Shown here piece by piece: positions 1 through 64,000 of a stretch of DNA of 64,000 nt (the stretch's first letter is position 1; the number at the start of each line of letters is the position of its first letter). Below the pieces are notes generated by a model. The model saw nothing but the letters and a program-made list of their open reading frames with translations. It was not told the DNA's origin and ran no database searches. The stretch spans positions 62,001 through 126,000 of the forward strand of contig JAHCHG010000013.1 in NCBI GenBank assembly GCA_026129865.1. Direction: 5' to 3'. Source of the stretch: Pyrinomonadaceae bacterium. GTDB taxonomy: Bacteria; Acidobacteriota; Blastocatellia; Pyrinomonadales; Pyrinomonadaceae. The translations under genes and the position numbers were made by a program.

Positions 1-417
1 CACCTCTATGATCTCATCGGCTTTTACCGGCTCCTGTTCTTTCAAAAACCATTCGCGGCGGCGAAGAAGTCCGTTTAACCGGGCGAGGAAAATGTTGAGC
101 TCAAACGGTTTCGGTAAATAATCGTCCGCACCGGCTTCGAATCCGCTGAGGACATCTTCGGGTTTCCCGAGTGCGGTCAGCATGAGGATCGGCGTAAAAT
201 CGGAACGTTCGCGCAAAGTTCGCGCGACGGTGAAACCATCGACTTTCGGCATCATTACGTCCAGCACGATCGCATCGAACGCGGCTTCCGGGTCGGTAAG
301 CTTTTCAAGCGCTTCTTCTCCGTCTGCGGCTGTTTCGGTCTCAAATCCGTCGGCTTCAAGATTAAACTTTATACCGTCCGCAATGTTTTTTTCGTCCTCT
401 ACGATCAAAATTTTCAT
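1..417 (-). CDS. Response regulator, OmpR-like receiver domain (truncated by window edge)
   Basis: The protein starts at the ATG at 415-417 on the minus strand and runs off the left edge, so only about 139 N-terminal residues are visible. They form a complete CheY-like receiver domain: acidic pair E7/D8, phospho-acceptor D53 in VLDVMMPK, conserved T81 and K103 in DDYLPKPF. A linker follows; the output domain lies outside the window, so OmpR-type (winged helix) is inferred from the receiver style and the partner kinase. It lies 21 bp downstream of the histidine kinase gene on the same strand, so the two are almost certainly one operon and a cognate pair. Confidence 0.9.
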   Translation of the reverse strand, partial: MKILIVEDEKNIADGIKFNLEADGFETETAADGEEALEKLTDPEAAFDAIVLDVMMPKVDGFTVARTLRERSDFTPILMLTALGKPEDVLSGFEAGADDYLPKPFELNIFLARLNGLLRRREWFLKEQEPVKADEIIEV

Positions 418-438
418 GACTGTCGCCGTACAGATCAC

Positions 439-1338
439 TCAACCGCCAGTGATCTTCGGAAGCCGAACGATGAATGTCGTCCCGCGGTTTTCTCCTTTGC
501 TTTCGACGAAAATTTTTCCGCCGTGTTTTTTTACGATCGTTTGCGCAATATGCAGCCCGAGCCCGGTCCCTTTCGTCGCCTGTGTTGAAACATTCGGAAT
601 TCGATAAAAGCGCTTAAAAACGCGTTTTTGTTCGGCGCTTAGAATTCCGACGCCGGAATCCTTGATCAAGATTTCCGTAAAATTTCGGTTCAGATCCGTC
701 AATTTTACATTGACCTTGATCTCATTGGCTGAATACTTTACGGCATTATCCAAAATGTTGGTCAAAACCGTCTGAAGTTCCGAACGATCGCCCGAAATAA
801 GTATCTTTTTCGCAGGTTCGATAAATTTTATCTCGTCCTCAAGTTTATAGCGCGAACGGATGATCGCCGTACATTCCTGAATAAGTTCGCCGAGATCGAT
901 CTCGGAAATGTTCAGCAGCCGGTTTCGGTCTTTTGTCCGGCTGGTCAATAAAACCTGCTCGACGGTGTTCAGCAGGCGGTCCGTGTCCGACAGCATTGTG
1001 TCGTAAAACTCGCGCCGTTTTTCTTCAGAAACCTCGCGCGCGCGGAGCGTTTCCAGATAAAGCTTGATCGAGGCGATCGGAGTTTTCAGTTCGTGCGTCA
1101 CTGCATTTAGAAACGCGTCCTGCTGTTCGTTTCTTCTGATCTCGCGGATAAGAAAGATCATATTCAAAACCAATCCGGTAATGATCAATGCGAAGAAAAC
1201 GACTCCCAAAACCAGCATCGCAACTTCGCGAAGGTTCAGAATGATCCAGCCGACATTAAGCGCAACCGCAAGTGCGACCAGCGTAATTCCAAGAATCAGA
1301 ACAATAACAGCCGCGCGTTTGCGACCTGCAACTCTCAT
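439..1338 (-). CDS. Sensor histidine kinase, two-TM, no extracellular domain
   Basis: A 299-residue membrane histidine kinase. Two hydrophobic helices (about residues 9-33 and 38-64) are separated by only a few residues, so there is no periplasmic sensor domain and the signal is probably sensed in or near the membrane. A HisKA dimerisation helix follows, with the phospho-accepting H82 in THELKTPIA. The C-terminal HATPase_c domain shows the N box (LDNAVKYSANE), G1 (DSGVGIL), F (KRFYRI) and G2 (GTGLGLHIA) motifs. It is the upstream gene of a pair with the response regulator. The function class is certain; the stimulus is unknown. Confidence 0.92.
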   Translation of the reverse strand: MRVAGRKRAAVIVLILGITLVALAVALNVGWIILNLREVAMLVLGVVFFALIITGLVLNMIFLIREIRRNEQQDAFLNAVTHELKTPIASIKLYLETLRAREVSEEKRREFYDTMLSDTDRLLNTVEQVLLTSRTKDRNRLLNISEIDLGELIQECTAIIRSRYKLEDEIKFIEPAKKILISGDRSELQTVLTNILDNAVKYSANEIKVNVKLTDLNRNFTEILIKDSGVGILSAEQKRVFKRFYRIPNVSTQATKGTGLGLHIAQTIVKKHGGKIFVESKGENRGTTFIVRLPKITGG

Positions 1339-1444
1339 AAATCCAGTTTAAACGCTAAATCGCAGCCGGGAAAATTAAAAAGGGAAGATCGAAGATTAAT
1401 TCTCCGTTTCTTCCCCGTTCTTATGCCTAATTTAATGGTTCTTT

Positions 1445-2320
<876 letters not shown>

Positions 2321-2556
2321 TGCAAATCCCCTAAATAATTTATGATTTCAAGAACGGCTATTCCCGCCCGAGTTAAATCCTAACAGGTTTTAGGGAATGT
2401 AAATGTAAGAGTTTTGTAATAGGTTTTTTTAGCGCGTCTTGACATTAAACTAGCGGATTTTCTGCCCGTTCCTGGAGGGCGCAGGACATTGCCAAACACA
2501 AGATTTGTAACTATTCTGTTTGCTAAGTTTTCACCTAATCGAAAAAGGAAGAGTTA

Positions 2557-5346
2557 ATGCCCCGCTTATCTCAACAGGAAATCCGCAGCAATGCAGTTAA
2601 ATTCGCCCATGAATGGAAGGGAGAATCGCGCGAACGTGCCGAAGCACAGTCGTTTTGGAATGATTTCCTTAATATTTTCGGGATCAAGCGGCGGCGTGTC
2701 GCGATATTCGAAAAGGCGGTTCCGAAAAATAATGAGAATACCGGTGCGATCGATCTGTTTTGGAAAGGCGTTTTGCTCGTAGAACATAAATCCCTCGGAA
2801 AGAACTTCGATAAAGCAGAAAGCCAGGCGTTCGAGTATCTTGAAAATTTGCCGGAAAACGATCTGCCGGAATTGGTTTTGCTCTCCGACTTCGCAAAGTT
2901 TCGCCTCTATAATCTGGAAACGAATGAAGAGATCGAATTTCTTCTCGAAGAACTTCCAAACCATATTCATCGATTCGGCGCGATCTCAGGATATCAACAA
3001 CGCATTTATAAAGAACAAGATGCGGTAAATATCGCCGTGGCGATGAAACTTGGCGAGCTTCACGATGCTTTGCTTGACAGCGGTTATACCGGGCACAAAC
3101 TTGAAGTTTTCTTAGTTAGACTCGTTTACTGTCTTTTTGCCGATGACACAGGCATTTTTCTTCCGCGGAGCAGTTTTCTTTACTTTCTGGAAGAAAAGAC
3201 ATTGGAAAACGGCGCAAATTTGGGCGCTATGCTTCAATTGCTCTTTCAGATACTGGACACGCCCGAAAGCACCAGACAAAGCACGATCGACGAAGATTTG
3301 CAGCAGTTTCCTTATGTCAACGGAGATCTTTTTCGCGAAAGAATGGATTTGCCTTTCTTCGACAAAAAGATGCGTCAAATTTTAATCGAAGCGTGTTCGT
3401 TCGATTGGAGCAAAGTTTCGCCCGCTATATTCGGCTCTTTGTTTCAATCGGTAATGGACAAAGACAAGCGGCGAAATTTGGGCGCGCATTACACATCTGA
3501 AAAGAATATTTTGAAAGTTATTCACGGACTGTTTCTCGATGAACTTTACGAAGAATTTGAAACCGTCAAAAACAATCAAAACCGCTTGCGGGAATTTCAC
3601 GAAAAGATTTCCAAATTGAGATATTTCGATCCGGCTTGCGGCTCCGGAAACTTTCTCGTTATCACATATCGCGAAATGCGGCTTTTGGAAATCGAGATCT
3701 TGAAACGTCTGCGCGAATTGACGGGAAATGTTCAGCTTGAACTGGATATTTCCAAGATCTCAAAAATTGATGTTGATGCGTTTTACGGCATCGAATTCGA
3801 AGAATTTCCGGCGGAAATCGCCCGAGTTGCTTTGTGGCTGACCGATCATCAGGCGAATATGAATCTTTCGGCGGAATTCGGTTTGTCGTTTGTCCGCCTG
3901 CCTTTGCGTAAAAGCGCGAATATCGTTCACGGCAACGCTTTGCGAATTGATTGGAGCGAAGTTGTTTCGACAGACGGCAGCGAAACCGAAACGACGCTTT
4001 ATATTTTAGGGAATCCGCCTTTTATCGGAAAGGATAAACGAACGCCGGAACAAACGGCGGATATGGAGTTTTGCTGCTCCGATGTTAATAATTTCAAAAC
4101 GCTCGATTATGTTTCCGCTTGGTTTATCAAAGCCGCAAAGTTTATTGAAAACTCAAAAATAAGTGTCGCTTTCGTTTCGACAAATTCGATCACTCAAGGC
4201 GAACAAGTCGGCATTTTGTGGAGTTATTTACTTGATAAAGGCGTAAAGATTCACTTTGCGCACCGAACTTTCAAATGGAATAACGAAGCAAGCGGCAACG
4301 CGCAGGTTGAGGTAGTAATTTCGGGCTTTGCTTTTTTCGACAGAAAACAGAAAAGACTTTTCGATTATCAAACGCCAAAGTCTGCACCGCACGAAATAAG
4401 CGTAAAAAATATCAATCCTTATTTAGTCGATTCCGCCGATACAGTCGTAACAACAAGGCGGAAACCGCTTTGTGATGTTCCCCAATTGATTTATGGAAAT
4501 AAACCCGTTGACGGCGGAAATCTTTTCTTAAATGGTGAAAAGGAAAGAGCGGAATTTTTAGCCGTAGAACCGAACGCGGAAAAGTTTATTCGCCGGATTT
4601 ATGGTTCGGAAGAATTTATAAATGGAATCGACCGCTTTTGTTTGTGGTTGAAAGATGCATCGCCGACTGAATGGAGAAATTTGCCCGCCGTTGTCGAAAG
4701 AGTTCAAGCCGTGCGTGACTTTCGTTTGAAAAGCACAAAAGCCGCGACTGTGAAACTTGCAGAAACTCCTTATTTATTCGCAGAAATTCGGCAGCCGGAA
4801 AGCGATTTTTTAATTATTCCACTTACATCTTCAGAAGGTCGGCGTTACGTTCCAATAGGCTTTTTCCCGAAAGAAATCTGCGTAAACAATCTTGTTTCGA
4901 TCGTTCCAAACGCAACGCTTTTTCTTTTCGGCATTTTGACTTCGACAATGCACAACGCCTGGATGCGGCAAGTTTGCGGGCGTTTGAAAAGTGATTATCG
5001 TTATTCAAACAATCTCGTTTACAACAATTTCCCGTTTCCGAAATCACCGACGGACAAACAGATCCAAAAAGTTGAACAGACGGCGCAGGGCATCTTAGAC
5101 GCGCGGGAAAAATTTCCGGACGCAACTCTTGCAGATCTTTACGATCCGCTGACAATGCCGAAAGAACTTCTCGACGCACACCACGCAAACGATGTCGCGG
5201 TCGATCTATGTTACGGCAGAATGAGATTCAATACTGACTTGGAACGTTTGGAATATTTGTTTGCGCTCTATCGGGACTATACAGAGCCTTTGGCAATGAT
5301 CGAAGAAGACGAAAAAAGAAAATCTAAACGCAGAAGGAAAAATTGA
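2557..5346 (+). CDS. MmeI-like single-chain restriction endonuclease / adenine methyltransferase (Type IIL)
   Basis: A 929-residue protein matching the MmeI architecture (MmeI itself is about 919 residues). The N-terminal domain carries a PD-ExK nuclease signature D66-X9-E76-x-K78, with the D-X9-ExK spacing known for MmeI. A helical linker leads to a gamma-class N6-adenine methyltransferase domain with SAM motif I (FDPACGSGNF, 357-366) and catalytic NPPF (486-489). The C-terminal third should be the target-recognition domain and a helical tail. Family members cut about 20 nt to one side of the recognition site and modify only one strand, so no separate methyltransferase is needed; none is nearby. 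SD-like AGGAAGAG lies 5 bp before the ATG. No frameshift or missing catalytic residue is visible, so it may be active. Confidence 0.9.
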   Translation: MPRLSQQEIRSNAVKFAHEWKGESRERAEAQSFWNDFLNIFGIKRRRVAIFEKAVPKNNENTGAIDLFWKGVLLVEHKSLGKNFDKAESQAFEYLENLPENDLPELVLLSDFAKFRLYNLETNEEIEFLLEELPNHIHRFGAISGYQQRIYKEQDAVNIAVAMKLGELHDALLDSGYTGHKLEVFLVRLVYCLFADDTGIFLPRSSFLYFLEEKTLENGANLGAMLQLLFQILDTPESTRQSTIDEDLQQFPYVNGDLFRERMDLPFFDKKMRQILIEACSFDWSKVSPAIFGSLFQSVMDKDKRRNLGAHYTSEKNILKVIHGLFLDELYEEFETVKNNQNRLREFHEKISKLRYFDPACGSGNFLVITYREMRLLEIEILKRLRELTGNVQLELDISKISKIDVDAFYGIEFEEFPAEIARVALWLTDHQANMNLSAEFGLSFVRLPLRKSANIVHGNALRIDWSEVVSTDGSETETTLYILGNPPFIGKDKRTPEQTADMEFCCSDVNNFKTLDYVSAWFIKAAKFIENSKISVAFVSTNSITQGEQVGILWSYLLDKGVKIHFAHRTFKWNNEASGNAQVEVVISGFAFFDRKQKRLFDYQTPKSAPHEISVKNINPYLVDSADTVVTTRRKPLCDVPQLIYGNKPVDGGNLFLNGEKERAEFLAVEPNAEKFIRRIYGSEEFINGIDRFCLWLKDASPTEWRNLPAVVERVQAVRDFRLKSTKAATVKLAETPYLFAEIRQPESDFLIIPLTSSEGRRYVPIGFFPKEICVNNLVSIVPNATLFLFGILTSTMHNAWMRQVCGRLKSDYRYSNNLVYNNFPFPKSPTDKQIQKVEQTAQGILDAREKFPDATLADLYDPLTMPKELLDAHHANDVAVDLCYGRMRFNTDLERLEYLFALYRDYTEPLAMIEEDEKRKSKRRRKN

Positions 5347-5457
5347 TCTTACAGGAAAGTGTTTTCACAAAAGAAACAAGAAAGTGATCAAACGGCGCAT
5401 ATAGCTCGGTAATCGGCAGGTTTCTTTATTTATTTTTGTACTAGCAAAAGCTGGCGC

Positions 5458-5700
5458 TTAATATTCCGATTCTTCCGATTGCCGGAAGGGAATGTTTAGC
5501 TTGAGTAAAGCGCTTTCCAGTTCCCGGGCGCCTTGAAGATTTTCGCCGAAAGCGACGCCGCGCGGTTTTAGGTTGTAGATCGCTTCATACGCTTCGGCTT
5601 TTTCATCTTCGCTGATGGCTAATGCGCTTAGCGCTTTTTGAACCGATTCTTTGCTTATCCTTTTGTTTTCAACAACGTAAGGAATATTTATAAAAACCAT
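5458..5700 (-). CDS. Small hypothetical protein (80 aa)
   Basis: An 80-residue acidic, mostly helical protein that I do not recognise. It has no signal peptide, membrane segment or metal-binding motif. The C-terminal part (about residues 46-74, GVAFGENLQGARELESALLKL) looks like a helix-strand unit in which a short helix packs before a hydrophobic beta segment. It sits 58 bp upstream of acs on the same strand, but no convincing SD precedes the ATG. The composition looks like a real protein rather than a shadow, and nothing overlaps it. Confidence 0.55.
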   Translation of the reverse strand: MVFINIPYVVENKRISKESVQKALSALAISEDEKAEAYEAIYNLKPRGVAFGENLQGARELESALLKLNIPFRQSEESEY

Positions 5701-5758
5701 AGGTTGATGATAGCATTTATCGGATCAAAATGAGCCCAGCGTAAGTTCGTTCCGCGCT

Positions 5759-7717
5759 CTAGCCTTCGTCTTCGCGCAATTTTTCCAGCACCGAAAAATC
5801 TTCAAGCGTTGTAACGTCGCCCGCGACGCTGCCGGTTGAGGCTAATTCTCTGAGCAGCCGGCGCATGATCTTGCCGCTCCGGGTTTTCGGAAGCGAATCG
5901 GTAAAACGGATATCATCCGGTTTTGCGAGCGCGCCGATCTCTTTCGCGACATGTTGACGAAGCTCTTCTTTCAGGGAATCGCTCGCTTTGTGAGTTCCTT
6001 CGAGCGTTACGAACGCAGATATCGCCTGACCTTTCAGATCGTCCGGGCGACCGACCACGGCGGCTTCGGCGACCGCTTCGTGCGAAACGAGTGCTGATTC
6101 GATTTCGGCAGTGCCCAGGCGATGTCCCGAAACGTTTATCACGTCGTCAACTCTGCCCATTATCCAGAAATAACCGCGTTTGTCGCGCCGCGCACCGTCG
6201 CCGGCGAAATAAACATTCGGGATTTCCGACCAATATTGCTTTTTGTAGCGTTCATCGTCATTCCAGATCGTGCGAAGCATTGACGGAAACGGTTTTGTAA
6301 TGACGAGATAACCGCCTTCATTTTCGCCGACGGGTTCGCCGTCTTTAGTGCGAATGTCGATCGAAATTCCGGGAAACGGAAGCGTCGCCGTGCCGGGAAC
6401 GGTCGGCGTTGCGCCCGGAAACGGCGAGATCATAATTCCGCCCGTTTCGGTCTGCCACCACGTATCCACGATCGGACATTTTCCTTTGCCGATTATTTTG
6501 TGATACCACATCCACGCTTCAGGATTTATCGGTTCGCCGACCGTTCCGAGCAGTCTTAAACTTGATAAATCGTGTTTTAGAGGATGTTGTTCGCCCCATT
6601 TGATAAAGGCGCGAATTGCTGTCGGTGCGGTGTAGAAAATATTTATCTTGTGGCGTTCGATGATGTCCCAAAATCTGTCAAAATCAGGAAAATTCGGCGC
6701 GCCTTCATACATAAAACTCGTTGCACCGTTTGAGAGCAAACCATAGACCACATAAGAATGTCCCGTGACCCAGCCGATGTCGGCAGTACACCAATATGTG
6801 TCTTCGTCCTTCAGGTCAAAGATCCATTTTGAAGAAAGATGCGCGTGTGTTAAATATCCGCCGGTCGTGTGCAAAATTCCCTTCGGTTTTCCGGTCGTTC
6901 CCGATGTGTAGAGGATAAAAAGCGGATGTTCGCTGTCCAATTCTTTCGCCGGACAATTCGCGTCAACAGTTTGCATCAATTCGTGCCACCAGTAATCAAG
7001 TCCGGGACTCATCGTAACTTTAGTGCCGGTGCGTTTATAAACAATGACGTTTTCAACTGTCGGACAACTTTTCACGGCTTTGTCAACAGATTTTTTTAGT
7101 TCGATAACTTGTCCGCGACGAAAACCGCCGTCTGCCGTGACAATAACTTTGCAGCCGCCGTCATTCACGCGGTCGCGGATCGCATCCGCCGAAAATCCGC
7201 CGAAAATTATCGAATGGATCGCGCCGATTCGCGCACAAGCGAGCATTGCAATCGCCAGTTCCGGCACGAGCGGCATATAAAGCGCAACTCTGTCGCCGCT
7301 TCCGACTCCGACTTTTTTCAGAACATTGGCAAATTTACAGACTTCCGTGTGAAGCTGCTGATATGTAATTGTCCGAATTTCGCCGGGTTCGCCTTCCCAG
7401 ATAAATGCGGCTTTATTTTTGCGCCATGTTTCGAGATGTCTGTCCAGACAGTTGTAAGCAACGTTCGTCGTTCCGCCGACAAACCATTTTGCGTGCGGTT
7501 CGTTCCAATCTAAAACTGCGTCCCATTTTTTGAACCAATGCAGATCTTCCGCTGCCGATGCCCAAAAAGATTCGGGATCAGCCTCAGCCTGCTGATAGAT
7601 CTGTTCGTATTCGGCAAAACTTTTGATATGCGCCGCGGACGCGAAATCTGAGGGCGGATCGAAAACACGCTCTTCCGTTAGTATCGACTCTATGTTGGTT
7701 TCTTGTGTTTCGGACAT
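5759..7717 (-). CDS. acs: Acetyl-CoA synthetase
   Basis: A 652-residue AMP-forming acetate-CoA ligase, the usual length of the family. It activates acetate with ATP to acetyl-AMP and then forms acetyl-CoA in the cytoplasm. Seen: the ATP-binding loop [11 protein letters not shown] (about residues 270-280), the central [10 protein letters not shown] motif that shapes the acetate pocket (the Trp of this motif is the usual acetate-selecting residue), and the C-terminal [10 protein letters not shown] with K616 at the position of the lysine acetylated by Pat-type enzymes in other bacteria. The gene stands alone and is divergent from rng across a 607-bp gap. Confidence 0.97.
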
Positions 7718-8324
7718 CTTAAATTCCTTTCAATAGTTAAATTTAACCGTAAATATCAAAGCCGCAGCGGCACGCTCGTTCATTCCGTTTGACTAATGAT
7801 ACGAGAATCGACCGAAACGTCAAAACGCTAGTATCGAGCGATTTACCGGCAATGTTCGGTAATAAAATCGCCGACAAAAGGTATTTCGCATTTACCATTG
7901 CGATAAAAAGAATTATACTCAACGCAAGTTCGCCAAAAGAATAGGTGTTATCAGCATTTGTCCATGGCGAAAGACAAGCATTTTAATAATTAGAAAAAGA
8001 TTGAAAAATAGGAAATTTGCGGCGGGTTGCCGAGCGCGTTTGAAAAAACATTGCGCTCCCTGCTATCGAAGGAAAGACCTTCGAAATACAAGAATTTAAA
8101 GAGATTCCTGCGTGAAAAAACTCAAAATTCCGATTCTTCGGAACTACAAAAGACAAAATAGAACAATTTTGTAATACGCGAATTCCATTTTGCACAAAAG
8201 CGGCAAAATGGGTTGTACTCTTTTATTCTCAAGCATTTTTTGCAGCCGCTAAAGTCCGGAAAGCCGTGGTGTTTAAAACGGTTTTCCTGAACGCCTCCGA
8301 AATCCAAAAGAGAAATTCGAAAAT
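7718..8324. other. Intergenic region between acs and rng with two hairpins
   Basis: A 607-bp gap between divergent genes. Short reading frames on the minus strand around 7983-8307 have low-complexity composition and no SD, and I do not accept them. Two clean hairpins lie in what would be the 5' leader of rng: TCGAAGG at 8066-8072 paired with CCTTCGA at 8078-8084 (5-nt loop), and TTCCGA at 8128-8133 paired with TCGGAA at 8138-8143 (4-nt loop). RNase E in other bacteria autoregulates through structured 5' leaders; a similar role here is inference. No convincing promoter was found. Confidence 0.5.
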
Positions 8325-10880
8325 ATGTCGAAAGAAATGATAATCAGCGTCAATGGGCGCGAAAAAAAGATTGCCATCGTTGATAACGGGCAAGTAACGG
8401 AATTTTACATTGAACGCGGTGAAGAAAACTCCGGCGTCGTGGGGAATATTTATAAAGGTCGCGTGATGCGTGTTCTTCCCGGAATGCAGTCCGCATTTGT
8501 CGACATAGGTTTAGAACGCGACGCATTTCTGTACGTTTCGGACTTCTTTGACGAAGAAGAAGAGATCGAACGGATCGTTATGGAAAAAAGCGAAAAAGGA
8601 TCTCAGGAAGATGCCGAACGCGAAGCGACCGATCATGTCGTCAAGGAACGCCTGAAACGCGAAAAGCAGATGGAAGAAGCGCAGGACATTGCCGAACCGC
8701 TTGCCGAAGACGATGCTTCATCGGATGACGAAGAAAAATCGGACGATTCCGCAGCGAAAGGGAAGCGAAAACGTTCGCGCCGCGGCGGTCGGTCGAAAGG
8801 TAAGGATGACCGCGACGAAGATTCGGACGACGATTCGAAAACCGAGCGGGAAGAAAAGGATTCCGACGATAAGCGCGACCGGAAACGTGACTCCGGAGAA
8901 AGATCCGACGATCGGAAAGATTCAAAAAGTTCTGCTAAAGACGGACGTTCCGATCGATCCGGCAGATCCGGAAAACCCGATAAAAAGGAAAAGGAATCGA
9001 GACCTCGCCGCGGCGTTGACGCTCCGGAAATAGATTTTGACGATTCGGATTTTGAACGAATTATCGACGACACGGAAACCGGCGATATGTTCAAAGACGC
9101 CTATATGCAGGAAGCGATCGTCGATCAAGTCCGCGCGATCGAATTTGACATGGAAAGTACCGGACCGGCAGAAGTCGGTTCGCTGATCGATTCGGTCGCC
9201 GACCAGCCGAACGGCTTTCAACGCATTGCGGACGAGGACGAAGAAGATTCAAAACCGGCAAAGGGTAAGTCGCGAACGAGCCGGAAGAAGAAAAAGGAAA
9301 CGAAAAAGCAGAACGGCAATGACGAACCCGAAGAAGTTTCGGAACAGCCGGAAAAACCGAAAAAGACGACAACGCGCGGTAAACCGGCGGCTGCGAAAAA
9401 ATCTGCAAAAACGGAGACCGACGAAAAGTCTGACGACGGCGAAAAAAAGAAAGCTCCGAAAAAGCGAGCTGCTTCGCGCGGGCGTAAACCGAAATTGAAG
9501 GACGCCGAAGCGAGCGAGAAAGATTCGGGAACAAGATCTGAGATGGCTGTTCGCCGCGGCGGACGCGGTCGACGGCGCGGCGGCGGAAAGAATGAACCGT
9601 CAAACGGAGGCGATAACCGCGGCTCGCGTTCAGGCGGCGGCGGACGCAGGCAAGGTTCGCAGCCGACGATCACAGACCTTCTGGACGAAGGACAGGAAAT
9701 TTTGGTGCAAATAGCCAAAGAACCGATCGCTCGGAAAGGCGCCCGGATCACATCGCATATCGCACTGCCGGGAAGATTTCTGGTTTATATGCCGACGATC
9801 GAACATCTCGGCGTTTCGCGAAAGATCGAATCTGCAAAGGAACGAAGCCGGCTTCGCACCTTGATCCAGAAGATCAAAGAAGAGGTCGAACTCCCGTCCG
9901 GCGGATTTATCGTTCGCACGGCGGGCGTTGGAATTTCGGAAGAAGATCTGCATCAGGACGCAAAATATCTGGTTCGGACCTGGCTCGACATCAAGAGAGA
10001 CGCCGAAAAAGCGAAGTCGCCGGCACTTGTGCATCAGGATCTGGATATTGTTCAGCGTTTGCTTCGCGATCATCTTTCCGATGATTTTGCAGCGATTCGC
10101 GTCGATTCGGAAGATGAATATCGGCGGATCGTCGAATTCATTAATTTGATCCAGCCGCGGATGGTGAAACGCGTTAAGTTCTATTCGCAGGAACAGCCGA
10201 TTCTCGAAAAATTCGGCGTTCAGGAAGAGATCAACAAGGCGCTGAAACCGCGAGTTTGGCTGCGTTCGGGCGGTTATCTTGTTATCAATCAAACCGAAGC
10301 ACTGGTCGCGATCGACGTCAACACCGGCAAATTTGTCGGCAAAGGAAACGCGCGGCTTGAAGATACGATCACCAAAACCAATATGGAAGCGGTCGAAGAG
10401 ATCGCGCGTCAGATCCGCCTCAGAGATCTCGGCGGCATTATCGTTCTTGATCTCATCGACATGGAAGACCGGCGCAATCGACATAAGGTTTTGGGAATGC
10501 TGCAGGATGCGCTCCTGACCGATAAATCGCCGACGAAGGTGCTTTCGTTCAACGATTTCGGATTGATCATAATGACGCGAAAACGTGTCAAGCAATCGCT
10601 CGAAAGAACGCTTTGTTCGCCGTGCGAATATTGTCAGAGCGCCGGCTGGGTCAAATCTGCGCAGACGGTTTGCTATGAGATCCTGGAAGAAGCACGTAGC
10701 CTTTCGAAAGGTGCTGAGGACATCAGACAAACGACGCTGCGCGTTCATCCCGAGGTCGCCAAAGCGATGCGCGGACCCGAAAAAGCCGTTCTTGAAGAGA
10801 TCGAAGCCTATCTCGGCAACGTTGACGTTACCGACGACTCTTCGATTCATCAGGAGCAATTTGATTTCGCGTTTATTTGA
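8325..10880 (+). CDS. rng: Ribonuclease E/G family protein with large charged insert
   Basis: An 851-residue endoribonuclease of the Rne/Rng family, acting in rRNA maturation and mRNA decay. The S1 RNA-binding domain begins near residue 36 (GNIYKGRVMRVLPGMQSAFVDIG) and breaks off at about residue 75. It resumes near 445 (TITDLLDEGQEILVQI). The roughly 370 residues between are low-complexity, made of D/E/K/R/S-rich tracts and a GGRGRRRGGG stretch. The catalytic core follows: metal-binding D664 (VAIDVNTG) and D709 (VLDLIDM), then the Zn-link cysteines C764, C767 and C770. Family members of RNase G length are about 490 residues, so removing the insert gives a normal-sized enzyme. There is no C-terminal degradosome scaffold. 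A strong terminator follows. Confidence 0.93.
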   Translation: MSKEMIISVNGREKKIAIVDNGQVTEFYIERGEENSGVVGNIYKGRVMRVLPGMQSAFVDIGLERDAFLYVSDFFDEEEEIERIVMEKSEKGSQEDAEREATDHVVKERLKREKQMEEAQDIAEPLAEDDASSDDEEKSDDSAAKGKRKRSRRGGRSKGKDDRDEDSDDDSKTEREEKDSDDKRDRKRDSGERSDDRKDSKSSAKDGRSDRSGRSGKPDKKEKESRPRRGVDAPEIDFDDSDFERIIDDTETGDMFKDAYMQEAIVDQVRAIEFDMESTGPAEVGSLIDSVADQPNGFQRIADEDEEDSKPAKGKSRTSRKKKKETKKQNGNDEPEEVSEQPEKPKKTTTRGKPAAAKKSAKTETDEKSDDGEKKKAPKKRAASRGRKPKLKDAEASEKDSGTRSEMAVRRGGRGRRRGGGKNEPSNGGDNRGSRSGGGGRRQGSQPTITDLLDEGQEILVQIAKEPIARKGARITSHIALPGRFLVYMPTIEHLGVSRKIESAKERSRLRTLIQKIKEEVELPSGGFIVRTAGVGISEEDLHQDAKYLVRTWLDIKRDAEKAKSPALVHQDLDIVQRLLRDHLSDDFAAIRVDSEDEYRRIVEFINLIQPRMVKRVKFYSQEQPILEKFGVQEEINKALKPRVWLRSGGYLVINQTEALVAIDVNTGKFVGKGNARLEDTITKTNMEAVEEIARQIRLRDLGGIIVLDLIDMEDRRNRHKVLGMLQDALLTDKSPTKVLSFNDFGLIIMTRKRVKQSLERTLCSPCEYCQSAGWVKSAQTVCYEILEEARSLSKGAEDIRQTTLRVHPEVAKAMRGPEKAVLEEIEAYLGNVDVTDDSSIHQEQFDFAFI

Positions 10881-10903
10881 TCGCGAACCTTCTAACTTCA
10901 TCG

Positions 10904-10930
10904 AAAGCGTCGCACGTGCGGCGCTTTTTT
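10904..10930 (+). terminator. Rho-independent terminator of rng
   Basis: Stem AAGCGTCGC with GCGGCGCTT (one G-T wobble), 4-nt loop, followed directly by a run of T. It lies 24 bp after the rng stop. Confidence 0.85.
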
Positions 10931-10963
10931 ATTATGCTGAAAATATCTCTCCGAACCAGTCGA

Positions 10964-11063
10964 AACCGCCTGCGTAAGCGGGCGGTTAAACGGCGCGATT
11001 CCGATTTCCGCGGAACATTTAGAACTCAAACTTAAACCATCCGCTGCCGCAGATGGTACTGAC
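10964..11063. repeat. Palindromic doublet, family alpha (REPIN-like), intergenic
   Basis: Two related palindromes in opposite orientation between rng and the next gene. The first, at 10964-10987, pairs AACCGCCTGC with GCGGGCGGTT. The second, at 11031-11063, pairs CCATCCGC with GCAGATGG and ends in GTACTGAC. The same doublet, with the GTCAGAACC-type ends outside or mirrored, recurs inside the M1 aminopeptidase gene and inside sufD. Confidence 0.7.
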
Positions 11064-11104
11064 AGCAGCGGTCGGAACCGCAAAAAACAAAGACCTTCGC
11101 GAAT

Positions 11105-12232
11105 TCAAAACTTTAATTTTTCCGCTTCCTTCGCCGATGCGGGTTTTTGAAAGATCGATCCGGGAATCTGTTTGTTGAAAACTATGTTTTCATAGTTTAC
11201 CCGCGATGAATGAAAATCACCGACGAAATGATCGACGACGAAAGGCGCTTTTATTCCGCCGACGTCGCGGTATTGCGCGAAGCGGTCTTCTTCTGTAATT
11301 TCCTTGCCTTCTTCCGTTTTTGAGTAAACGACCTTCATCGGAAATCCGCCGTCGTCAAATTCAAATTCGACGCTGAAACCGTCGCTGTAGAAGAGTTTCA
11401 CAACATCGTTTCGTTTCCCGAGCGTCGACGAACGGCGTCCGACATAGCTTAGCTGCGCGCCGGAATTTCGCCAATGCCCGCGTAGAAAATTGTCCATATT
11501 CGTGCGCATAGCGCGTGTAAATCCTTCGATCTGCAAAGGAGTTTGATCGGTCAGCGCCTCGACCGCGCCGTCGTAATACCAACCCGTACCGCCAAAATTT
11601 GCCTGAACGTTCTTAATACCGCGTTCTTTGAATTCGGTGATCTCTTTATCCGGATAAATGATCGCGTCAACGAAGGTCATATACGACCGACCGCGTTCGC
11701 CGCGCATAACGCTGAATTTCCCGTCGCTGTATTGCGTTTTTACGTTCAAATACTTTTGTCCCCCGAGCGTTTCGACCGCTTTTTTAATTACCGCTTCGGC
11801 TTTTGCAAGGTTTTCAGGATCGACGTCGGCGATCACCGGTTTTTCACGTTTGAACGAATATTCGATGATCTTGTAAACGGTTACCGCCTTGGTATTTTTG
11901 CGTTCGGCTTCAAACCGTATTTTCCCCGCGGCATCGATCGCGGCGTCGGTCAAACCGCCCGGAAGTGTGTTCAAAGGCGTGATCGCACCGACAAAACCGC
12001 TGTCTAAAAACTCGACGCGCAGCTTTTGCGTCTCTTCTAGATTTTCGCCGATCTTTTCCTGTTCCGCCGATAACTCCGGCTCCGGCTGGTAGACGATCTT
12101 CAGCGGCTTATCAGGATTTACAACCTGAGCATTCGGATTTCTGCGCGACTGCGAACTTTGTGCAAACGCAGAAATCGCGAAAACAGCGAGAGTCAGCGCG
12201 AAAAGAGCAATTATCTTAATTTGTTTTTTCAT
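11105..12232 (-). CDS. Secreted TonB_C-like / LolA-like two-domain protein
   Basis: I place the start at the ATG at 12230-12232, because a clear signal peptide (KKQIKIIALFALTLAVFAISAFAQ) begins there; the frame is open 33 codons further upstream. The mature protein is about 350 residues. An N-terminal segment (LRVEFLDSGFVGAITP ... ALDAAGKIRFEAERK-like) matches the pattern of TonB C-terminal domains. It is followed by an antiparallel-beta region of the LolA/RseB outer-membrane lipoprotein-sorting type (VMRGERGRSYMTFVDAI, GTGWYYDGA, FPMKVVYSK). Neither domain has a catalytic residue. The protein probably acts in the periplasm or outer membrane, but its exact role is unknown. Confidence 0.8.
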   Translation of the reverse strand: MKKQIKIIALFALTLAVFAISAFAQSSQSRRNPNAQVVNPDKPLKIVYQPEPELSAEQEKIGENLEETQKLRVEFLDSGFVGAITPLNTLPGGLTDAAIDAAGKIRFEAERKNTKAVTVYKIIEYSFKREKPVIADVDPENLAKAEAVIKKAVETLGGQKYLNVKTQYSDGKFSVMRGERGRSYMTFVDAIIYPDKEITEFKERGIKNVQANFGGTGWYYDGAVEALTDQTPLQIEGFTRAMRTNMDNFLRGHWRNSGAQLSYVGRRSSTLGKRNDVVKLFYSDGFSVEFEFDDGGFPMKVVYSKTEEGKEITEEDRFAQYRDVGGIKAPFVVDHFVGDFHSSRVNYENIVFNKQIPGSIFQKPASAKEAEKLKF

Positions 12233-12313
12233 TGATCTTAAAAAGTTTGTGAACGATCTTTTTGACGCAATTTCGCCTGCGGAAGTTGGATTTAAGGGAA
12301 AACTCGATCGATC

Positions 12314-12359
12314 AAAAAAAGGCTCCATCAACGAAATTTCGTTAAATAGAGCCTTTTTT
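12314..12359. terminator. Bidirectional terminator after the clpA-like gene
   Basis: AAAAAAAGGCTC pairs with GAGCCTTTTTT, with an inner AACGAAATTTCGTT palindrome. Poly-A and poly-T flank the stem, so it works in both directions. It ends the leftward heat-shock transcript 22 bp past the clpA-like stop. Confidence 0.85.
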
Positions 12360-12380
12360 CAAATTAAATTGCCGTCTGTA

Positions 12381-14660
12381 TTAGTTCAAACTGAACGAAA
12401 CATCCGGAACCACCGCGATCTCACCGTTTTCCGCGTCGACCTTGAAATTCGAAGCCGTTCGCCATTCGTTGGTGATCGGGATCTTCACTTTTTGATCGAT
12501 ATGGCGTTTCAGGAAACGAGCGCCGTACGTCGGCGAAAATCCTTTCTCCGTTAAAAGATCGATCGCTTCTTCCGTAACTTCGACAAATTTCCCCTGACGC
12601 TCCATCTGTTTTTTCAGTTTTTTCAGATAGATACGCGCAATGTCGCGAACTTCGTCCATCGTCAGCGGAGAAAAAACGACGATCTCGTCAATTCGGTTTC
12701 TAAACTCCGGTGAAAAACGCTGTTCGGCGGCTTTCATAACGGCATGTTTGATCTCTTTCATCTCGCCGGTCGATTTCTTACCGAACCCGAGCGGTTTTTC
12801 GTATTTCTTAAAACTTTCCGAACCGAGGTTGGAAGTCATAATTACGATCGCGTCCGAAAGATAAACCTTTTTGCCGCGCCCGTCGGTGATCCAGCCTTCG
12901 TCAAATGCCTGAAGAAATATGTTCATCAGCGATGGGTTTGCCTTTTCCACTTCATCCAACAGCAAAACCGTGTATGGATTTTCACGGATCTGTTCCGTCA
13001 AAATACCGCCGCGTTCCGATCCGACAATGCCGCGCGGCATTCCGATCAGTTTTTCAATGCCGACGGTTCCGTCGCCGTATTCGGACATATCGATGCGGAT
13101 CATTTTTTCTTCGTCGCCGAACATAAATTCAGCGACAGCCTTTGCAAGTTCCGTTTTACCGACGCCGGTCGGACCGAGGAAAAGCAGAACGCCGTCGGGC
13201 TTGTAATGATTTTCCTTAAGCGGACCTTTATTCAGCCGCAGACTCTGTGCAACCGCGCGGACGGCTTCCTTTTGACCGATCACGCGTTTGCCGAGCGATT
13301 TTTCCATTTCGGAAAACCGGTCGGTCGTGTCGCGAAAGATCATATCCTTCGGAATTCGAGATTCCTGCGAAATTACGTCGATGATATGTTCCGGTTTTAC
13401 GACCATCGAGGTCGGTTCGTTGATCTCGACCTTAACCGACGCAGTGTCGAGCCAACCGATCGCCTTATCCGGAAGATGTAGGTTTCGAATATACTTCGGC
13501 GACATTTCGAGCGCTGTATTTATCGCTTCGTCAGAGATCGTTACGGAATAATTTCTTTCGAGCCGCGGGCGAATTCCTAAAAGGATTTCCTTCGTCTCAT
13601 CGATCGACGGCTCGGTAACTTTGACCAGCCGGAAACGCCGTGCCAGCGCTTCATCTTCACCGATATATTCTTTGTATTCCGTCAATGTCGTCGCGCCGAT
13701 AATTCGAAGTTCGCCGCGAGCGAGCGACGATTTGAACATATTTCCCGCATCCGACGACGTTCCCATTGCCGAACCGGCGCCGATGATCGTATGCGCCTCG
13801 TCGATGAAGAGAATAATATGATCCTTCTCTTTCACCTCGTCGATGATGCCTTTGATGCGTTCTTCGAACATACCGCGCAGCATAGTTCCGGCGACAAGTC
13901 CGCCCATCTGCAGCTGAACGATGTGCGAATTTCGTAAACGTTCCGGAACCTTTTCCGGTTCAAGTTCGATCATCCGTGCAAGTCCTTCGACAACCGCGGT
14001 TTTACCGACGCCCGGTTCGCCGACAAGCATCGGCGAATTTGAACGTTCACGGTGCGAAAGGATCTCTATCATCTGACGAATCTCTTTCTCGCGACCGATC
14101 GTCGGAGGAAGTTTGTCCTGATGAGCAAGTTTATTTAAAGAAACGCCGAAATGCTTTAGATAAGAAGGAAGGGCGTACTTTTTTCGAGCCTTTTCTTCTT
14201 CTCTTTCACGTTTTTTGATGACAGTTCGCGCCGTCTGCGCGAGTTCTTCGGACGGAACGCCGAGATTTTGCAAGACATCGTTCAGCAAACTGCCGTCGTC
14301 GTTTGAAAGAACATAGAAAATGTCGCTTCCTTCGATAACGCGGCGACCCTGCGCGCGCGCTCGGTCCATTGACCGTTTAAACAGGTCTGTCGTTTCCGGC
14401 GCAATTCGAAATCCCTTTCCGGAATGCTGGCGCGATGATTCGATCCGTTTTTCGATCAACAGCTTGACCGACCGCGGATCGACGGAAAGATCCCGCATCG
14501 TCGAATTAAAGAGTTCGTTTTCTTCTTCCGCCAGCGCGTGAAGAATATGTTCAACCGAGACATAATTTTGTTCCCGGCGCTTCGATTCATCGAGTGCGGT
14601 TTCCAAAACACGCTGTCCGCTCTCGCCAAATTTATCTTTGTATGCGTCAATATCTGCCAT
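12381..14660 (-). CDS. clpA: ClpA/ClpC-type ATP-dependent Clp protease ATPase subunit
   Basis: A 759-residue Hsp100 unfoldase. It has an N-terminal Clp_N double repeat (about 1-145), a first AAA+ domain with Walker A GEPGVGKT and Walker B ILFIDEAH, and a second AAA+ domain with Walker A GPTGVGKT. There is no M-domain coiled coil between the AAA+ domains, which separates it from ClpB and gives ClpA-like length. A tripeptide LGF in the second AAA+ domain (EKPLGFGKKS) is at the site of the ClpP-docking loop, so it should feed substrates to ClpP. No clpP or clpS lies in the window. It is the last gene of the leftward heat-shock cluster, 282 bp after grpE. Confidence 0.92.
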   Translation of the reverse strand: MADIDAYKDKFGESGQRVLETALDESKRREQNYVSVEHILHALAEEENELFNSTMRDLSVDPRSVKLLIEKRIESSRQHSGKGFRIAPETTDLFKRSMDRARAQGRRVIEGSDIFYVLSNDDGSLLNDVLQNLGVPSEELAQTARTVIKKREREEEKARKKYALPSYLKHFGVSLNKLAHQDKLPPTIGREKEIRQMIEILSHRERSNSPMLVGEPGVGKTAVVEGLARMIELEPEKVPERLRNSHIVQLQMGGLVAGTMLRGMFEERIKGIIDEVKEKDHIILFIDEAHTIIGAGSAMGTSSDAGNMFKSSLARGELRIIGATTLTEYKEYIGEDEALARRFRLVKVTEPSIDETKEILLGIRPRLERNYSVTISDEAINTALEMSPKYIRNLHLPDKAIGWLDTASVKVEINEPTSMVVKPEHIIDVISQESRIPKDMIFRDTTDRFSEMEKSLGKRVIGQKEAVRAVAQSLRLNKGPLKENHYKPDGVLLFLGPTGVGKTELAKAVAEFMFGDEEKMIRIDMSEYGDGTVGIEKLIGMPRGIVGSERGGILTEQIRENPYTVLLLDEVEKANPSLMNIFLQAFDEGWITDGRGKKVYLSDAIVIMTSNLGSESFKKYEKPLGFGKKSTGEMKEIKHAVMKAAEQRFSPEFRNRIDEIVVFSPLTMDEVRDIARIYLKKLKKQMERQGKFVEVTEEAIDLLTEKGFSPTYGARFLKRHIDQKVKIPITNEWRTASNFKVDAENGEIAVVPDVSFSLN

Positions 14661-14880
14661 AAAATTCTCTCAGATCCGTAAATTCAAACTCTTCGATGCC
14701 GCAATTCGGACAACTTCTGTCTGCTTAATAGTAGCACTTGAAAAACCCATCGAAAAGGAAAAATTGAAAAGAACAAAAATCGTTCGTCCATTACTTAAAC
14801 GTCGATCGAATATCGATGGTTCGTCCGTATTTCACTTCGAATTTGTTCTTAATTTAGATTTTTTCATCTTTTAGACAACA

Positions 14881-14904
14881 AGATCAGCCGCAGCGGGCTG
14901 ATCT
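14881..14904. terminator. Hairpin downstream of grpE
   Basis: Perfect 9-bp stem AGATCAGCC / GGCTGATCT with a 6-nt loop, 39 bp after the grpE stop in the leftward direction. The minus-strand T tract is weak and the plus-strand side reads TTTTA, so it may be an attenuator rather than a full terminator ahead of the clpA-like gene. Confidence 0.55.
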
Positions 14905-14942
14905 TTTACTGCCAATTCCCTTAAATAACCGCGAGAATTCGT

Positions 14943-15614
14943 TTAATTTCCCGCCTTTTGCGACGCCGCACGACCGACCTGAACACGTGCCGGGCGAAGC
15001 AGCTGTTCGCCGAACGTATAGCCGCGCGAATATTCCGCAGAAACGACTTCGTCCAGTTCCGGGTCGACCTCGACCATATCGACGGCTTCATGCTTTTCCG
15101 GGTCAAACTTCGTTCCGACCGCCGGAACCGGCTGAACGCCGACGCTCATCAGCGCCTGTTCGAACGAACGCGCCGTTCCTTTTACGCCGGCAAGTAAATT
15201 CTCGAGCGACGAATCGGTCTGCGCGTGTTCTATCGCTAGATTCAAATTATCCAGGACCGGCAAAAGCGTCGCCAAAAAATCAAACTGCCCCTGACGCGCA
15301 CGCTGTTCGAGCGTTCTCGTCAAACGCGTCCGCATTTCAGCGGTTTCCCGCTCGAGGTTGCTTTTCGCTTCGTCAAACCGTTTTTGCACATCGACCAGCT
15401 TTGCCTCAGCCACCTGGTAACGGCTCTGCGCCGCTTCGAGCTCGGATTCAAGCCTTGATACTTCCGGTGATTTTGTTTTCACTTCCGGTTCTTCCTCAAC
15501 CTCAATGTTTATCCGTTCGCCGTTTTCATCAAATCGGCGCTTATCGTTTACCTTTATTTTTTCTTCGTTCAATTCTTCTTCGTTCATTTCCGTCTTTTTA
15601 TTAAACCAGCTCAT
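14943..15614 (-). CDS. grpE: GrpE, nucleotide exchange factor of DnaK
   Basis: The start is set at the ATG at 15612-15614 (MSWFNKKTEMNEEE); the frame is open 15 codons further upstream but without support. The product is 223 residues: an acidic disordered N-terminus, a long coiled coil (about 55-115) typical of the GrpE dimer, and the C-terminal beta domain with the GrpE signature (FDPEKHEAVDMVEVDP, GYTFGEQLLRPARVQVG). It stimulates ADP release from DnaK. Unusually, neither dnaK nor dnaJ adjoins it; here it sits between clpB and the clpA-like gene. Confidence 0.95.
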   Translation of the reverse strand: MSWFNKKTEMNEEELNEEKIKVNDKRRFDENGERINIEVEEEPEVKTKSPEVSRLESELEAAQSRYQVAEAKLVDVQKRFDEAKSNLERETAEMRTRLTRTLEQRARQGQFDFLATLLPVLDNLNLAIEHAQTDSSLENLLAGVKGTARSFEQALMSVGVQPVPAVGTKFDPEKHEAVDMVEVDPELDEVVSAEYSRGYTFGEQLLRPARVQVGRAASQKAGN

Positions 15615-15712
15615 TATTAAAAATTTAGTGAATAGATTCCGTTGCGTTAAGAATACCAAATAAACGATTGAACAGCCTATTCACGAAATTTTACCAAATA
15701 ACGCCGGCATTC

Positions 15713-18322
15713 TTACGCCGAAGCTCTCGAAGCGCCGGGCGTAAATTTCATTTCGCCGTCTTCGGCAGAAACTTTTACGCTCTGCCCGGAGGAAATTTCG
15801 CCGCCCAAAAGCTTCATTGCCAGCGGATTCTGGATCAGCGTCTGGATCGCACGTTTCAACGGTCGCGCACCAAATGCAGGGTCGTATCCTTCCTTGACAA
15901 GCAGCGCCCGCGCCGAATCGTCGAGTTCGATCGTAATGTCTTTTTCGTCCATCAGCTTTCGCAAACGTTCGAGCTGAACGTCTATGATCTTTGCGATCTC
16001 CGCTTCGGTAAGCTGGCTAAAGACAACGATGTCGTCAATTCTATTCAGAAATTCCGGCTTGAAATGATTTCTCAAAACTTCCAGAACCATCTCTTTGACC
16101 GGCGTATCGACCAGCGCATTTGCCGATTGGATCTCGCGCGAGCCGAGATTGCTCGTCATTATCATTACGGTATTTTTGAAATCGACAGTTCGACCTTTGG
16201 AATCGGTCAAACGACCCTCATCCAAAATCTGAAGCAAAATATTGAAAACATCCGGATGCGCTTTTTCGATCTCGTCGAACAAAATTACCGAATACGGACG
16301 GCGCCGGACGGCTTCGGTCAGCTGACCGCCTTCTTCATAGCCGACGTACCCCGGAGGCGCACCGATCATCCGCGCGACGGCGTGTTTTTCCATATATTCC
16401 GACATATCAAGCCGGATCATCGACCGTTCGTCGTCGAACAAAAATTCTGCCAGCGCCCGCGCCGTTTCTGTTTTACCGACACCTGTCGGTCCCAAAAAGA
16501 TAAATGAGCCGACCGGACGATTCGGATCCTGCAAGCCCGCGCGCGAACGCCGAACCGCGTTCGCAACCGCGCTCAATGCTTCGTCCTGACCGATAACGCG
16601 CGAACGAAGACGGTCTTCCATCGAAACAAGTTTTTGCATTTCGCCTTCGAGCATTTTAGAAACCGGAACGCCGGTCCATTTTGCTACGACTTCCGCGACG
16701 TCTTCTTCGTCTACTTCCTCTTTGAGCATCACTCCTTCGCCCTGAAGTTCAGCGAGCCGGTTTTGCTCGTCTTCGAGCTGTTTTTCGAGTTCCGGGATCT
16801 TGCCGTACTGCAGTTCAGCAGCGCGGTTCAGGTCGCCTGCCTGGCGAGCCTGTTCCAGCTCAAGCCGCGCTTTTTCAAGCTCTTCTTTTGCCGAGCGCAT
16901 CTTGTTGATCTCTTCCTTTTCGGATTGCCATTGCGCCTTCATTGCAGAAGAATCTTCCTGCAGATCGGCGATGCGGCGTTCGATATCCGCAAGGCGTTCC
17001 TTCGATTTTTCGTCGGTTTCGCGACCGAGCGCCTGTTTTTCGATCTCAAGCTGAAGAATTTCGCGCTCGAGTTCGTCGATCTCCTGCGGCAAACTGTCGA
17101 TCTCAATTCGCAGACGCGACGCCGCTTCATCGATCAGGTCGATCGCCTTGTCCGGCAAAAATCTGTCGGAAATATAACGATGCGAAAGAGTTGCCGCCGC
17201 GACGATGGCTGAATCCTTAATCCGGACGCCGTGATGAACCTCGTATTTTTCCTTCAATCCGCGAAGGATCGAGATCGTGTCTTCGACATTCGGTTCGGCA
17301 ATGTAAACCTGCTGAAAACGACGTTCGAGCGCGGCGTCTTTTTCGATATATTTCTTGTATTCATTGAGCGTTGTCGCACCGACCGCCTTCAGAGTTCCGC
17401 GCGCCAGCGCCGGTTTCAGCATATTCGAAGCGTCGATCGCGCCTTCCGAAGCGCCCGCGCCGACCAATGTATGAAGCTCGTCGATGAACAAAATTATCTG
17501 ACCGTTCGAGCCTTCGACTTCCTTCAAAACCGCTTTCAAACGGTCTTCAAACTCACCGCGATACTTTGCACCCGCCAACATCGCGCCCAGATCCAAAGAA
17601 ACAAGCTTTTTGTTCTTAAGAGTTTCCGGAACGTCGCCCGAAACGATTCGCTGCGCCAAACCTTCGACGATCGCGGTTTTACCGACGCCCGGTTCGCCGA
17701 TCAAAACCGGATTATTCTTGCGTCTTCGCGACAATATCTGTATCGAACGGCGAATTTCATCATCGCGCCCGATGACCGGATCGAGTTTTCCCTTGCGCGC
17801 AAGTTCCGTCAGATCCTGCGCATACTTTTCGAGCGCCTGAAAATTTTCTTCGGCATTTTGATCCGTAATTCGCGAACCGCCGCGCATTTGTTCGACGACC
17901 TTTAGCAGGTCTTCTTTTGTTACGCCGTTTGTCCGCAGAATTCTGCCTGCATCGCCTTCTTTTTCATCGGCGATGACCATCAAAAGATGCTCGGTCGAAA
18001 CATATTCGTCCTGCATCGCTTCGGCTTCTTTCTGCGCGTTTTGAAAAACGGTATTTATCCGCGAACTAAAAAATTGCTGCCCGCCGGAAACCTTGGGAAA
18101 TTTTTCGATGACCGTTTCGATCTCGCTCAAAACCGCCTGCGGATTGGCGCCGATCTTTCCGAGAATCGGTCTAACGACGCCTTCTTTCTGCTGAAGCATC
18201 GATGAAAGAAGATGTTCCGGCTCGACCTGCTGATTCTGATTTTTTTCGGCAACACCGATCGCTTCCTGAACGGCTTCCTGTCCGCGAATTGTAAATCTGT
18301 CAAATCTCATTGCTTTATTCAA
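15713..18322 (-). CDS. clpB: ClpB, protein disaggregase
   Basis: An 869-residue Hsp100 disaggregase, normal for the family. An N-terminal Clp_N domain is followed by AAA1 (Walker A GEPGVGKT, Walker B ILFIDELH), the M-domain coiled coil that binds DnaK (about residues 405-520, rich in E/K/R/L), and AAA2 (Walker A GPTGVGKT). The ATG at residue 5 ([15 protein letters not shown]) is the start usual in homologues and is an alternative to the one given. It works with DnaK/DnaJ/GrpE to resolubilise aggregates. It lies 98 bp upstream of grpE and 88 bp downstream of hsp20, in one leftward cluster. Confidence 0.96.
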
Positions 18323-18328
18323 AAAATC

Positions 18329-18398
18329 ACCGCAGAGACGCGGAGGCAGAAAGGCTTTTAATAAAAAATCTCATTCACGCCTCTGCGTCGCTGCGGGG
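18329..18398. repeat. Inverted repeat with CCGCAGAGACGC-type arms
   Basis: The left arm 18329-18347 and right arm 18378-18398 are imperfect reverse complements (arms of the type CCGCAG-GACGC-GAGGC). The hairpin fills most of the hsp20-clpB gap. Repeats of this arm type are common as dispersed intergenic elements in many bacterial genomes; the plus-strand frame across it translates to the typical spurious peptide [10 protein letters not shown]...SASLR. It could act as an attenuator or mRNA-stability element between the two genes. Confidence 0.65.
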
Positions 18399-18410
18399 AA
18401 ATAACTGTCG

Positions 18411-18905
18411 TCAAGCGGCATTGTTTGCCGTTGCTTCGATCGTCTTCGGTTCGGAATCCTGTCCCGAAATTTCGATCTTACGCGCCTTCGCTTCTTCGCG
18501 TTTCGGCAGCGTTACGGTCAACACACCGTTTTGAAATTCCGCCTTGATGTCCTCGGTCGAAACCGTTCGCGGCAGATTAAACGACCGCGTAAACGAGCCG
18601 TAAGCTCTTTCAACGCGGTGATAGTTGTCGCGTTCGTCCTTCTTTTCGAAATGACGTTCACCTTTGAGCGTGATCACGCTGTTTTCGATCGAAAGTTCAA
18701 AATCGTCACGCTTCATTCCCGGAAGCTCCGCTTCCAAAACGATCTGGTTTTCGCCTTCGTAAATATCGACGCTCGGCGACCAGCCGGCGGACATCTCTTC
18801 CTGATTCGAAAGACGCGGTACGCTCGAGCTGAATAAACGGTTCATTTCATCCTGCAAATTTCTCAAATCCCTGAATGGATCGTATTTCATAATATTCATA
18901 ATCAT
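18411..18905 (-). CDS. Hsp20 / alpha-crystallin small heat shock protein
   Basis: A 164-residue holdase chaperone. A short variable N-terminus (MKYDPFRDLRNLQDEMNRLF) is followed by the alpha-crystallin domain (about 45-140, with AELPGMKRDDFELSIENSVITLKG and the FQNGVLTVTLPK signature) and a C-terminal tail. ARKIEI is an I/V-x-I/V-type anchor. SD AGGAG precedes the first of three closely spaced ATGs. It is the first gene of the leftward heat-shock cluster and has its own consensus promoter overlapped by a HAIR-like operator. Confidence 0.95.
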   Translation of the reverse strand: MIMNIMKYDPFRDLRNLQDEMNRLFSSSVPRLSNQEEMSAGWSPSVDIYEGENQIVLEAELPGMKRDDFELSIENSVITLKGERHFEKKDERDNYHRVERAYGSFTRSFNLPRTVSTEDIKAEFQNGVLTVTLPKREEAKARKIEISGQDSEPKTIEATANNAA

Positions 18906-18970
18906 TTATCTCCTAATTTACTTCTTTAGAATTTAATGACTAAGATATTTCGATTGCTTAGTCTGTAAGC

Positions 18971-18999
18971 ATAATAAAACTTGAGTGTGTTTGTGTCAA
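18971..18999 (-). promoter_or_regulatory. Sigma-70 promoter of the hsp20-clpB-grpE cluster
   Basis: On the minus strand TTGACA (18994-18999) and TATTAT (18971-18976) are separated by exactly 17 bp, about 65 bp upstream of hsp20. This is the best consensus promoter in the region. Confidence 0.8.
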
Positions 19000-19000
19000 G
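18980..19000. promoter_or_regulatory. HAIR-like operator (HspR site)
   Basis: CTTGAGT-N7-TGTCAAG, compared with the known HspR-associated inverted repeat CTTGAGT-N7-ACTCAAG: the left half is perfect, the right half matches 5 of 7, and the spacing is exact. It covers the -35 box and spacer of the promoter, as expected for repression by the MerR-family regulator HspR. No hspR gene is in the window. Confidence 0.65.
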
Positions 19001-19123
19001 TCCTCAGAATAATTTTTTAGGACAGGACTGACGAGTCCTTTTTCTGCTTTTTTAGGTGACACAAAGCGCTTTGAAATGTATATTTACCTACGCATACAAG
19101 AAATCTTTCAGCTTCAAAATCTT

Positions 19124-19510
19124 ATGACTTACCTATATTTTGGGATATTTAACATCCTGGCAGCGATAGTTCTGATCTATTTGAATTTTAGGAATGAAGA
19201 ATTGTTGTCGGAAGCGCAAAAAAAAGAACGGTCGCGGGCGCTTTTTGAGGCAAACAGTCTGAGCCGGATCGAAAATTGGAGCTTTCTCGCGGCGATCTTA
19301 GGGATCTTTCTGATCAATTATTTGGGATTTGCTTCGATATCTTCGACCTGGATCAATTTCCTAATTCTCGGACAGACGCTTTACACGATCTTCCGGAATC
19401 GTGCGATCTATCTGCGGCTTGAATTGCCTGAAGCGTTTATCACCAGAGAAATTCTATACCGTCTGGGTATACTCGCGCTGGTCGCTGTGTTTATGTTCTT
19501 CATTGTCTAA
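19124..19510 (+). CDS. Small four-helix integral membrane protein
   Basis: From the ATG at 19124 this is 128 residues with four predicted hydrophobic helices (about 1-18, 50-68, 73-90, 108-128) and a charged loop after the first (RNEELLSEAQKKERSR). The frame is open to an earlier ATG at 19076. I do not recognise the family. It ends 3 bp before the nucleoside permease gene, so it is probably co-transcribed. It could be an accessory membrane subunit, but this is only context. Confidence 0.7.
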   Translation: MTYLYFGIFNILAAIVLIYLNFRNEELLSEAQKKERSRALFEANSLSRIENWSFLAAILGIFLINYLGFASISSTWINFLILGQTLYTIFRNRAIYLRLELPEAFITREILYRLGILALVAVFMFFIV

Positions 19511-19513
19511 TCT

Positions 19514-20590
19514 ATGAACTTATTTCGAGAGATCTTGTCTCCGCTGATCGCGGTTGCCGCGGCGTTTATCGTCGGCGGTCTGATCGTTGTAGCCATCGGC
19601 GACAATCCATTTCAAACGTTCTATTTGATGATCTCGAACTCATTCGGATCGCTCGACGACGTCGGTTACATGCTGGTTTATGCGACGCCGCTGATATTTA
19701 CCGGTTTGGCGGTCGCGGTCGCTTTTCGATGCGGTTTGTTAAATATCGGCGCCGAAGGTCAGCTTTACGTTGCGGCTTTTGCGACCGCCTGGGTCGGAAT
19801 TAAGTTTGGCGGCACCGTTGTAGAAGTTTTCGGGAAACAGGAAGACTGGTCTTGGTACAGTTTGCCGCCGGTCGTCCTTATTCCGTTCTCGATCTTGACG
19901 GCGATGGTCGTCGGCGGAATTTGGGGCGCAATTCCGGGATATTTGAAAGCCAAATTTGGATCGCACGAGGTGATCAACACGATCATGCTCAATTTCGTTG
20001 CGATCGCGCTGGTCAGCTATTTTACGCAATATCACTATAAAGTCCCGGGTGATCCAAATCTTCAGACCGCACAGATTGGCGAAGCTGCAAGAATACCGCG
20101 AATCAGCCAGCTTGTTCCCGGAATGTCCGATTTCGTTCCGTTGAGCGTCGCGTTTTTGATCGCTATTCTTGCGTGCATTCTGGTTTACATATTTCTCTGG
20201 AAAACAAAATGGGGTTATGAGCTGAGAGCGGTCGGCGAAAACCCGAGCGCGGCTGAATATGGCGGAATTTCCGTTAAAAAGCAGATCATTTTAGCGATGA
20301 CGATCTCGGGATCGCTCGCCGGAATGGTCGCGATCGGCGAGGTAATGGGCGACCGGTATCGTTATTACCACGATTTTTCGGGCGGCGTCGGTTTTCTAGG
20401 CATCGCGGTTGCGCTTTTGGGCAGAAACCACCCGCTCGGCGTATTTATCGCTGCGATCTTTTTCGCGATCCTTTCTCGGGGCGGAATTTTCGTCGACGCT
20501 TTCACACGCTACGTTTCAAAAGATCTGGTCGAGGTTTTGCAGGCGGTTGTGATCCTGTTTGTCGCGTGTTTGCAGAGATATAGAAAGTGA
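19514..20590 (+). CDS. ABC transporter permease, nucleoside (BmpA/NupNOPQ) type, first subunit
   Basis: A 358-residue permease of the BPD_transp_2 family with about 8-10 transmembrane helices. Signature segments include ATPLIFTGLAVAVAFRCGLLNIGAEGQL and the EAA-like loop LRAVGENPSAAEYGGISVKKQI. It corresponds to NupP/YufP of guanosine importers, the larger of the two permeases. The second permease follows, but the two are separated by about 600 bp holding a four-helix-bundle cassette. The ATPase and the BmpA-type binding lipoprotein are not in the window. With purine and pyrimidine salvage genes just downstream, nucleoside import is the likely role. Confidence 0.9.
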   Translation: MNLFREILSPLIAVAAAFIVGGLIVVAIGDNPFQTFYLMISNSFGSLDDVGYMLVYATPLIFTGLAVAVAFRCGLLNIGAEGQLYVAAFATAWVGIKFGGTVVEVFGKQEDWSWYSLPPVVLIPFSILTAMVVGGIWGAIPGYLKAKFGSHEVINTIMLNFVAIALVSYFTQYHYKVPGDPNLQTAQIGEAARIPRISQLVPGMSDFVPLSVAFLIAILACILVYIFLWKTKWGYELRAVGENPSAAEYGGISVKKQIILAMTISGSLAGMVAIGEVMGDRYRYYHDFSGGVGFLGIAVALLGRNHPLGVFIAAIFFAILSRGGIFVDAFTRYVSKDLVEVLQAVVILFVACLQRYRK

Positions 20591-20742
20591 AAAAGTGAAG
20601 AAAAGTTTAATGGTGAAAATGGAATGAACAGATTGAAAGTGGAAATGAGGAGAAAAGTCTAAAAGTGAAAATGCTAAAGAAATTTAATGGTCTTAATGCG
20701 TTTTAAGGAAACCGATATCCATCAGACTCGCGGCACTAGAAT

Positions 20743-21187
20743 ATGAATGATGATAGCAACAAACCCAAGATCAAGTGTTTCGAAGACCTTTTCATATGGC
20801 AAAAAGCGATCGAGTTTGCTAAGGACATTTACGTTATTACGGCACGTCCCGGAATATGCGGCGATTTCGGCTTGCGAAACCAGATGCGCCGGTCAGCGGT
20901 GTCGATTTCCAGTAAGATTGCTGAGGGATTTGAACGGCGATCCGGAAACGAGTATCCGAATTTCTTGAATTTCGCAAAAGGCTCCGCCGGTGAGAACCGA
21001 AGTCGGATAGCCTTGGGCTTATGAACTCGGATTTTTGTTTGAAAGCTTGTCAAGTGATTTGCGCGAAAAAGCAAAGTTCCTTAGCGGATCAATCACAAAT
21101 AACATGAAATCAATATCGAATAAAGAAGGCAGAATGGCTCCGATCATTTTCACTTTTTCAACTCTTGCAGTTTTCGTTAACTTTTGA
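20743..21187 (+). pseudogene. Four-helix-bundle (S23/IVS) protein, frameshifted
   Basis: The frame from 20743 gives 93 residues with the family's typical start (KIKCFEDLFIWQKAIEFAKDIY) and mid-region (MRRSAVSISSKIAEGFERRSG ... FLNFAKGSAGE). It then stops at 21022-21024. Removing one T near 21019-21020 restores YELGFLFESLSSDLREKAKFL and continues to a stop at 21185-21187, giving normal family length. A single-base insertion is therefore the likely cause of inactivation. The gene sits alone between the two permease genes. It is bracketed by a perfect 11-bp inverted repeat, GAAAAAGTGAA at 20589-20599 and TTCACTTTTTC at 21149-21159. A second, intact family member lies at 42766. Confidence 0.85.
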
Positions 21188-21190
21188 GCT

Positions 21191-22093
21191 ATGGGAGAAA
21201 TTTTTACATTTGCGTTGATCTTTTCGACGATCCGGTTTGCGACGCCGCTGATTTTTGCGGCGCTCGGCGGTATGTTTTCGGAACGATCGGGTGTCATCAA
21301 TATCGCGCTTGAAGGTTTGATGCTTGCCGGAGCGTTTACTGCTGCGGTCGTAACCTATGAAACGTCAAATCCCTTTCTGGGTTTCGGCAGCGCGATAATA
21401 GCAGGCGGTTTGCTCGCCGCGGTTTTTGCCGTTGCCTGCATCGAGTTTAACGCCGACCAAGTGGTCGCGGGTTTTGGAATAAATATTCTGATGCTCGGAG
21501 TTCCGGCGATCATCAGCGCGGCGGTTTACGATTCGGCAGGTTCTACGCAGCAGATCGACAAAGCCTATCAATTGCCGTCGTATTTCGACATTTCGTTTGC
21601 GTCATTTCTCGCATTCGCGCTGGTTCCGATCTGCTGGTACATCCTTTTTAAAACTCCGTATGGATTGAGGCTTCGGGCGACGGGCGAAAACCCGGCAGCT
21701 GCCGATGCCGCCGGAGTAAAGGTTCTGCGAATGCGATATTCAGGCGTGATCATTTCCGGATTGCTCGCGGCGGCGGGCGGCGCATATCTTTCGATCGGTC
21801 AATCTTCTCTGTTTACAAAAGGTATGACAGCAGGACGAGGTTTTATCGCACTCGCGGCATTGATCCTGGCGAAATGGAAACCGGTTCCGGTGATGCTCGC
21901 GTGTCTTTTCTTCGGATTTACGGAGGCGCTTGTCATACCGCTTTCGAGTTATAAGTTGGCGTCGGGCGAGAACATTCCCGTACAGTTCATACAGATTATT
22001 CCGTATGTGTTGACGATCATCGTCCTCGCGGGTTTCATTGGACTTTCCAGAGCGCCGAAAGCTTTGGGTATTCCGTATATCAAGGAAAAATAG
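21191..22093 (+). CDS. ABC transporter permease, nucleoside type, second subunit
   Basis: A 300-residue BPD_transp_2 permease equivalent to NupQ/YufQ. It contains FAALGGMFSERSGVINIALEGLMLAGAF near the N-terminus and the EAA-like loop RLRATGENPAAADAAGVKVLRMRY, with about 8 membrane helices. It pairs with the permease at 19514. It starts 3 bp after the restored end of the four-helix cassette and ends 6 bp before the purine nucleoside phosphorylase gene, consistent with one transcript for uptake and salvage. Confidence 0.9.
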   Translation: MGEIFTFALIFSTIRFATPLIFAALGGMFSERSGVINIALEGLMLAGAFTAAVVTYETSNPFLGFGSAIIAGGLLAAVFAVACIEFNADQVVAGFGINILMLGVPAIISAAVYDSAGSTQQIDKAYQLPSYFDISFASFLAFALVPICWYILFKTPYGLRLRATGENPAAADAAGVKVLRMRYSGVIISGLLAAAGGAYLSIGQSSLFTKGMTAGRGFIALAALILAKWKPVPVMLACLFFGFTEALVIPLSSYKLASGENIPVQFIQIIPYVLTIIVLAGFIGLSRAPKALGIPYIKEK

Positions 22094-22099
22094 CAATTA

Positions 22100-22972
22100 A
22101 TGTCTTACGATAAAGCTAAAGAAACGGCAGATTTTATTCGTTCGAAATATGACAATCAGATCGACGTTGCGGTCGTATTGGGCAGCGGGCTCGGCGGATT
22201 TGCCGACCGCGTGGAAAACGCTGTAAAGATCCCGTACGAAGAGGTTCCGCATTTCAAACGCTCGACGGTCGAAGGACACGCCGGACAGCTTGTACTTGGC
22301 GAGGTTGGCGGGGTTTCAATCGCCGTTCAGCAGGGACGGTTCCATTTTTACGAAGGCTACAAGATCTCGAAAGTAATCTTTCCGGTCAGAGTGTTCGGAT
22401 TGCTCGGCGTTAAGTCTCTGATCCTGACCAATGCGGCTGGAAGTGTCGATACCGATTTCAAACAGGGAACGCTTATGCTTATCCGCGATCATTTAAATAT
22501 GATGGGGATAAACCCGCTGCGCGGCGAAAACGACGAACGATTCGGACCGCGGTTTCCGGATATGACCGAGGTTTATGCGCTGGATTATCAGGATATTGCG
22601 ATGGCTGTCGCGCGTGAAGTAGCGGTCGAGCGCGCTCAATCAGAGGCAGCAAAGACCGGAAAACCGGCAGCTCCTCAGCCGTTGCTTCGCCGCGGAGTTT
22701 ACTGCGGATTATCGGGACCGAGTTATGAAACGCCGTCGGAAATTCGTATGTTTCGCCTGCTCGGCGCGGACGCGGTCGGAATGTCGACCGTGCCGGAAGC
22801 GATCGCGGCGCGTCATATGGGAATAAAGGTTTTAGGAATTTCATGCATTACTAATCTTGCTGCCGGAATTTCCGACGAATCGATAAACCACGATGAGGTA
22901 ATGGAAACCGGTGCCCGTGTTGCGGGAGTTTTTCAGGAACTTTTATCAAAAATAATTCCCAGATTAGGCTAG
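22100..22972 (+). CDS. Purine nucleoside phosphorylase (trimeric, PNP-I type)
   Basis: A 290-residue enzyme that cleaves inosine and guanosine with phosphate to free base and ribose-1-phosphate. Phosphate-binding motifs are visible: VVLGSGLGGF near residue 30, VEGHAGQLVLG and QGRFHFYEGY (His and Arg of the active site), and VGMSTVPEAIAARHMG near 240. About 15 extra residues (VERAQSEAAKTGKPAAPQP) form a variable loop. It ends within 10 bp of the uridine kinase start. It acts on nucleosides probably brought in by the upstream transporter. Confidence 0.93.
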   Translation: MSYDKAKETADFIRSKYDNQIDVAVVLGSGLGGFADRVENAVKIPYEEVPHFKRSTVEGHAGQLVLGEVGGVSIAVQQGRFHFYEGYKISKVIFPVRVFGLLGVKSLILTNAAGSVDTDFKQGTLMLIRDHLNMMGINPLRGENDERFGPRFPDMTEVYALDYQDIAMAVAREVAVERAQSEAAKTGKPAAPQPLLRRGVYCGLSGPSYETPSEIRMFRLLGADAVGMSTVPEAIAARHMGIKVLGISCITNLAAGISDESINHDEVMETGARVAGVFQELLSKIIPRLG

Positions 22973-22982
22973 AGGTCGATCT

Positions 22983-23627
22983 TTGCTCAACATTATGATC
23001 ATAGGTATTTGCGGCGGAACAGGTTCCGGAAAAACGACGATCGCGCGGCGCGTCATTGAAAAAATTGGAAAGGAACATCTAATTTTGATCGAACAGGATT
23101 CTTATTATCTGAATCTTGAAGAAATGCCGCTTGACGAACGGCACCAGGCAAATTTCGATCATCCGGATTCGATCGATTTTGAACATCTGCGCGCCGACAT
23201 CGCCGGACTTCGAGCCGGGAAATCGGTCGAAAGTCCGATCTATGATTTTCACACGCACACGCGGCGCAAAAAAACCCGGCATCTTAAACCGAAACCGATC
23301 GTTATCATCGAAGGAATTTTGATATTCGCCGTTGAAGAGTTGAACAAACTGATCGATGTAAAAGTTTTTGTCGATACCGCGGACGACATTCGATTTATCC
23401 GAAGAATGCAGCGCGACATTTTGGAACGCGGGCGCAGTGCCGAGTCGGTGATCGCGCAGTATTACGCAACAGTCCGCCCGATGCATAATCAGTTTGTCGC
23501 TCCGTGCCGCGAAGAAGCGGACGTGATCATACCCGATTGCGCGCAGGCGGACGTTGGAGTGGAAATGATCTGCAGTTTGATACGCGACGAACTTGCCCGC
23601 CGCGAAACCGCCGGAGCGTCGGTTTAA
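22983..23627 (+). CDS. udk: Uridine kinase
   Basis: A 214-residue P-loop kinase that phosphorylates uridine and cytidine. Walker A is GGTGSGKTTIARR near residue 11; YDFHTHTRRKKTRHLKPKP is the conserved uridine-binding/lid region, and IRRMQRDILERGRSAESV matches the family lid. I favour the TTG start at 22983 because AGAGG overlaps the preceding stop at a good distance (about 7 nt). The ATG at 22995 would be 19 nt away from it. The gene is tightly packed between PNP and cytidine deaminase. Confidence 0.92.
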   Translation: MLNIMIIGICGGTGSGKTTIARRVIEKIGKEHLILIEQDSYYLNLEEMPLDERHQANFDHPDSIDFEHLRADIAGLRAGKSVESPIYDFHTHTRRKKTRHLKPKPIVIIEGILIFAVEELNKLIDVKVFVDTADDIRFIRRMQRDILERGRSAESVIAQYYATVRPMHNQFVAPCREEADVIIPDCAQADVGVEMICSLIRDELARRETAGASV

Positions 23628-23630
23628 CTA

Positions 23631-24032
23631 ATGGAAAACACAAAATTTGACGATCTTATCAAAGCGGCGATGTCGGCGCGGGAAAACGCTTTTGCGCCGT
23701 ATTCCCAATTTAAGGTCGGTGCCGCGCTGCGAACAGCGGACGGAGAGATGATAACCGGCTGCAATGTCGAAAGCGCCGTTTACGGCGCTACGGCTTGCGC
23801 CGAACGGATCGCGATCTGGAAAGCAGTTTCGGAAGGGAAGCTTAAATTTTCCGCGATCGCGGTCGTTGCCGATACTCAAGATCTGACGCCGCCGTGCGGC
23901 ATCTGCCGTCAGGTCATCTGGGAACTTTGCGGTGACATTCCGGTCGTTTTTGCAAATCTGGACGGTAAAAGCGAGATCTTGCAGATGAAAGACCTTTTGC
24001 CGAGAGCTTTTGACAGCTCGTTTTTAAGTTAA
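23631..24032 (+). CDS. cdd: Cytidine deaminase
   Basis: A 133-residue zinc enzyme of the homotetrameric type, converting (deoxy)cytidine to (deoxy)uridine. The zinc and catalytic motifs are complete: TACAERIAIWKAV (Cys ligand and proton-shuttling Glu) and TPPCGICRQVIWE (two Cys ligands). The substrate-binding N-terminus (YSQFKVGAAL, CNVESAVYG) is normal. It starts 3 bp after udk and continues the salvage operon; with udk and PNP it completes a simple nucleoside recycling set. Confidence 0.94.
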   Translation: MENTKFDDLIKAAMSARENAFAPYSQFKVGAALRTADGEMITGCNVESAVYGATACAERIAIWKAVSEGKLKFSAIAVVADTQDLTPPCGICRQVIWELCGDIPVVFANLDGKSEILQMKDLLPRAFDSSFLS

Positions 24033-24045
24033 GGTTTACGTATTA

Positions 24046-24831
24046 ATGAGTAATTTCGAACAAAAAATAAACGATCTCGATCTTTCGCTTTTTGAAAGGA
24101 TCGAGAGCCAGTCGGTCGATGAAGACAAACGTTCGCTTCTGTCCTGCCAGTCGGCGGTCCGGGAATTGGTTCCAAAATATAAGTATCTCGAGATCGGATC
24201 TTATCTTGGCGGCAGCATTCAGCCGCATCTTCTCGATGACCGCTGCGCGAAGATCTATTCGATCGATAAACGACCGCTCCGCCAGCCGGACGAACGCGGA
24301 GTCGATTACACATATCTGAATAATTCGACCGAGCGGATGATGGAGCTGCTGAAAGATGTTGCACCGGACAACATGTCGAAGATCACAACGATCGACGGCG
24401 ATACCGGCGAAATTTCTACGGACGAAGTAGCGGACAAGATCGATCTTTGTTTTATCGACGGCGAACATACCGATTATGCCGCGCTGCGCGATTTCAAATT
24501 CTGCCTCGATGTTCTGAATGAAAACGGTGCGATACTTTTTCACGATGCCGTCATCACATACAACGGAATTGCGGACTGCATAGAATATCTGAAGAAGAAA
24601 AAGATCAAGTTTCGCGCATATAATCTTCCGGCGATCGTTTTCGCCGTTGAGATCGGCGATTTTCCGATGCATAAAAATTCGAACGTTCTTGAACGGCTTT
24701 TGAACAATCACGTCGGTTATCTTTTTTCGCTTCAGTACAACGATTATTACCGCCAGTTCGCCAATAAAACGCCGTTCCGGATGTATCGTAAATTTATGAT
24801 CAAATGGAAAGGTTTGAATAAATTCGAATAG
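24046..24831 (+). CDS. Class I SAM-dependent methyltransferase (Methyltransf_24-like)
   Basis: A 261-residue Rossmann-fold protein of the type where motif I is YLEIGSYLGGSIQPHL (about residue 45), followed by an acidic strand end (YSIDKRP) and LCFIDGEHTDYAALRDFKFCLDVL, with the FHDAV motif after it. This pattern is typical of the O-methyltransferase-like Methyltransf_24 group often linked to polysaccharide or small-molecule modification. The substrate is unknown. It sits between cdd and the secreted amidohydrolase with gaps of 13 and 6 bp, so it belongs to the same transcript, though its tie to nucleosides is not obvious. Confidence 0.8.
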   Translation: MSNFEQKINDLDLSLFERIESQSVDEDKRSLLSCQSAVRELVPKYKYLEIGSYLGGSIQPHLLDDRCAKIYSIDKRPLRQPDERGVDYTYLNNSTERMMELLKDVAPDNMSKITTIDGDTGEISTDEVADKIDLCFIDGEHTDYAALRDFKFCLDVLNENGAILFHDAVITYNGIADCIEYLKKKKIKFRAYNLPAIVFAVEIGDFPMHKNSNVLERLLNNHVGYLFSLQYNDYYRQFANKTPFRMYRKFMIKWKGLNKFE

Positions 24832-24837
24832 ATCTTT

Positions 24838-26259
24838 ATGAAAAATTTACGCATTTCGTTTGTTTTTATCGTTCTGTTCTCGATTTTGTCTTCGCAGACC
24901 GCGGCGCAGACGCCGGAAAAGATCGTTCCTAAATGGAACTGCGATCTTTTGATCACCGGCGGAACGGTCGTCACAATGGATAAAGACCGTCGAATAATCG
25001 AGGACGGCGCGGTTACGATAACTGGCGGCAAGATCGGTCTCGTCGGAAAACGCGCGGCGGTAACAAAGAATCTGAAGGCGAAAAAGACGATCGATGCGGC
25101 GGGAAAGGTAATAATTCCGGGACTTATCAACACGCACACGCATATTCCGATGTCGCTTTTTCGCGGGATCGCGGACGATCTCGATCTTCAGGAATGGCTG
25201 ACTAAATATATTTTTCCGGCTGAAGGAAAGAACGTTACGGAAGACTTTGTCCGCGTCGGAACGCGGCTCGGTTTGGCGGAAATGATTCGCGGCGGAACTA
25301 CGACGTATTGCGATATGTACTATTTCGAAGACGCGATCGCCGATGAAACGAGCAAAGCCGGAATGCGCGGCGTTTTGGGCGAAACGATCCTCGATTTTCC
25401 GGTTCCGGACAACAAAACATGGGCTGAGGCGATAGCGTACACCGAAAAGTTCGTTAAGAAATGGCAGTCAAATCCGCTGATCACACCCGCGGTCGCGCCG
25501 CACGCTCCGTACACGGTTTCGGAGGAACATTTAAAGGAAGCGAAAGGTTTGTCCGACCGTTTGAACGCGCCGCTGGTCATGCATCTTGCCGAAGCGCAGA
25601 CTGAAACCGATTTTGTCATGGAAAATAAAGGCATGCGGTCGATAGAATACATCGAAAAGATCGGTGTTCTGAGCGACAAATTGATCGCGGCGCATGTCAT
25701 TCAGGCGAATGAAAAGGAGCTTGAGATGCTGAAAAAGCACAATGTCGGGATTGCTCATAATCCGCAATCGAATATGAAGCTCGCAGCCGGCGTCGCGCCG
25801 GTTCCGTCGATGCTGGCAAAAGATCTTCGCGTCGGTTTGGGTACCGACGGCGCGGCTTCGAACAACGATCTGAATCTCTGGGAAGAAATGGACACCGCGG
25901 CGAAGCTGCATAAAGTCTTTTCCGGCGACCCGAAGGTCGTTTCCGCCGAACAGGCGTTTGCGATGGCGACCATCGGCGGCGCCCGCGCGCTGCATATGGA
26001 AGACAAGATCGGTTCGATCGAAAACGGGAAATTCGCCGATCTGATCATTGTGGATTTCGATGACCTTCATCAGACGCCTTATTTTAACTTCTATTCTCAT
26101 CTAGTTTACGCAACAAAAGCTCATAATGTCCGCGATGTCATCATCAATGGACGGATCGTTATGCGCGATCGAGCCTTGCTAACTTTGAACGAAAGCGTTA
26201 TAAAAAAAGACGCAAACGCTTATCGAACAAAAATCATCAATAGTTTATCGAGCCCGTAA
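24838..26259 (+). CDS. Exported amidohydrolase, S-adenosylhomocysteine / methylthioadenosine deaminase-like
   Basis: A 473-residue amidohydrolase of the MtaD/SsnA/guanine-deaminase clan. Metal ligands are visible: HTHIPMS, VMHLAEAQTE, the HVIQANEKEL histidine and the Asp of LGTDGAASNND; HAPYTVSEEHL is also typical. Unlike most family members it begins with a signal peptide (MKNLRISFVFIVLFSILSSQTAAQ), so it should act in the periplasm. As the last gene of the uptake/salvage cluster, it may deaminate an extracytoplasmic nucleoside or nucleobase before import. The exact substrate is inferred only from the family. Confidence 0.87.
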   Translation: MKNLRISFVFIVLFSILSSQTAAQTPEKIVPKWNCDLLITGGTVVTMDKDRRIIEDGAVTITGGKIGLVGKRAAVTKNLKAKKTIDAAGKVIIPGLINTHTHIPMSLFRGIADDLDLQEWLTKYIFPAEGKNVTEDFVRVGTRLGLAEMIRGGTTTYCDMYYFEDAIADETSKAGMRGVLGETILDFPVPDNKTWAEAIAYTEKFVKKWQSNPLITPAVAPHAPYTVSEEHLKEAKGLSDRLNAPLVMHLAEAQTETDFVMENKGMRSIEYIEKIGVLSDKLIAAHVIQANEKELEMLKKHNVGIAHNPQSNMKLAAGVAPVPSMLAKDLRVGLGTDGAASNNDLNLWEEMDTAAKLHKVFSGDPKVVSAEQAFAMATIGGARALHMEDKIGSIENGKFADLIIVDFDDLHQTPYFNFYSHLVYATKAHNVRDVIINGRIVMRDRALLTLNESVIKKDANAYRTKIINSLSSP

Positions 26260-26349
26260 CCGAGTTTTTTTCAAACTTGTGAGAATCGCCATTTTCTAAT
26301 TTTAATTTGATCTGGCATTCGATTTTTGGTTCAAATTGAGGTGGGAAAA

Positions 26350-27696
26350 ATGCTGAAAACTATCAAGACAAACATTGCGGCGATCGTCTTTATCGCCGCG
26401 TTCGCATTTAGCGCCGTCGCGCAGGACGCCGCTCCGGTAGCAATGTCCACCGCCGACGTTATGCGTGAACGGATAGCCAAGGCGCGAGCCTATATCGTCG
26501 TGAAAAATTTTCCGGCAGCGATCTATGAACTTGATAACATCAAACGCGAAAGTGCCGATCCGACCGTCCACGGCGTGGTTAACGTGCTTTTGATGAACAG
26601 CTATCTTGAGCAGGGCGATTACAAACGGGCGACCGAATTTTTGAACGATCTTTCAAAAGACCTAAAAGCAAGTAAGCCAAATTCGGCGGCAAACTATTTT
26701 GCCGTTGCGTCGCAGGTCATTAAAAATGCAAAAACCCAGCTAGAACGCTATCGCGCGCTCGGGTTTAATGTTTCCGACAGAAATCTTCCCTCTCCGGCGG
26801 CTGCGGATTCCGAAAAAATGCGCGAGATTTTGGAGTTGGTCGTTAATCAATCAAAAGAACTCGGCAAGACCGCAAAAGATTTTGACAACACAATGGCGCT
26901 TGTCGAAGGCGCAACGGCGGCGCGCAGCAGTTTTGCAAAAGACGATTACGATGCAAACCGCTGGAAAACCGAGGTTGCCGACGCGCGCGAACAGCTGACG
27001 AATTCGCGGAGTACAGTAATTAATGCCGTTGCTCCGACCGTTCCCGCGGGAATGGAAAACATGGTCGCTGCCACAACTCCGGCGGTTTCAAAACCCGCTG
27101 AACAATCGTCGATCCTGCTTCCCGTTTCGAAGGAAACTCCGGCTTCAATTCAAAAAACCGTTCAACCCGAAGTTAAAAAAGCCGAACCGATCGCGAAAAC
27201 CGAACCGTTTCTAAAACCGGTTGAACCGCCGGCAGCCGAACCGAAGAAAGCTGCGGCTGAGGTCAAACAGAACATTGAACCGCCGGCGGAAAATGCAGAA
27301 ACACGGCGCAATCGCGTAGTTATCGGTTCCGCTCCGAAACCCGAACCTGTGCCGGAAGAAACCGTCTCAGACGAAGCGCCCGCCGAACAAGCGGTTGTAG
27401 AATCGCCGAAATCGACCGGTCCGCTCGAAGTCGGCTCGCTCGTACCGTACGCGACAAAACGCAACACGCCTGCTTATCCCTCGATCGCGCGGAATATGCG
27501 ACTTACGGGTATCGTAAAAGTTGACGTGATCGTCGATGAAGAAGGAAAAGTTATCGAAGTGCAAAACGCGGACGGTCCGACACTTCTTCAAAACGCGGCT
27601 GCCGAAGCGGTTCGAAAATGGAAGTTCAAACCCTTTACACGCGACGGAGAACCGGTTCGTGCGCTCGGATTTGTAAGCTTCAACTTTAATTTATAG
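26350..27696 (+). CDS. TonB-family energy-transducing protein, periplasmic
   Basis: Started at the ATG at 26350, where a signal peptide (MLKTIKTNIAAIVFIAAFAFSAVAQ) begins; 448 residues. The middle is helical and TPR-like (about 30-230), followed by a long Pro/Lys/Glu-rich spacer (about 260-365) and a C-terminal TonB domain (NTPAYPSIARNMRLTGIVKVDVIVDEEGKVIEV ... AVRKWKFKPF). The N-terminus is a cleavable-type signal rather than the cytoplasm-membrane anchor of classical TonB, so it may be a stand-alone periplasmic TonB_C protein. A strong terminator follows directly. Confidence 0.85.
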   Translation: MLKTIKTNIAAIVFIAAFAFSAVAQDAAPVAMSTADVMRERIAKARAYIVVKNFPAAIYELDNIKRESADPTVHGVVNVLLMNSYLEQGDYKRATEFLNDLSKDLKASKPNSAANYFAVASQVIKNAKTQLERYRALGFNVSDRNLPSPAAADSEKMREILELVVNQSKELGKTAKDFDNTMALVEGATAARSSFAKDDYDANRWKTEVADAREQLTNSRSTVINAVAPTVPAGMENMVAATTPAVSKPAEQSSILLPVSKETPASIQKTVQPEVKKAEPIAKTEPFLKPVEPPAAEPKKAAAEVKQNIEPPAENAETRRNRVVIGSAPKPEPVPEETVSDEAPAEQAVVESPKSTGPLEVGSLVPYATKRNTPAYPSIARNMRLTGIVKVDVIVDEEGKVIEVQNADGPTLLQNAAAEAVRKWKFKPFTRDGEPVRALGFVSFNFNL

Positions 27697-27714
27697 AAAT
27701 TAGACCAGGAAAGA

Positions 27715-27762
27715 AATAACGGGCGAAGGAGCTTTTTAACGACTCCTTTGCCCGTTATTTTT
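27715..27762 (+). terminator. Rho-independent terminator after the TonB-family gene
   Basis: A long stem, AATAACGGGC-GAAGGAG paired with CTCC-TTTGCCCGTTATT, with a 10-12 nt loop and trailing T run. It also lies between convergent genes and may serve both. Confidence 0.9.
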
Positions 27763-27783
27763 CTGAAGCGGCGAATTGCCGCC

Positions 27784-28155
27784 TCAGCGGATCGCGACAT
27801 AAAGGGAATATCGCGCCGTGTAATCATCGTCGTTATGGACGGTGATTATGTAGTCGTCCGTTGATCTCAGCTCGATAGTTTCACCGGTTCCGACATCGTT
27901 GCCGCCGATGTCGAGCCAGATATCGGCTTCCGAATTTACGCTGACGGTCATCGTCTGACCGGCACGTGCGCCGAGAACATAGGAGTGCATGTAACCGCTG
28001 TCCAAACGGGCATTTATCGTCGTCGAACTTTTCCCGCGCGCAAATCTGATCCGCGTTTGCGAAAACGCCAGCGTGTCCAGCATTCCGATCATCATTAAAA
28101 CCGCGAACATTTTGATAACTAAACCTTTCTTCAAAACTCCGGTTGCTTTTTTCAT
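27784..28155 (-). CDS. Small secreted beta-rich protein (PPC-like)
   Basis: A 123-residue exported protein. The signal peptide covers about residues 1-33 (VLKKGLVIKMFAVLMMIGMLDTLAFS). The mature part is a short beta sandwich-like sequence with repeated hydrophobic strands (YVLGARAGQTMTVSVNSEADIWLDIGG ... DYIITVHNDDDYTARYSLYVAI). This pattern resembles bacterial pre-peptidase C-terminal (PPC) domains standing alone. No catalytic motif. It is convergent with the TonB-family gene and divergent from the M1 aminopeptidase. Confidence 0.72.
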   Translation of the reverse strand: MKKATGVLKKGLVIKMFAVLMMIGMLDTLAFSQTRIRFARGKSSTTINARLDSGYMHSYVLGARAGQTMTVSVNSEADIWLDIGGNDVGTGETIELRSTDDYIITVHNDDDYTARYSLYVAIR

Positions 28156-28388
28156 TTGCTAACTCCCGTATTGTTAGAATTTTTGTGCCGTAATTACAAA
28201 AACGACATTGATGACCAAAAGAGGTCATATAATTTCTAAGAATCTTTTCGAAAACAGTATACCGCAACCGGTTTTCGAGAATGCGCACCTAAGAAACTGT
28301 TTGCACGATCAGGATCTTACATAGTCAAAGCTTTATTTATCTCCTTAAGGAGTTAAACTATTTGGAAACGATATCTAAAGAGTTCATC

Positions 28389-31300
28389 ATGAAGTTCAAA
28401 ATATTTTTCCTTCTCTTATTTTTTATGCTGCCGCAATCGAGTTTTTCACAAATGCCTGCCGTCGAACCGGGAGTTTCGCAAAAACTCGCACAATGGCGAG
28501 CCGCAAATTATTCGGATGTTCGATATAAATTGAATATCACTCTAGAAAAGATGGCGCCGCTGATGAAGGGCGAGATCGAGATTCGCGTTAATTTGACCGA
28601 AGAAGGCGCGAAGAACGATCTGATACTCGATTGGCGGACGACGCAGTTTGCGAATGATAAAGATAAACCGTTTGCGAATGTCATCGCCGTAAACGAGACG
28701 ACTGGAGCGCAAGCGTCCTCGCTTGCAAACGTCGCTGAAAGCGGCGTAAAAACTCTCGATTCCGATAACGATTCTTCGCAGCGGACATCTTTTTCGCGCT
28801 TCGCGCTCATTGCAGGCAGGCTGCCTGCGCTCCAGTCGCTTGCACTGCAGTCGAATGAGCATTTGATCATTCGGAAGAAATTCTTAAAGACGGGCGAAAA
28901 TGTTATCAAGATCGAATTCGCTTCGCCTATAAAGTCGTCGGGCGCGGCGGTGACGCGCTATGTTGACCGGATAGACGGCGCGGAATACGTCTATTCGCTG
29001 TTCGTCCCGTCGGACGCAAGCACGGCGTTTCCCGTCTTTGACCAGCCGGATTTGAAGGCAAAATTTAGTTTGCGAATTGTTGCACCTCTTGAATGGAAAG
29101 TTGTTTCAAATGAGAATTCAATCGAGCGTGTCGAAATACTATCTTCTGAAAAAGCGGAAAGAGAAAAGAAAATTGAAAAACTTCCAAACGGAAACACATT
29201 AGTAAGCACGAAAATTGATTCTGCATTAACAGTTTTTAGAAAGACGCGACCAATCAGCACATACGTTTTCGCATTTGCGGCGGGCGAGTTTGTGGAATTC
29301 ACGGATGATCGCGGAAAGGGCGGAAACGCGACTGCAAAGGAGCGTGCCGATATTCAAGGATCTGCGAGGGCGGGCAATCGCACGCTCCCTAGCGGTCGCG
29401 TTTCCGCCTCGAACGAATACAACACGGTTTCCGGCGATCGCGATATCGTGTCGAGTATTTACGTCTGCAAATCACAAGCCGAGAAATTCAAACAACACGC
29501 CGAAGAAGTTTTCCGGCTCAACCGCGAAGCTGTTAAATTTCTCGAAGATTGGTTTGATTACAAATTCCCGTTTCCGAAATACGATCTGGTTTTGATTCCC
29601 GAATTTCCGTTCGGCGGGATGGAACACGCGGGTGCGACTTTTCTGCGCGAAGACCGCATTATTTTCCCGACCGAGCCGACGAAAAACGATTACATTACGC
29701 GGGCGAATCTCATCTTTCACGAAGCCGCGCATCAATGGTTCGGCGACACGGTAACGATGCGCTGGTTTGACGATCTGTGGCTCAAGGAAGGCTTTGCCGA
29801 ATTTATGGCGTATAAAACGCTCGAAAAGGTTCTGCCCGAATACAATGCGTGGAAAGTCTTTTACGAGCGCAACAAACAAGCCGCCTATCTGACGGACGTA
29901 ACGCGCGGCACAACGCCGATCTATCAGGAAATCCCGAATCTCTCGTCGGCAAAATCCGCCTACGGCAACATCGTCTATCGCAAAGCACCTTCGTTTCTCC
30001 GTCAAGCCGAGTTTTATCTGGGCGAAGACAAATTTCAAACCGCCGTCCGCGCATTTTTGAAAAAACACGAATTTGCGAATGCGGAATGGAAAGATTTAGT
30101 TGACGAGTTTGTAAAAGCTAACGTCGCTGAATTAAAAAAACAGGATTATTATCAAAAATTTTCGGCAGAAGAAAAGGAAACAGCCGAGTTAGGTAAAAAG
30201 AATCAAATAAATGAATGGGCAAATGTTTGGGTAAAACATCCCGGAATGCCGTTAATAAGAGTTTCGCCTAAATTGCTTCTTTTACCTTTTGAAACTAAAG
30301 ATATGGTGAATATGGGTGAAATGGGCGGCGGAGCATTTTGGCTGACATATTTTTGGCAACGTCCGGCTGGAAGTGAGATTGGAAGTAAAGAAGCGATAAA
30401 CTCACAAAATAATAACTGGAAACAAAATATTGAAGTAATAAGAGTTTTTGGAGATGGCGACCGTGAAAAAGCAGTTGTTAATCTCGGATTCCAATTCTTT
30501 GATCTTTCAAAGATAGACTTTTCAAAAAGAGATGAATTTAAGTTTGATATTTCCGAAAAAGAAAGCAAAAAATTTGCAGAAGAATTTGAAGCAAAAAGAA
30601 AAGAGAGACTTAAAAAAAATCCGCTTTATGTTTTCCCAAACTACCAAGATTACGGCTACGGCATCTTTCTGCTTGACGAGAAAAGCCGCGCTTACGTTCT
30701 CGAAAATATCCAAAACGAAAAAGACGCGTTTTTAAGATCGATGATGTGGGGCAGTCTGTGGGATTCGGTCAGATTTTACGAACTCGCGCCCGAAGAATAT
30801 GTAAAACTCGTCATAGAGAATCTAAGTACAGAGTTGCGGCTTCAGCCGCGAGAAACGTCCGCATCGAACGGGAATGAAGGAAATGTAACCGGCTCGAACG
30901 CGAAGATCACGCCTAAAGGCGTTACTCTGACTGAGACAGAGTTGCGGCTTCAGCCGCGAAAAACGTCCGCATCGAACGGGAATGAAGGAAATGAAACCGG
31001 CTCGAACGCGAAGATCACGCCTAAAGGCGTTACTCTGAACATTGCAGAGTTGCGGCTTCAGCCGCGAAAAACGTCCGCATCGAGCGGGAAGGAAGGAAAT
31101 GAAACCGGCTCGAACGCGAAGATCACGCCTAAAGGCGTAACTCTGAACATTGCAGAGTTGCGGCTTCAGCCGCGAAAAACGTCCGCATCGAGCGGGAATG
31201 AAGGAGGTGTAACCGGTCTGGGCGCGAAGATCACGCCTGAAGGCGTAACTCTGACGGAGGGCGTAACTTTCGCGGAAGACGTAATCCCGTACGACGAAAC

Positions 31301-32222
31301 GACGATCGCCACGCTTCTAAACCGTGTTTCAACCGCGATGAATTATTATATCGAGGCGGCGGGCGGGGCACAGTCAGAACCGCCTTCGGCAGCGGGCGGT
31401 TTAACGCCGCCATCTAAAAACTCGAATGCAAAATCAAACTCGTCTGACGAAAAGCTTAAACCATCCGCTGCCGCAGATGGTTCTGACCTGCAAGCCGAAC
31501 TCGAAAAACTTCTGCTCGAAAAAATGCGAACCGCATCGACGCCCGGACAGAGAATAACTTTTTACCGAACGTTTGTTTCGATAGCAAGTTCGGAAAATGC
31601 GCGAAATGTTTTGAAGGAGATCTTACGGAGCGCCGGCAGCCTTGCCGGCAATGAGCGCGAAAGCGCGAAAAATGCTGCTCCGGAAGCCACACTCGCAGGC
31701 AGGCTGCCTGCACTCCGTTCGAAAGACAAATTTGACCTTGTAACCCGGCTGATCATATTGGGCGACAAAGACTCCCTAAAACTCCTCGCGGAACTCGAAA
31801 AAACCGAAACCGACGACGCGGCGAAACGCTATGCTTACGCCGCCCGCGCCGGAATTCCAACCTCTGAAAACAAAGCAAAATACTGGAAGGATTTCACCGA
31901 AAACAAGGAAATTTCGGAAAGCTGGATCGAAGCGGCGTTCGCCGTTTGGAATTCGCCGCGCCACGCCGAACTTACGCTGCCTTATCTCGAAAAAGCACTG
32001 GCGGAACTTCCGAATTTAAAGCGAAACAGAAAGATCTTCTTCGTCAACGGCTGGCTCGGCTCGTTTATCGGCGGGCAAAGATCGGCGGAAGCATTGAACA
32101 TCGTCAATAAGTTTCTCGATGAAAATCCGGATCTCGAGCGCGATCTAAGGTTAAAAATTCTCGAGCATTCCGACAATTTGGAAAGAGCTGTAAAGATCCG
32201 CGAAAAGTTCGCAAAGCGTTAG
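28389..32222 (+). CDS. M1 family zinc aminopeptidase with in-frame repeat insertions
   Basis: I choose the ATG at 28389 because it opens the signal peptide (MKFKIFFLLLFFMLPQSSFSQ); a TTG at 28362 with a better SD is possible. Counting from that TTG, the product is 1286 residues; M1 enzymes of this layout usually have 600-900. The catalytic zinc site is intact: H453, E454 and H457 of HEAAHQWFGD, E476 of LKEGFAE (HExxH-X18-E), and GGMEH at the place of the GxMEN exopeptidase motif near residue 416. Extra length comes from palindromic doublets read as peptide at about residues 114-159, 320-349, 824-964, 1005-1042 and 1089-1119. It should trim peptides in the periplasm or outside the cell. The insertions avoid the catalytic core. 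Confidence 0.9.
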   Translation: MKFKIFFLLLFFMLPQSSFSQMPAVEPGVSQKLAQWRAANYSDVRYKLNITLEKMAPLMKGEIEIRVNLTEEGAKNDLILDWRTTQFANDKDKPFANVIAVNETTGAQASSLANVAESGVKTLDSDNDSSQRTSFSRFALIAGRLPALQSLALQSNEHLIIRKKFLKTGENVIKIEFASPIKSSGAAVTRYVDRIDGAEYVYSLFVPSDASTAFPVFDQPDLKAKFSLRIVAPLEWKVVSNENSIERVEILSSEKAEREKKIEKLPNGNTLVSTKIDSALTVFRKTRPISTYVFAFAAGEFVEFTDDRGKGGNATAKERADIQGSARAGNRTLPSGRVSASNEYNTVSGDRDIVSSIYVCKSQAEKFKQHAEEVFRLNREAVKFLEDWFDYKFPFPKYDLVLIPEFPFGGMEHAGATFLREDRIIFPTEPTKNDYITRANLIFHEAAHQWFGDTVTMRWFDDLWLKEGFAEFMAYKTLEKVLPEYNAWKVFYERNKQAAYLTDVTRGTTPIYQEIPNLSSAKSAYGNIVYRKAPSFLRQAEFYLGEDKFQTAVRAFLKKHEFANAEWKDLVDEFVKANVAELKKQDYYQKFSAEEKETAELGKKNQINEWANVWVKHPGMPLIRVSPKLLLLPFETKDMVNMGEMGGGAFWLTYFWQRPAGSEIGSKEAINSQNNNWKQNIEVIRVFGDGDREKAVVNLGFQFFDLSKIDFSKRDEFKFDISEKESKKFAEEFEAKRKERLKKNPLYVFPNYQDYGYGIFLLDEKSRAYVLENIQNEKDAFLRSMMWGSLWDSVRFYELAPEEYVKLVIENLSTELRLQPRETSASNGNEGNVTGSNAKITPKGVTLTETELRLQPRKTSASNGNEGNETGSNAKITPKGVTLNIAELRLQPRKTSASSGKEGNETGSNAKITPKGVTLNIAELRLQPRKTSASSGNEGGVTGLGAKITPEGVTLTEGVTFAEDVIPYDETTIATLLNRVSTAMNYYIEAAGGAQSEPPSAAGGLTPPSKNSNAKSNSSDEKLKPSAAADGSDLQAELEKLLLEKMRTASTPGQRITFYRTFVSIASSENARNVLKEILRSAGSLAGNERESAKNAAPEATLAGRLPALRSKDKFDLVTRLIILGDKDSLKLLAELEKTETDDAAKRYAYAARAGIPTSENKAKYWKDFTENKEISESWIEAAFAVWNSPRHAELTLPYLEKALAELPNLKRNRKIFFVNGWLGSFIGGQRSAEALNIVNKFLDENPDLERDLRLKILEHSDNLERAVKIREKFAKR
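28701..28837. repeat. Palindromic doublet, family beta, inside the M1 gene
   Basis: The left arm 28701-28727 (ACTGGAGCGCAAGCG...CGCTTGCA) and the right arm 28811-28837 (TGCAGGCAGGCTGCCTGCGC...) are inverted relatives of the arms at 57185-57314 and 31625-31718. The doublet is translated in frame within the N-terminal domain. Confidence 0.75.
29319..29408. repeat. Palindromic doublet, family delta, inside the M1 gene
   Basis: GGCGGAAACGCGACTGCAAAGG at 29319 onward is mirrored, with a few mismatches, by GCACGCTCCCTAGCGGTCGC...CCGCC ending at 29408. It is translated in frame (GKGGNATAKERADIQGSARA ... SGRVSASNE), just before the GGMEH motif. Confidence 0.7.
30831..31252. repeat. Four-copy 108-bp tandem array of palindromic doublets, family gamma, in the M1 gene
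   Basis: Copies start at 30831, 30939, 31047 and 31155: an exact 108-bp (36-codon) period. Each copy begins GAGTTGCGGCTTCAGCCGCG and ends with GATCACGCC-TAAAGGCG-T(T/A)ACTCT, two palindromes in opposite orientation. The peptide unit is ELRLQPRKTSASNGNEGN plus SNAKITPKGVTL. Confidence 0.9.
31373..31487. repeat. Palindromic doublet, family alpha, inside the M1 gene
   Basis: TCAGAACCGCC...GGGCGGTTTAA at 31374-31402 is followed by its inverted relative CTTAAACCATCCGC...GATGGTTCTGAC at 31455-31487. In-frame peptides are SEPPSAAGGLTPPS and LKPSAAADGSDLQ. Confidence 0.8.
31625..31718. repeat. Palindromic doublet, family beta, inside the M1 gene
   Basis: ACGGAGCGCCGGCAGCC at 31625 is mirrored by GGCTGCCTGCACTCCGT ending at 31718. 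The arms are close to those of the intergenic doublet at 57185-57314. In frame. Confidence 0.8.
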
Positions 32223-32226
32223 ACGA

Positions 32227-32649
32227 TCAAACATCGTCGCCGAAATCAACTGTTCGGTACGCAGTCGCCGGGTCGCATAGCAGATCCGGATTTATCGGCA
32301 AACCTTTGCTGACCATGTCGGCGGCGAGATCCGTCATATTGTTCGCCGACATTCCAAGCCCGCGGCAATTGAATTTGAAATGCTGAATGACGCCGTCGTG
32401 CCGGACGAGTGCCATGCCGACTACGCGCGCCTTTTTCTTCTTCATCATCATCTTTGGCGCCAGATACGAATTTCCGCTAGTATTGTGCATTGCCCATGCC
32501 ATTGTCCGCGGTGCTCCGGCGGAGTCGGTCGCGCGTTCGGCGATCGCGTAAAACGCAAATGCGCCGACGCCCGTGTTGCGCAGATCCGATTCAGCTAGAC
32601 TCAATGAATTTTCTCCGTAAACATAACCTCCGATGCAATTGGGAATCAT
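32227..32649 (-). CDS. Hypothetical protein (140 aa)
   Basis: A 140-residue cytoplasmic-looking protein of unknown family, convergent with the M1 gene (4-bp gap). Composition is balanced and protein-like, with segments VGAFAFYAIAERATDS, ARVVGMALVRHDGVIQHFKF and MSKGLPINPDLLCDPA, and no signal peptide or membrane segment. No strong SD precedes the ATG. It may continue a poorly conserved family in this lineage. Confidence is limited because I see no recognisable motif. Confidence 0.55.
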   Translation of the reverse strand: MIPNCIGGYVYGENSLSLAESDLRNTGVGAFAFYAIAERATDSAGAPRTMAWAMHNTSGNSYLAPKMMMKKKKARVVGMALVRHDGVIQHFKFNCRGLGMSANNMTDLAADMVSKGLPINPDLLCDPATAYRTVDFGDDV

Positions 32650-32706
32650 AATCGCTTTGCCTACTTTGTTAATCGTATTCCGCCTTCAAATAGGGTCATT
32701 TCTGAG

Positions 32707-32740
32707 AAAAAAAGGCGCCGCAGTCGAAACCGCGGCGCCC
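32707..32740 (-). terminator. Rho-independent terminator (leftward) of the YWTD/FG-GAP gene
   Basis: On the minus strand GGGCGCCGC pairs with GCGGCGCC around an 8-10 nt loop, followed by seven T. It is 20 bp past the stop of the gene at 32760. Confidence 0.88.
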
Positions 32741-32759
32741 ATTTGTCGTTCATAAATGA

Positions 32760-34544
32760 TCACCGGACGAAAGCGTTCGGAATCGGAACATCGTTGGCAA
32801 TTCCAAATGTTGTCGCCGTCGAACCGGATGTCGAACCGAATACATACCATGTACTGTTCGAAGGACGGAAGACTCCCAGGTCGGACTTGCCATCACCGTC
32901 GTAGTCGCCCGGAATGGGGACGTCTCCCGCCGCTCCGAAAGGTGCCGAGAAGAAGGAGAAATCTTCGCTCCTCAGCACGAACCATTCATTCGACGAAGGT
33001 CGGAAAAAAGCAACGTCCGCCTTTCCGTCGCCGGTGTAATCCGCCGGAACGGCTTTGTCGGTCGTCGCGCCGAAATTGGCAACGACGAGTCCCGCCTGTG
33101 AGCGGTTCAACCACCACGATCCATCCTGTCGAAAGATAGCAATATCGGCTTTTCCGTCGCCGTCGTAATCTGCAGGTACCGGCTTGTCGCCGTTGGCTCC
33201 GAACTGCGTTATCGTCGTTCCGCCGGAAGATCGGAGGATGTACCAGGTGCCGACCGACGGTCTAAAGATCGCCGCATCAGCTTTGTTGTCGCCGTCAAAA
33301 TCAGCCGGAATCGGAATGTCCGTTGATGTTCCGAACGGGAACGAATAGAAAGAAAAGTCTTCAGACCGCAAAATAAACCACTCGCCGTTTGCCGGTCGGA
33401 AAAACGCGATGTCGGTTTTGCCGTCGCCGGTGTAATCCGCGGGTACGAGTTTGTCCGCTGCCTGACCGAACTGCAGCGCCTGGTTTCCGCCGTTCGAACT
33501 TCTCAAATACCACCATTCTCCGACGCTCGGTCGGAAAATTCCGACATCTGTTTTGCGGTCGCCGTCAAAATCAAACGCGGTTTTACCCGCCTGCGCTGCC
33601 GATGCACGATAGATCGCCGCACCGTTCGGGCTGGCAACTGTGATCGGAAGTTCAACCGCATTGGCACCGGTCCCAAGATCCGCGCGGATCACTTTATTAT
33701 TGCTTTGACTTGTAACATAAAGCTTTCCGCCGACCGCGTCGACGCCTACGCCTCGCGGAAAAGACAATCCCGGAATGTTCAGATCCGTCGCCATTGTGCC
33801 GTCGCGTTTTGCTGCGATGACCTTATCGTTGCCGGCGTTCGTTACATAGATCCTGTCGCCTGCGCTGTCGATGGCAATATCAAGCGGAGCTGTTAGCAAT
33901 CCGCCCAAAGTCATCGTAACCGCGCCGGTTCCGTCCAAATTTGCCCGGACAACGTTGTTTCCGCCCTGGTTGACGACGTACATCTTGTTCGCTGCGACAT
34001 CGATCGCCAAACCCTGCGGAATGTTCAGCATTCCGCCCAGATTGCCGAGATCGACGGCGTTTGTGCCGTCCAAATTTGCCCGAACAACACGCGAAGGAAC
34101 CGCGCCGCCGACATTGGCGATGAACATACGATTTCCCGGCACGTCCAGCGCTATGCCGTATGAACCGTCGATCAAACCCGGAAATGTTAAATTGACCGCG
34201 CCGCTGCCGTCGAGATTCATCATCGTAACGGCGTTGCTTCCCTCGTTCGTTACATAAACTTTCCCGGCTGCAGCATTTATCGCGATACCCTGGGCAAGGT
34301 TAAAAAGATTTGCAGCAACCGGAAGCGCGGCGCCGCCGGTTCCGTCTGTTTCCGCCCGGACGACACCCGGAGTTCCGGTGCCGCTGCATTGCCCGCCGCA
34401 ATTTACGACATAGAGTTTCGGCGTTGTTTGAGCAAAACTATTAACAGGTGCGGTTGCTAAAAATGCTCCGATGATCAATGAGATCACGGCAGTCATAATT
34501 CGATCCGTTCGATATTTAAGATAGGGTTTCGTTCTGTAATTCAT
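32760..34544 (-). CDS. Secreted beta-propeller (YWTD/NHL-like) plus FG-GAP-like module
   Basis: A 594-residue exported protein. The signal peptide (to about residue 38, ...APVNSFAQ) is followed by repeats of the KMYVVNQGGNNVVRANLDGTGAV type (about 45-310). These are typical of six-bladed YWTD/NHL-like propellers that read out as soluble sensor or surface domains. From about residue 318 on comes a run of FG-GAP/VCBS-like repeats with Ca-binding DxDGDGKxD loops (FDFDGDRKTDVGIFRP, DYDGDGKADIAIF), ending PIPNAFVR. SD GGAG is 9 nt before the ATG. The C-terminal module is nearly the same as in the neighbouring metallopeptidase. It probably lies on the cell surface or in the medium. Confidence 0.85.
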   Translation of the reverse strand: MNYRTKPYLKYRTDRIMTAVISLIIGAFLATAPVNSFAQTTPKLYVVNCGGQCSGTGTPGVVRAETDGTGGAALPVAANLFNLAQGIAINAAAGKVYVTNEGSNAVTMMNLDGSGAVNLTFPGLIDGSYGIALDVPGNRMFIANVGGAVPSRVVRANLDGTNAVDLGNLGGMLNIPQGLAIDVAANKMYVVNQGGNNVVRANLDGTGAVTMTLGGLLTAPLDIAIDSAGDRIYVTNAGNDKVIAAKRDGTMATDLNIPGLSFPRGVGVDAVGGKLYVTSQSNNKVIRADLGTGANAVELPITVASPNGAAIYRASAAQAGKTAFDFDGDRKTDVGIFRPSVGEWWYLRSSNGGNQALQFGQAADKLVPADYTGDGKTDIAFFRPANGEWFILRSEDFSFYSFPFGTSTDIPIPADFDGDNKADAAIFRPSVGTWYILRSSGGTTITQFGANGDKPVPADYDGDGKADIAIFRQDGSWWLNRSQAGLVVANFGATTDKAVPADYTGDGKADVAFFRPSSNEWFVLRSEDFSFFSAPFGAAGDVPIPGDYDGDGKSDLGVFRPSNSTWYVFGSTSGSTATTFGIANDVPIPNAFVR

Positions 34545-34650
34545 AGATAATTTCTCCGTTGTTTCAATGATCCAAAAATGATGACTTCATTCTCTTAAAC
34601 GGATTCGCATGATGGAACGGGTCATTTCTAACGAACAAACCGTTCAAATC

Positions 34651-34692
34651 AAAAAAAGAACGCCATCCATTTTCTGGACGACGTTCTCTTTT
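34651..34692 (-). terminator. Rho-independent terminator (leftward) of the metallopeptidase gene
   Basis: On the minus strand AGAACGTCGTCCA pairs with TGGATGGCGTTCT (11 of 13 positions plus wobble), followed by seven T. It is 20 bp past the stop at 34712. Confidence 0.85.
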
Positions 34693-34711
34693 GGAGGGTG
34701 CATTCGCGTGT

Positions 34712-36910
34712 TTAGCGCACGAATGCATTTGGAACAGGCTGATCTCCGTTGACACCAAATGTCAGAGCCAAAGAGCCCGAGGTGGAACGGAATTGATACC
34801 AAGTATTGTTCGAAGGACGGAAGACCGCCAGGTCTGACTTTCCATCACCGTCGTAATCACCGGGTGTTGGGACGTCTCCCGCCGCTCCGAAGGGCGCTGA
34901 GTAGAACGAGAAATCCTCGCTTCTCAAAACAAACCACTCGCCGGACGCAGGTCTAAAGAACGCGACGTCGGCTTTTCCGTCGCCGGTGTAATCGCCCTGA
35001 ACCGTTTTGTCGGTCGCAGCTCCAAAATTAGCAACGACCAATCCTGCGGTCGAACGATTCAGCCACCACGAGCCGTCAGGACGAAAGATCGCAATATCGG
35101 CTTTATTATCGCCGTCGTAATCAGCAGCGACCGGTTTGTCGCCGTTCGCGCCAAACTGTGTGAACGTCGTGCCGCCGGTCGAACGAAGGATGTACCAGGT
35201 GCCGTTCGACGGACGGAATATCGCCGGATCGGCTTTATTATCACCGTCGAAATCAGCCGGATTTGGAATGTCGCCGTTCATACCGAATGGGAACGAGTAG
35301 AACGAGAAATCTTCCGATCTCAGAATGAACCATTCGCCGCTTGCGGGACGGAAGAATCCGATATCGGTCTTGCCGTCGCCGGTATAATCCGCCGGAGCTA
35401 GCCTGTCAGTTGCAGTTCCGAACTGTAATGCGGCGTTTCCGGCGTCGGAACTTCGTAAGTACCACCATTCGCCGACGCCCGGTCGGAAAATTCCGACGTC
35501 GGTCTTTCGGTCGCCGTCGAAATCGAACTGTGCTTTTCCGGTGTCGTTAATGCACGGAGCCTGAGCGATATGCGCCTGAACGCGAGCTTTCGGCTGCGGT
35601 CCAAAGCCAAGCGTGAAATTAATTCCGACCGCCTGAAGATGGCAGTAGCTCATGATCGTTCCGCCGCCCGCAGGATTTCCGGGACTTGCGCAGCCGCCTT
35701 CGACCGGAGCGCAGCTGTCGATCGCGGTGTTGTTTCCGTTCCAGGAACAATTATGCGTATGCGGCGAACCGAGATTATGTCCGGTTTCGTGTGTAAATAC
35801 TTCGACAGTCCAGGAAAACGTAGGAACATTTTCAAATGTCGGTTCGATCCCGCTTACCGCGTAACGGGTATTCCCGCCGCAAAGCGCGCTAACCCAGGCA
35901 ATTCCGCCATATGGATAAAGTGTCAGAAGATGTGCCAGATCGCCGTTAAATGTTGGGCGATTCGCCCCGAATGCGTTCAAATGTACTTCCGCGTCGTTCG
36001 TCTGCGTGTACGGGCTCGCCGTTGTCCAAACAAATGTCGATTGAAGAGATACATTGATTCCGTCGTTCGCAAAAAGCGTCGCAGACTGATTAAAAAATCC
36101 GGTAACGTATTGAACTACCGCGTTTGACGAACCTTTATTCTGAAAAACGTCAAAGTTTGCCTCGATGTATTTTCTGATAACGCGGGTTGTTACAGCGCTT
36201 TGCAGCTGGTCATCGGGCAGCAGCATCGGCATCTGTTCGCCGGCATCGTTCTTTACGTTGCAGAAATGTTCAGGTCGCACTTTCAATTTGTTCGCGTCGT
36301 AAAAAATATGGCGGTTTGTCGGATTATTTCCGTCAAGACGACCAAGAACGCCGTTCCCGATAGTTTTCGAACGGATGCTTCCCATGATCTCATTGTCGTA
36401 GACACTGATCGCAACGAGAGAATAAGCATCGCCGCGAACCATACCGCGATAATGGATACCGTAGGAACTTTTACGAATTTCATCTGCCGGTCCGGAAGTT
36501 TTAACCTCAAAACCGGGTGCGAGAATATTCACTCTTGCCAGCTCGAGTTCGATCGTTCCGCCTTTGCCGTCCGGAACGGGCAAAAGAAGATATTCGGGAC
36601 TGCTGCCTGAAAGACTGTTAACACGGCTGAGGTTCAAAAGAACGCCTTCGTCAACCGCACGTGAAAATCCGTCTTCCGGTGCGATCGGACGGGCGTCGGC
36701 TGCGAACAGTTCGCGCCGCTCGAAATTAACGCCCAGCGTTTTCAGGTCCAGAATCATTTGGGGAACAAGTTTCGTGCCCGGATTTGGCTCGATGGTTTTC
36801 AAGATGTTGTCAAAACCGCTTGTTTTTTGTGCGTTCACGGACGAGATCATGAGTCCGCTGACAAGTACCAGCGTGCTCGCGACAAATGCCGCAAAGAATT
36901 TCAATTTCAT
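34712..36910 (-). CDS. Secreted reprolysin-like (M12B-type) zinc metallopeptidase with FG-GAP-like module
   Basis: Started at the ATG at 36908-36910, which opens the signal peptide (MKLKFFAAFVASTLVLVSGLMISSVNAQ) and has a perfect AAGGAG seven nt upstream; an upstream extension of 23 codons is open but unsupported. The mature protein has a prodomain-like region, then a metzincin catalytic site HETGHNLGSPHTH (HExxHxxGxxH, three His ligands and the Glu) near the middle. The C-terminal 270 residues are the same FG-GAP-like repeats as in the adjacent gene (FDFDGDRKTDVGIFRP ... PVPNAFVR). It probably degrades extracellular protein. Confidence 0.88.
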   Translation of the reverse strand: MKLKFFAAFVASTLVLVSGLMISSVNAQKTSGFDNILKTIEPNPGTKLVPQMILDLKTLGVNFERRELFAADARPIAPEDGFSRAVDEGVLLNLSRVNSLSGSSPEYLLLPVPDGKGGTIELELARVNILAPGFEVKTSGPADEIRKSSYGIHYRGMVRGDAYSLVAISVYDNEIMGSIRSKTIGNGVLGRLDGNNPTNRHIFYDANKLKVRPEHFCNVKNDAGEQMPMLLPDDQLQSAVTTRVIRKYIEANFDVFQNKGSSNAVVQYVTGFFNQSATLFANDGINVSLQSTFVWTTASPYTQTNDAEVHLNAFGANRPTFNGDLAHLLTLYPYGGIAWVSALCGGNTRYAVSGIEPTFENVPTFSWTVEVFTHETGHNLGSPHTHNCSWNGNNTAIDSCAPVEGGCASPGNPAGGGTIMSYCHLQAVGINFTLGFGPQPKARVQAHIAQAPCINDTGKAQFDFDGDRKTDVGIFRPGVGEWWYLRSSDAGNAALQFGTATDRLAPADYTGDGKTDIGFFRPASGEWFILRSEDFSFYSFPFGMNGDIPNPADFDGDNKADPAIFRPSNGTWYILRSTGGTTFTQFGANGDKPVAADYDGDNKADIAIFRPDGSWWLNRSTAGLVVANFGAATDKTVQGDYTGDGKADVAFFRPASGEWFVLRSEDFSFYSAPFGAAGDVPTPGDYDGDGKSDLAVFRPSNNTWYQFRSTSGSLALTFGVNGDQPVPNAFVR

Positions 36911-37110
36911 TTCCTTTCTCCTTAAAATCATTGGTAAGTCTAAAAAAGTAGACGGCTTCATTTTAGTTTTGCCTTTCACTTACCTAAACGAGGTTGAGCA
37001 ATATTTTGGGTCATTCGGCGAAAAAAAACTCAAAACCCTCGAAGGGTAAAGAAGATACCGTTTTTCACCGAAATAATTTATAATCGGGACAATTCAAGTA
37101 AAACGCTGAA

Positions 37111-37677
37111 ATGGATAACGATAATAAATCGATCTCTCAATCTCTCATCGACTGGGAAAATGGCGACGAGACTGAGCTTGAAACGCTGCTTCCGATCTTT
37201 TACGCGGAACTTAAACGCATGGCTCACAGATATTTGCGGAAGCTTCCGCAGGGTCACACTTTTCAGACGACCGAATTGATTCACGAAGCGTATTTAAAGC
37301 TTGCCGGCGGAAAAGAACCGACGTGGCAGAATCGGGCGCATTTCTTCGGCGTGGCGGCAAAGGTAATGCGGCAGATCCTTGTCGATTACGCGCGGGCGCG
37401 CTCGGCGGAAAAACGCGGCGGAAACGCGCAGAAAGTGGAATTTGAAGAAACGCTGGTCGTTTCCAAAGAACGCACTGAAGAATTTGTCGCGCTCGACGAC
37501 GCGCTTAATGACCTTGCCGTTCTTGATGAACGAAAAAGCCGCGTTGTTGAATTGCGATATTTTGGCGGGCTGAATATTGACGAAACAGCGGAAGTGTTAC
37601 GCGTTTCTGCAAAAACCGTAAAGCGGGACTGGCAATTCGCGCGAAACTGGCTGCTGCGGGAATTGTCGAAAAATTAA
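37111..37677 (+). CDS. ECF-type RNA polymerase sigma factor
   Basis: A 188-residue sigma-70 family protein with region 2 (FYAELKRMAHRYLRKLPQGHTFQTTELIHEAYLKL) and region 4 (LDERKSRVVELRYFGGLNIDETAEVLRVSAKTVKRDWQFARNWL). It matches the short sigma group seen repeatedly in Acidobacteriota and Planctomycetes, usually paired with a Ser/Thr kinase and no anti-sigma gene. The kinase gene begins 15 bp downstream, so the two are co-transcribed. Regulation probably runs through kinase signalling rather than a membrane anti-sigma; this is inference. Confidence 0.92.
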   Translation: MDNDNKSISQSLIDWENGDETELETLLPIFYAELKRMAHRYLRKLPQGHTFQTTELIHEAYLKLAGGKEPTWQNRAHFFGVAAKVMRQILVDYARARSAEKRGGNAQKVEFEETLVVSKERTEEFVALDDALNDLAVLDERKSRVVELRYFGGLNIDETAEVLRVSAKTVKRDWQFARNWLLRELSKN

Positions 37678-37692
37678 AACGGCTCAGGATAA

Positions 37693-40600
37693 ATGGATTC
37701 CGAAAGATTCAAGCAGATCGAAAAACTTTATAATGCGGTTTTGCTCGTTTCTGAGGAAAACCGTTCGGAATTTCTAAAGCAATTCTGCGGCAGCGATACG
37801 GACTTAATAGAAGAAGTGGAGTCTCTGCTTTTATTCGATAAAGGGTCCGACAGCATTATCGATTCTCCTCCGGACGACCTTGCGGCAGAACTGATCCTCA
37901 GCAAAAAACGACCTCAAACTATCGGTAAACAGATCGGTCGATACAATATTCTTTCATTGCTCGGCGAAGGCGGAATGGGCGCGGTTTATCTTGCGCAGGA
38001 TTCGAAACTTTTGAGAAAAGCCGCGCTGAAAATTCTTCCGGCGGATGTCGTCAAAGACGAAAACCGTGTTCACCGGTTCATCCATGAAGCCAGATCTGCG
38101 TCTGCGCTTAATCATCCAAACATCTTAACTATCTATGAGATCGATGAATTTCATTCGCCCGAAAATGAAACGATGCATTACATTGCGATGGAATTTGTCG
38201 ACGGTTCGACGCTCGACGACTTAATTCATCGAAAGAAAAAGCCTAAAAAAGAGCTGATCGAATATCTTGCGCAAACGGCGGACGGGCTTGCAAAGGCACA
38301 TTCGGCGGGAATAGTTCATCGCGATCTAAAGCCGGAAAACATTATGGTAACGCGCGACGGTTTTGCGAAGATCCTCGATTTCGGATTGGCAAAACTTGTC
38401 GAAGCCGAATCGGATCTTTCGTCGTTTCAGCAGCATAAATCGCGTCCGGGGCTGATCCTGGGAACTCTTGGATATATGTCGCCCGAGCAGGCGCAGGGAT
38501 TTCCTCAGATCGATCAGCGGTCGGACATTTTTTCTTTCGGCTGCATTTTGTACGAGGCGATTACCGGTCAAAAGCCTTTTTCCACGCATTCCGCGGTCGA
38601 TGCGCTTTACGAGATCGTCCATACCGAACCGGTTCCGATCGCGGAGCTGAACGATGCGGTCCCCGACGAAATTCAAACCATCGTCGCCGGCTGTCTTAAA
38701 AAACTGCCGGAAGATCGCTTTCCAACGATCGAATTAGTCGGCGAAATGCTTCGAAGTTCGATAAAGCTGCTCGAAACCGGCGAATCGCCGGTCAATAAGA
38801 TCAGTGAACAGCGCACGATCATGCTGGAAACCGGTGTATCGACCAAAACCATCTCGCAAGCGATCAGCGAACAGCGGCGTCAGACGACGGTTTTGTTTGC
38901 GGATTTCTCCGTTTTGACCGAATTGCTCGATGATCTCGATCCGGAAGAGGCGAGCGCTATCATGTCCGACCTCTGGCAGCGAGTCGAAAAGACGATCGAA
39001 TCGGGCGGCGGGCGAATCGACCGGCGTCTGAGCGATGTTTTTATAGCAGTTTGGGGTGCGGACTCGATTCAGGAAGACGATCCGGAACGCGCCGTCCGCG
39101 CGGCGATCGATCTGCAGAAAACCACCGGAAGCTATTTTGCGAAAAATCTCAGCGGTCAATTCACAGAGCTCGACGCGATCGAGGACGAATCGCCGGATCT
39201 TCTGAAGATCGGGATCAGCACGGGCATGATATTGCTTGGCGTAAACAACGATTCGGGTGAATTTCTGACGACCGGCGCCGCTGTGAATGTCGCCAAACGG
39301 CTGCGCCAAAATGCTCCGGCAGGCGCAATTCTGATATCGCACGATACATATCGCCACGTGCGCGGCGTTTTCGATGTGGAAGCTTTTCAGATCGAAAAAC
39401 GAAGCGGTTTGAAGAAAAAGAATGAAGATCTAAAAGTTTACCGCGTCAAAAGTGCCAAACCGCGCGCGTTCCGCGTTCGCGGACGAGACGTTGAAGGAAT
39501 CGAAACCCAGCTCGTCGGGCGCGCCGGCGAACTCGAACGAATGCTCGACGCGCTTTACACCGTGCTCGAAGACGGAAAAATGGAGATCCTGACCGTCGTC
39601 GGCGACGCTGGTTTAGGTAAATCACGGCTGCTTTTCGAATTTCGCGATCAGGTCGAACTGCTGCCGGAAAAGATTCGCGTTTTCAATGCCCGCGCGGCTG
39701 AGGCATCGAAGAATTCACCATTTTCGCTGCTGCGCGACGTTTTTTCACTGCGCTTTGAAATTCAAGACAGCGATTCGCGCATCGTCGCGCGGGAAAAATT
39801 GGTCAACGGTATCGCGGCGCTGATACCCGCGCTTGAAAACGAATTCGGCAAAGGCGAAGAAGCCGCGATGAAGTCTCATTTTATCGGTCAATTGATCGGT
39901 TTCGATTTTTCGGATTCGCCGTATTTGAAAGGCGTTTTGGACGATCCGGCGCAGGTTAAAGCCCGTGCGAGTCATTATGTAAATCAGTTTTTTGCCGCGA
40001 TCGACAGGGATTTTCCGATACTTTTGTATCTCGACGATCTTCATTGGGCGGACGAAGAATCGCTCGAATTCTTTGAGCAGTTTGCCGATGCCGGGAGCGA
40101 TTCGAGAATTTTGATCCTAAATTTTACGCGTCCGCTGCTGTTCGAACGAAAACCGCATTGGGGAGAAGGTCAAAGGAACCACGCACGACTGACGCTGCAG
40201 CCGCTGACCAAACGCGAAAGCCGCCGGATGGTGAAGGACATTCTGCAAAAGGTCGTCGATCTGCCAATTACCTTTCGCGATCTGATCGTCGCCAATGCCG
40301 AGGGAAATCCCTTTTACGTAGAAGAACTTATAAAAATGTTCATCGACCGCGGAACGATCGAAAAAGGCTCCGATGAGTGGACGGTCAATGAAAGTATGCT
40401 CGGCAAGACGATCGTTCCGGCTACGCTGACCGGCGTTCTGCAGGCTCGGCTCGACCGGTTGTCGGATTGGGAAAGGATCACGCTTCAGCGCGCTTCGGTG
40501 ATCGGGCGGGAATTTTGGGATCTCGCGCTGCAGTTTTTCGGATCGGAAAAAAACTTTTCGGTAATTTTGGAATCACTGCGTCGAAAGGAATTGATCTTCC

Positions 40601-42063
40601 GGCACGAAACGTCGGCATTTTCAGGTGCCAACGAATATATCTTCAAACATGCGCTGCTGCGCGATGTAACCTATCAAACCGTGTTGCTTCGCGACCGCCG
40701 CGAATTTCACGCGAAGATCGCCGAATGGCTGATAAAAATGAGCGGCGAGCGGCAAGTTGAATACGCGGGCACCATCGCCGGACATTTTGAAAAAGCGAAC
40801 GAATTTGAAAAGGCGGCGGCGTGGTTCGGGCTTGCCGGCGAATACGCCGAGCGCGTGTCAGCGCCAGCCGAAGCGATCGTTTACCTGCGAAAAGCGCTGA
40901 AATATCTGGATTCTGCATCCGCAACTGTTTCCGGCGAAAGTCATTCGAACTTTCTAAAATGGAACAACATTCTCGGAGATTCGCTGCGTCTGCAGGCAAA
41001 ATTTACAGAATCCATCGAAACCTTTCAAAAAGTGATTACGGGAGCGGAAAATTCCGAAGACGAACTCGCCAAAGCGCAGGCTTATTTCGGTCTGAGCATT
41101 GCCCAATTTGAACAGGGCGACAGTCTTGCTTCGCTCGAAAGCGCGAAATCTGCGATAAAAGCCGCGCGCTCGGTCGAACAAACGGAAACCGCGCTTCAAA
41201 CGATAGCCGACGCGCTGTTCAGACAAGCGCGGGCGCATTATGAACTCGGCGAATTTGAAGAGGCGATCACATATGGAAAAGAGTCTCTGGAGATAACAAA
41301 CAATCTCGGCGAAAAAGGAGTTTTCGTCCGTGTTCACAGCCTGCATATCATCGGATTTGCCTATCTTCCGCTCGGCGATTTCGAGCATGCCGTTCATTTT
41401 CAAGATCAAAGCCTGCGCCTTGCCCGCGAATCCGGGAATAAGAGAAATTATGCCTACGCGCTGAACAATGCCGGCGTGATCTGCGATTATCGCGGCGATC
41501 ATGAACGCGCGCTTCTTTATTTCGAAGAATCGCGCGCGATCATGTATGAGATCGGCAATCGCTCCGGGCAGATAATGATCCATGGAAACCTGGGCTTTTC
41601 ATTAACGGAACTGGGAAGATTTACCGAATCTGAAAAACATCTGCAAAAAGCGATCGACCTGATGGGGGAATCGCAGCATTTCGTTTTTTCCGAGGTTTAC
41701 CAAAGTCTTGCGCTATGCCGCCTCGGGCAGGACAGGATAGCCGATGCGCTCGATGCGGTAACCATTTCGCTAAGCGCGGCTGAGAATTCTCATCGCCCCG
41801 AAGCGATCGGGATGGGATGGCGAGTGATGGGCTTGATCGCCTCTAAAAAGGGCTATTCGGTAACCTACGCCGGTAAAAAATACAGCGCTGCGGATTGTTT
41901 TCACAAGAGTTTGAAAGAATTCGAAGACAGCAAAATGGATGTGGAATTAGCACGAACTTTGAAACGCTTTGCCCAGCACGAATCGGCGCACGGCGACGAA
42001 GATTTTGCGAGAGAATTGAACGCGCGTTCCGACGAGATCTTTGCCCGATTTAAACTGTCCTGA
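37693..42063 (+). CDS. Ser/Thr kinase - nucleotidyl cyclase-like - AAA ATPase - TPR protein
   Basis: A 1456-residue multidomain regulator. The kinase domain (about 80-350) has the Gly loop GEGGMGAVYLAQD, HRDLKPEN near 208 and DFG near 228, all intact. A class III cyclase homology domain follows (about 395-590). Metal Asp residues are kept (LFADFS, SDVFIAVWG) and the transition-state N/R (VNVAKRL) is present. The substrate-specifying Lys is replaced by Arg (DRRLSD), so cyclase activity is uncertain. Next is an AAA_16-type ATPase with Walker A GDAGLGKS near 637 and LYLDDLHWADEE near 780, then TPR repeats from about 1000 to the end. No membrane segment. It probably couples a signal to the sigma factor upstream. 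Confidence 0.9.
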   Translation: MDSERFKQIEKLYNAVLLVSEENRSEFLKQFCGSDTDLIEEVESLLLFDKGSDSIIDSPPDDLAAELILSKKRPQTIGKQIGRYNILSLLGEGGMGAVYLAQDSKLLRKAALKILPADVVKDENRVHRFIHEARSASALNHPNILTIYEIDEFHSPENETMHYIAMEFVDGSTLDDLIHRKKKPKKELIEYLAQTADGLAKAHSAGIVHRDLKPENIMVTRDGFAKILDFGLAKLVEAESDLSSFQQHKSRPGLILGTLGYMSPEQAQGFPQIDQRSDIFSFGCILYEAITGQKPFSTHSAVDALYEIVHTEPVPIAELNDAVPDEIQTIVAGCLKKLPEDRFPTIELVGEMLRSSIKLLETGESPVNKISEQRTIMLETGVSTKTISQAISEQRRQTTVLFADFSVLTELLDDLDPEEASAIMSDLWQRVEKTIESGGGRIDRRLSDVFIAVWGADSIQEDDPERAVRAAIDLQKTTGSYFAKNLSGQFTELDAIEDESPDLLKIGISTGMILLGVNNDSGEFLTTGAAVNVAKRLRQNAPAGAILISHDTYRHVRGVFDVEAFQIEKRSGLKKKNEDLKVYRVKSAKPRAFRVRGRDVEGIETQLVGRAGELERMLDALYTVLEDGKMEILTVVGDAGLGKSRLLFEFRDQVELLPEKIRVFNARAAEASKNSPFSLLRDVFSLRFEIQDSDSRIVAREKLVNGIAALIPALENEFGKGEEAAMKSHFIGQLIGFDFSDSPYLKGVLDDPAQVKARASHYVNQFFAAIDRDFPILLYLDDLHWADEESLEFFEQFADAGSDSRILILNFTRPLLFERKPHWGEGQRNHARLTLQPLTKRESRRMVKDILQKVVDLPITFRDLIVANAEGNPFYVEELIKMFIDRGTIEKGSDEWTVNESMLGKTIVPATLTGVLQARLDRLSDWERITLQRASVIGREFWDLALQFFGSEKNFSVILESLRRKELIFRHETSAFSGANEYIFKHALLRDVTYQTVLLRDRREFHAKIAEWLIKMSGERQVEYAGTIAGHFEKANEFEKAAAWFGLAGEYAERVSAPAEAIVYLRKALKYLDSASATVSGESHSNFLKWNNILGDSLRLQAKFTESIETFQKVITGAENSEDELAKAQAYFGLSIAQFEQGDSLASLESAKSAIKAARSVEQTETALQTIADALFRQARAHYELGEFEEAITYGKESLEITNNLGEKGVFVRVHSLHIIGFAYLPLGDFEHAVHFQDQSLRLARESGNKRNYAYALNNAGVICDYRGDHERALLYFEESRAIMYEIGNRSGQIMIHGNLGFSLTELGRFTESEKHLQKAIDLMGESQHFVFSEVYQSLALCRLGQDRIADALDAVTISLSAAENSHRPEAIGMGWRVMGLIASKKGYSVTYAGKKYSAADCFHKSLKEFEDSKMDVELARTLKRFAQHESAHGDEDFARELNARSDEIFARFKLS

Positions 42064-42256
42064 CGCGTTAAACGGCGCCCTCCGATCTTCCGCAAGATCG
42101 ATAAAATTCATACTACCGACGGCACCGGTGAAGGCAGCCACGGCTGAATCATCCAATGCAGTTTTTCGCAAAAAATGGCGCAGACCGCAATCTTGACAAA
42201 AAAATAATGTTTTGAGACTCTTGAGCTTAAGATTAATCCGAAACGACTTGAAAAAT

Positions 42257-42748
42257 ATGAAGATATCCGCACAGGAAGAATACGGTTTAAGGTGTCTTTT
42301 GCAGCTTGCGACGTTAAAAGAGGACGAAAGCCTAACGTTGCCGCAGATCGCGGAACGCGAGGGCATTTCATCGGCAAATGCCGGAAAATTGATGTGGCTT
42401 TTGAACAAAGCCGGATTCGTTCAGGCAACACGCGGCACGAAAGGCGGTTACAGTCTGGCGCGCGAAGCCGGCGAGATCTATCTCAGCGAAGTCATTAAAA
42501 TACTTGAAGAGGACGAGATCGCCGGTCATTGTGAAAGCTACACGGGCGTGCTCGATTCCTGCGTTCATAATGGCGGATGCGGGATAAGACCGGTAATAGT
42601 TGGGCTTCATGAGATAATCCAGAACGCCCTGTCGCAGATAACTCTAGCGCAGCTTGTCGGGACCGAGGCGAAAGTAGATGAACGTTTCCACCGCATCCAA
42701 GGACTTAGACAGTTATCAGTGAACAGTCAACAGTCATCTAACAGATAA
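42257..42748 (+). CDS. Rrf2-family transcriptional regulator (IscR/SufR-like)
   Basis: Started at the ATG at 42257 (MKISAQEEYGLRCLLQLATL), the family's usual start; 163 residues. The winged helix (about 1-80) is followed by three cysteines, C...C-VHNGG-C, with spacing CX9CX5C (GHCESYTGVLDSCVHNGGC), suggesting an Fe-S ligand set. As the first gene ahead of sufB it is the likely Fe-S-responsive repressor of the locus. The last residues (LSVNSQQSSNR) are encoded by the short repeat that borders the following four-helix cassette, so the C-terminus may have been altered by its insertion. Confidence 0.9.
   Translation: MKISAQEEYGLRCLLQLATLKEDESLTLPQIAEREGISSANAGKLMWLLNKAGFVQATRGTKGGYSLAREAGEIYLSEVIKILEEDEIAGHCESYTGVLDSCVHNGGCGIRPVIVGLHEIIQNALSQITLAQLVGTEAKVDERFHRIQGLRQLSVNSQQSSNR
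42710..42733. repeat. Left border repeat of the four-helix cassette
   Basis: CAGTTATCA at 42710-42718 is the reverse complement of TGATAACTG at 43134-43142 and 43155-43163, on the far side of the cassette. AACAGTCAACAG at 42722-42733 recurs directly at 43117-43128. Confidence 0.75.
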
Positions 42749-42765
42749 ACCCTGATTCTGGATGT

Positions 42766-43143
42766 ATGTTGAATAATAGTGTCGTTTATGAAAAAGCGCA
42801 TAGTTTTGCGATAAGAATTGTGAAAGCATTTAAGCATTTACAAAAAGAGCAAAAAGAATTTGTATTATCTAAACAAATGTTGAGGAGTGGAACCTCAATT
42901 GGAGCAAACATTGCAGAAGCCAACGGTGCAATATCTGATGCGGATTTTTCAAACAAAATTAGTATTGCATATAAAGAATGTCTGGAAACCAAATATTGGC
43001 TTTCCATTTTGAAGGAAACGGACTATATAAATGAGAAAACTTTTGAGAGCATTCACAAAGTCGCAGACGAGATCGCCAAAATGCTTTTTTCCATTCTCAA
43101 AAAAACTAGATTGAAAAACAGTCAACAGAAGAATGATAACTGA
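42766..43143 (+). CDS. Four-helix-bundle protein (S23/IVS family)
   Basis: A 125-residue intact member of the four-helix-bundle family first known from rRNA intervening sequences. Typical segments: YEKAHSFAIRIVKAFKHL, SKQMLRSGTSIGANIAEANGA and SNKISIAYKECLETKYWLSIL. It forms a positively charged helical bundle; the cellular role is not established. It lies between rrf2 and sufB, flanked by a 9-bp inverted repeat and a 12-bp direct repeat, and its last codons run into the repeat. Codon use is more A/T-rich than the suf genes around it, which hints at transfer. It is a separate copy from the broken one at 20743. Confidence 0.88.
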   Translation: MLNNSVVYEKAHSFAIRIVKAFKHLQKEQKEFVLSKQMLRSGTSIGANIAEANGAISDADFSNKISIAYKECLETKYWLSILKETDYINEKTFESIHKVADEIAKMLFSILKKTRLKNSQQKNDN

Positions 43144-43163
43144 TGACTGATAATTGATAACTG
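43117..43163. repeat. Right border repeat of the four-helix cassette
   Basis: AACAGTCAACAG (43117-43128), then two copies of TGATAACTG (43134-43142, 43155-43163) that pair with the left border at 42710-42718. It also supplies the last codons of the four-helix gene and the leader of sufB. Confidence 0.7.
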
Positions 43164-43169
43164 AAAAAT

Positions 43170-44609
43170 ATGAGTACAGCAGCAGAATTATTAACAAACA
43201 GGGAATATAAATACGGTTTCACGACCGACATCGAAACGGAAACGATTGACAAAGGTTTGTCGGAAGATGTTGTCCGATTAATTTCTTCGAAGAAAAATGA
43301 ACCGGAATGGCTTTTGGAATTTCGTTTGAAAGCCTATCGTCATTGGCTGAAAATGGAACAACCCGACAATTGGGCGAATTTTGATTATCCGAACATTGAT
43401 TTTCAGAATATTTCGTATTATTCCGCGCCGAAACAAAAAGCGAAAAAAGCAAGTTTGGATGAAGTTGATCCTGAGTTGATCAGAACTTTCGAGAAACTCG
43501 GTATTCCGATCACCGAACAAAAAATGCTTGCAAACGTCGCGGTTGATGCCGTTTTTGATTCGGTTTCTGTTGCCACGACATATAAAGAAAAATTGTTAAA
43601 AGCGGGCGTTATTTTCTGTTCGTTCACCGAAGCAGTGGCTGATTATCCCGAATTGATCCAAAAATATCTCGGCTCGGTCGTGCCGACTTCGGATAATTAT
43701 TACGCGGCACTTAATTCTGCGGTTTTCTCTGACGGTTCGTTCGTTTTTATTCCGAAAGGCGTGCGCTGTCCGATGGAACTTTCCACATATTTCCGCATCA
43801 ATACGCAGGAGTCGGGACAGTTTGAGCGCACTTTAATCGTTGCCGAAGAAGGCGGTTATGTGGCGTATAACGAAGGCTGCACCGCGCCGCAGTTTGATAC
43901 GAATCAATTGCACGCGGCGGTGGTTGAACTTGTCGCTTTGGACGATGCGGAAATTAAATATTCGACCGTTCAGAATTGGTATGCGGGCGACGAAAACGGC
44001 AAAGGCGGAATTTATAATTTCGTGACGAAACGCGGCGCGTGTCGCGGTAAGAATTCAAAAATTTCGTGGACGCAGGTTGAAACCGGAAGCGCGATAACTT
44101 GGAAATACCCGTCGGTGATTTTGCAGGGCGATAATTCCATCGGCGAATTTTATTCAGTCGCGCTGACCAACAACGCGCAGATCGCTGACACGGGAACGAA
44201 GATGATTCATCTCGGCAAAAATACGAAATCAACGATTATTTCCAAGGGAATTTCCGCCGGAAAATCGAATAATTCGTATCGCGGTCTGGTCAAAATGATG
44301 CCGAAAGCCGAAGGCGCGAGAAATTATACGCAATGCGATTCGATGCTCATCGGCGACCGTTCGGAAGCGAACACTTTTCCGTATATCGAAGTGATGAACG
44401 CGACCGCCAGAGTCGAACACGAAGCGACGACTTCCAAGATCAGCGAAGATCAATTGTTCTACCTGCAACAACGCGGCATCTCGCAGGAAGACGCGGTTTC
44501 GCTCATCATCAACGGTTTCTGCAAAGAGGTTTTCAAAGAATTACCGATGGAATACGCCGTCGAAGCGCAGAAACTTTTGGGATTGAAACTCGAAGGAAGC
44601 GTCGGTTAA
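43170..44609 (+). CDS. sufB: SufB, Fe-S cluster assembly scaffold subunit
   Basis: A 479-residue SufB. It forms the SufBC2D scaffold on which Fe-S clusters are built with sulfur from SufS/SufU. Typical sequence: [50 protein letters not shown], and the C-terminal region [24 protein letters not shown]. The conserved Cys (EGCTAP) is present. The tail is GLKLEGSVG; a degenerate copy of the DNA coding for that tail recurs 1.2 kb downstream at 45796-45822. HigB starts directly on the next base after the sufB stop. Confidence 0.97.
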
Positions 44610-44891
44610 ATGATAAGAAGTTTCGCAGATAAGGAAACGGAGAAATTATTTAACCGAGAGTTTTCCAAAAAAATGCCGAGCGATATTCAGCGCGTTGCGC
44701 GGCGCAAGTTGGAGGTTTTGGACGCGGCGGAAAAGATCAATGATTTGCGAATTCCGCCGTCGAATCGTCTTGAAAAATTGAAAGGCGAAAGAAAAAATCA
44801 GCTCAGCATTCGGATCAACGACCAATGGCGAATTTGTTTCGAGTGGCGCGAAACGGATGCTTTCGACGTAGAAATTGTTGATTATCATTGA
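44610..44891 (+). CDS. higB: HigB/RelE-type toxin, apparently intact
   Basis: A 93-residue protein of the HigB (plasmid maintenance killer) branch of the RelE superfamily, which cleaves mRNA at the ribosome in known members. It reads full length (IRSFADKETEKLFNREFSKKMP ... LRIPPSNRLEKLKG ... SIRINDQWRICFEWRETDAFDVEIVDYH), including the basic patch and the RxCFEW motif. It is the only toxin of the locus without a visible lesion. The ATG follows the sufB stop with no gap, so its translation is probably coupled to sufB. HigA follows after 9 bp, in the toxin-first order of this family. Confidence 0.88.
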   Translation: MIRSFADKETEKLFNREFSKKMPSDIQRVARRKLEVLDAAEKINDLRIPPSNRLEKLKGERKNQLSIRINDQWRICFEWRETDAFDVEIVDYH

Positions 44892-44900
44892 GGTTCAATT

Positions 44901-45197
44901 ATGAAAAAGGAAAAACCGATTCATCCGGGCGAAATTTTGTGGGAAGAATTTTTATTGCCGATGAATATCAGTCAAGAAAAACTTTCTGAAGACACGGGAA
45001 TTTCACTCGCGGAAGTTGGAAAAATCATTGCAGGCAAATCTTCGATTTCGCCGAACGCGGCGTTACGGTTGTCCTTGTATTTCGGTTTATCGGAAAGATT
45101 CTGGATAAATTTACAATCGCGTTACGATCTTGAAGTCGAAAAGGACAAATCTGCTAAAACTCTGCGGAAAGAAGTGCGGATTTTACAAGCGGCGTAA
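44901..45197 (+). CDS. higA: HigA-type antitoxin (XRE HTH)
   Basis: A 98-residue Xre/Cro-type DNA-binding protein with the HigA start KPIHPGEILWEEFLLPMNIS and helix-turn-helix SQEKLSEDTGISLAEVGKIIAGKSSISPNAALRL. It should bind HigB and repress its own promoter. Being embedded in the suf transcript, it might also bind near sufB; this is speculation. A nucleotidyltransferase gene of a second TA pair follows. Confidence 0.9.
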   Translation: MKKEKPIHPGEILWEEFLLPMNISQEKLSEDTGISLAEVGKIIAGKSSISPNAALRLSLYFGLSERFWINLQSRYDLEVEKDKSAKTLRKEVRILQAA

Positions 45198-45215
45198 CTG
45201 TTGTAAAAAAACAAT

Positions 45216-45503
45216 ATGAATTTAGCAACAGCCGAAAAAGAAAAAATCGTCGAGATTTGCGAGCGCAGCGACATCGAATTTTGCGCCGTTTTCGGTTCGT
45301 TTGCACGCGGCGAGGCGACGGAAGAAAGCGATATTGATTTGCTGGTTAAATTTTCCAAGCCAAAAGGTTTTGACTGGCTCGAAGCAGCTTTTGAAATTGA
45401 AGATTCTCTGGGAAAAAAAGTTGATTTGGTGACGGAAAACAGTTTGAGTCCGTATATTCGGGAAAATGTGTTGAAAAATTTAGGGGTGCTTTATGGAAAA
45501 TAA
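45216..45503 (+). CDS. mntA: MntA-type nucleotidyltransferase antitoxin
   Basis: A 95-residue minimal nucleotidyltransferase with FGSFARGEATEESDIDLLV, the GSxxRGxxxxxSDxD core of the MntA family, and the third acidic position near VDLV. In known MntA-HepT systems it AMPylates the HepT toxin at the Tyr of RX4HXY and so silences it. Its frame is intact and overlaps the HepT start by 11 bp. Because the partner toxin is broken, it is now a solo antitoxin gene. Confidence 0.87.
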   Translation: MNLATAEKEKIVEICERSDIEFCAVFGSFARGEATEESDIDLLVKFSKPKGFDWLEAAFEIEDSLGKKVDLVTENSLSPYIRENVLKNLGVLYGK

Positions 45504-45799
45504 AGATAATAAAATTTTTCTGCAACACATTCTCGACAGCATCGGCAAAATTGAAATTTATTTGCAAAATGTTGATTACGCAAAATTTCAAAACGATTCA
45601 ATGATAATTGACGCAGTTGTGAGAAATGTCGAAGTCTTCGGCGAAGCGGCAAATAATTTGACGAGCGATTTTCGCTACAAGAAATAGAATTATTCACGGT
45701 TATGCAACAGTTGACTTAGAAATCATTTGGAACATTACGCAAAACGATTTGGGCAATCTGAAAAATCAGATCAAAGGAATTTTGAGGAATTTGAGTTGA
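45493..45799 (+). pseudogene. hepT: HepT (HEPN, DUF86) toxin, internal deletion and frameshift
   Basis: The first frame gives 64 residues (MENKDNKIFLQHILDSIGKIEIYL ... VVRNVEVFGEAANNLTSDFRYK) typical of HepT, then stops at 45685-45687. In the next frame from 45680 the end of HepT resumes: RNRIIHGYATVDLEIIWNITQNDL and on to a stop at 45797-45799. The RX4HXY RNase motif (RNRIIHGY) is therefore encoded but cut off from the start. About 11-13 codons that normally lie between the two parts are missing. The toxin cannot be made whole by a single shift, so it is inactive unless unusual recoding occurs. Confidence 0.88.
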
Positions 45800-45822
45800 A
45801 ATTGGAAGGAATTGTCGGTTAA
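45796..45822 (+). repeat. Degenerate copy of the sufB 3' end
   Basis: Bases 45796-45822 match the last 27 bases of sufB (44583-44609) at 23 of 27 positions, including the stop (coding LKLEGIVG versus LKLEGSVG). It overlaps the end of the HepT remnant and the start of the next gene, and marks the right border of the HigBA-MntA-HepT cassette. Confidence 0.6.
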
Positions 45823-46082
45823 TGGAGCTTATAATATTCGACACGCTCGGCTGGATCGGCGCGTTTTTTTTGCTTTTGGCATACGCGATGGTGTCGTTCA
45901 AAAAGCTGGGAGCCGATTCGCTCGCTTATCAGGGATTGAACGTCGCGGCGAGCGTTTTGCTGGCGATTAACACGATTTATCACGGCGCGTTTCCGTCGAG
46001 TTTTGTAAATATCGTCTGGACGTTCATTGCCGTATTCGCAATTTTGTCTATTACAAGAAATCATGCAAAAAGTGCAAATTAA
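45822..46082 (+). CDS. CBU_0592-like small membrane protein
   Basis: An 86-residue protein with three hydrophobic helices (about 8-27, 38-56, 62-78) and the pattern GWIGAFFLLLAYAMVSFKKLGADSLAYQGLNVAASVLLAIN, which matches the small CBU_0592-like domain found alone or next to transporters. Function unknown. Its ATG overlaps the sufB-tail copy (TAATG), and the ridA start lies inside its end (20-bp overlap), so translation coupling is likely. Confidence 0.8.
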   Translation: MELIIFDTLGWIGAFFLLLAYAMVSFKKLGADSLAYQGLNVAASVLLAINTIYHGAFPSSFVNIVWTFIAVFAILSITRNHAKSAN

Positions 46083-46449
46083 AAACGCGCCGGCGCCGAA
46101 AGGTCATTATTCGCCGGCAGTTGTTCATAACGGCTTTGTGTTTGTTTCCGGGCAATTAGCGGTCGTTCCCGAAACCGGCGAGGAAAAGACCGGATCGATC
46201 GAAGAACAAACCGAGCAATGTTTGAGGAATGTTGAAGCGCTTTTGAAAGAAGCCGGCAGCGATCTTAATAATACGCTGAAATTTAGTATCTTCGTCTCCG
46301 ACGAAAACTTATGGGGAGCAGTGAACGAAACGTATAAAAGGATCTTAGGCGAGCATAAACCGGCTCGGGCGATAATTCCGGTCGGTAATTTTCGCGGCGA
46401 TTTTTTGATCGAAATCGAAGCGATTGCGGCGGTGATTGAAAAAACATGA
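46063..46449 (+). CDS. ridA: RidA family enamine/imine deaminase
   Basis: Started at the ATG at 46063 (MQKVQIKNAPAPKGHYSPAVVHNGFVFVSGQL); 128 residues, the normal size. It hydrolyses reactive 2-aminoacrylate and related imines. The catalytic Arg (PARAIIPV) and the late Glu (IEIEAIAAV) of the RidA active site are present. Loss of RidA damages PLP enzymes in other bacteria, which fits a neighbourhood with the PLP enzyme SufS, but this link is only suggestive. Its stop overlaps the carbonic anhydrase start by ATGA. Confidence 0.92.
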   Translation: MQKVQIKNAPAPKGHYSPAVVHNGFVFVSGQLAVVPETGEEKTGSIEEQTEQCLRNVEALLKEAGSDLNNTLKFSIFVSDENLWGAVNETYKRILGEHKPARAIIPVGNFRGDFLIEIEAIAAVIEKT

Positions 46450-47150
46450 GGACACATACAAAAGAAACACAGGCGACGACGACTCCGCAGATGGCTCTGG
46501 ACTTTTTGCGCGAGGGAAACCATCGTTTCGTCAGCAATTTGAATAGCAATCGCGATTTGCTCGAACAAGTCAACGAAACGCGCGACGGGCAATTTCCGTT
46601 TGCGACGGTTTTAAGCTGCATAGATTCCAGAACGTCCGCTGAACTGATCTTCGACCAAGGTTTGGGCGAGATTTTCAGCATTCGAATCGCCGGAAATGTT
46701 ATTAATGAAGACATTTTGGGTTCGATGGAATTTGCGTGCAGCATCGCGGGTTCAAAACTTATCGTTATTTTGGGACACACAAAATGCGGCGCGATTCGCG
46801 GGGCTTGCGACAATGTGCAGATGGGAAATCTATCGACTCTGCTCAATAAAATTCAGCCGTCGGTTTATTTCGAACGGACGATCACGGAAAACCGGACGGC
46901 GGAAAATGCGGAATTTGTCGAAAAAGTTTCGCGCATACAGGTCAAACGAAGCGTCGAAAAAATCGTCGAACGCAGCGTGATCTTGCGCGAAATGATCGAA
47001 AACGGCGAGATCGGTCTGATCGGCGCGCTTTATGATGTCGAAACCGGAATCGTTGAATTTCTGGAAGAAACGCTGATGCTCGGCAAGATAAAACATTTTT
47101 ATCTTGATGTGAACGGGCATAAACAGGCAATTGTTGGAAACGATTTTTGA
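46446..47150 (+). CDS. Beta-class carbonic anhydrase
   Basis: A 234-residue zinc enzyme that interconverts CO2 and bicarbonate. Ligands and active site: SCIDSRTSAE (first Cys and the Asp-Arg dyad) and ILGHTKCGAI (His and second Cys). There is no signal peptide, so it is cytoplasmic. It has a C-terminal helix pair (YDVETGIVEFLEETL) normal for the family. Its start overlaps the ridA stop by four bases. It ends before a repeat-rich gap that leads to sufC. Confidence 0.94.
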   Translation: MRTHTKETQATTTPQMALDFLREGNHRFVSNLNSNRDLLEQVNETRDGQFPFATVLSCIDSRTSAELIFDQGLGEIFSIRIAGNVINEDILGSMEFACSIAGSKLIVILGHTKCGAIRGACDNVQMGNLSTLLNKIQPSVYFERTITENRTAENAEFVEKVSRIQVKRSVEKIVERSVILREMIENGEIGLIGALYDVETGIVEFLEETLMLGKIKHFYLDVNGHKQAIVGNDF

Positions 47151-47170
47151 AGGGAAAATAATTCAAAAAA

Positions 47171-47356
47171 GTCGCACAGCGACAATTTGAATTTAGGCAG
47201 TTCTTTTAAGGAATGCTTTAGGTAAGAGATTTGATCTGTTGCTTCAGCGACAATTGAACACGGAAGTTTCAAGCTTTGCTGACGCATCATGAATTATGAA
47301 TTACGCAGCTCCAATCATTAAAATACACGGCTAAAATCAGCCGGTCGCTACGCGAC
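47171..47356. repeat. Palindromic doublet, family epsilon, between carbonic anhydrase and sufC
   Basis: GTCGC-ACA-GCGAC at 47171-47183 and GTCGC-TAC-GCGAC at 47344-47356 bracket a 160-bp A/T-rich gap. A third, partial copy (TTGCTTCAGCGACAATTG) is near 47240. No gene lies in this 223-bp stretch. Confidence 0.6.
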
Positions 47357-47373
47357 ATTAATTAAGAATATTT

Positions 47374-48126
47374 ATGTTATTAGAAATCAAAGATTTACAC
47401 GCCGCGATTGACGGCAAAACGATATTGAACGGCTTGAATTTGCAGATAAACAAAGGCGAAGTTCACGCGATTATGGGACCAAACGGTTCGGGGAAATCCA
47501 CGCTGGCGAAAGTTCTCGCCGGACATCCTTCGTATGAAGTTACCAAAGGCGAAGTGCTTTATGAAGGCAAAAATTTGCTCGAATTAGAACCGGACGAACG
47601 CGCACGGGAAGGTGTTTTTCTGGCGTTTCAATATCCGGTCGAAGTTCCGGGCGTTTCAAATTCGCAGTTTTTGCGGCTCGCTTACAACGAAAAGATGAAA
47701 CACATCGGCGAAGAAGAGCTCGATCCGCTCGAATTTAACGATTATCTGACGGAAAAAGCGAAGGTCGTCGAAATGGACAAATCGTTTTTCAAGCGTTCGG
47801 TCAACGAAGGTTTTTCGGGCGGCGAAAAGAAACGCAACGAGATTTTGCAGATGGCGGTTTTAGAGCCGAAACTCGCGGTTTTGGACGAAACCGATTCGGG
47901 TTTGGACATTGACGCGCTGAGAATTGTTGCTGAAGGCGTGAACAAATTGCGCGATGAAAACAAGGCGATTATTCTGGTTACGCATTATCAAAGACTTTTA
48001 AATTACATCACGCCGGATTTCGTCCACGTTCTCGCAGGCGGGAAAATCGTCAAAGAAGGCGGCAAAGAACTCGCGCTCGAACTCGAAGAAAAAGGTTACG
48101 ATTGGGTGAAAGCGGCATCGAAATAG
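47374..48126 (+). CDS. sufC: SufC, ABC-type ATPase of the SufBCD scaffold
   Basis: A 250-residue ABC ATPase. It drives conformational change of SufB-SufD during Fe-S assembly. Walker [13 protein letters not shown] near residue 34, signature [14 protein letters not shown], Walker [16 protein letters not shown]-loop LVTHYQRLL. The last codons (YDWVKAASK) are repeated in part as DNA 540 bp downstream. DUF4258 starts on the base after the stop. Confidence 0.97.
48100..48121 (+). repeat. 22-bp direct repeat, copy 1 (sufC 3' end)
   Basis: Bases 48100-48121 code for the last residues of SufC and are identical over 22 bp to 48659-48680. The pair brackets the DUF4258-YgiT cassette. Confidence 0.9.
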
Positions 48127-48403
48127 ATGAAGATTATTTTTCCTTCGTATGTCTTAAAGCGAATGATCGAGCGCGGGTATCAGCGTTGAAAATGTTCGTG
48201 CCGTTTTGGAAAACGGCGACATAATCGAGGAATACAAAGCGGATATGCCGCCGCGTTATTTGGTTTTTGATTGGATTGACGGCAGACCTTTGCACGTTGT
48301 TGCCGAAGACGATCCGGTAAGTCGGGAAACAACAGCAGTAACGGTTTATCAGCCGAGTCGGAAATATTGGAAGAGCGGTTTCAGAGAAAGGAAAAAATTA
48401 TGA
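48127..48403 (+). pseudogene. DUF4258 (MqsR-like toxin family), frameshifted
   Basis: The start frame reads MKIIFPSYVLKRMIERGYQR and stops. Dropping one G of the GGG at 48175-48177 gives IERGISVENVRAVLENGDII, which joins directly to EEYKADMPPRYLVFDWIDGRPLHVVAEDD ... YWKSGF, a full DUF4258 sequence. The lesion is thus a one-base insertion. The stop at 48401-48403 overlaps the YgiT start (ATGA), the usual coupling of this pair. A programmed shift cannot be ruled out from sequence alone, but no slippery heptamer or downstream structure is obvious. Confidence 0.87.
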
Positions 48404-48651
48404 TTTGTTTAGTGTGCAAGCATCGAAAAATGGAACAGGGAACTACGATTTTGCCGATTGAGCGCGAAGACGAAATCTTATTGATAACCGATATTCCCGC
48501 CCGAATCTGCGCTAATTGCGGCGAGGCATACCTTGAAGAAGATACATCAATAAATGTGCAGACGCTGGCAAATAAGCAATTTTCGGGCGAAATCAGTTAC
48601 GCCGATTCAACGGACAAACGGAAAATCTCGGTGTTGCTTTATGCTGCTTGA
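48400..48651 (+). CDS. YgiT/MqsA-type zinc-finger antitoxin
   Basis: Started at the ATG at 48400 that overlaps the DUF4258 stop; 83 residues. A CxxC...CxxC zinc finger is present (CLVCKHRK near the start and ICANCGEAYLEE near residue 40), as in the YgiT/MqsA N-terminal domain, followed by a short helical tail. The DNA-binding C-terminal HTH of full MqsA is missing, which is normal for the short family members that pair with DUF4258. The frame is intact while its toxin is not. Confidence 0.85.
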   Translation: MICLVCKHRKMEQGTTILPIEREDEILLITDIPARICANCGEAYLEEDTSINVQTLANKQFSGEISYADSTDKRKISVLLYAA

Positions 48652-48658
48652 GAAATAA

Positions 48659-48680
48659 GATTGGGTGAAAGCGGCATCGA
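48659..48680 (+). repeat. 22-bp direct repeat, copy 2
   Basis: Exact copy of 48100-48121 (end of sufC), here without function as code, between the YgiT gene and the HicB region. Confidence 0.9.
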
Positions 48681-48689
48681 CATAATTGT

Positions 48690-48827
48690 ATGTTCAAATT
48701 TTTCAAAAATTGGTTGGCTAAAGAAGTATTTTACGAAAAGAAATGTCAGGAAGGCTTAAAAGAGTTAGGCAAGATTTTGGTAAACATCCAGCGCAATCAG
48801 ACTGAAATCGAAATTCTAATGCTTTAA
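48690..48827 (+). other. Short ORF in frame with hicB, cut by a TAA
   Basis: An ATG at 48690 opens 45 residues (MFKFFKNWLAKEVFYEKKCQ ... IQRNQTEIEILML) that end at TAA 48825-48827. The same frame goes on past the stop as TQETLERVEKALNNLGQSLN straight into HicB. The amphipathic heptad pattern continues across the stop, so this may be the N-terminal half of a once longer HicB-type protein with a nonsense change. Two separate small genes are the alternative. Confidence 0.5.
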
Positions 48828-48839
48828 ACTCAGGAAACC

Positions 48840-49094
48840 TTGGAAAGAGTTGAAAAGGCGTTGAACAATTTAGGACAGAGTTTGAATCAAACATACACGG
48901 CGATTATCAAACAAGACGGTGATTGGTGGACCCCTTGGATCGAAGAAATTCCGGGCGTGAATTGTCAGGAAAAAACGCGCGACGAATTGATCGCATCGCT
49001 GAAAGAAACATTGCAGGAAGCGTTGGAATTTAATCGTCAGGACGCTCTTGATTTAGCCGGATCGAATTATCAGGAATTAGCGATTGCGTTATGA
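48840..49094 (+). CDS. hicB: HicB-family antitoxin
   Basis: The HicB core (TYTAIIKQDGDWWTPWIEEIPGVNCQEKTRDELIASLKETLQEAL) is complete. It has the degraded RNase H-like fold that neutralises HicA in known pairs. Start uncertain: a TTG at 48840 gives 84 residues, and there is no ATG before the core in this frame except at 48690, beyond a stop. The stop overlaps the hicA ATG (ATGA at 49091). Confidence 0.8.
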   Translation: MERVEKALNNLGQSLNQTYTAIIKQDGDWWTPWIEEIPGVNCQEKTRDELIASLKETLQEALEFNRQDALDLAGSNYQELAIAL

Positions 49095-49243
49095 AACGCA
49101 GAAAATTGATTCGGCATTTTTGATGAAGCACGGTTGCGAACTTTTGCGTGAGGGCGCGTTCGGCAATTCCGCGTCACAACGAAATTTCAGATCAACTAGC
49201 GAACAAAATTTGCAAAGATTTGGGAGTTCCAAAAGTAAAATAA
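49091..49243 (+). pseudogene. hicA: HicA toxin remnant
   Basis: MKRRKLIRHF then stop in the first frame. The next frame resumes with MKHGCELLREGA, and a third frame ends with IPRHNEISDQLANKICKDLGVPK and a stop at 49241-49243. The central part that carries the catalytic His (normally G-x-H-x-x-Y) is deleted. At least two frame breaks plus the deletion make it dead. The pair order here (HicB first, then HicA) is a known variant. Confidence 0.85.
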
Positions 49244-49244
49244 A

Positions 49245-50618
49245 ATGAATTCACAAACAGTAAAAGAAACGATTTATACAAAGGATTTTCAAAAGAGTCT
49301 GGAAAACGCGAATCAGCCGGAATGGTTGAAAAAATTGCGTGAAGAGGCTTTTCAGTTTTTTACGGAGAACGGTTTTCCGACAATCAAAGATGAAAATTGG
49401 AAGTATACGAATGTTAAAGAAGTAGTGAGCGGTGAGTGGTTAGTGAACAGGTCAGAACCATCTGCGGTAGCGGATGGTTTAAGGTCTATTACTGAGAATT
49501 CCGAGACCGGCGTTCAACCGCCCGCTATCGCAGGCGGTACTGACTTTGTTTTCGATGAATCGAAACAAAGCGTTCTGGTTTTCATGAACGGCGCGTTCGA
49601 TAGAAATCTATCGAATACGGATGCCTTGAAAGATGCGACGGTTTTGAGTTTTGCGGAAACGTCGAAAGATGAAAAATTATCCGAGATCTTCAAAACAAAA
49701 CTCGGAAGTTTAATTGGTTTCGAAAAAAACGGATTCACGGCTTTGAATACAGCGTTTATCGGCGAAGGCGTTTTTATACATTTGCCGAAAAACGTGAAAA
49801 TTGATGCACCTATTCAACTGCTTTTTATGACCGAAGACGGGAAAGTTTCGTTTCCGCGCGTTTTGGTTGTTGCAGAAGAATTTGCGGAAGCAACGATTAT
49901 CGAAACTTTTAACCGCACAGATGAAACGAAATATTTAACTAATTCCGTTATCGAAATCTCGCTCGCCGACGAAGCGAAGATCAAACATTACAGAGTTCAG
50001 CGCGAATCGCATCTCGCCTTTAACATCGGCGCGACGGGGACGGAAATCGGGCGCGGTTCGGTTTATGATGCGACGAATATCAATCTGGGCGCGAAACTTT
50101 CACGGCACGATATTGATTTCCGGTTCAACGCGGAAGGCGGCGAAGCGTTTGTTGACGGGCTTTATATGATCGACGACGACCAGCATCACGACACGCATTC
50201 GCTGATCGACCACGCTTTGCCGAACTGCGTTTCGCATCAAACCTATAAAGGAATTGTGGACGGCAAGGCACGCGCGGTTTTTAACGGAAAGATCCTTGTC
50301 CGCGAAAATGCGAGCGGGACTGACGGTTATCAATCGAACAAAAACCTTCTGCTTTCAAACGATGCGCGGGTTGATACGAAGCCGCAGTTGGAGATTTTCA
50401 ACGACGACGTAAAATGCGCTCACGGCGCAACCGTCGGGCAGCTCGAAGAAGAAGAATTGTTTTATCTCTTGAGTCGCGGCTTGAACGAATCTCTGGCGCG
50501 AAATCTTTTGACTTACGGTTTCGCCGAAGAGATCGTTAATAAAATTACGATCCCGTCGATCAAAAAGCAGTTGGACGAAGCGGTTTTGAACAGATTGAAC
50601 GCAAATTTGGAGGCATAA
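49245..50618 (+). CDS. sufD: SufD, Fe-S scaffold subunit, with in-frame repeat insertion
   Basis: A 457-residue SufD, the partner of SufB and SufC. Typical sequence: DENWKYTNVKEV near the N-terminus, GSVYDATNINLGAKLSRHDIDF, and the C-terminal HGATVGQLEEEELFYLLSRGL. The DNA at 49451-49544, coding about residues 69-100 (SEPSAVADGLRSI ... GVQPPAIAGGT), is a palindromic doublet of family alpha. It adds about 32 residues in a region that varies among SufD proteins, and the frame stays open, so the protein is probably functional. The ATG sits 1 bp after the HicA remnant stop. Confidence 0.96.
   Translation: MNSQTVKETIYTKDFQKSLENANQPEWLKKLREEAFQFFTENGFPTIKDENWKYTNVKEVVSGEWLVNRSEPSAVADGLRSITENSETGVQPPAIAGGTDFVFDESKQSVLVFMNGAFDRNLSNTDALKDATVLSFAETSKDEKLSEIFKTKLGSLIGFEKNGFTALNTAFIGEGVFIHLPKNVKIDAPIQLLFMTEDGKVSFPRVLVVAEEFAEATIIETFNRTDETKYLTNSVIEISLADEAKIKHYRVQRESHLAFNIGATGTEIGRGSVYDATNINLGAKLSRHDIDFRFNAEGGEAFVDGLYMIDDDQHHDTHSLIDHALPNCVSHQTYKGIVDGKARAVFNGKILVRENASGTDGYQSNKNLLLSNDARVDTKPQLEIFNDDVKCAHGATVGQLEEEELFYLLSRGLNESLARNLLTYGFAEEIVNKITIPSIKKQLDEAVLNRLNANLEA
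49451..49544. repeat. Palindromic doublet, family alpha, inside sufD
   Basis: GTCAGAACCATCTGCGG...CGGATGGTTTAA at 49451-49482 and its inverted relative TTCAACCGCCCGC...GGCGGTACTGAC at 49512-49544. The same pair appears at 10964-11063 and 31373-31487. Confidence 0.85.
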
Positions 50619-50623
50619 AAATT

Positions 50624-50818
50624 ATGAGAACGAGAACGAGTTTAATAATCGAAGAAGAAATTTTGGCAAAAATTGACATTATCGCCGAAGAAAAAAATAA
50701 ACGCGCCGCAGTTATCGAAAAAGCTTTGCTTGAATTCATAGCGCGGGAAGAAAAGAAACCGAACAGCCGACTAAACGCCGAACCGGCGCATCCGAAAGCT
50801 GTTTCAAAAGCCAAATAA
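50624..50818 (+). CDS. Ribbon-helix-helix antitoxin-like protein, solo
   Basis: A 64-residue protein with an RHH N-terminus (MRTRTSLIIEEEILAKIDIIAEEKNKRAAVIEKALLEFIARE), as in VapB/CopG-type antitoxins, and a short basic Pro/Ala tail. SD TGGAGG overlaps the sufD end. No toxin gene follows: the next 139 bp hold only a degenerate copy of the sufS start. Either the toxin has been lost or this is a free-standing regulator. Confidence 0.75.
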   Translation: MRTRTSLIIEEEILAKIDIIAEEKNKRAAVIEKALLEFIAREEKKPNSRLNAEPAHPKAVSKAK

Positions 50819-50889
50819 ATTGAACAGTTTCGAATGAACTAAAAGCAGAAATTCAAAATGTAATTTGACATAAAAATGACATAAAAATC

Positions 50890-50930
50890 ATGAAAGCAGT
50901 AATAGAAACGAGCAATTGGAACGTGGAATA
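50890..50930 (+). repeat. Degenerate copy of the sufS 5' end
   Basis: ATGAAAGCAGTAATAGAAAC and about 20 further bases resemble the first codons of sufS at 51520 (MKAVIETSNWNVE-stop versus MKAVKEMSSFDVE). It marks the left border of the MazEF cassette. Confidence 0.65.
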
Positions 50931-50957
50931 AGTTGTCGGTCATTTAAGGTGAATAAT

Positions 50958-51197
50958 ATGCAGACAGTTGAAAGAGTAGAAACAGTTGTGAGTTTGCCAA
51001 AAGATTTGTTGGAGCAGGCTAATAAAGTAAAGAAAGACGTGGAAATTTCCGATGTTATTGAAACGGCTTTGCGCGATTATGTGGCGAAAAAAACTCGTAC
51101 GGAATTGAATCGGCGCGACATAGAAATTATTAATGCAAATTCGGATTTGATTAACAAACAAGTTGAAGAAACTTTGGAGTTTCAAGCAGAATGGTAA
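50958..51197 (+). CDS. MazE/CcdA-like antitoxin
   Basis: Started at the ATG at 50958; 79 residues. The N-terminus ([36 protein letters not shown]) resembles an RHH fold. The C-terminus ([28 protein letters not shown]) matches the toxin-binding tail of CcdA-/MazE-like antitoxins. The stop overlaps the ATG of the MazF remnant (ATGGTAA at 51191). The frame is intact although the toxin is broken. Confidence 0.83.
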
Positions 51198-51520
51198 GGC
51201 GCGGAGAACTTTACAGAGTCGCAAAACCGACGAAAAATGATCCGAAAAACTTTCGTGTTTTTGTCGTAGTCGGGCGGTAGGAAGTTATCGAATCGAGTTA
51301 TTCGACGGTGATTTGTGCGCCGGTTTATACGAATTGTTTGGATATTAAAACGGAAGTTGAAATTGGAATTGACGAAGGTTTAACACACGATAGTTGCATT
51401 CGCTGCGACGAACTTTTTAGTATTCATAAATCGGTTTTGACAAATTTTGTCGGCACTTTGTCGGAAGAAAAATTACAAGAATTAAATGAAGCGTTAAAAA
51501 TCGCTTTAGTAATAAAATAA
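51191..51520 (+). pseudogene. mazF: MazF/PemK-type toxin with an in-frame TAG
   Basis: [29 protein letters not shown] then TAG (51278-51280, codon 30), then EVIESSYSTVICAPVYTNCL ... LTNFVGTLSEEKLQELNEALKIAL in the same frame. Homologues read RQE at this place, so the lesion is a single CAG-to-TAG change. Everything else matches a full-length MazF. It is an inactive allele unless the stop is suppressed. Its final TAA overlaps the sufS ATG (TAATG). Confidence 0.9.
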
Positions 51521-52761
51521 TGAAAGCAGTAAAAGAAATGAGTAGTTTTGATGTAGAAAAAATCCGCAAAGATTTTCCGGTTTTGTCGCAGACGGTTAAC
51601 GGAAAACCGCTTCGGTATTTGGATAATGCGGCATCTTCGCAAGTGCCGAATCTGGTGATCGAGCGCGGCGCGGAGTATTTGAAAAAGGAACATTCCAACG
51701 TTCACCGCGGCGTTCATTATCTTTCGCAAAAGGCGACGACCGAATATGAGGCGGCGCGCGAAAAGGTCCGGAAATTTATCAACGCAAAAGAAGCGAAAGA
51801 ATGCATCTTTGTCCGCGGCTGCACGGAAGGCGTCAATTTGGTCGCGAACGCTTACGGACGCAAATTTATCAACGAAGGCGACGAGATAATCCTGTCGCAG
51901 ATGGAGCATCATTCGAATATTGTTCCGTGGCAAATGATCGCCGAAGAGCGCGGCGCAAAGATTCGCGTTATTCCGATGAACGAAGCCGGCGAACTGATCA
52001 TTGACGAGTATGAAAATATGCTTAATGAACGGACAAAAATGGTCGCGGTCGCGCATATTTCAAACTCGCTCGGGACGATCAATCCGCTTAAATCAATGAT
52101 CGAAACAGCGCATAAATTCGGCGTTCCTGTTTGTGTCGACGGCGCGCAGGCGGTTCCGCATATTCGGGTCGACGTTCAGGATCTCGACGCCGATTTTTAT
52201 GTTTTTTCGGGACATAAGATGTTTGCTCCGACCGGCAGCGGTGTTTGTTACGGCAAGCGCGAATGGCTGGAAAAAATGGATTCGTATCAGGGCGGCGGGT
52301 CGATGATCTATACGGTAACGTTCGAAAAAACGACTTATGCGCCGATACCGGAAAAATTCGAAGCCGGAACTCCGGCGATCGCTCCGAGTATCGGATTGGG
52401 CGCGGCGATCGATTATTTGAATTCGATCGACCTCGACGCCGCGTTTGCGCACGAACACGAGCTTCTTGAATACGCGACCGAAAAATTATCGAAGATAGAA
52501 GGCGTCAAACTTATCGGAACGGCGAAAGAAAAGGCTTCGGTAATTTCGTTCACGCTTGAAAACGTTCACCCGCACGACATCGGCACGATCCTAGATCAGG
52601 AAGGCATCGCCATCCGCGCCGGACATCACTGCGCTCAGCCGGTCATGCAGTTTTACGACGTTCCCGCGACCGCGCGCGCTTCTCTGGCGTTTTACAACAC
52701 GAAAGAAGATGTTGACGTATTGTGCGATTCGATCCAGAAAGTGATCGATGTTTTTGCGTAA
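51520..52761 (+). CDS. sufS: SufS, group II cysteine desulfurase
   Basis: A 413-residue PLP enzyme that removes sulfur from cysteine for Fe-S assembly. It has the PLP Lys in FYVFSGHKMFAPTGSG, the active-site Cys in RAGHHCAQPVMQFY, and the SufS-type N-terminus (FDVEKIRKDFPVLSQTVNGKPLRYLDNAASSQ). MSSFD at residue 7 is an alternative start. SufU at 54406 is the expected sulfur acceptor. Its start is shared with the stop of the MazF remnant. Confidence 0.96.
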   Translation: MKAVKEMSSFDVEKIRKDFPVLSQTVNGKPLRYLDNAASSQVPNLVIERGAEYLKKEHSNVHRGVHYLSQKATTEYEAAREKVRKFINAKEAKECIFVRGCTEGVNLVANAYGRKFINEGDEIILSQMEHHSNIVPWQMIAEERGAKIRVIPMNEAGELIIDEYENMLNERTKMVAVAHISNSLGTINPLKSMIETAHKFGVPVCVDGAQAVPHIRVDVQDLDADFYVFSGHKMFAPTGSGVCYGKREWLEKMDSYQGGGSMIYTVTFEKTTYAPIPEKFEAGTPAIAPSIGLGAAIDYLNSIDLDAAFAHEHELLEYATEKLSKIEGVKLIGTAKEKASVISFTLENVHPHDIGTILDQEGIAIRAGHHCAQPVMQFYDVPATARASLAFYNTKEDVDVLCDSIQKVIDVFA

Positions 52762-52815
52762 GATCAAAATGCGTCGCTTTCGGCTTTCATGATTTAAGCC
52801 TTACAAATTTGAACG

Positions 52816-53580
52816 ATGACAAACAACGACCGCAGAATCTGGAAAACCGCCGAATTCGATCAGATCATATTTGTCGACATCGAAACCGGTTCGCAGTATG
52901 AAGATTTCCGCGAGATGAATGAATCTTTGCAGGAACTTTGGGGCGAAAAGCGCAGGAGCATTCTGCGGTTCAAACCCGATTCGGAATCGCTTTCCGAAGA
53001 GGATTTTTATTTTGAGAACGCCGGTCTTTATGCCGAATTTGGTCGCGTTCTCTGTATTTCGGTTGGTCTTCTGACTCCCGGCGCGGGCGAGCTCCATATC
53101 AAGACTTTCGGAAACGTTGAAGAATCCGTTGCATTGATCGATTTTGCTGCGTTTCTAGATCAAGTTAAAAACAAGAAACAATTTTTTTGCGGGCATAACA
53201 TTAAGGAATTTGACGTGCCGTATCTCGGTCGCAGAATGCTTGCGAACAATGTCCCGCTCCCTCCGCAGCTCGATGTCAGCGGCTGTAAACCGTGGGAAAT
53301 TCCGCATATCGACACGATGGAACTTTGGAAGTTCGGCGATATGAAAAGCTATACGAGCTTGAAACTTCTGCTGAGCGTATTCGGCATCGCTTCGCCGAAG
53401 GACGACATTGACGGAAGTCAGGTGAACAGCGTTTTTTGGAAGGAAAACGACCTTGAACGAATAGTAAAATACTGCGAAAAGGATGTTATCGCGGTAGCGC
53501 AGCTATACTTGAGATTTCGCGATGCGAAACTTCTGACCGCGGACGCGATAAAGATCCGCGAATGGGAACACGATGTCTAA
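52816..53580 (+). CDS. PolB-like 3'-5' exonuclease domain protein (DEDD)
   Basis: A 254-residue exonuclease of the predicted PolB-exo2 type, with DEDD motifs: VDIETG (Asp/Glu) near residue 18, CGHNIKEFDVPYL (Asp) in the middle and YCEKDVIAVAQLYL (Asp) near the C-terminus. There is no polymerase domain. It probably acts in DNA repair or processing as a stand-alone nuclease. It overlaps the DUF3052 gene by 8 bp and both lie between sufS and sufU. Confidence 0.85.
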   Translation: MTNNDRRIWKTAEFDQIIFVDIETGSQYEDFREMNESLQELWGEKRRSILRFKPDSESLSEEDFYFENAGLYAEFGRVLCISVGLLTPGAGELHIKTFGNVEESVALIDFAAFLDQVKNKKQFFCGHNIKEFDVPYLGRRMLANNVPLPPQLDVSGCKPWEIPHIDTMELWKFGDMKSYTSLKLLLSVFGIASPKDDIDGSQVNSVFWKENDLERIVKYCEKDVIAVAQLYLRFRDAKLLTADAIKIREWEHDV

Positions 53581-53986
53581 AACGGTCGCCGAAAAAATGG
53601 GAATTAAGGAAAATGCACGCGGCATTTTGATAAACGCTCCCGAAGATGCGGTCAAGGATATAGAACTTCCTCCGATAAAATTGGAAACGAAACTTGAGGG
53701 TATGTTTGATTACATTCATTTCTTCGTTCGTTCCCAAAAGGAATTTCACGATGATTTTCCAACCTTGAAGGAACATTTGAATGCAGCGGGTTCGCTGTGG
53801 GTTTCGTGGCTCAAATCAGGTAAGGGCGATACGGACTTAAATATCAAATCGGTCATCAAGCTGGGGTACGAGTCCGGGCTTGTCGAAAGCAAATGCATCA
53901 GCGTGAATTCGGATTGGTCGGCGCTGAAATTCACGCATCCGAAAGAAGGAAAAATCTATAACAACATTTATGGGAAACTAGAATAG
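53573..53986 (+). CDS. DUF3052-like protein
   Basis: A 137-residue cytoplasmic protein with the DUF3052 pattern: MGIKENARGILINAP at the start, LNAAGSLWVSWLKSGKGDTDLNIKSVIKLGYESGLVESKCISVNSDWSALKF toward the end. The family is common in many phyla; its role is not known. It overlaps the exonuclease gene by 8 bp and so is probably translated with it. Confidence 0.82.
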   Translation: MSKTVAEKMGIKENARGILINAPEDAVKDIELPPIKLETKLEGMFDYIHFFVRSQKEFHDDFPTLKEHLNAAGSLWVSWLKSGKGDTDLNIKSVIKLGYESGLVESKCISVNSDWSALKFTHPKEGKIYNNIYGKLE

Positions 53987-54001
53987 AATTCCTGCATTTT
54001 C

Positions 54002-54364
54002 ATGAAAAAGGTCAATCTGGCGGAAAAATTTAGTTTGATCACCGAACACTGGCGACCGAAAGTGGTCGGCGAATTGAACGGTCAGGAAGTAAAACTCGTT
54101 AAATTTCAAGGTGAATTTCCGTGGCACCTCCACGAAAATGAAGACGAAATGTTCATGGCTGTCAGAGGAAATTTTCGAATTGAATTTCGAGACAAAACAG
54201 TCGAATTATCTGAAGGCGAGTTTATCGTGGTTCCGCGCGGTGTCGAGCATCGTCCCGTCGCCGAAGCGGAAGTCGAAGTTTTACTTTTTGAACCGGCGAA
54301 TTTAAAAAACACGGGAAACGTGACGGACGAAAAATTCACTGCGCCCGTCGGCGATAAAATTTAA
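54002..54364 (+). CDS. Single-domain cupin
   Basis: A 120-residue cupin with the two motifs WHLHENEDEMFMAVRG (His-His-Glu) and PRGVEHRPVAE (His). The metal-binding set is complete, so a bound metal is likely. There is no signal peptide. The substrate is unknown. It is 15 bp after the DUF3052 gene and 41 bp before sufU. Confidence 0.85.
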   Translation: MKKVNLAEKFSLITEHWRPKVVGELNGQEVKLVKFQGEFPWHLHENEDEMFMAVRGNFRIEFRDKTVELSEGEFIVVPRGVEHRPVAEAEVEVLLFEPANLKNTGNVTDEKFTAPVGDKI

Positions 54365-54365
54365 C

Positions 54366-54404
54366 GGCAATCCAAAATCCGAAACCTAAAATCCAAAATC
54401 AAAA
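54366..54404. repeat. Short tandem AAAATCC-type repeat before sufU
   Basis: The 41-bp gap consists of several imperfect copies of the unit TCCAAAA. It supplies the sufU leader and leaves no clear SD. Similar low-complexity gaps are frequent in repeat-rich genomes. Confidence 0.5.
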
Positions 54405-54405
54405 T

Positions 54406-54855
54406 ATGTCAGAATTAAGCGATTTATACCAGGAAGTTATTTTAGATCACAACAAAAACCCGCGAAATTTCCGCGATATTGCGGATGCAGATAAAACCGC
54501 CGACGGAAAAAATCCCCTGTGCGGCGATGCTCTGCGCGTTTATGTTTCACTCGAAAACGACAAAGTAAAGGATGTCGCTTTCAAAGGTTCGGGCTGTGCG
54601 ATTTCCAAGGCTTCAGCCTCAATGATGACGCAGGTTATTAAAGGAAAATCGAAACAAGAAATCGAGGTTTTGTTCGATGAATTTCACAAAATGGTAACCG
54701 GCGAACTCGACATCGAATCGGACGAAAATAATCTCGGAAAGTTAAAGATATTTGCCGGCGTTTTGGAATTTCCCGCTCGCGTGAAATGCGCGTCGCTAAG
54801 CTGGCACACGCTGCATGCTGCTCTCAATGACGAACAAGAGATCTCGACGGAATAG
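54406..54855 (+). CDS. sufU: SufU, zinc-containing sulfur transfer protein of the SUF system
   Basis: A 149-residue NifU/IscU-like protein of the SufU type, with three Cys (NPLCGD, GSGCAISKASASMM, RVKCASLSW) and the SufU-characteristic insert between the second and third. It takes sulfur from SufS by Zn ligand swapping in known systems. It closes the suf locus. A hairpin follows at 54931. Confidence 0.95.
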   Translation: MSELSDLYQEVILDHNKNPRNFRDIADADKTADGKNPLCGDALRVYVSLENDKVKDVAFKGSGCAISKASASMMTQVIKGKSKQEIEVLFDEFHKMVTGELDIESDENNLGKLKIFAGVLEFPARVKCASLSWHTLHAALNDEQEISTE

Positions 54856-54930
54856 CCGTGAATCTTTTAACGACCAAAAAATATAATAATTAACAATTAT
54901 TAATTAAGAATTATTCCAAAGCTATTAAAG

Positions 54931-54964
54931 AAGGCGTTCGATCAAATTTAAGTTCGAACGCCTT
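54931..54964. terminator. Bidirectional hairpin between sufU and mscS
   Basis: Perfect 11-bp stem AAGGCGTTCGA / TCGAACGCCTT with a 12-nt loop, between convergent genes, 76 bp past sufU and 8 bp past the mscS-like stop. The T tracts on both sides are moderate. Confidence 0.75.
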
Positions 54965-54971
54965 GTTTCCT

Positions 54972-55925
54972 CTATTCGTCCGGAAGGGATTTTTCGCCGC
55001 TTTTTTGACGATGATCTTCGATCTGAAGCCTATCATTGTGCATTGTAATAACACGCTGCGGAAACGGTATTTCGATCCCGGCTTTATCAAGCGCGGCTTT
55101 CGCACCGGAAACCACACGATCTGCGGTTTTTCGCGTGCTGGTTTGCTGCGAATCCGTCCAGTAAAGAAGTTTCAGATTTACCGACGAATCGGCAAGCTCA
55201 ACGACATTCACGTCCGGTTCGGGTGTATCCAAAACACCTTCAGCATTCTTTAAAACATCAAGCAAAATGCGGCGTGCTTTTTCGTGATCTTCGTCATAGC
55301 CGATACCAACCGTGATCTTTGTACGGCGCGACGGAAACGCGGTTCGCACAAGGACAGCTTTCATGTAAAGGTCGCTGTTTGGAATGACCACGCGTTCGCC
55401 GTCGTAAGTTTTGATCTTTGTTGCACGAACGTTGATCTCTTCGACCGTTCCTTCCCAATTGTCGATCTGAATTTGATCGGCGATCTTAAATGGACGGTAT
55501 AAAAGTATCAAAAATCCCGCAAAAAGATTTTGCAGAACATCTTTAAATGCAAAACCGAGCGCAACCGAACCGATTCCCAATCCCGCGACAAGATCTCCGG
55601 CATTAACGCCGGGGAATATAACAGTTGCGGCGACAAAAAGTCCCAAAAGTATTATCAGAATATAGCCGATTCGCGACATCAGCGATGCCAGCATTGGGTC
55701 GACACGCGCACCGACAGCGGCTTTTTTTATTATTTTTCGTGAGATCGAAGCGATTACCAGAAACAAAACGAAGACAAGGAACCCGACGCCGATCAGAGGA
55801 AGTCGTGCGAAAAACCCGTTTATCATTCCGACAACCGTTTCCTGCGCCGCCTGCCCTGCTGTGATCGCTTTATCAGCCGTTTCCTTGATCGCTTCCTGAA
55901 ACATAATTATGGTCATAATTTTCAA
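54972..55925 (-). CDS. MscS-family mechanosensitive ion channel
   Basis: A 317-residue small MscS-type channel: N-terminal helices (about 40-65, 84-106, and the pore helix with GLGIGSVALGFAFKDVLQNLFAGFLIL), then the beta domain (QIQIDNWEGTVEEINVRATKIKTYDGERVVIPNSDL) and the alpha/beta C-terminal domain (TKITVGIGYDEDHEKARRILLDVL). It opens on hypo-osmotic shock. Single gene, convergent with sufU. Confidence 0.94.
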   Translation of the reverse strand: MKIMTIIMFQEAIKETADKAITAGQAAQETVVGMINGFFARLPLIGVGFLVFVLFLVIASISRKIIKKAAVGARVDPMLASLMSRIGYILIILLGLFVAATVIFPGVNAGDLVAGLGIGSVALGFAFKDVLQNLFAGFLILLYRPFKIADQIQIDNWEGTVEEINVRATKIKTYDGERVVIPNSDLYMKAVLVRTAFPSRRTKITVGIGYDEDHEKARRILLDVLKNAEGVLDTPEPDVNVVELADSSVNLKLLYWTDSQQTSTRKTADRVVSGAKAALDKAGIEIPFPQRVITMHNDRLQIEDHRQKSGEKSLPDE

Positions 55926-56076
55926 AACTGCCGCCTTATTGCGTTGAAGAGCAGGCGTTGGTCAAAATTGGCGTCTCTAAAGCATAACAAACGCGGGCGA
56001 TTATGAATAACCCTCGAAAAAATGTTATTTTTTACATTCCGATATTTTCAGCCTGTGTCCGGCAAAATTAATTATT

Positions 56077-57183
56077 GTGAAAATCAAATCAGTAGAACTT
56101 ATCGAAATTAAGATGCCGCTCGTTCATTTTTTTGAAACGAGTTTCGGTAGAACATACGAGCGAAGGATCATTCTAGCGCGAGTCGAAGACGCGGACGGCG
56201 CAGAAGGCTGGGGCGAATGCACGGTCGGTGAATCGCCTTCGTACTGCGAAGAATGGACCGATTCGTGCTGGGCGGCGCTTGAGCTGGTTTTAGCGCCGAT
56301 GGTCGTAGGAAAGGAAATCGAGAGCGCGGCGAAAACCTGGGATGTGATGAAACCGGTGCGCGGAAACCGCATGGCGAAAGCCGCGATCGAAACCGCAATT
56401 TGGGATCTCGAGGCGAAAAAGCTCGGCGTTCCTTTGTGGAAACATCTTGGCGGCACAAATCGGGAAATAGCATGCGGAGTTTCGATCGGGATCCAGGATT
56501 CGGTCGAGCAGCTGATCGAAAAAATTCAAACCGAGGTCGACGCCGGTTACCAGCGGATAAAGATCAAGATCGCGCCCGGCTGGGATTATGACGTTATAAA
56601 ACAGGTTCGCTCGCAATTTCCTGATATTAAACTGATGGGCGACGCGAATTCGGCTTATACGCTCGACGATATCGATCTTCTGAGAAGTTTGGACGAATTC
56701 GATCTGATGATGCTCGAACAGCCTTTGCCTTATGACGACATCATCGACCACGCAAAACTCCAGCGCGAGATAAATACGCCGATCTGTCTGGACGAGCCGA
56801 TAAAATCGCCGGATGATGCACGGCACGCGATCGAACTACGATCCGGAAAGATAATAAATCTAAAAAACGGTCGCGTCGGCGGACATAGCGAATCAAAACG
56901 AATTGAAAAGATCTGCCGCGAAAACGGAATGCCGGTCTGGTGCGGCGGTATGCTCGAAGCAGGGATCGGTCGCGCGCACAACATCGCGATCTCGACGCTT
57001 GCGGGTTACACGATGCCGGGTGATGTTTCGGCTTCAAAGCGCTATTGGCATGAAGATATTATTGAGCCGGAAGTAACGGTCTCAGCGAATGGAACGATCA
57101 TCGCGCCGGACGCGCCGGGAATCGGGTTTGAGGTGAAGCGCGATCGTATTGATAATTCGACGGTAAAGAAATGGACAATCTGA
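56077..57183 (+). CDS. menC: o-Succinylbenzoate synthase-like enolase superfamily enzyme
   Basis: A 368-residue member of the MenC/N-acylamino acid racemase branch. The GTG start at 56077 is used. Catalytic residues visible: KIKIAPGW (KxK lysines near 165), LMGDANSAYT (Asp), MLEQPLPYDD (Glu), CLDEPI (Asp/Glu) and NLKNGRVGG (second Lys). In menaquinone synthesis it dehydrates SHCHC to o-succinylbenzoate. No other men gene lies nearby, so N-acylamino acid racemase activity is a possible alternative. Its downstream gap holds a family beta doublet. Confidence 0.85.
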   Translation: MKIKSVELIEIKMPLVHFFETSFGRTYERRIILARVEDADGAEGWGECTVGESPSYCEEWTDSCWAALELVLAPMVVGKEIESAAKTWDVMKPVRGNRMAKAAIETAIWDLEAKKLGVPLWKHLGGTNREIACGVSIGIQDSVEQLIEKIQTEVDAGYQRIKIKIAPGWDYDVIKQVRSQFPDIKLMGDANSAYTLDDIDLLRSLDEFDLMMLEQPLPYDDIIDHAKLQREINTPICLDEPIKSPDDARHAIELRSGKIINLKNGRVGGHSESKRIEKICRENGMPVWCGGMLEAGIGRAHNIAISTLAGYTMPGDVSASKRYWHEDIIEPEVTVSANGTIIAPDAPGIGFEVKRDRIDNSTVKKWTI

Positions 57184-57184
57184 C

Positions 57185-57314
57185 GGAGCGCCGGCAGCCT
57201 GCCGGCAGAGATTGCGAAAGCAATCTAAAGAACTCTCGCTTCCGCAGACGTTGAATTGAACACAAACATTTTCGGATGCTTATGCGTCCGCTGCCGGCAG
57301 GCTGCCGGCGCTCC
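57185..57314. repeat. Palindromic doublet, family beta (REPIN-like), intergenic
   Basis: Outer arms of 24 bp (starting GGAGCGCCGGCAGCC) at 57185-57208 and 57291-57314 are exact reverse complements, with about 80 bp between. It fills the menC-ettA gap. The same arms, with changes, are inside the M1 gene at 28701 and 31625. Confidence 0.88.
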
Positions 57315-57331
57315 ATTAGGAGCCCCAAATT

Positions 57332-59014
57332 ATGAACGAACCAAATAAGATCATCTTTTCGATGGTCAAGGTGAGCAAGTTTTACGATAAAAAACCTGTT
57401 CTCAAAGACATTTATCTATCATTTTTCTACGGTGCAAAGATCGGCGTGCTTGGGCTGAACGGTTCGGGTAAATCTTCGCTGTTGAAGATCATCGCCGGTA
57501 TCGACAAGGAGTTTAACGGCGAGGTCGTATTTTCGAAAGGATATTCGGTCGGCTATCTCGAGCAGGAACCGAAGCTCGATGAATCGAAAACCGTCAAGGA
57601 AATTGTCGAAGAAGCCGTTCAGTCGACGGTCGATCTGCTCAAAGAATTTGACGAGATCAACATGAAGTTCGGCGAAGAGATGACCGACGACCAGATGAAC
57701 GCGCTGCTGGAACGCCAGGGCGAGGTTCAGGAAAAGCTCGATGCAGCGGATGCGTGGGATCTCGATTCACGGCTTGAAATGGCGATGGACGCGCTGCGCT
57801 GCCCACCGCCGGAAACGCCGGTTAAAACTTTGAGCGGCGGAGAAAAGCGCCGTGTCGCGCTTTGCCGTTTGCTTCTGCAAAAACCCGACATTCTGCTTTT
57901 GGACGAGCCGACAAATCATCTTGATGCGGAAACCGTCGCGTGGCTTGAACAGCATCTGCAGAAATACGAAGGCACGATCATCGCCGTTACGCACGATCGC
58001 TACTTTCTGGATAATGTCGCAGGTTGGATCCTCGAACTTGACCGAGGCGAAGGAATTCCGTGGAAAGGAAATTATTCGTCCTGGCTCGAACAAAAGCAAA
58101 ATCGCCTTGCAAATGAGGCAAAATCGGAAGATAAGCGTCAGAAAACTCTCGAACGCGAGCTTGAATGGATTCGAATGTCGCCGAAAGGTCGTCATGCGAA
58201 ATCGAAAGCGAGAATCAACGATTACGAAAAACTTGTCGAGCAGGACACGGAAAAACGAAGCGAAACGCTCGAAATTTATATTCCGCCAGGTGAGCGACTC
58301 GGCGATATCGTCATCGAAGCTCATGGAGTATCAAAAGCCTACGGAGACAAAATTCTTTTCGAAAATCTCGAGTTTTCCTTGCCTCCGGGCGGCATCGTCG
58401 GCGTCATCGGTCCAAATGGCGCGGGGAAAACGACTCTGTTTCGAATGATAACGGGACATGAAACGCCCGACAGCGGCACTTTCCGCGTCGGCGAAACGGT
58501 TAAATTGGGATATGTCGATCAGTCGCGCGATTCGCTCGACGGCAAGAAAACCGTTTTTGACGAGATCGCGGACGGACTCGATTTGGTTATGCTGGGAAAG
58601 CGCGAGATGAATTCCCGCGCGTATGTTTCGCGATTTAATTTTTCCGGCGGCGATCAGCAAAAACGCGTCGGACAGCTTTCCGGCGGCGAACGCAACCGCG
58701 TTCATCTGGCAAAAATGCTCAAAAGCGGCGCGAACGTTTTGCTATTGGACGAGCCGACAAACGATCTCGACGTAAACACGATGCGCGCGCTCGAAGAAGC
58801 GCTCGAAAACTTCGGCGGCTGCGCGGTCGTCATTTCGCACGATAGATGGTTTTTGGACAGGATAGCGACGCATATTCTCGCATTTGAAGGCAATTCGCAG
58901 GTCGTTTATTTCGACGGCAATTTTTCGCAATATGAAGAAGACAAAAAACGCCGGCTCGGACACGAAGCCGATCAGCCGCATAGAATTAAATATCGAAGTT
59001 TGACCAGGGCATAG
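57332..59014 (+). CDS. ettA: EttA, ABC-F translational throttle ATPase
   Basis: A 560-residue soluble tandem ABC-F protein. Two ATPase domains: Walker A GLNGSGKSSLLK near 45 and GPNGAGKTTLFR near 360; signatures LSGGEKRR and LSGGERNR; Walker B LLLDEPTNHLD and LLLDEPTNDLD. The ARM insert (about 95-150) and P-site linker (RLANEAKSEDKRQKTLERELEWIRMSPKGRHAKSKARI) match EttA. It binds the ribosomal E site and gates elongation by ATP/ADP ratio. SD region AGGAGCC is seen ahead of the ATG. Confidence 0.95.
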   Translation: MNEPNKIIFSMVKVSKFYDKKPVLKDIYLSFFYGAKIGVLGLNGSGKSSLLKIIAGIDKEFNGEVVFSKGYSVGYLEQEPKLDESKTVKEIVEEAVQSTVDLLKEFDEINMKFGEEMTDDQMNALLERQGEVQEKLDAADAWDLDSRLEMAMDALRCPPPETPVKTLSGGEKRRVALCRLLLQKPDILLLDEPTNHLDAETVAWLEQHLQKYEGTIIAVTHDRYFLDNVAGWILELDRGEGIPWKGNYSSWLEQKQNRLANEAKSEDKRQKTLERELEWIRMSPKGRHAKSKARINDYEKLVEQDTEKRSETLEIYIPPGERLGDIVIEAHGVSKAYGDKILFENLEFSLPPGGIVGVIGPNGAGKTTLFRMITGHETPDSGTFRVGETVKLGYVDQSRDSLDGKKTVFDEIADGLDLVMLGKREMNSRAYVSRFNFSGGDQQKRVGQLSGGERNRVHLAKMLKSGANVLLLDEPTNDLDVNTMRALEEALENFGGCAVVISHDRWFLDRIATHILAFEGNSQVVYFDGNFSQYEEDKKRRLGHEADQPHRIKYRSLTRA

Positions 59015-59065
59015 GAAGTTTAAGGAGTTCGTTAAGTCGAAATAAAGCTGAATTAAAAACAATCG

Positions 59066-59854
59066 ATGAAGAATTATCTGGAAAGCGTCGCGATCATCTT
59101 GTTAATAACGTTTTCGACCTTTTTCGCGGCTTGCAAAGGAACAGTAGAGAACGAAGCTGAATCTGCCGCGCAGAATCCTAAAAATGATCAGGCAGCAGCT
59201 CGCGTTCGCCAAAATCCATTTGCACATTTTCCCAATTTGCAAACGGAGATTCTTTCCAATGAAAACACTCTAACGACTTCGCCGATCGGGCAGGTAGACT
59301 TTAAAAATTTCACATTTCCATTTCCTCGAGGCTGGCAAGATTCTGACAGCAAAGAGTTTACGTTGGAAAACGGAGCGCGTCCGATCTCTAAAGAACGTGT
59401 CGGCGTTATGCATATCACAACAAAATACGGCGATGTAACCGGCGACGGAGTAGACGAAGCGTTTGTCATAATCAAGATCGAAACGGGCGGCGGCGGCATT
59501 CCTCAGATCGTTTATGTTTTCTCGCAGAAAGACGAAAAGGCTGAACTTATTTGGCTCTTCCGAACCGGAGACCGCGCCGACGGCGGATTGAAACGAATTT
59601 TCGCAGAAAACGGCGAGGCAGTCGTCGAACTTTATGGAAAAGACCGGTATATACTCGGCGAAGTTGAGACGATGCGTATCGACGGCGACGAAGAACAGCT
59701 TTGCTGCCCGACCCATTTTACGCGTTCGCACTATAAATGGAACGGTTCAAATTTTTCACTGCAAGGTAAACGAGAAACGTTTTCTACCGGCGACAATGCT
59801 GCCGAACCTGAGTTAAATCTCGGCGAAACCGTCAACAAACCTAATAAGAAATAA
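59066..59854 (+). CDS. Lipoprotein of unknown function
   Basis: A 262-residue exported protein. The signal peptide ends in a lipobox with FFAAC (lipid-accepting C23). The mature part shows the segment TTKYGDVTGDGVDEAFVIIKIETGG, an FG-GAP/EF-like Ca loop (DVTGDGVDEAF), and beta-rich sequence (PQIVYVFSQKDEKAELIWLFRTGDRADGG). Similar stand-alone proteins occur as putative periplasmic or outer-membrane lipoproteins. Function unknown. It is 51 bp after ettA and probably co-transcribed. Confidence 0.75.
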   Translation: MKNYLESVAIILLITFSTFFAACKGTVENEAESAAQNPKNDQAAARVRQNPFAHFPNLQTEILSNENTLTTSPIGQVDFKNFTFPFPRGWQDSDSKEFTLENGARPISKERVGVMHITTKYGDVTGDGVDEAFVIIKIETGGGGIPQIVYVFSQKDEKAELIWLFRTGDRADGGLKRIFAENGEAVVELYGKDRYILGEVETMRIDGDEEQLCCPTHFTRSHYKWNGSNFSLQGKRETFSTGDNAAEPELNLGETVNKPNKK

Positions 59855-59910
59855 CATTTGTTTAAAGAAGTGATCGGCATGCGATCGATCCAGGCAAAGT
59901 TTCACTTGCA

Positions 59911-59929
59911 TACTTTATAATACAAAGTA
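59911..59929. promoter_or_regulatory. 19-bp palindrome, candidate operator
   Basis: TACTTTATAATACAAAGTA, with 6-bp arms TACTTT/AAAGTA, ends 2 bp before the -35 box of the next promoter. It is a good candidate site for the winged-helix regulator encoded two genes downstream. Confidence 0.6.
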
Positions 59930-59930
59930 C

Positions 59931-59959
59931 TTGACATTAAATTTCGCTTCATCTATTTT
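59931..59959 (+). promoter_or_regulatory. Sigma-70 promoter of the membrane protein / regulator operon
   Basis: TTGACA (59931-59936), a 17-bp spacer, TATTTT (59954-59959). The start codon at 59970 is only 10 bp past the -10, so the mRNA would be leaderless or nearly so. Confidence 0.7.
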
Positions 59960-59969
59960 TATTTTGTCT

Positions 59970-60581
59970 ATGAAGAAAAATTCAGCCGGAAAAGGAAAAT
60001 TTGAAGCGGTCAATATCGGCGATCGCGCGGTCGACAATTTACGGTTTATCCGCGAAACGATGGAAAGATCGGCGGTTTTTACAAGCGTTCCCGGCTACGG
60101 CGGAGTTTTCATGGGCGTAACGGCGGTCGCGGCGGCAATTATCGCCGGATTTCAGCCGACAATTCGCGAATGGCTGATCGTATGGCTCGCCGAGGCGTTT
60201 TTGGCGGTCGGTATCGGGTTTTTTGCGATGTGGCAAAAAGCAAAGATTACGAAAACATCGCTTGTTAGCGTTCCCGCGAAAAAATTCGCGATGAGTTTTT
60301 TGCCGCCTGTCCTTTGCGCGATCGTTATTACCGCTGCATTGTGGCGAACAGGAAATTTTGAATTGATGATTCCGGTTTGGATACTTCTTTACGGCGCCGG
60401 CGTAGTTTGCGGCGGCGCAAATTCCGTAAAAGCTGTGCCGATCGCCGGTTGGTGTTTTATAGCGCTCGGCGCGGTCTCACTGTTTCTTCCCGCCGCATGG
60501 GGAAATATGATGATGGGACTGAGTTTCGGTGTGCTGCACATTGTTTTTGGGGCGATCGTGGCTTTGAAATATGGCGGATGA
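59970..60581 (+). CDS. Multi-pass membrane protein
   Basis: Started at the ATG at 59970 (MKKNSAGKGKFEAVNIGDRAVDNLRFIRETMERSAVFTSVPGYGG); 203 residues. It has five to six hydrophobic helices and no catalytic motif. The N-terminal amphipathic region before the first helix is conserved-looking. I do not know the family name. It is paired with the regulator that follows after 66 bp, as in other membrane protein plus winged-helix pairs. Confidence 0.75.
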   Translation: MKKNSAGKGKFEAVNIGDRAVDNLRFIRETMERSAVFTSVPGYGGVFMGVTAVAAAIIAGFQPTIREWLIVWLAEAFLAVGIGFFAMWQKAKITKTSLVSVPAKKFAMSFLPPVLCAIVITAALWRTGNFELMIPVWILLYGAGVVCGGANSVKAVPIAGWCFIALGAVSLFLPAAWGNMMMGLSFGVLHIVFGAIVALKYGG

Positions 60582-60647
60582 AGATCATTTTCGCAAAGTT
60601 TTGGAATCCAAATGATGGAATGCATATCCGCGGGCAAAGAAGGAATT

Positions 60648-61034
60648 ATGACAAAGAGCAATTTGGCAAAGAAGCAAGAAAATACGGGCGAAACGACTAA
60701 ACCGACGCTGACGAAAGTCGAAAAGGCAGCGGAAAATGTTTCGAACGAACTCGACAAAGTCATCCATGAACGAATGCGTCTCGGGATAATTTCGGCGTTA
60801 GCGGCGAGCGAAAAGTTGAGCTTTAGCGATCTTAAAAATCTTTTGAATACAACGGACGGCAACATCAGCGTCCATGCGCGGAAATTGGAAGACGCAGGCT
60901 ATCTCGAGTGTTTGAAATCATTTAACGGTCGCGTTCCTTTGACGGAATACAAGATCACCGAACCGGGGCGCGAGGCTTTGAACCGATATTTAAATCACAT
61001 GGAGGCTTTGATCAATGCCATGAAGAATGTTTAG
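60648..61034 (+). CDS. Winged-helix transcriptional regulator (HTH_27/MarR-like)
   Basis: Started at the ATG at 60648 with AAGGA upstream; 128 residues. The N-terminal 35 residues are charged and disordered. The DNA-binding part (HERMRLGIISALAASEKLSFSDLKNLLNTTDGNISVHARKLEDAGYLECLKSFNGRVPLTEYKITEPGREAL) is the short winged helix of the HTH_27 group, without a ligand domain. Likely autoregulates through the palindrome at 59911. Confidence 0.88.
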   Translation: MTKSNLAKKQENTGETTKPTLTKVEKAAENVSNELDKVIHERMRLGIISALAASEKLSFSDLKNLLNTTDGNISVHARKLEDAGYLECLKSFNGRVPLTEYKITEPGREALNRYLNHMEALINAMKNV

Positions 61035-61202
61035 GAAGTTCGTCCGAATAACTCCTTCGATCAAATTGTCGAAATACGCGTGAATCATTCGATCTTCTTC
61101 TCGGTCGGTGCGGATATCCGACATCAGCAAATGCGGAATGCCACACACGGCTGCGATGCAAATACTCTGGATAAAACTTTTAATAGGAAGTAAAACTCGA
61201 AT

Positions 61203-62843
61203 ATGAATGAACGAACAAGAACTGGATTAGAGATATTGCGGGCTGCGGTTTTAATGGGAATTTTGGGCGATGTGCTTCTTCGCCAGACGCCGTGGGGGTT
61301 AAATGTACTGCTTTTCATAGCCGCTCTTGTCGCGGCTCTGGTGATGCTGACGGTTCGCAGAAGGATCGAATTTTGGACTCCGCAGCTGCTGGGGCTTAAC
61401 GCAGCTTTAGTCGTCTTTGCAGCAATGTTCGTCTGGCGCGATTCTATTGAGCTGAGAGTTTTTGATACGTTCGCCATATTGCTGATCCTTGCCGTTATTT
61501 CACTTCAATCATTAAATATTCAGCCGCAGATCGCCGGCGCTTTTCATTACATTGCCGGAACAATCTGGTCCGGAATTAATGCGGCGTTTTCGCCCTTTTT
61601 GCTGGTTTTCAGCGATGTCGAATGGAAATCCGTTCAGCAAACCGGTTTTACCCGGCATTTGATTCCTCTTCTTAGGGGAATTTTGATCGCAGCGCCGCTT
61701 TTGCTGATCTTCGGAGCGTTGTTCGTCGCCGCGGATTCGGCTTTCGAAGGGATTGTCGATAGAACATTTAGCTTCCTTCCCGAAACCGTTATCGAGCATT
61801 TCTTCTTTTTCGGATTCTTCGCCTGGATAACTGCGGGCTTTCTGCGCGGCGCTTTTATCGGTATTTCAAAACAACCCGCGATCTCGATAGTTCCGCCTGA
61901 ATCGGAAAGCGAGCCTGCGAAGCCGCAGAACTTAAGCGTTACAGACATTACGGACGAAGAGGAAAAGACGCAGCAAACCGCCGAATCACGGTCGACCAAC
62001 AGTTTTGCGAACTTTGACAATTCGGTGTTTCCGCATGGGTTTACGCTCGGCGCGGTCGAAGTTTCGGTCATTTTAGGATTGATAAACCTGCTCTTTCTCG
62101 GGTTCGTGATCGTTCAAATTCCGTATCTTTTCGGCGGATTCGAACTTGTTCAAAATACTCCCGACTTTAAGCTGGCGGAATATGCGCGGCGCGGATTTGG
62201 CGAACTCGTCGCGGTATCGGCACTCGTGCTGCCGGTATTGATGGTTTCGCATTGGCTTTTGAGAAAAGACGGCTCGTCAAACGGAAGGATCTTCAAAGTT
62301 TTGGCTGTCATACAGATCGGCTTGCTATTCGTGATCATGATCTCAGCCGCTCAGAGGCTTTTGCTTTTAACAGGTAATTTAGGTTACGGATTGACCACCG
62401 TCCGCTTTTACCCGATGGCGTTTATGGTTCTTCTGGCAATGATCTTTCTCTGGTTTGGTGCGACGGTTCTGCGCGGAAATCGTCATCATTTCGCCTGGGG
62501 CGCGCTCTGGATAGCACTTTTGGTTTTGGGGACGCTGCATGTTTTCAATCCCGACGACTTCATTGTCAAGACCAATTTGAAATTAATGCAGGAAGGGCGA
62601 GATTTTGACGGCGATTATAACGCCTCGTTGAGCGATGACGCGGTGCCGGAGCTTCTCAGTGGGTTCCAGCAAATGGATGGCGATGACAAATGCGATGTCG
62701 CCCGGCGATTATCCTTTAGGTTCACGCAGCAGAAAGGCGAGAGCGATTTTCGAAGTTTCAATCTCTCACGCTCGCGGGCGAAAGAACTTTTAGACGATTA
62801 CCTGAGTGAATTGAGATCGGTAGGCGATTGCGAAACATATTGA
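61203..62843 (+). CDS. DUF4173-like integral membrane protein
   Basis: A 546-residue protein with about 12 hydrophobic helices and a DUF4153/DUF4173-type pattern (LRRDGSSNGR-like loops, FRVYPMAFMVLLAMIFLWFGATVLRG). It has a cytoplasmic charged loop at about 235-265 (ESESEPAKPQNLSVTDITDEEEKTQQ) and a soluble tail (about 465-546). The function is unknown. The small regulator operon before it points to co-regulation. Confidence 0.82.
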   Translation: MNERTRTGLEILRAAVLMGILGDVLLRQTPWGLNVLLFIAALVAALVMLTVRRRIEFWTPQLLGLNAALVVFAAMFVWRDSIELRVFDTFAILLILAVISLQSLNIQPQIAGAFHYIAGTIWSGINAAFSPFLLVFSDVEWKSVQQTGFTRHLIPLLRGILIAAPLLLIFGALFVAADSAFEGIVDRTFSFLPETVIEHFFFFGFFAWITAGFLRGAFIGISKQPAISIVPPESESEPAKPQNLSVTDITDEEEKTQQTAESRSTNSFANFDNSVFPHGFTLGAVEVSVILGLINLLFLGFVIVQIPYLFGGFELVQNTPDFKLAEYARRGFGELVAVSALVLPVLMVSHWLLRKDGSSNGRIFKVLAVIQIGLLFVIMISAAQRLLLLTGNLGYGLTTVRFYPMAFMVLLAMIFLWFGATVLRGNRHHFAWGALWIALLVLGTLHVFNPDDFIVKTNLKLMQEGRDFDGDYNASLSDDAVPELLSGFQQMDGDDKCDVARRLSFRFTQQKGESDFRSFNLSRSRAKELLDDYLSELRSVGDCETY

Positions 62844-62895
62844 GGGCATTTATCAAATCTTTGACTAATCAATAGGATAGTTTATTCTCAATCCC

Positions 62896-63813
62896 GTGGA
62901 TCGAGATCATATTTCAGAATATCTTTCGTACATTCAGGTTGAAAAAGGCTTGGCGCGAAATTCCGTCGAAAGTTACGGGCGAGATCTTTCAAGATTGAAC
63001 AAATGGTGCGTCAGGAACGGATTGGATATTAAGAATTTAAATGTTCGCGATCTTCGTGAATGGCTGATGGATCTTTCCCATCAAAGATTATCGGAAAATT
63101 CGCGGCGGCGAATGATAAGCACTTTGCGCGGATTTTATAAATTTCTGATGTTCGACGGTCACATCAAGAAAAATCCGGCAGAGGAAATTATGACGCCGAA
63201 GAAGGGAAATTATCTGCCGAAGTTTCTGAATCAAGCTGATATCGAGCTTTTGCTCGCCGTGCCGGATGTTTCGACCGAAAATGGTTTGCGTGATCGCGCA
63301 ATTTTAGAGTTAATGTACGCCTGCGGATTGCGGGTCTCAGAAGCTGTCGATCTGAAACTTTCCGACATCAACATCGATTCCGGAATTTTGACCTGTACAG
63401 GAAAAGGAAGTAAAACGCGAAAGGTTCCCGTCGGGCAAAGCGCGGTCGAATGGGTAAAAAGTTATGTTGCGATTCGGCGAAAAAACAATAATATGAAAGG
63501 CGACCGCCTGTTTGCCGAACCTTCCGGAAAACCGGTCTCACGGCAGGTGATTCATGGATTTGTAAAACGATACGCCGAATCGATCGGGCTTTACGATGTT
63601 TCGCCGCATACATTGCGTCATAGTTTCGCGACTCATCTCATTCAAAATCGGGCGGACATCCGTTCAGTTCAGCAAATGCTTGGTCATGCGGACATTTCTA
63701 CGACACAAATTTATACTCATATGACCGACGCGCATCTCCGAAAAACATATGAAAACTTTCACCCGCGTGCCCGTTCAATTCCAAATTCCGAAAAAAAATT
63801 AGAAAACGAATAA
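62896..63813 (+). CDS. xerD: XerD-type tyrosine recombinase
   Basis: A 305-residue recombinase with a GTG start at 62896. The SAM-like core-binding domain comes first (about 1-85: HISEYLSYIQVEKGLARNSVESYGRDL), then the catalytic domain with Arg in YACGLRVSEAVDL, Lys in KGSKTRKVPVG, HTLRHSFATHL (His and Arg), GHADISTTQIYTH (His and Tyr). It resolves chromosome dimers at dif with XerC. It stands before a tRNA gene, but nothing suggests it is an integrase: it has normal length and no attachment repeats are visible. Confidence 0.93.
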   Translation: MDRDHISEYLSYIQVEKGLARNSVESYGRDLSRLNKWCVRNGLDIKNLNVRDLREWLMDLSHQRLSENSRRRMISTLRGFYKFLMFDGHIKKNPAEEIMTPKKGNYLPKFLNQADIELLLAVPDVSTENGLRDRAILELMYACGLRVSEAVDLKLSDINIDSGILTCTGKGSKTRKVPVGQSAVEWVKSYVAIRRKNNNMKGDRLFAEPSGKPVSRQVIHGFVKRYAESIGLYDVSPHTLRHSFATHLIQNRADIRSVQQMLGHADISTTQIYTHMTDAHLRKTYENFHPRARSIPNSEKKLENE

Positions 63814-63918
63814 ATCTTAGTTTTCCAACTTGAATGTTGGAAAAAACTTGGATAATATGTGAAATTTGCTACGGACTCCGAAAGTCAGGCGAATTTACGT
63901 TATTTGATAGATAAATGT

Positions 63919-64000
63919 GCAAGGGTGGTCGAGTGGTTAATGGCACCGGGCTGTAAACCCGGCGGAGTAATTTCCTACGTAGGTTCGAATCCTACCCCTT
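63919..64000 (+). tRNA. tRNA-Tyr (GUA), 3' end cut by the window
   Basis: Acceptor 5' strand GCAAGGG at 63919; D arm; anticodon stem CCGGG/CCCGG around CTGTAAA with anticodon GTA; long variable arm typical of class II Tyr; T arm GTAGG-TTCGAAT-CCTAC; then CCCTT of the acceptor 3' strand. The last two paired bases, the discriminator and CCA are outside. In many bacteria this tRNA precedes tRNA-Gly, tRNA-Thr and tuf. Confidence 0.92.

Follow-up and report, generated by a model that had tools for sequence, protein, structure and literature searches.

Palindromic repeats inside genes have been reported both for REPs and for Rickettsia palindromic elements (RPEs), so the phenomenon described below is already known in kind. 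GTAG and CGTC REPs occur in genes most frequently in O. terrae and R. conorii, and as dimers or grouped repeats they add 20-30 residues to hosts that include UvrD-type helicases and tRNA synthetases (PMC3733652). RPEs are, according to the summary in PMC10969869, palindromic repeats of about 150 bp that lie in frame in unrelated genes and are probably translated. REPINs and BIMEs of RAYT-carrying bacteria consist of two inverted REPs and a spacer, are associated with RAYT genes and in their classic form are extragenic (PMC3116915). PMC6006769 describes class 3 TnpAY1 transposases as rare, places them in Acidobacteria among other hosts and gives their flanking structures a CnGA foot.

The element analyzed here lies in the sufD gene of an acidobacterial genome, within a 64-kb window (by which we mean the whole stretch of DNA that was analyzed), and shares features with each of these systems. 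Like GTAG and CGTC REPs (PMC3733652), its family consists of short palindromes, often in dimers, that are found in ORFs, add about 20-30 residues and have similar hosts, but it differs from them in its GTCAG tag, its link to a TnpA with class 3 motifs, its occurrence in Acidobacteriota and its in-gene share of 15 out of 35 sites versus 1 out of 36 in relatives. In-frame palindromic inserts in unrelated genes are shared with the RPEs, which are set apart by their length and by belonging to other sequence families as far as they are described in PMC10969869. The arrangement of two inverted REPs around a spacer and the association with a RAYT recall REPINs and BIMEs, unlike which the copies are often in genes. 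Acidobacterial hosts, NHxH and Y----Q motifs and multi-copy flanking palindromes are shared with class 3 TnpAY1, although in-gene copies are not among the class 3 features taken here from PMC6006769.

The window contains a sufB-sufC-sufD-sufS cluster. Its sufD gene (49245-50618, plus strand) encodes 457 aa, matches NCBIfam TIGR01981 with 309 bits (cut-off 222) and has the predicted fold of E. coli SufD. The cysteine desulfurase encoded at 51520-52761 reaches 588 bits with the SufS model, which exceeds the cut-off of that model, but scores higher, at 665 bits, with the model for family 2A encapsulin cargo, whose cut-off is 800. As the initial annotation had proposed, a palindromic doublet lies in sufD at 49451-49544 (94 nt, no strand assigned), where two perfect arms of the family were found; the inverted pair can be written GTCAGAACCRYCTGCGGTAGCGGRYGGTT. 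The left arm, GTCAGAACCATCTGCGGTAGCGGATGGTT (49451-49479, plus strand), reads SEPSAVADGL, and the right arm, GTCAGTACCGCCTGCGATAGCGGGCGGTT (49516-49544, minus strand), reads QPPAIAGGTD on the plus strand, both being exact matches to the family motif. The 36-nt spacer between them (49480-49515, no strand assigned) codes for roughly RSITENSETGV, and in family doublets the spacer edges, that is, the bases adjoining the arms, are partly conserved. Taken as DNA, 49451-49544 folds better than 200 out of 200 shuffles (z -4.2). The doublet codes for residues 69-100 of SufD with no stop within the open 457-aa frame, again as first described, and the further doublets that had been placed after rng and in the M1 gene were both found: an intergenic one downstream of rng, a gene of the RNase E/G family (10959-11063), and one that, like the sufD copy, lies within a gene, that of the M1 peptidase, where it is in frame (31373-31487, in the ORF 28293-32219), neither with a strand assigned.

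It had also been predicted that the segment would be missing from the SufD of some relatives. In a comparison of 30 loci from related genomes, including the window's own, and 80 named-genome records, with the nearest genome compared belonging to another genus, it was missing in the other 29 related loci and in 79 of the 80 records; the last of these (L223) ends before the site. The genome nearest by SufD (80% identity) has no copies of the family. The string SEPSAV in one further SufD (L175) was considered as a remnant of the element and rejected, the underlying DNA being unrelated and giving no match. From WKYTNV to the core the sequence varies in length, some clades being about 40 residues shorter there. 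Between the conserved flanks there are 44 residues in this SufD versus 24 in the nearest relatives, so the addition of about 32 residues originally claimed holds for the doublet, which spans about 32 codons, but not for the protein, whose net gain is 20. About 12 ancestral residues were thus replaced or lost, and since the net gain of 60 nt is smaller than the 94-nt element, either the insertion was not simple and clean or a deletion came afterwards.

The AlphaFold model of SufD, based on a 53-sequence alignment, has a mean pLDDT of 90.2 and superimposes on E. coli SufD (5awf_B) with a Z of 49.7 and an rmsd of 1.9 A over 405 residues. The insert is the sole low-confidence internal stretch of the model, with pLDDT values of 55, 46 and 50 for residues 71-80, 81-90 and 91-100 versus 84 and 93 in the neighboring blocks. 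The low pLDDT together with the match to the E. coli fold leads us to predict that the insert forms a disordered loop outside the conserved SufD core. The proposal that SufD tolerates the insertion agrees with this model, in which the fold is kept, and the insert would presumably be harmless to the protein. Recruitment of the loop to serve SufD, for example as a new contact in the SufBCD complex, would suit its being kept intact and in frame, but this appears very improbable given the disorder predicted for it, the SufD proteins of relatives, which manage without it, and the presence of the same peptide in a dozen or more unrelated proteins.

The genome from which the window comes (G000; 4.4 Mb, 21 contigs, 95.8% complete) contains 66 arms of the family at no more than two mismatches, versus none for the reversed pattern used as a control. 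Among 60 arms from the regions fetched, the foot is GTCAG, conserved at 97-100% at its main positions, and the stems covary, with compensatory changes among ATC/GAT, GCC/GGC, GTC/GAC and ACC/GGT pairs. The same regions hold 21 inverted doublets, and the family was found in 34 out of the 60 genomes searched. It thus combines a multi-copy short hairpin with the inverted-doublet arrangement of REPs and REPINs, although its GTCAG foot is neither GTAG (or GT[AG]G) nor CGTC, and the sufD copy, like 15 out of 35 sites in this genome, is not extragenic. We did not take an extragenic location as defining, because published REPs include in-gene ones (PMC3733652). Spacers measure 36-57 nt in most copies here versus about 16 nt in most copies of a related genome, G014.

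The insertion in sufD is not an isolated case, being one of 15 in-gene sites. A site was counted as internal if at least 45 codons lay on either side of it within a stop-free ORF that was 200 codons or longer, gene membership being judged from stop-free ORFs and profile hits with no gene caller. By this definition, 15 out of 35 sites were internal in this genome versus 1 out of 36 in relatives, which were sampled and not surveyed in full (Fisher test; p 4e-5), and 60% of random 90-nt stretches of this genome were internal by the same criterion. In G014, none of 17 family sites falls in any ORF of more than 110 codons, and in six other genomes the family reaches long ORFs almost only close to their ends. 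Hosts named by profile are sufD, kynU (kynureninase), thrA (aspartate kinase/homoserine dehydrogenase), the C-part of alaS, metH, xdhA, a uvrD/pcrA-type helicase gene, purL and a gene for a glutamate-synthase-type oxidoreductase; kmo (kynurenine 3-monooxygenase) was identified by PDB hits, and the other in-gene hosts include an M1 peptidase, an M14 peptidase and a GH15/esterase fusion. Survivorship, in which old intergenic copies would have been lost once the transposase died, was considered as a source of the in-gene share and found unsupported: in-gene and intergenic arms are equally near the consensus, which argues that the in-gene copies are not merely older survivors.

The in-gene copies share a reading frame. 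Counted by hand, 15 out of 16 forward in-gene arms are in the frame that gives SEPSAVADGL-like peptides, the remaining one, in alaS, reading VRTACGSGRL; as only two frames lack an intrinsic stop, the choice between them was tested, and the bias has a one-sided p-value of 2.6e-4, which treats the copies as independent, not strictly so for those in kynU. A decayed arm in xdhA uses a different frame. Each of the nine in-gene doublets tested (9/9) is open in the frame of its gene, versus about 17% of the frames through intergenic doublets, a comparison that is partly circular in that an open frame itself defined in-gene status; the circularity spares the shared frame and the independent host-family profile hits that flank the insert. 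The shared and open frames point to translation of the segments, as a skipped segment would be under no such constraint, and the proteins would then seem to have additional floppy loops. The doublet is able to form a strong hairpin, and ribosomes bypass hairpins in some other systems. A mature SufD of normal length would result if the segment were skipped in expression, by ribosome bypassing or by excision from the RNA or the protein, in a byp-like, intron-like or intein-like manner. The open frames of the in-gene doublets and the single frame of their forward arms both speak against such skipping, and the 94 nt code for no splicing or intein protein; we therefore regard it as very improbable.

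Insertion can also be followed at other hosts. Relatives have an empty site in uvrD, which is 30 aa longer here (net 90 nt), and in alaS, which is 36 aa longer here (net 108 nt); the monooxygenase and PurL have PDB homologues without inserts, and the metH doublet sits in a linker whose length varies among relatives. The idea, prompted by the net length in sufD (60 nt, or twice a 30-nt arm), that the spacer is an ancestral SufD segment around which two arms were added one at a time was rejected as highly unlikely, because the net gains in uvrD and alaS include the spacer and because the family shows conservation at the bases adjoining the arms.

The sole alaS found in G000 is split (L082, G000:C4:18500-27500; ORFs at 1964-2854, 2858-3154, 3141-3428 and 3590-5638). 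Its N-part codes for 296 aa and its C-part for 682 aa, and between the two lie a small ORF and a gene for a toxin of the BrnT type (PF04365, E 3e-21); either the enzyme functions in two pieces or alaS is decaying. In the relative G005, alaS is split at the same point by different cargo, namely an ORF of 96 aa and a TnpA of 150 aa that is IS200-like. In G016 alaS is intact, but where the others are split it has a segment, spanning approximately residues 293-339, that resembles some 16 other stretches of the G016 genome. The loci concerned are L345 (G005:C57:24500-30500, at 1028-1876, 1815-2105, 2252-2704 and 2709-4847) and L346 (at 517-3435). This junction has the look of a hot spot for insertions. 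The G005 alaS (L164) also contains another palindromic doublet of 90 nt, GTCAGTAGCCC...GGGCTACTGAC, which starts with GTCAG and occupies the same place as the copy of the present family in the G000 alaS; two palindrome families at one site hint at target choice. A second palindrome family in G000, CGCAGGCAGGCTGCCTGCGCTCC, has 45 matches in the genome and is in frame in genes at 3 out of 20 sites. It occurs in the M1 peptidase gene of the window at 28811-28833 and 31694-31716, and this gene also contains a 108-nt tandem repeat (30829-31254, about 36 residues per unit), so that, with the doublet, three kinds of repeat have been collected by one gene.

A candidate transposase for the family is found in relatives. 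In G014, a gene for a 169-aa protein has family doublets on both sides; a gene of this G014 type lies at L112:1396-1905 on the minus strand. REPs of the family lie at one or both ends of homologous genes of 69-82% identity (L121-L125 and L141) and of one of 60% (L128), the exception being a copy of 73% identity with a stop (L126), which is not among the REP-flanked homologues. The association of a RAYT/TnpA_REP gene with flanking REPs of the family is seen in relatives at L120-L125, L141 and L128, and TnpA genes with the same flanking REPs occur in G014, G017, G003, G005 and others. Both the NHxH and the Y----Q motifs are present in all but a few of 28 TnpA homologues, by which motifs the enzyme would be placed in the class 3 type of the Y1-HuH superfamily. 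Most arm feet read CAGA, which fits CnGA, and the CAGT arms do not. In the window's own assembly the cognate gene was not found, the nearest homologue there being 40% identical and lacking family flanks, so the cognate enzyme is either absent or in the missing 4% of the genome. The genome's own RAYTs were rejected as a source: none of 13 Y1_Tnp genes has this family at its ends, and several are flanked by other palindromes. The CGCAGGCAGGCTGCCTGCGCTCC family flanks another RAYT (L083, G000:C12:118340-118513).

Taken together, with a probability of about 0.86, the sufD segment is a translated REP doublet, and the transposase of its family in relatives is a TnpA_REP/RAYT. It would be a REPIN-like, BIME-like non-autonomous doublet, mobilized and transposed by an enzyme of the kind with class 3 motifs that appears to serve the family in relatives, and it would have inserted in the linker that joins the helical N-terminal part of SufD to the beta-helix core, with about 12 ancestral residues now missing. 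Its length and position would leave a stop-free frame, so that it would be expressed as a surface loop of small residues that is probably disordered (SEPSAVADGL...QPPAIAGGTD) and that SufD may tolerate because the linker was already of variable length among relatives. Most likely the element is selfish or neutral. We also consider, as a doubtful extension, that evolution in this lineage has made the REP doublet compatible with protein coding, in that the form with a long spacer maintains an open frame for a soft, soluble loop. If so, such a doublet can spread through coding DNA at near random density and is not confined between genes.

This case differs from the precedents in its GTCAG tag, its link to a class-3-type transposase and its lineage, and in how this genome contrasts with its relatives. 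In-gene behavior known from GTAG and CGTC REPs and from the Rickettsia elements is extended to what appears, from the transposase genes of relatives, to be a REP pair that has colonized coding sequence in Acidobacteriota and is associated with a transposase of class 3 type. The same REP family lies between genes in sister genera and in essential-type genes here, and the peptide shared by its hosts can be searched for by proteomics. The family thus offers a natural experiment in how transposable palindromes turn into protein sequence.
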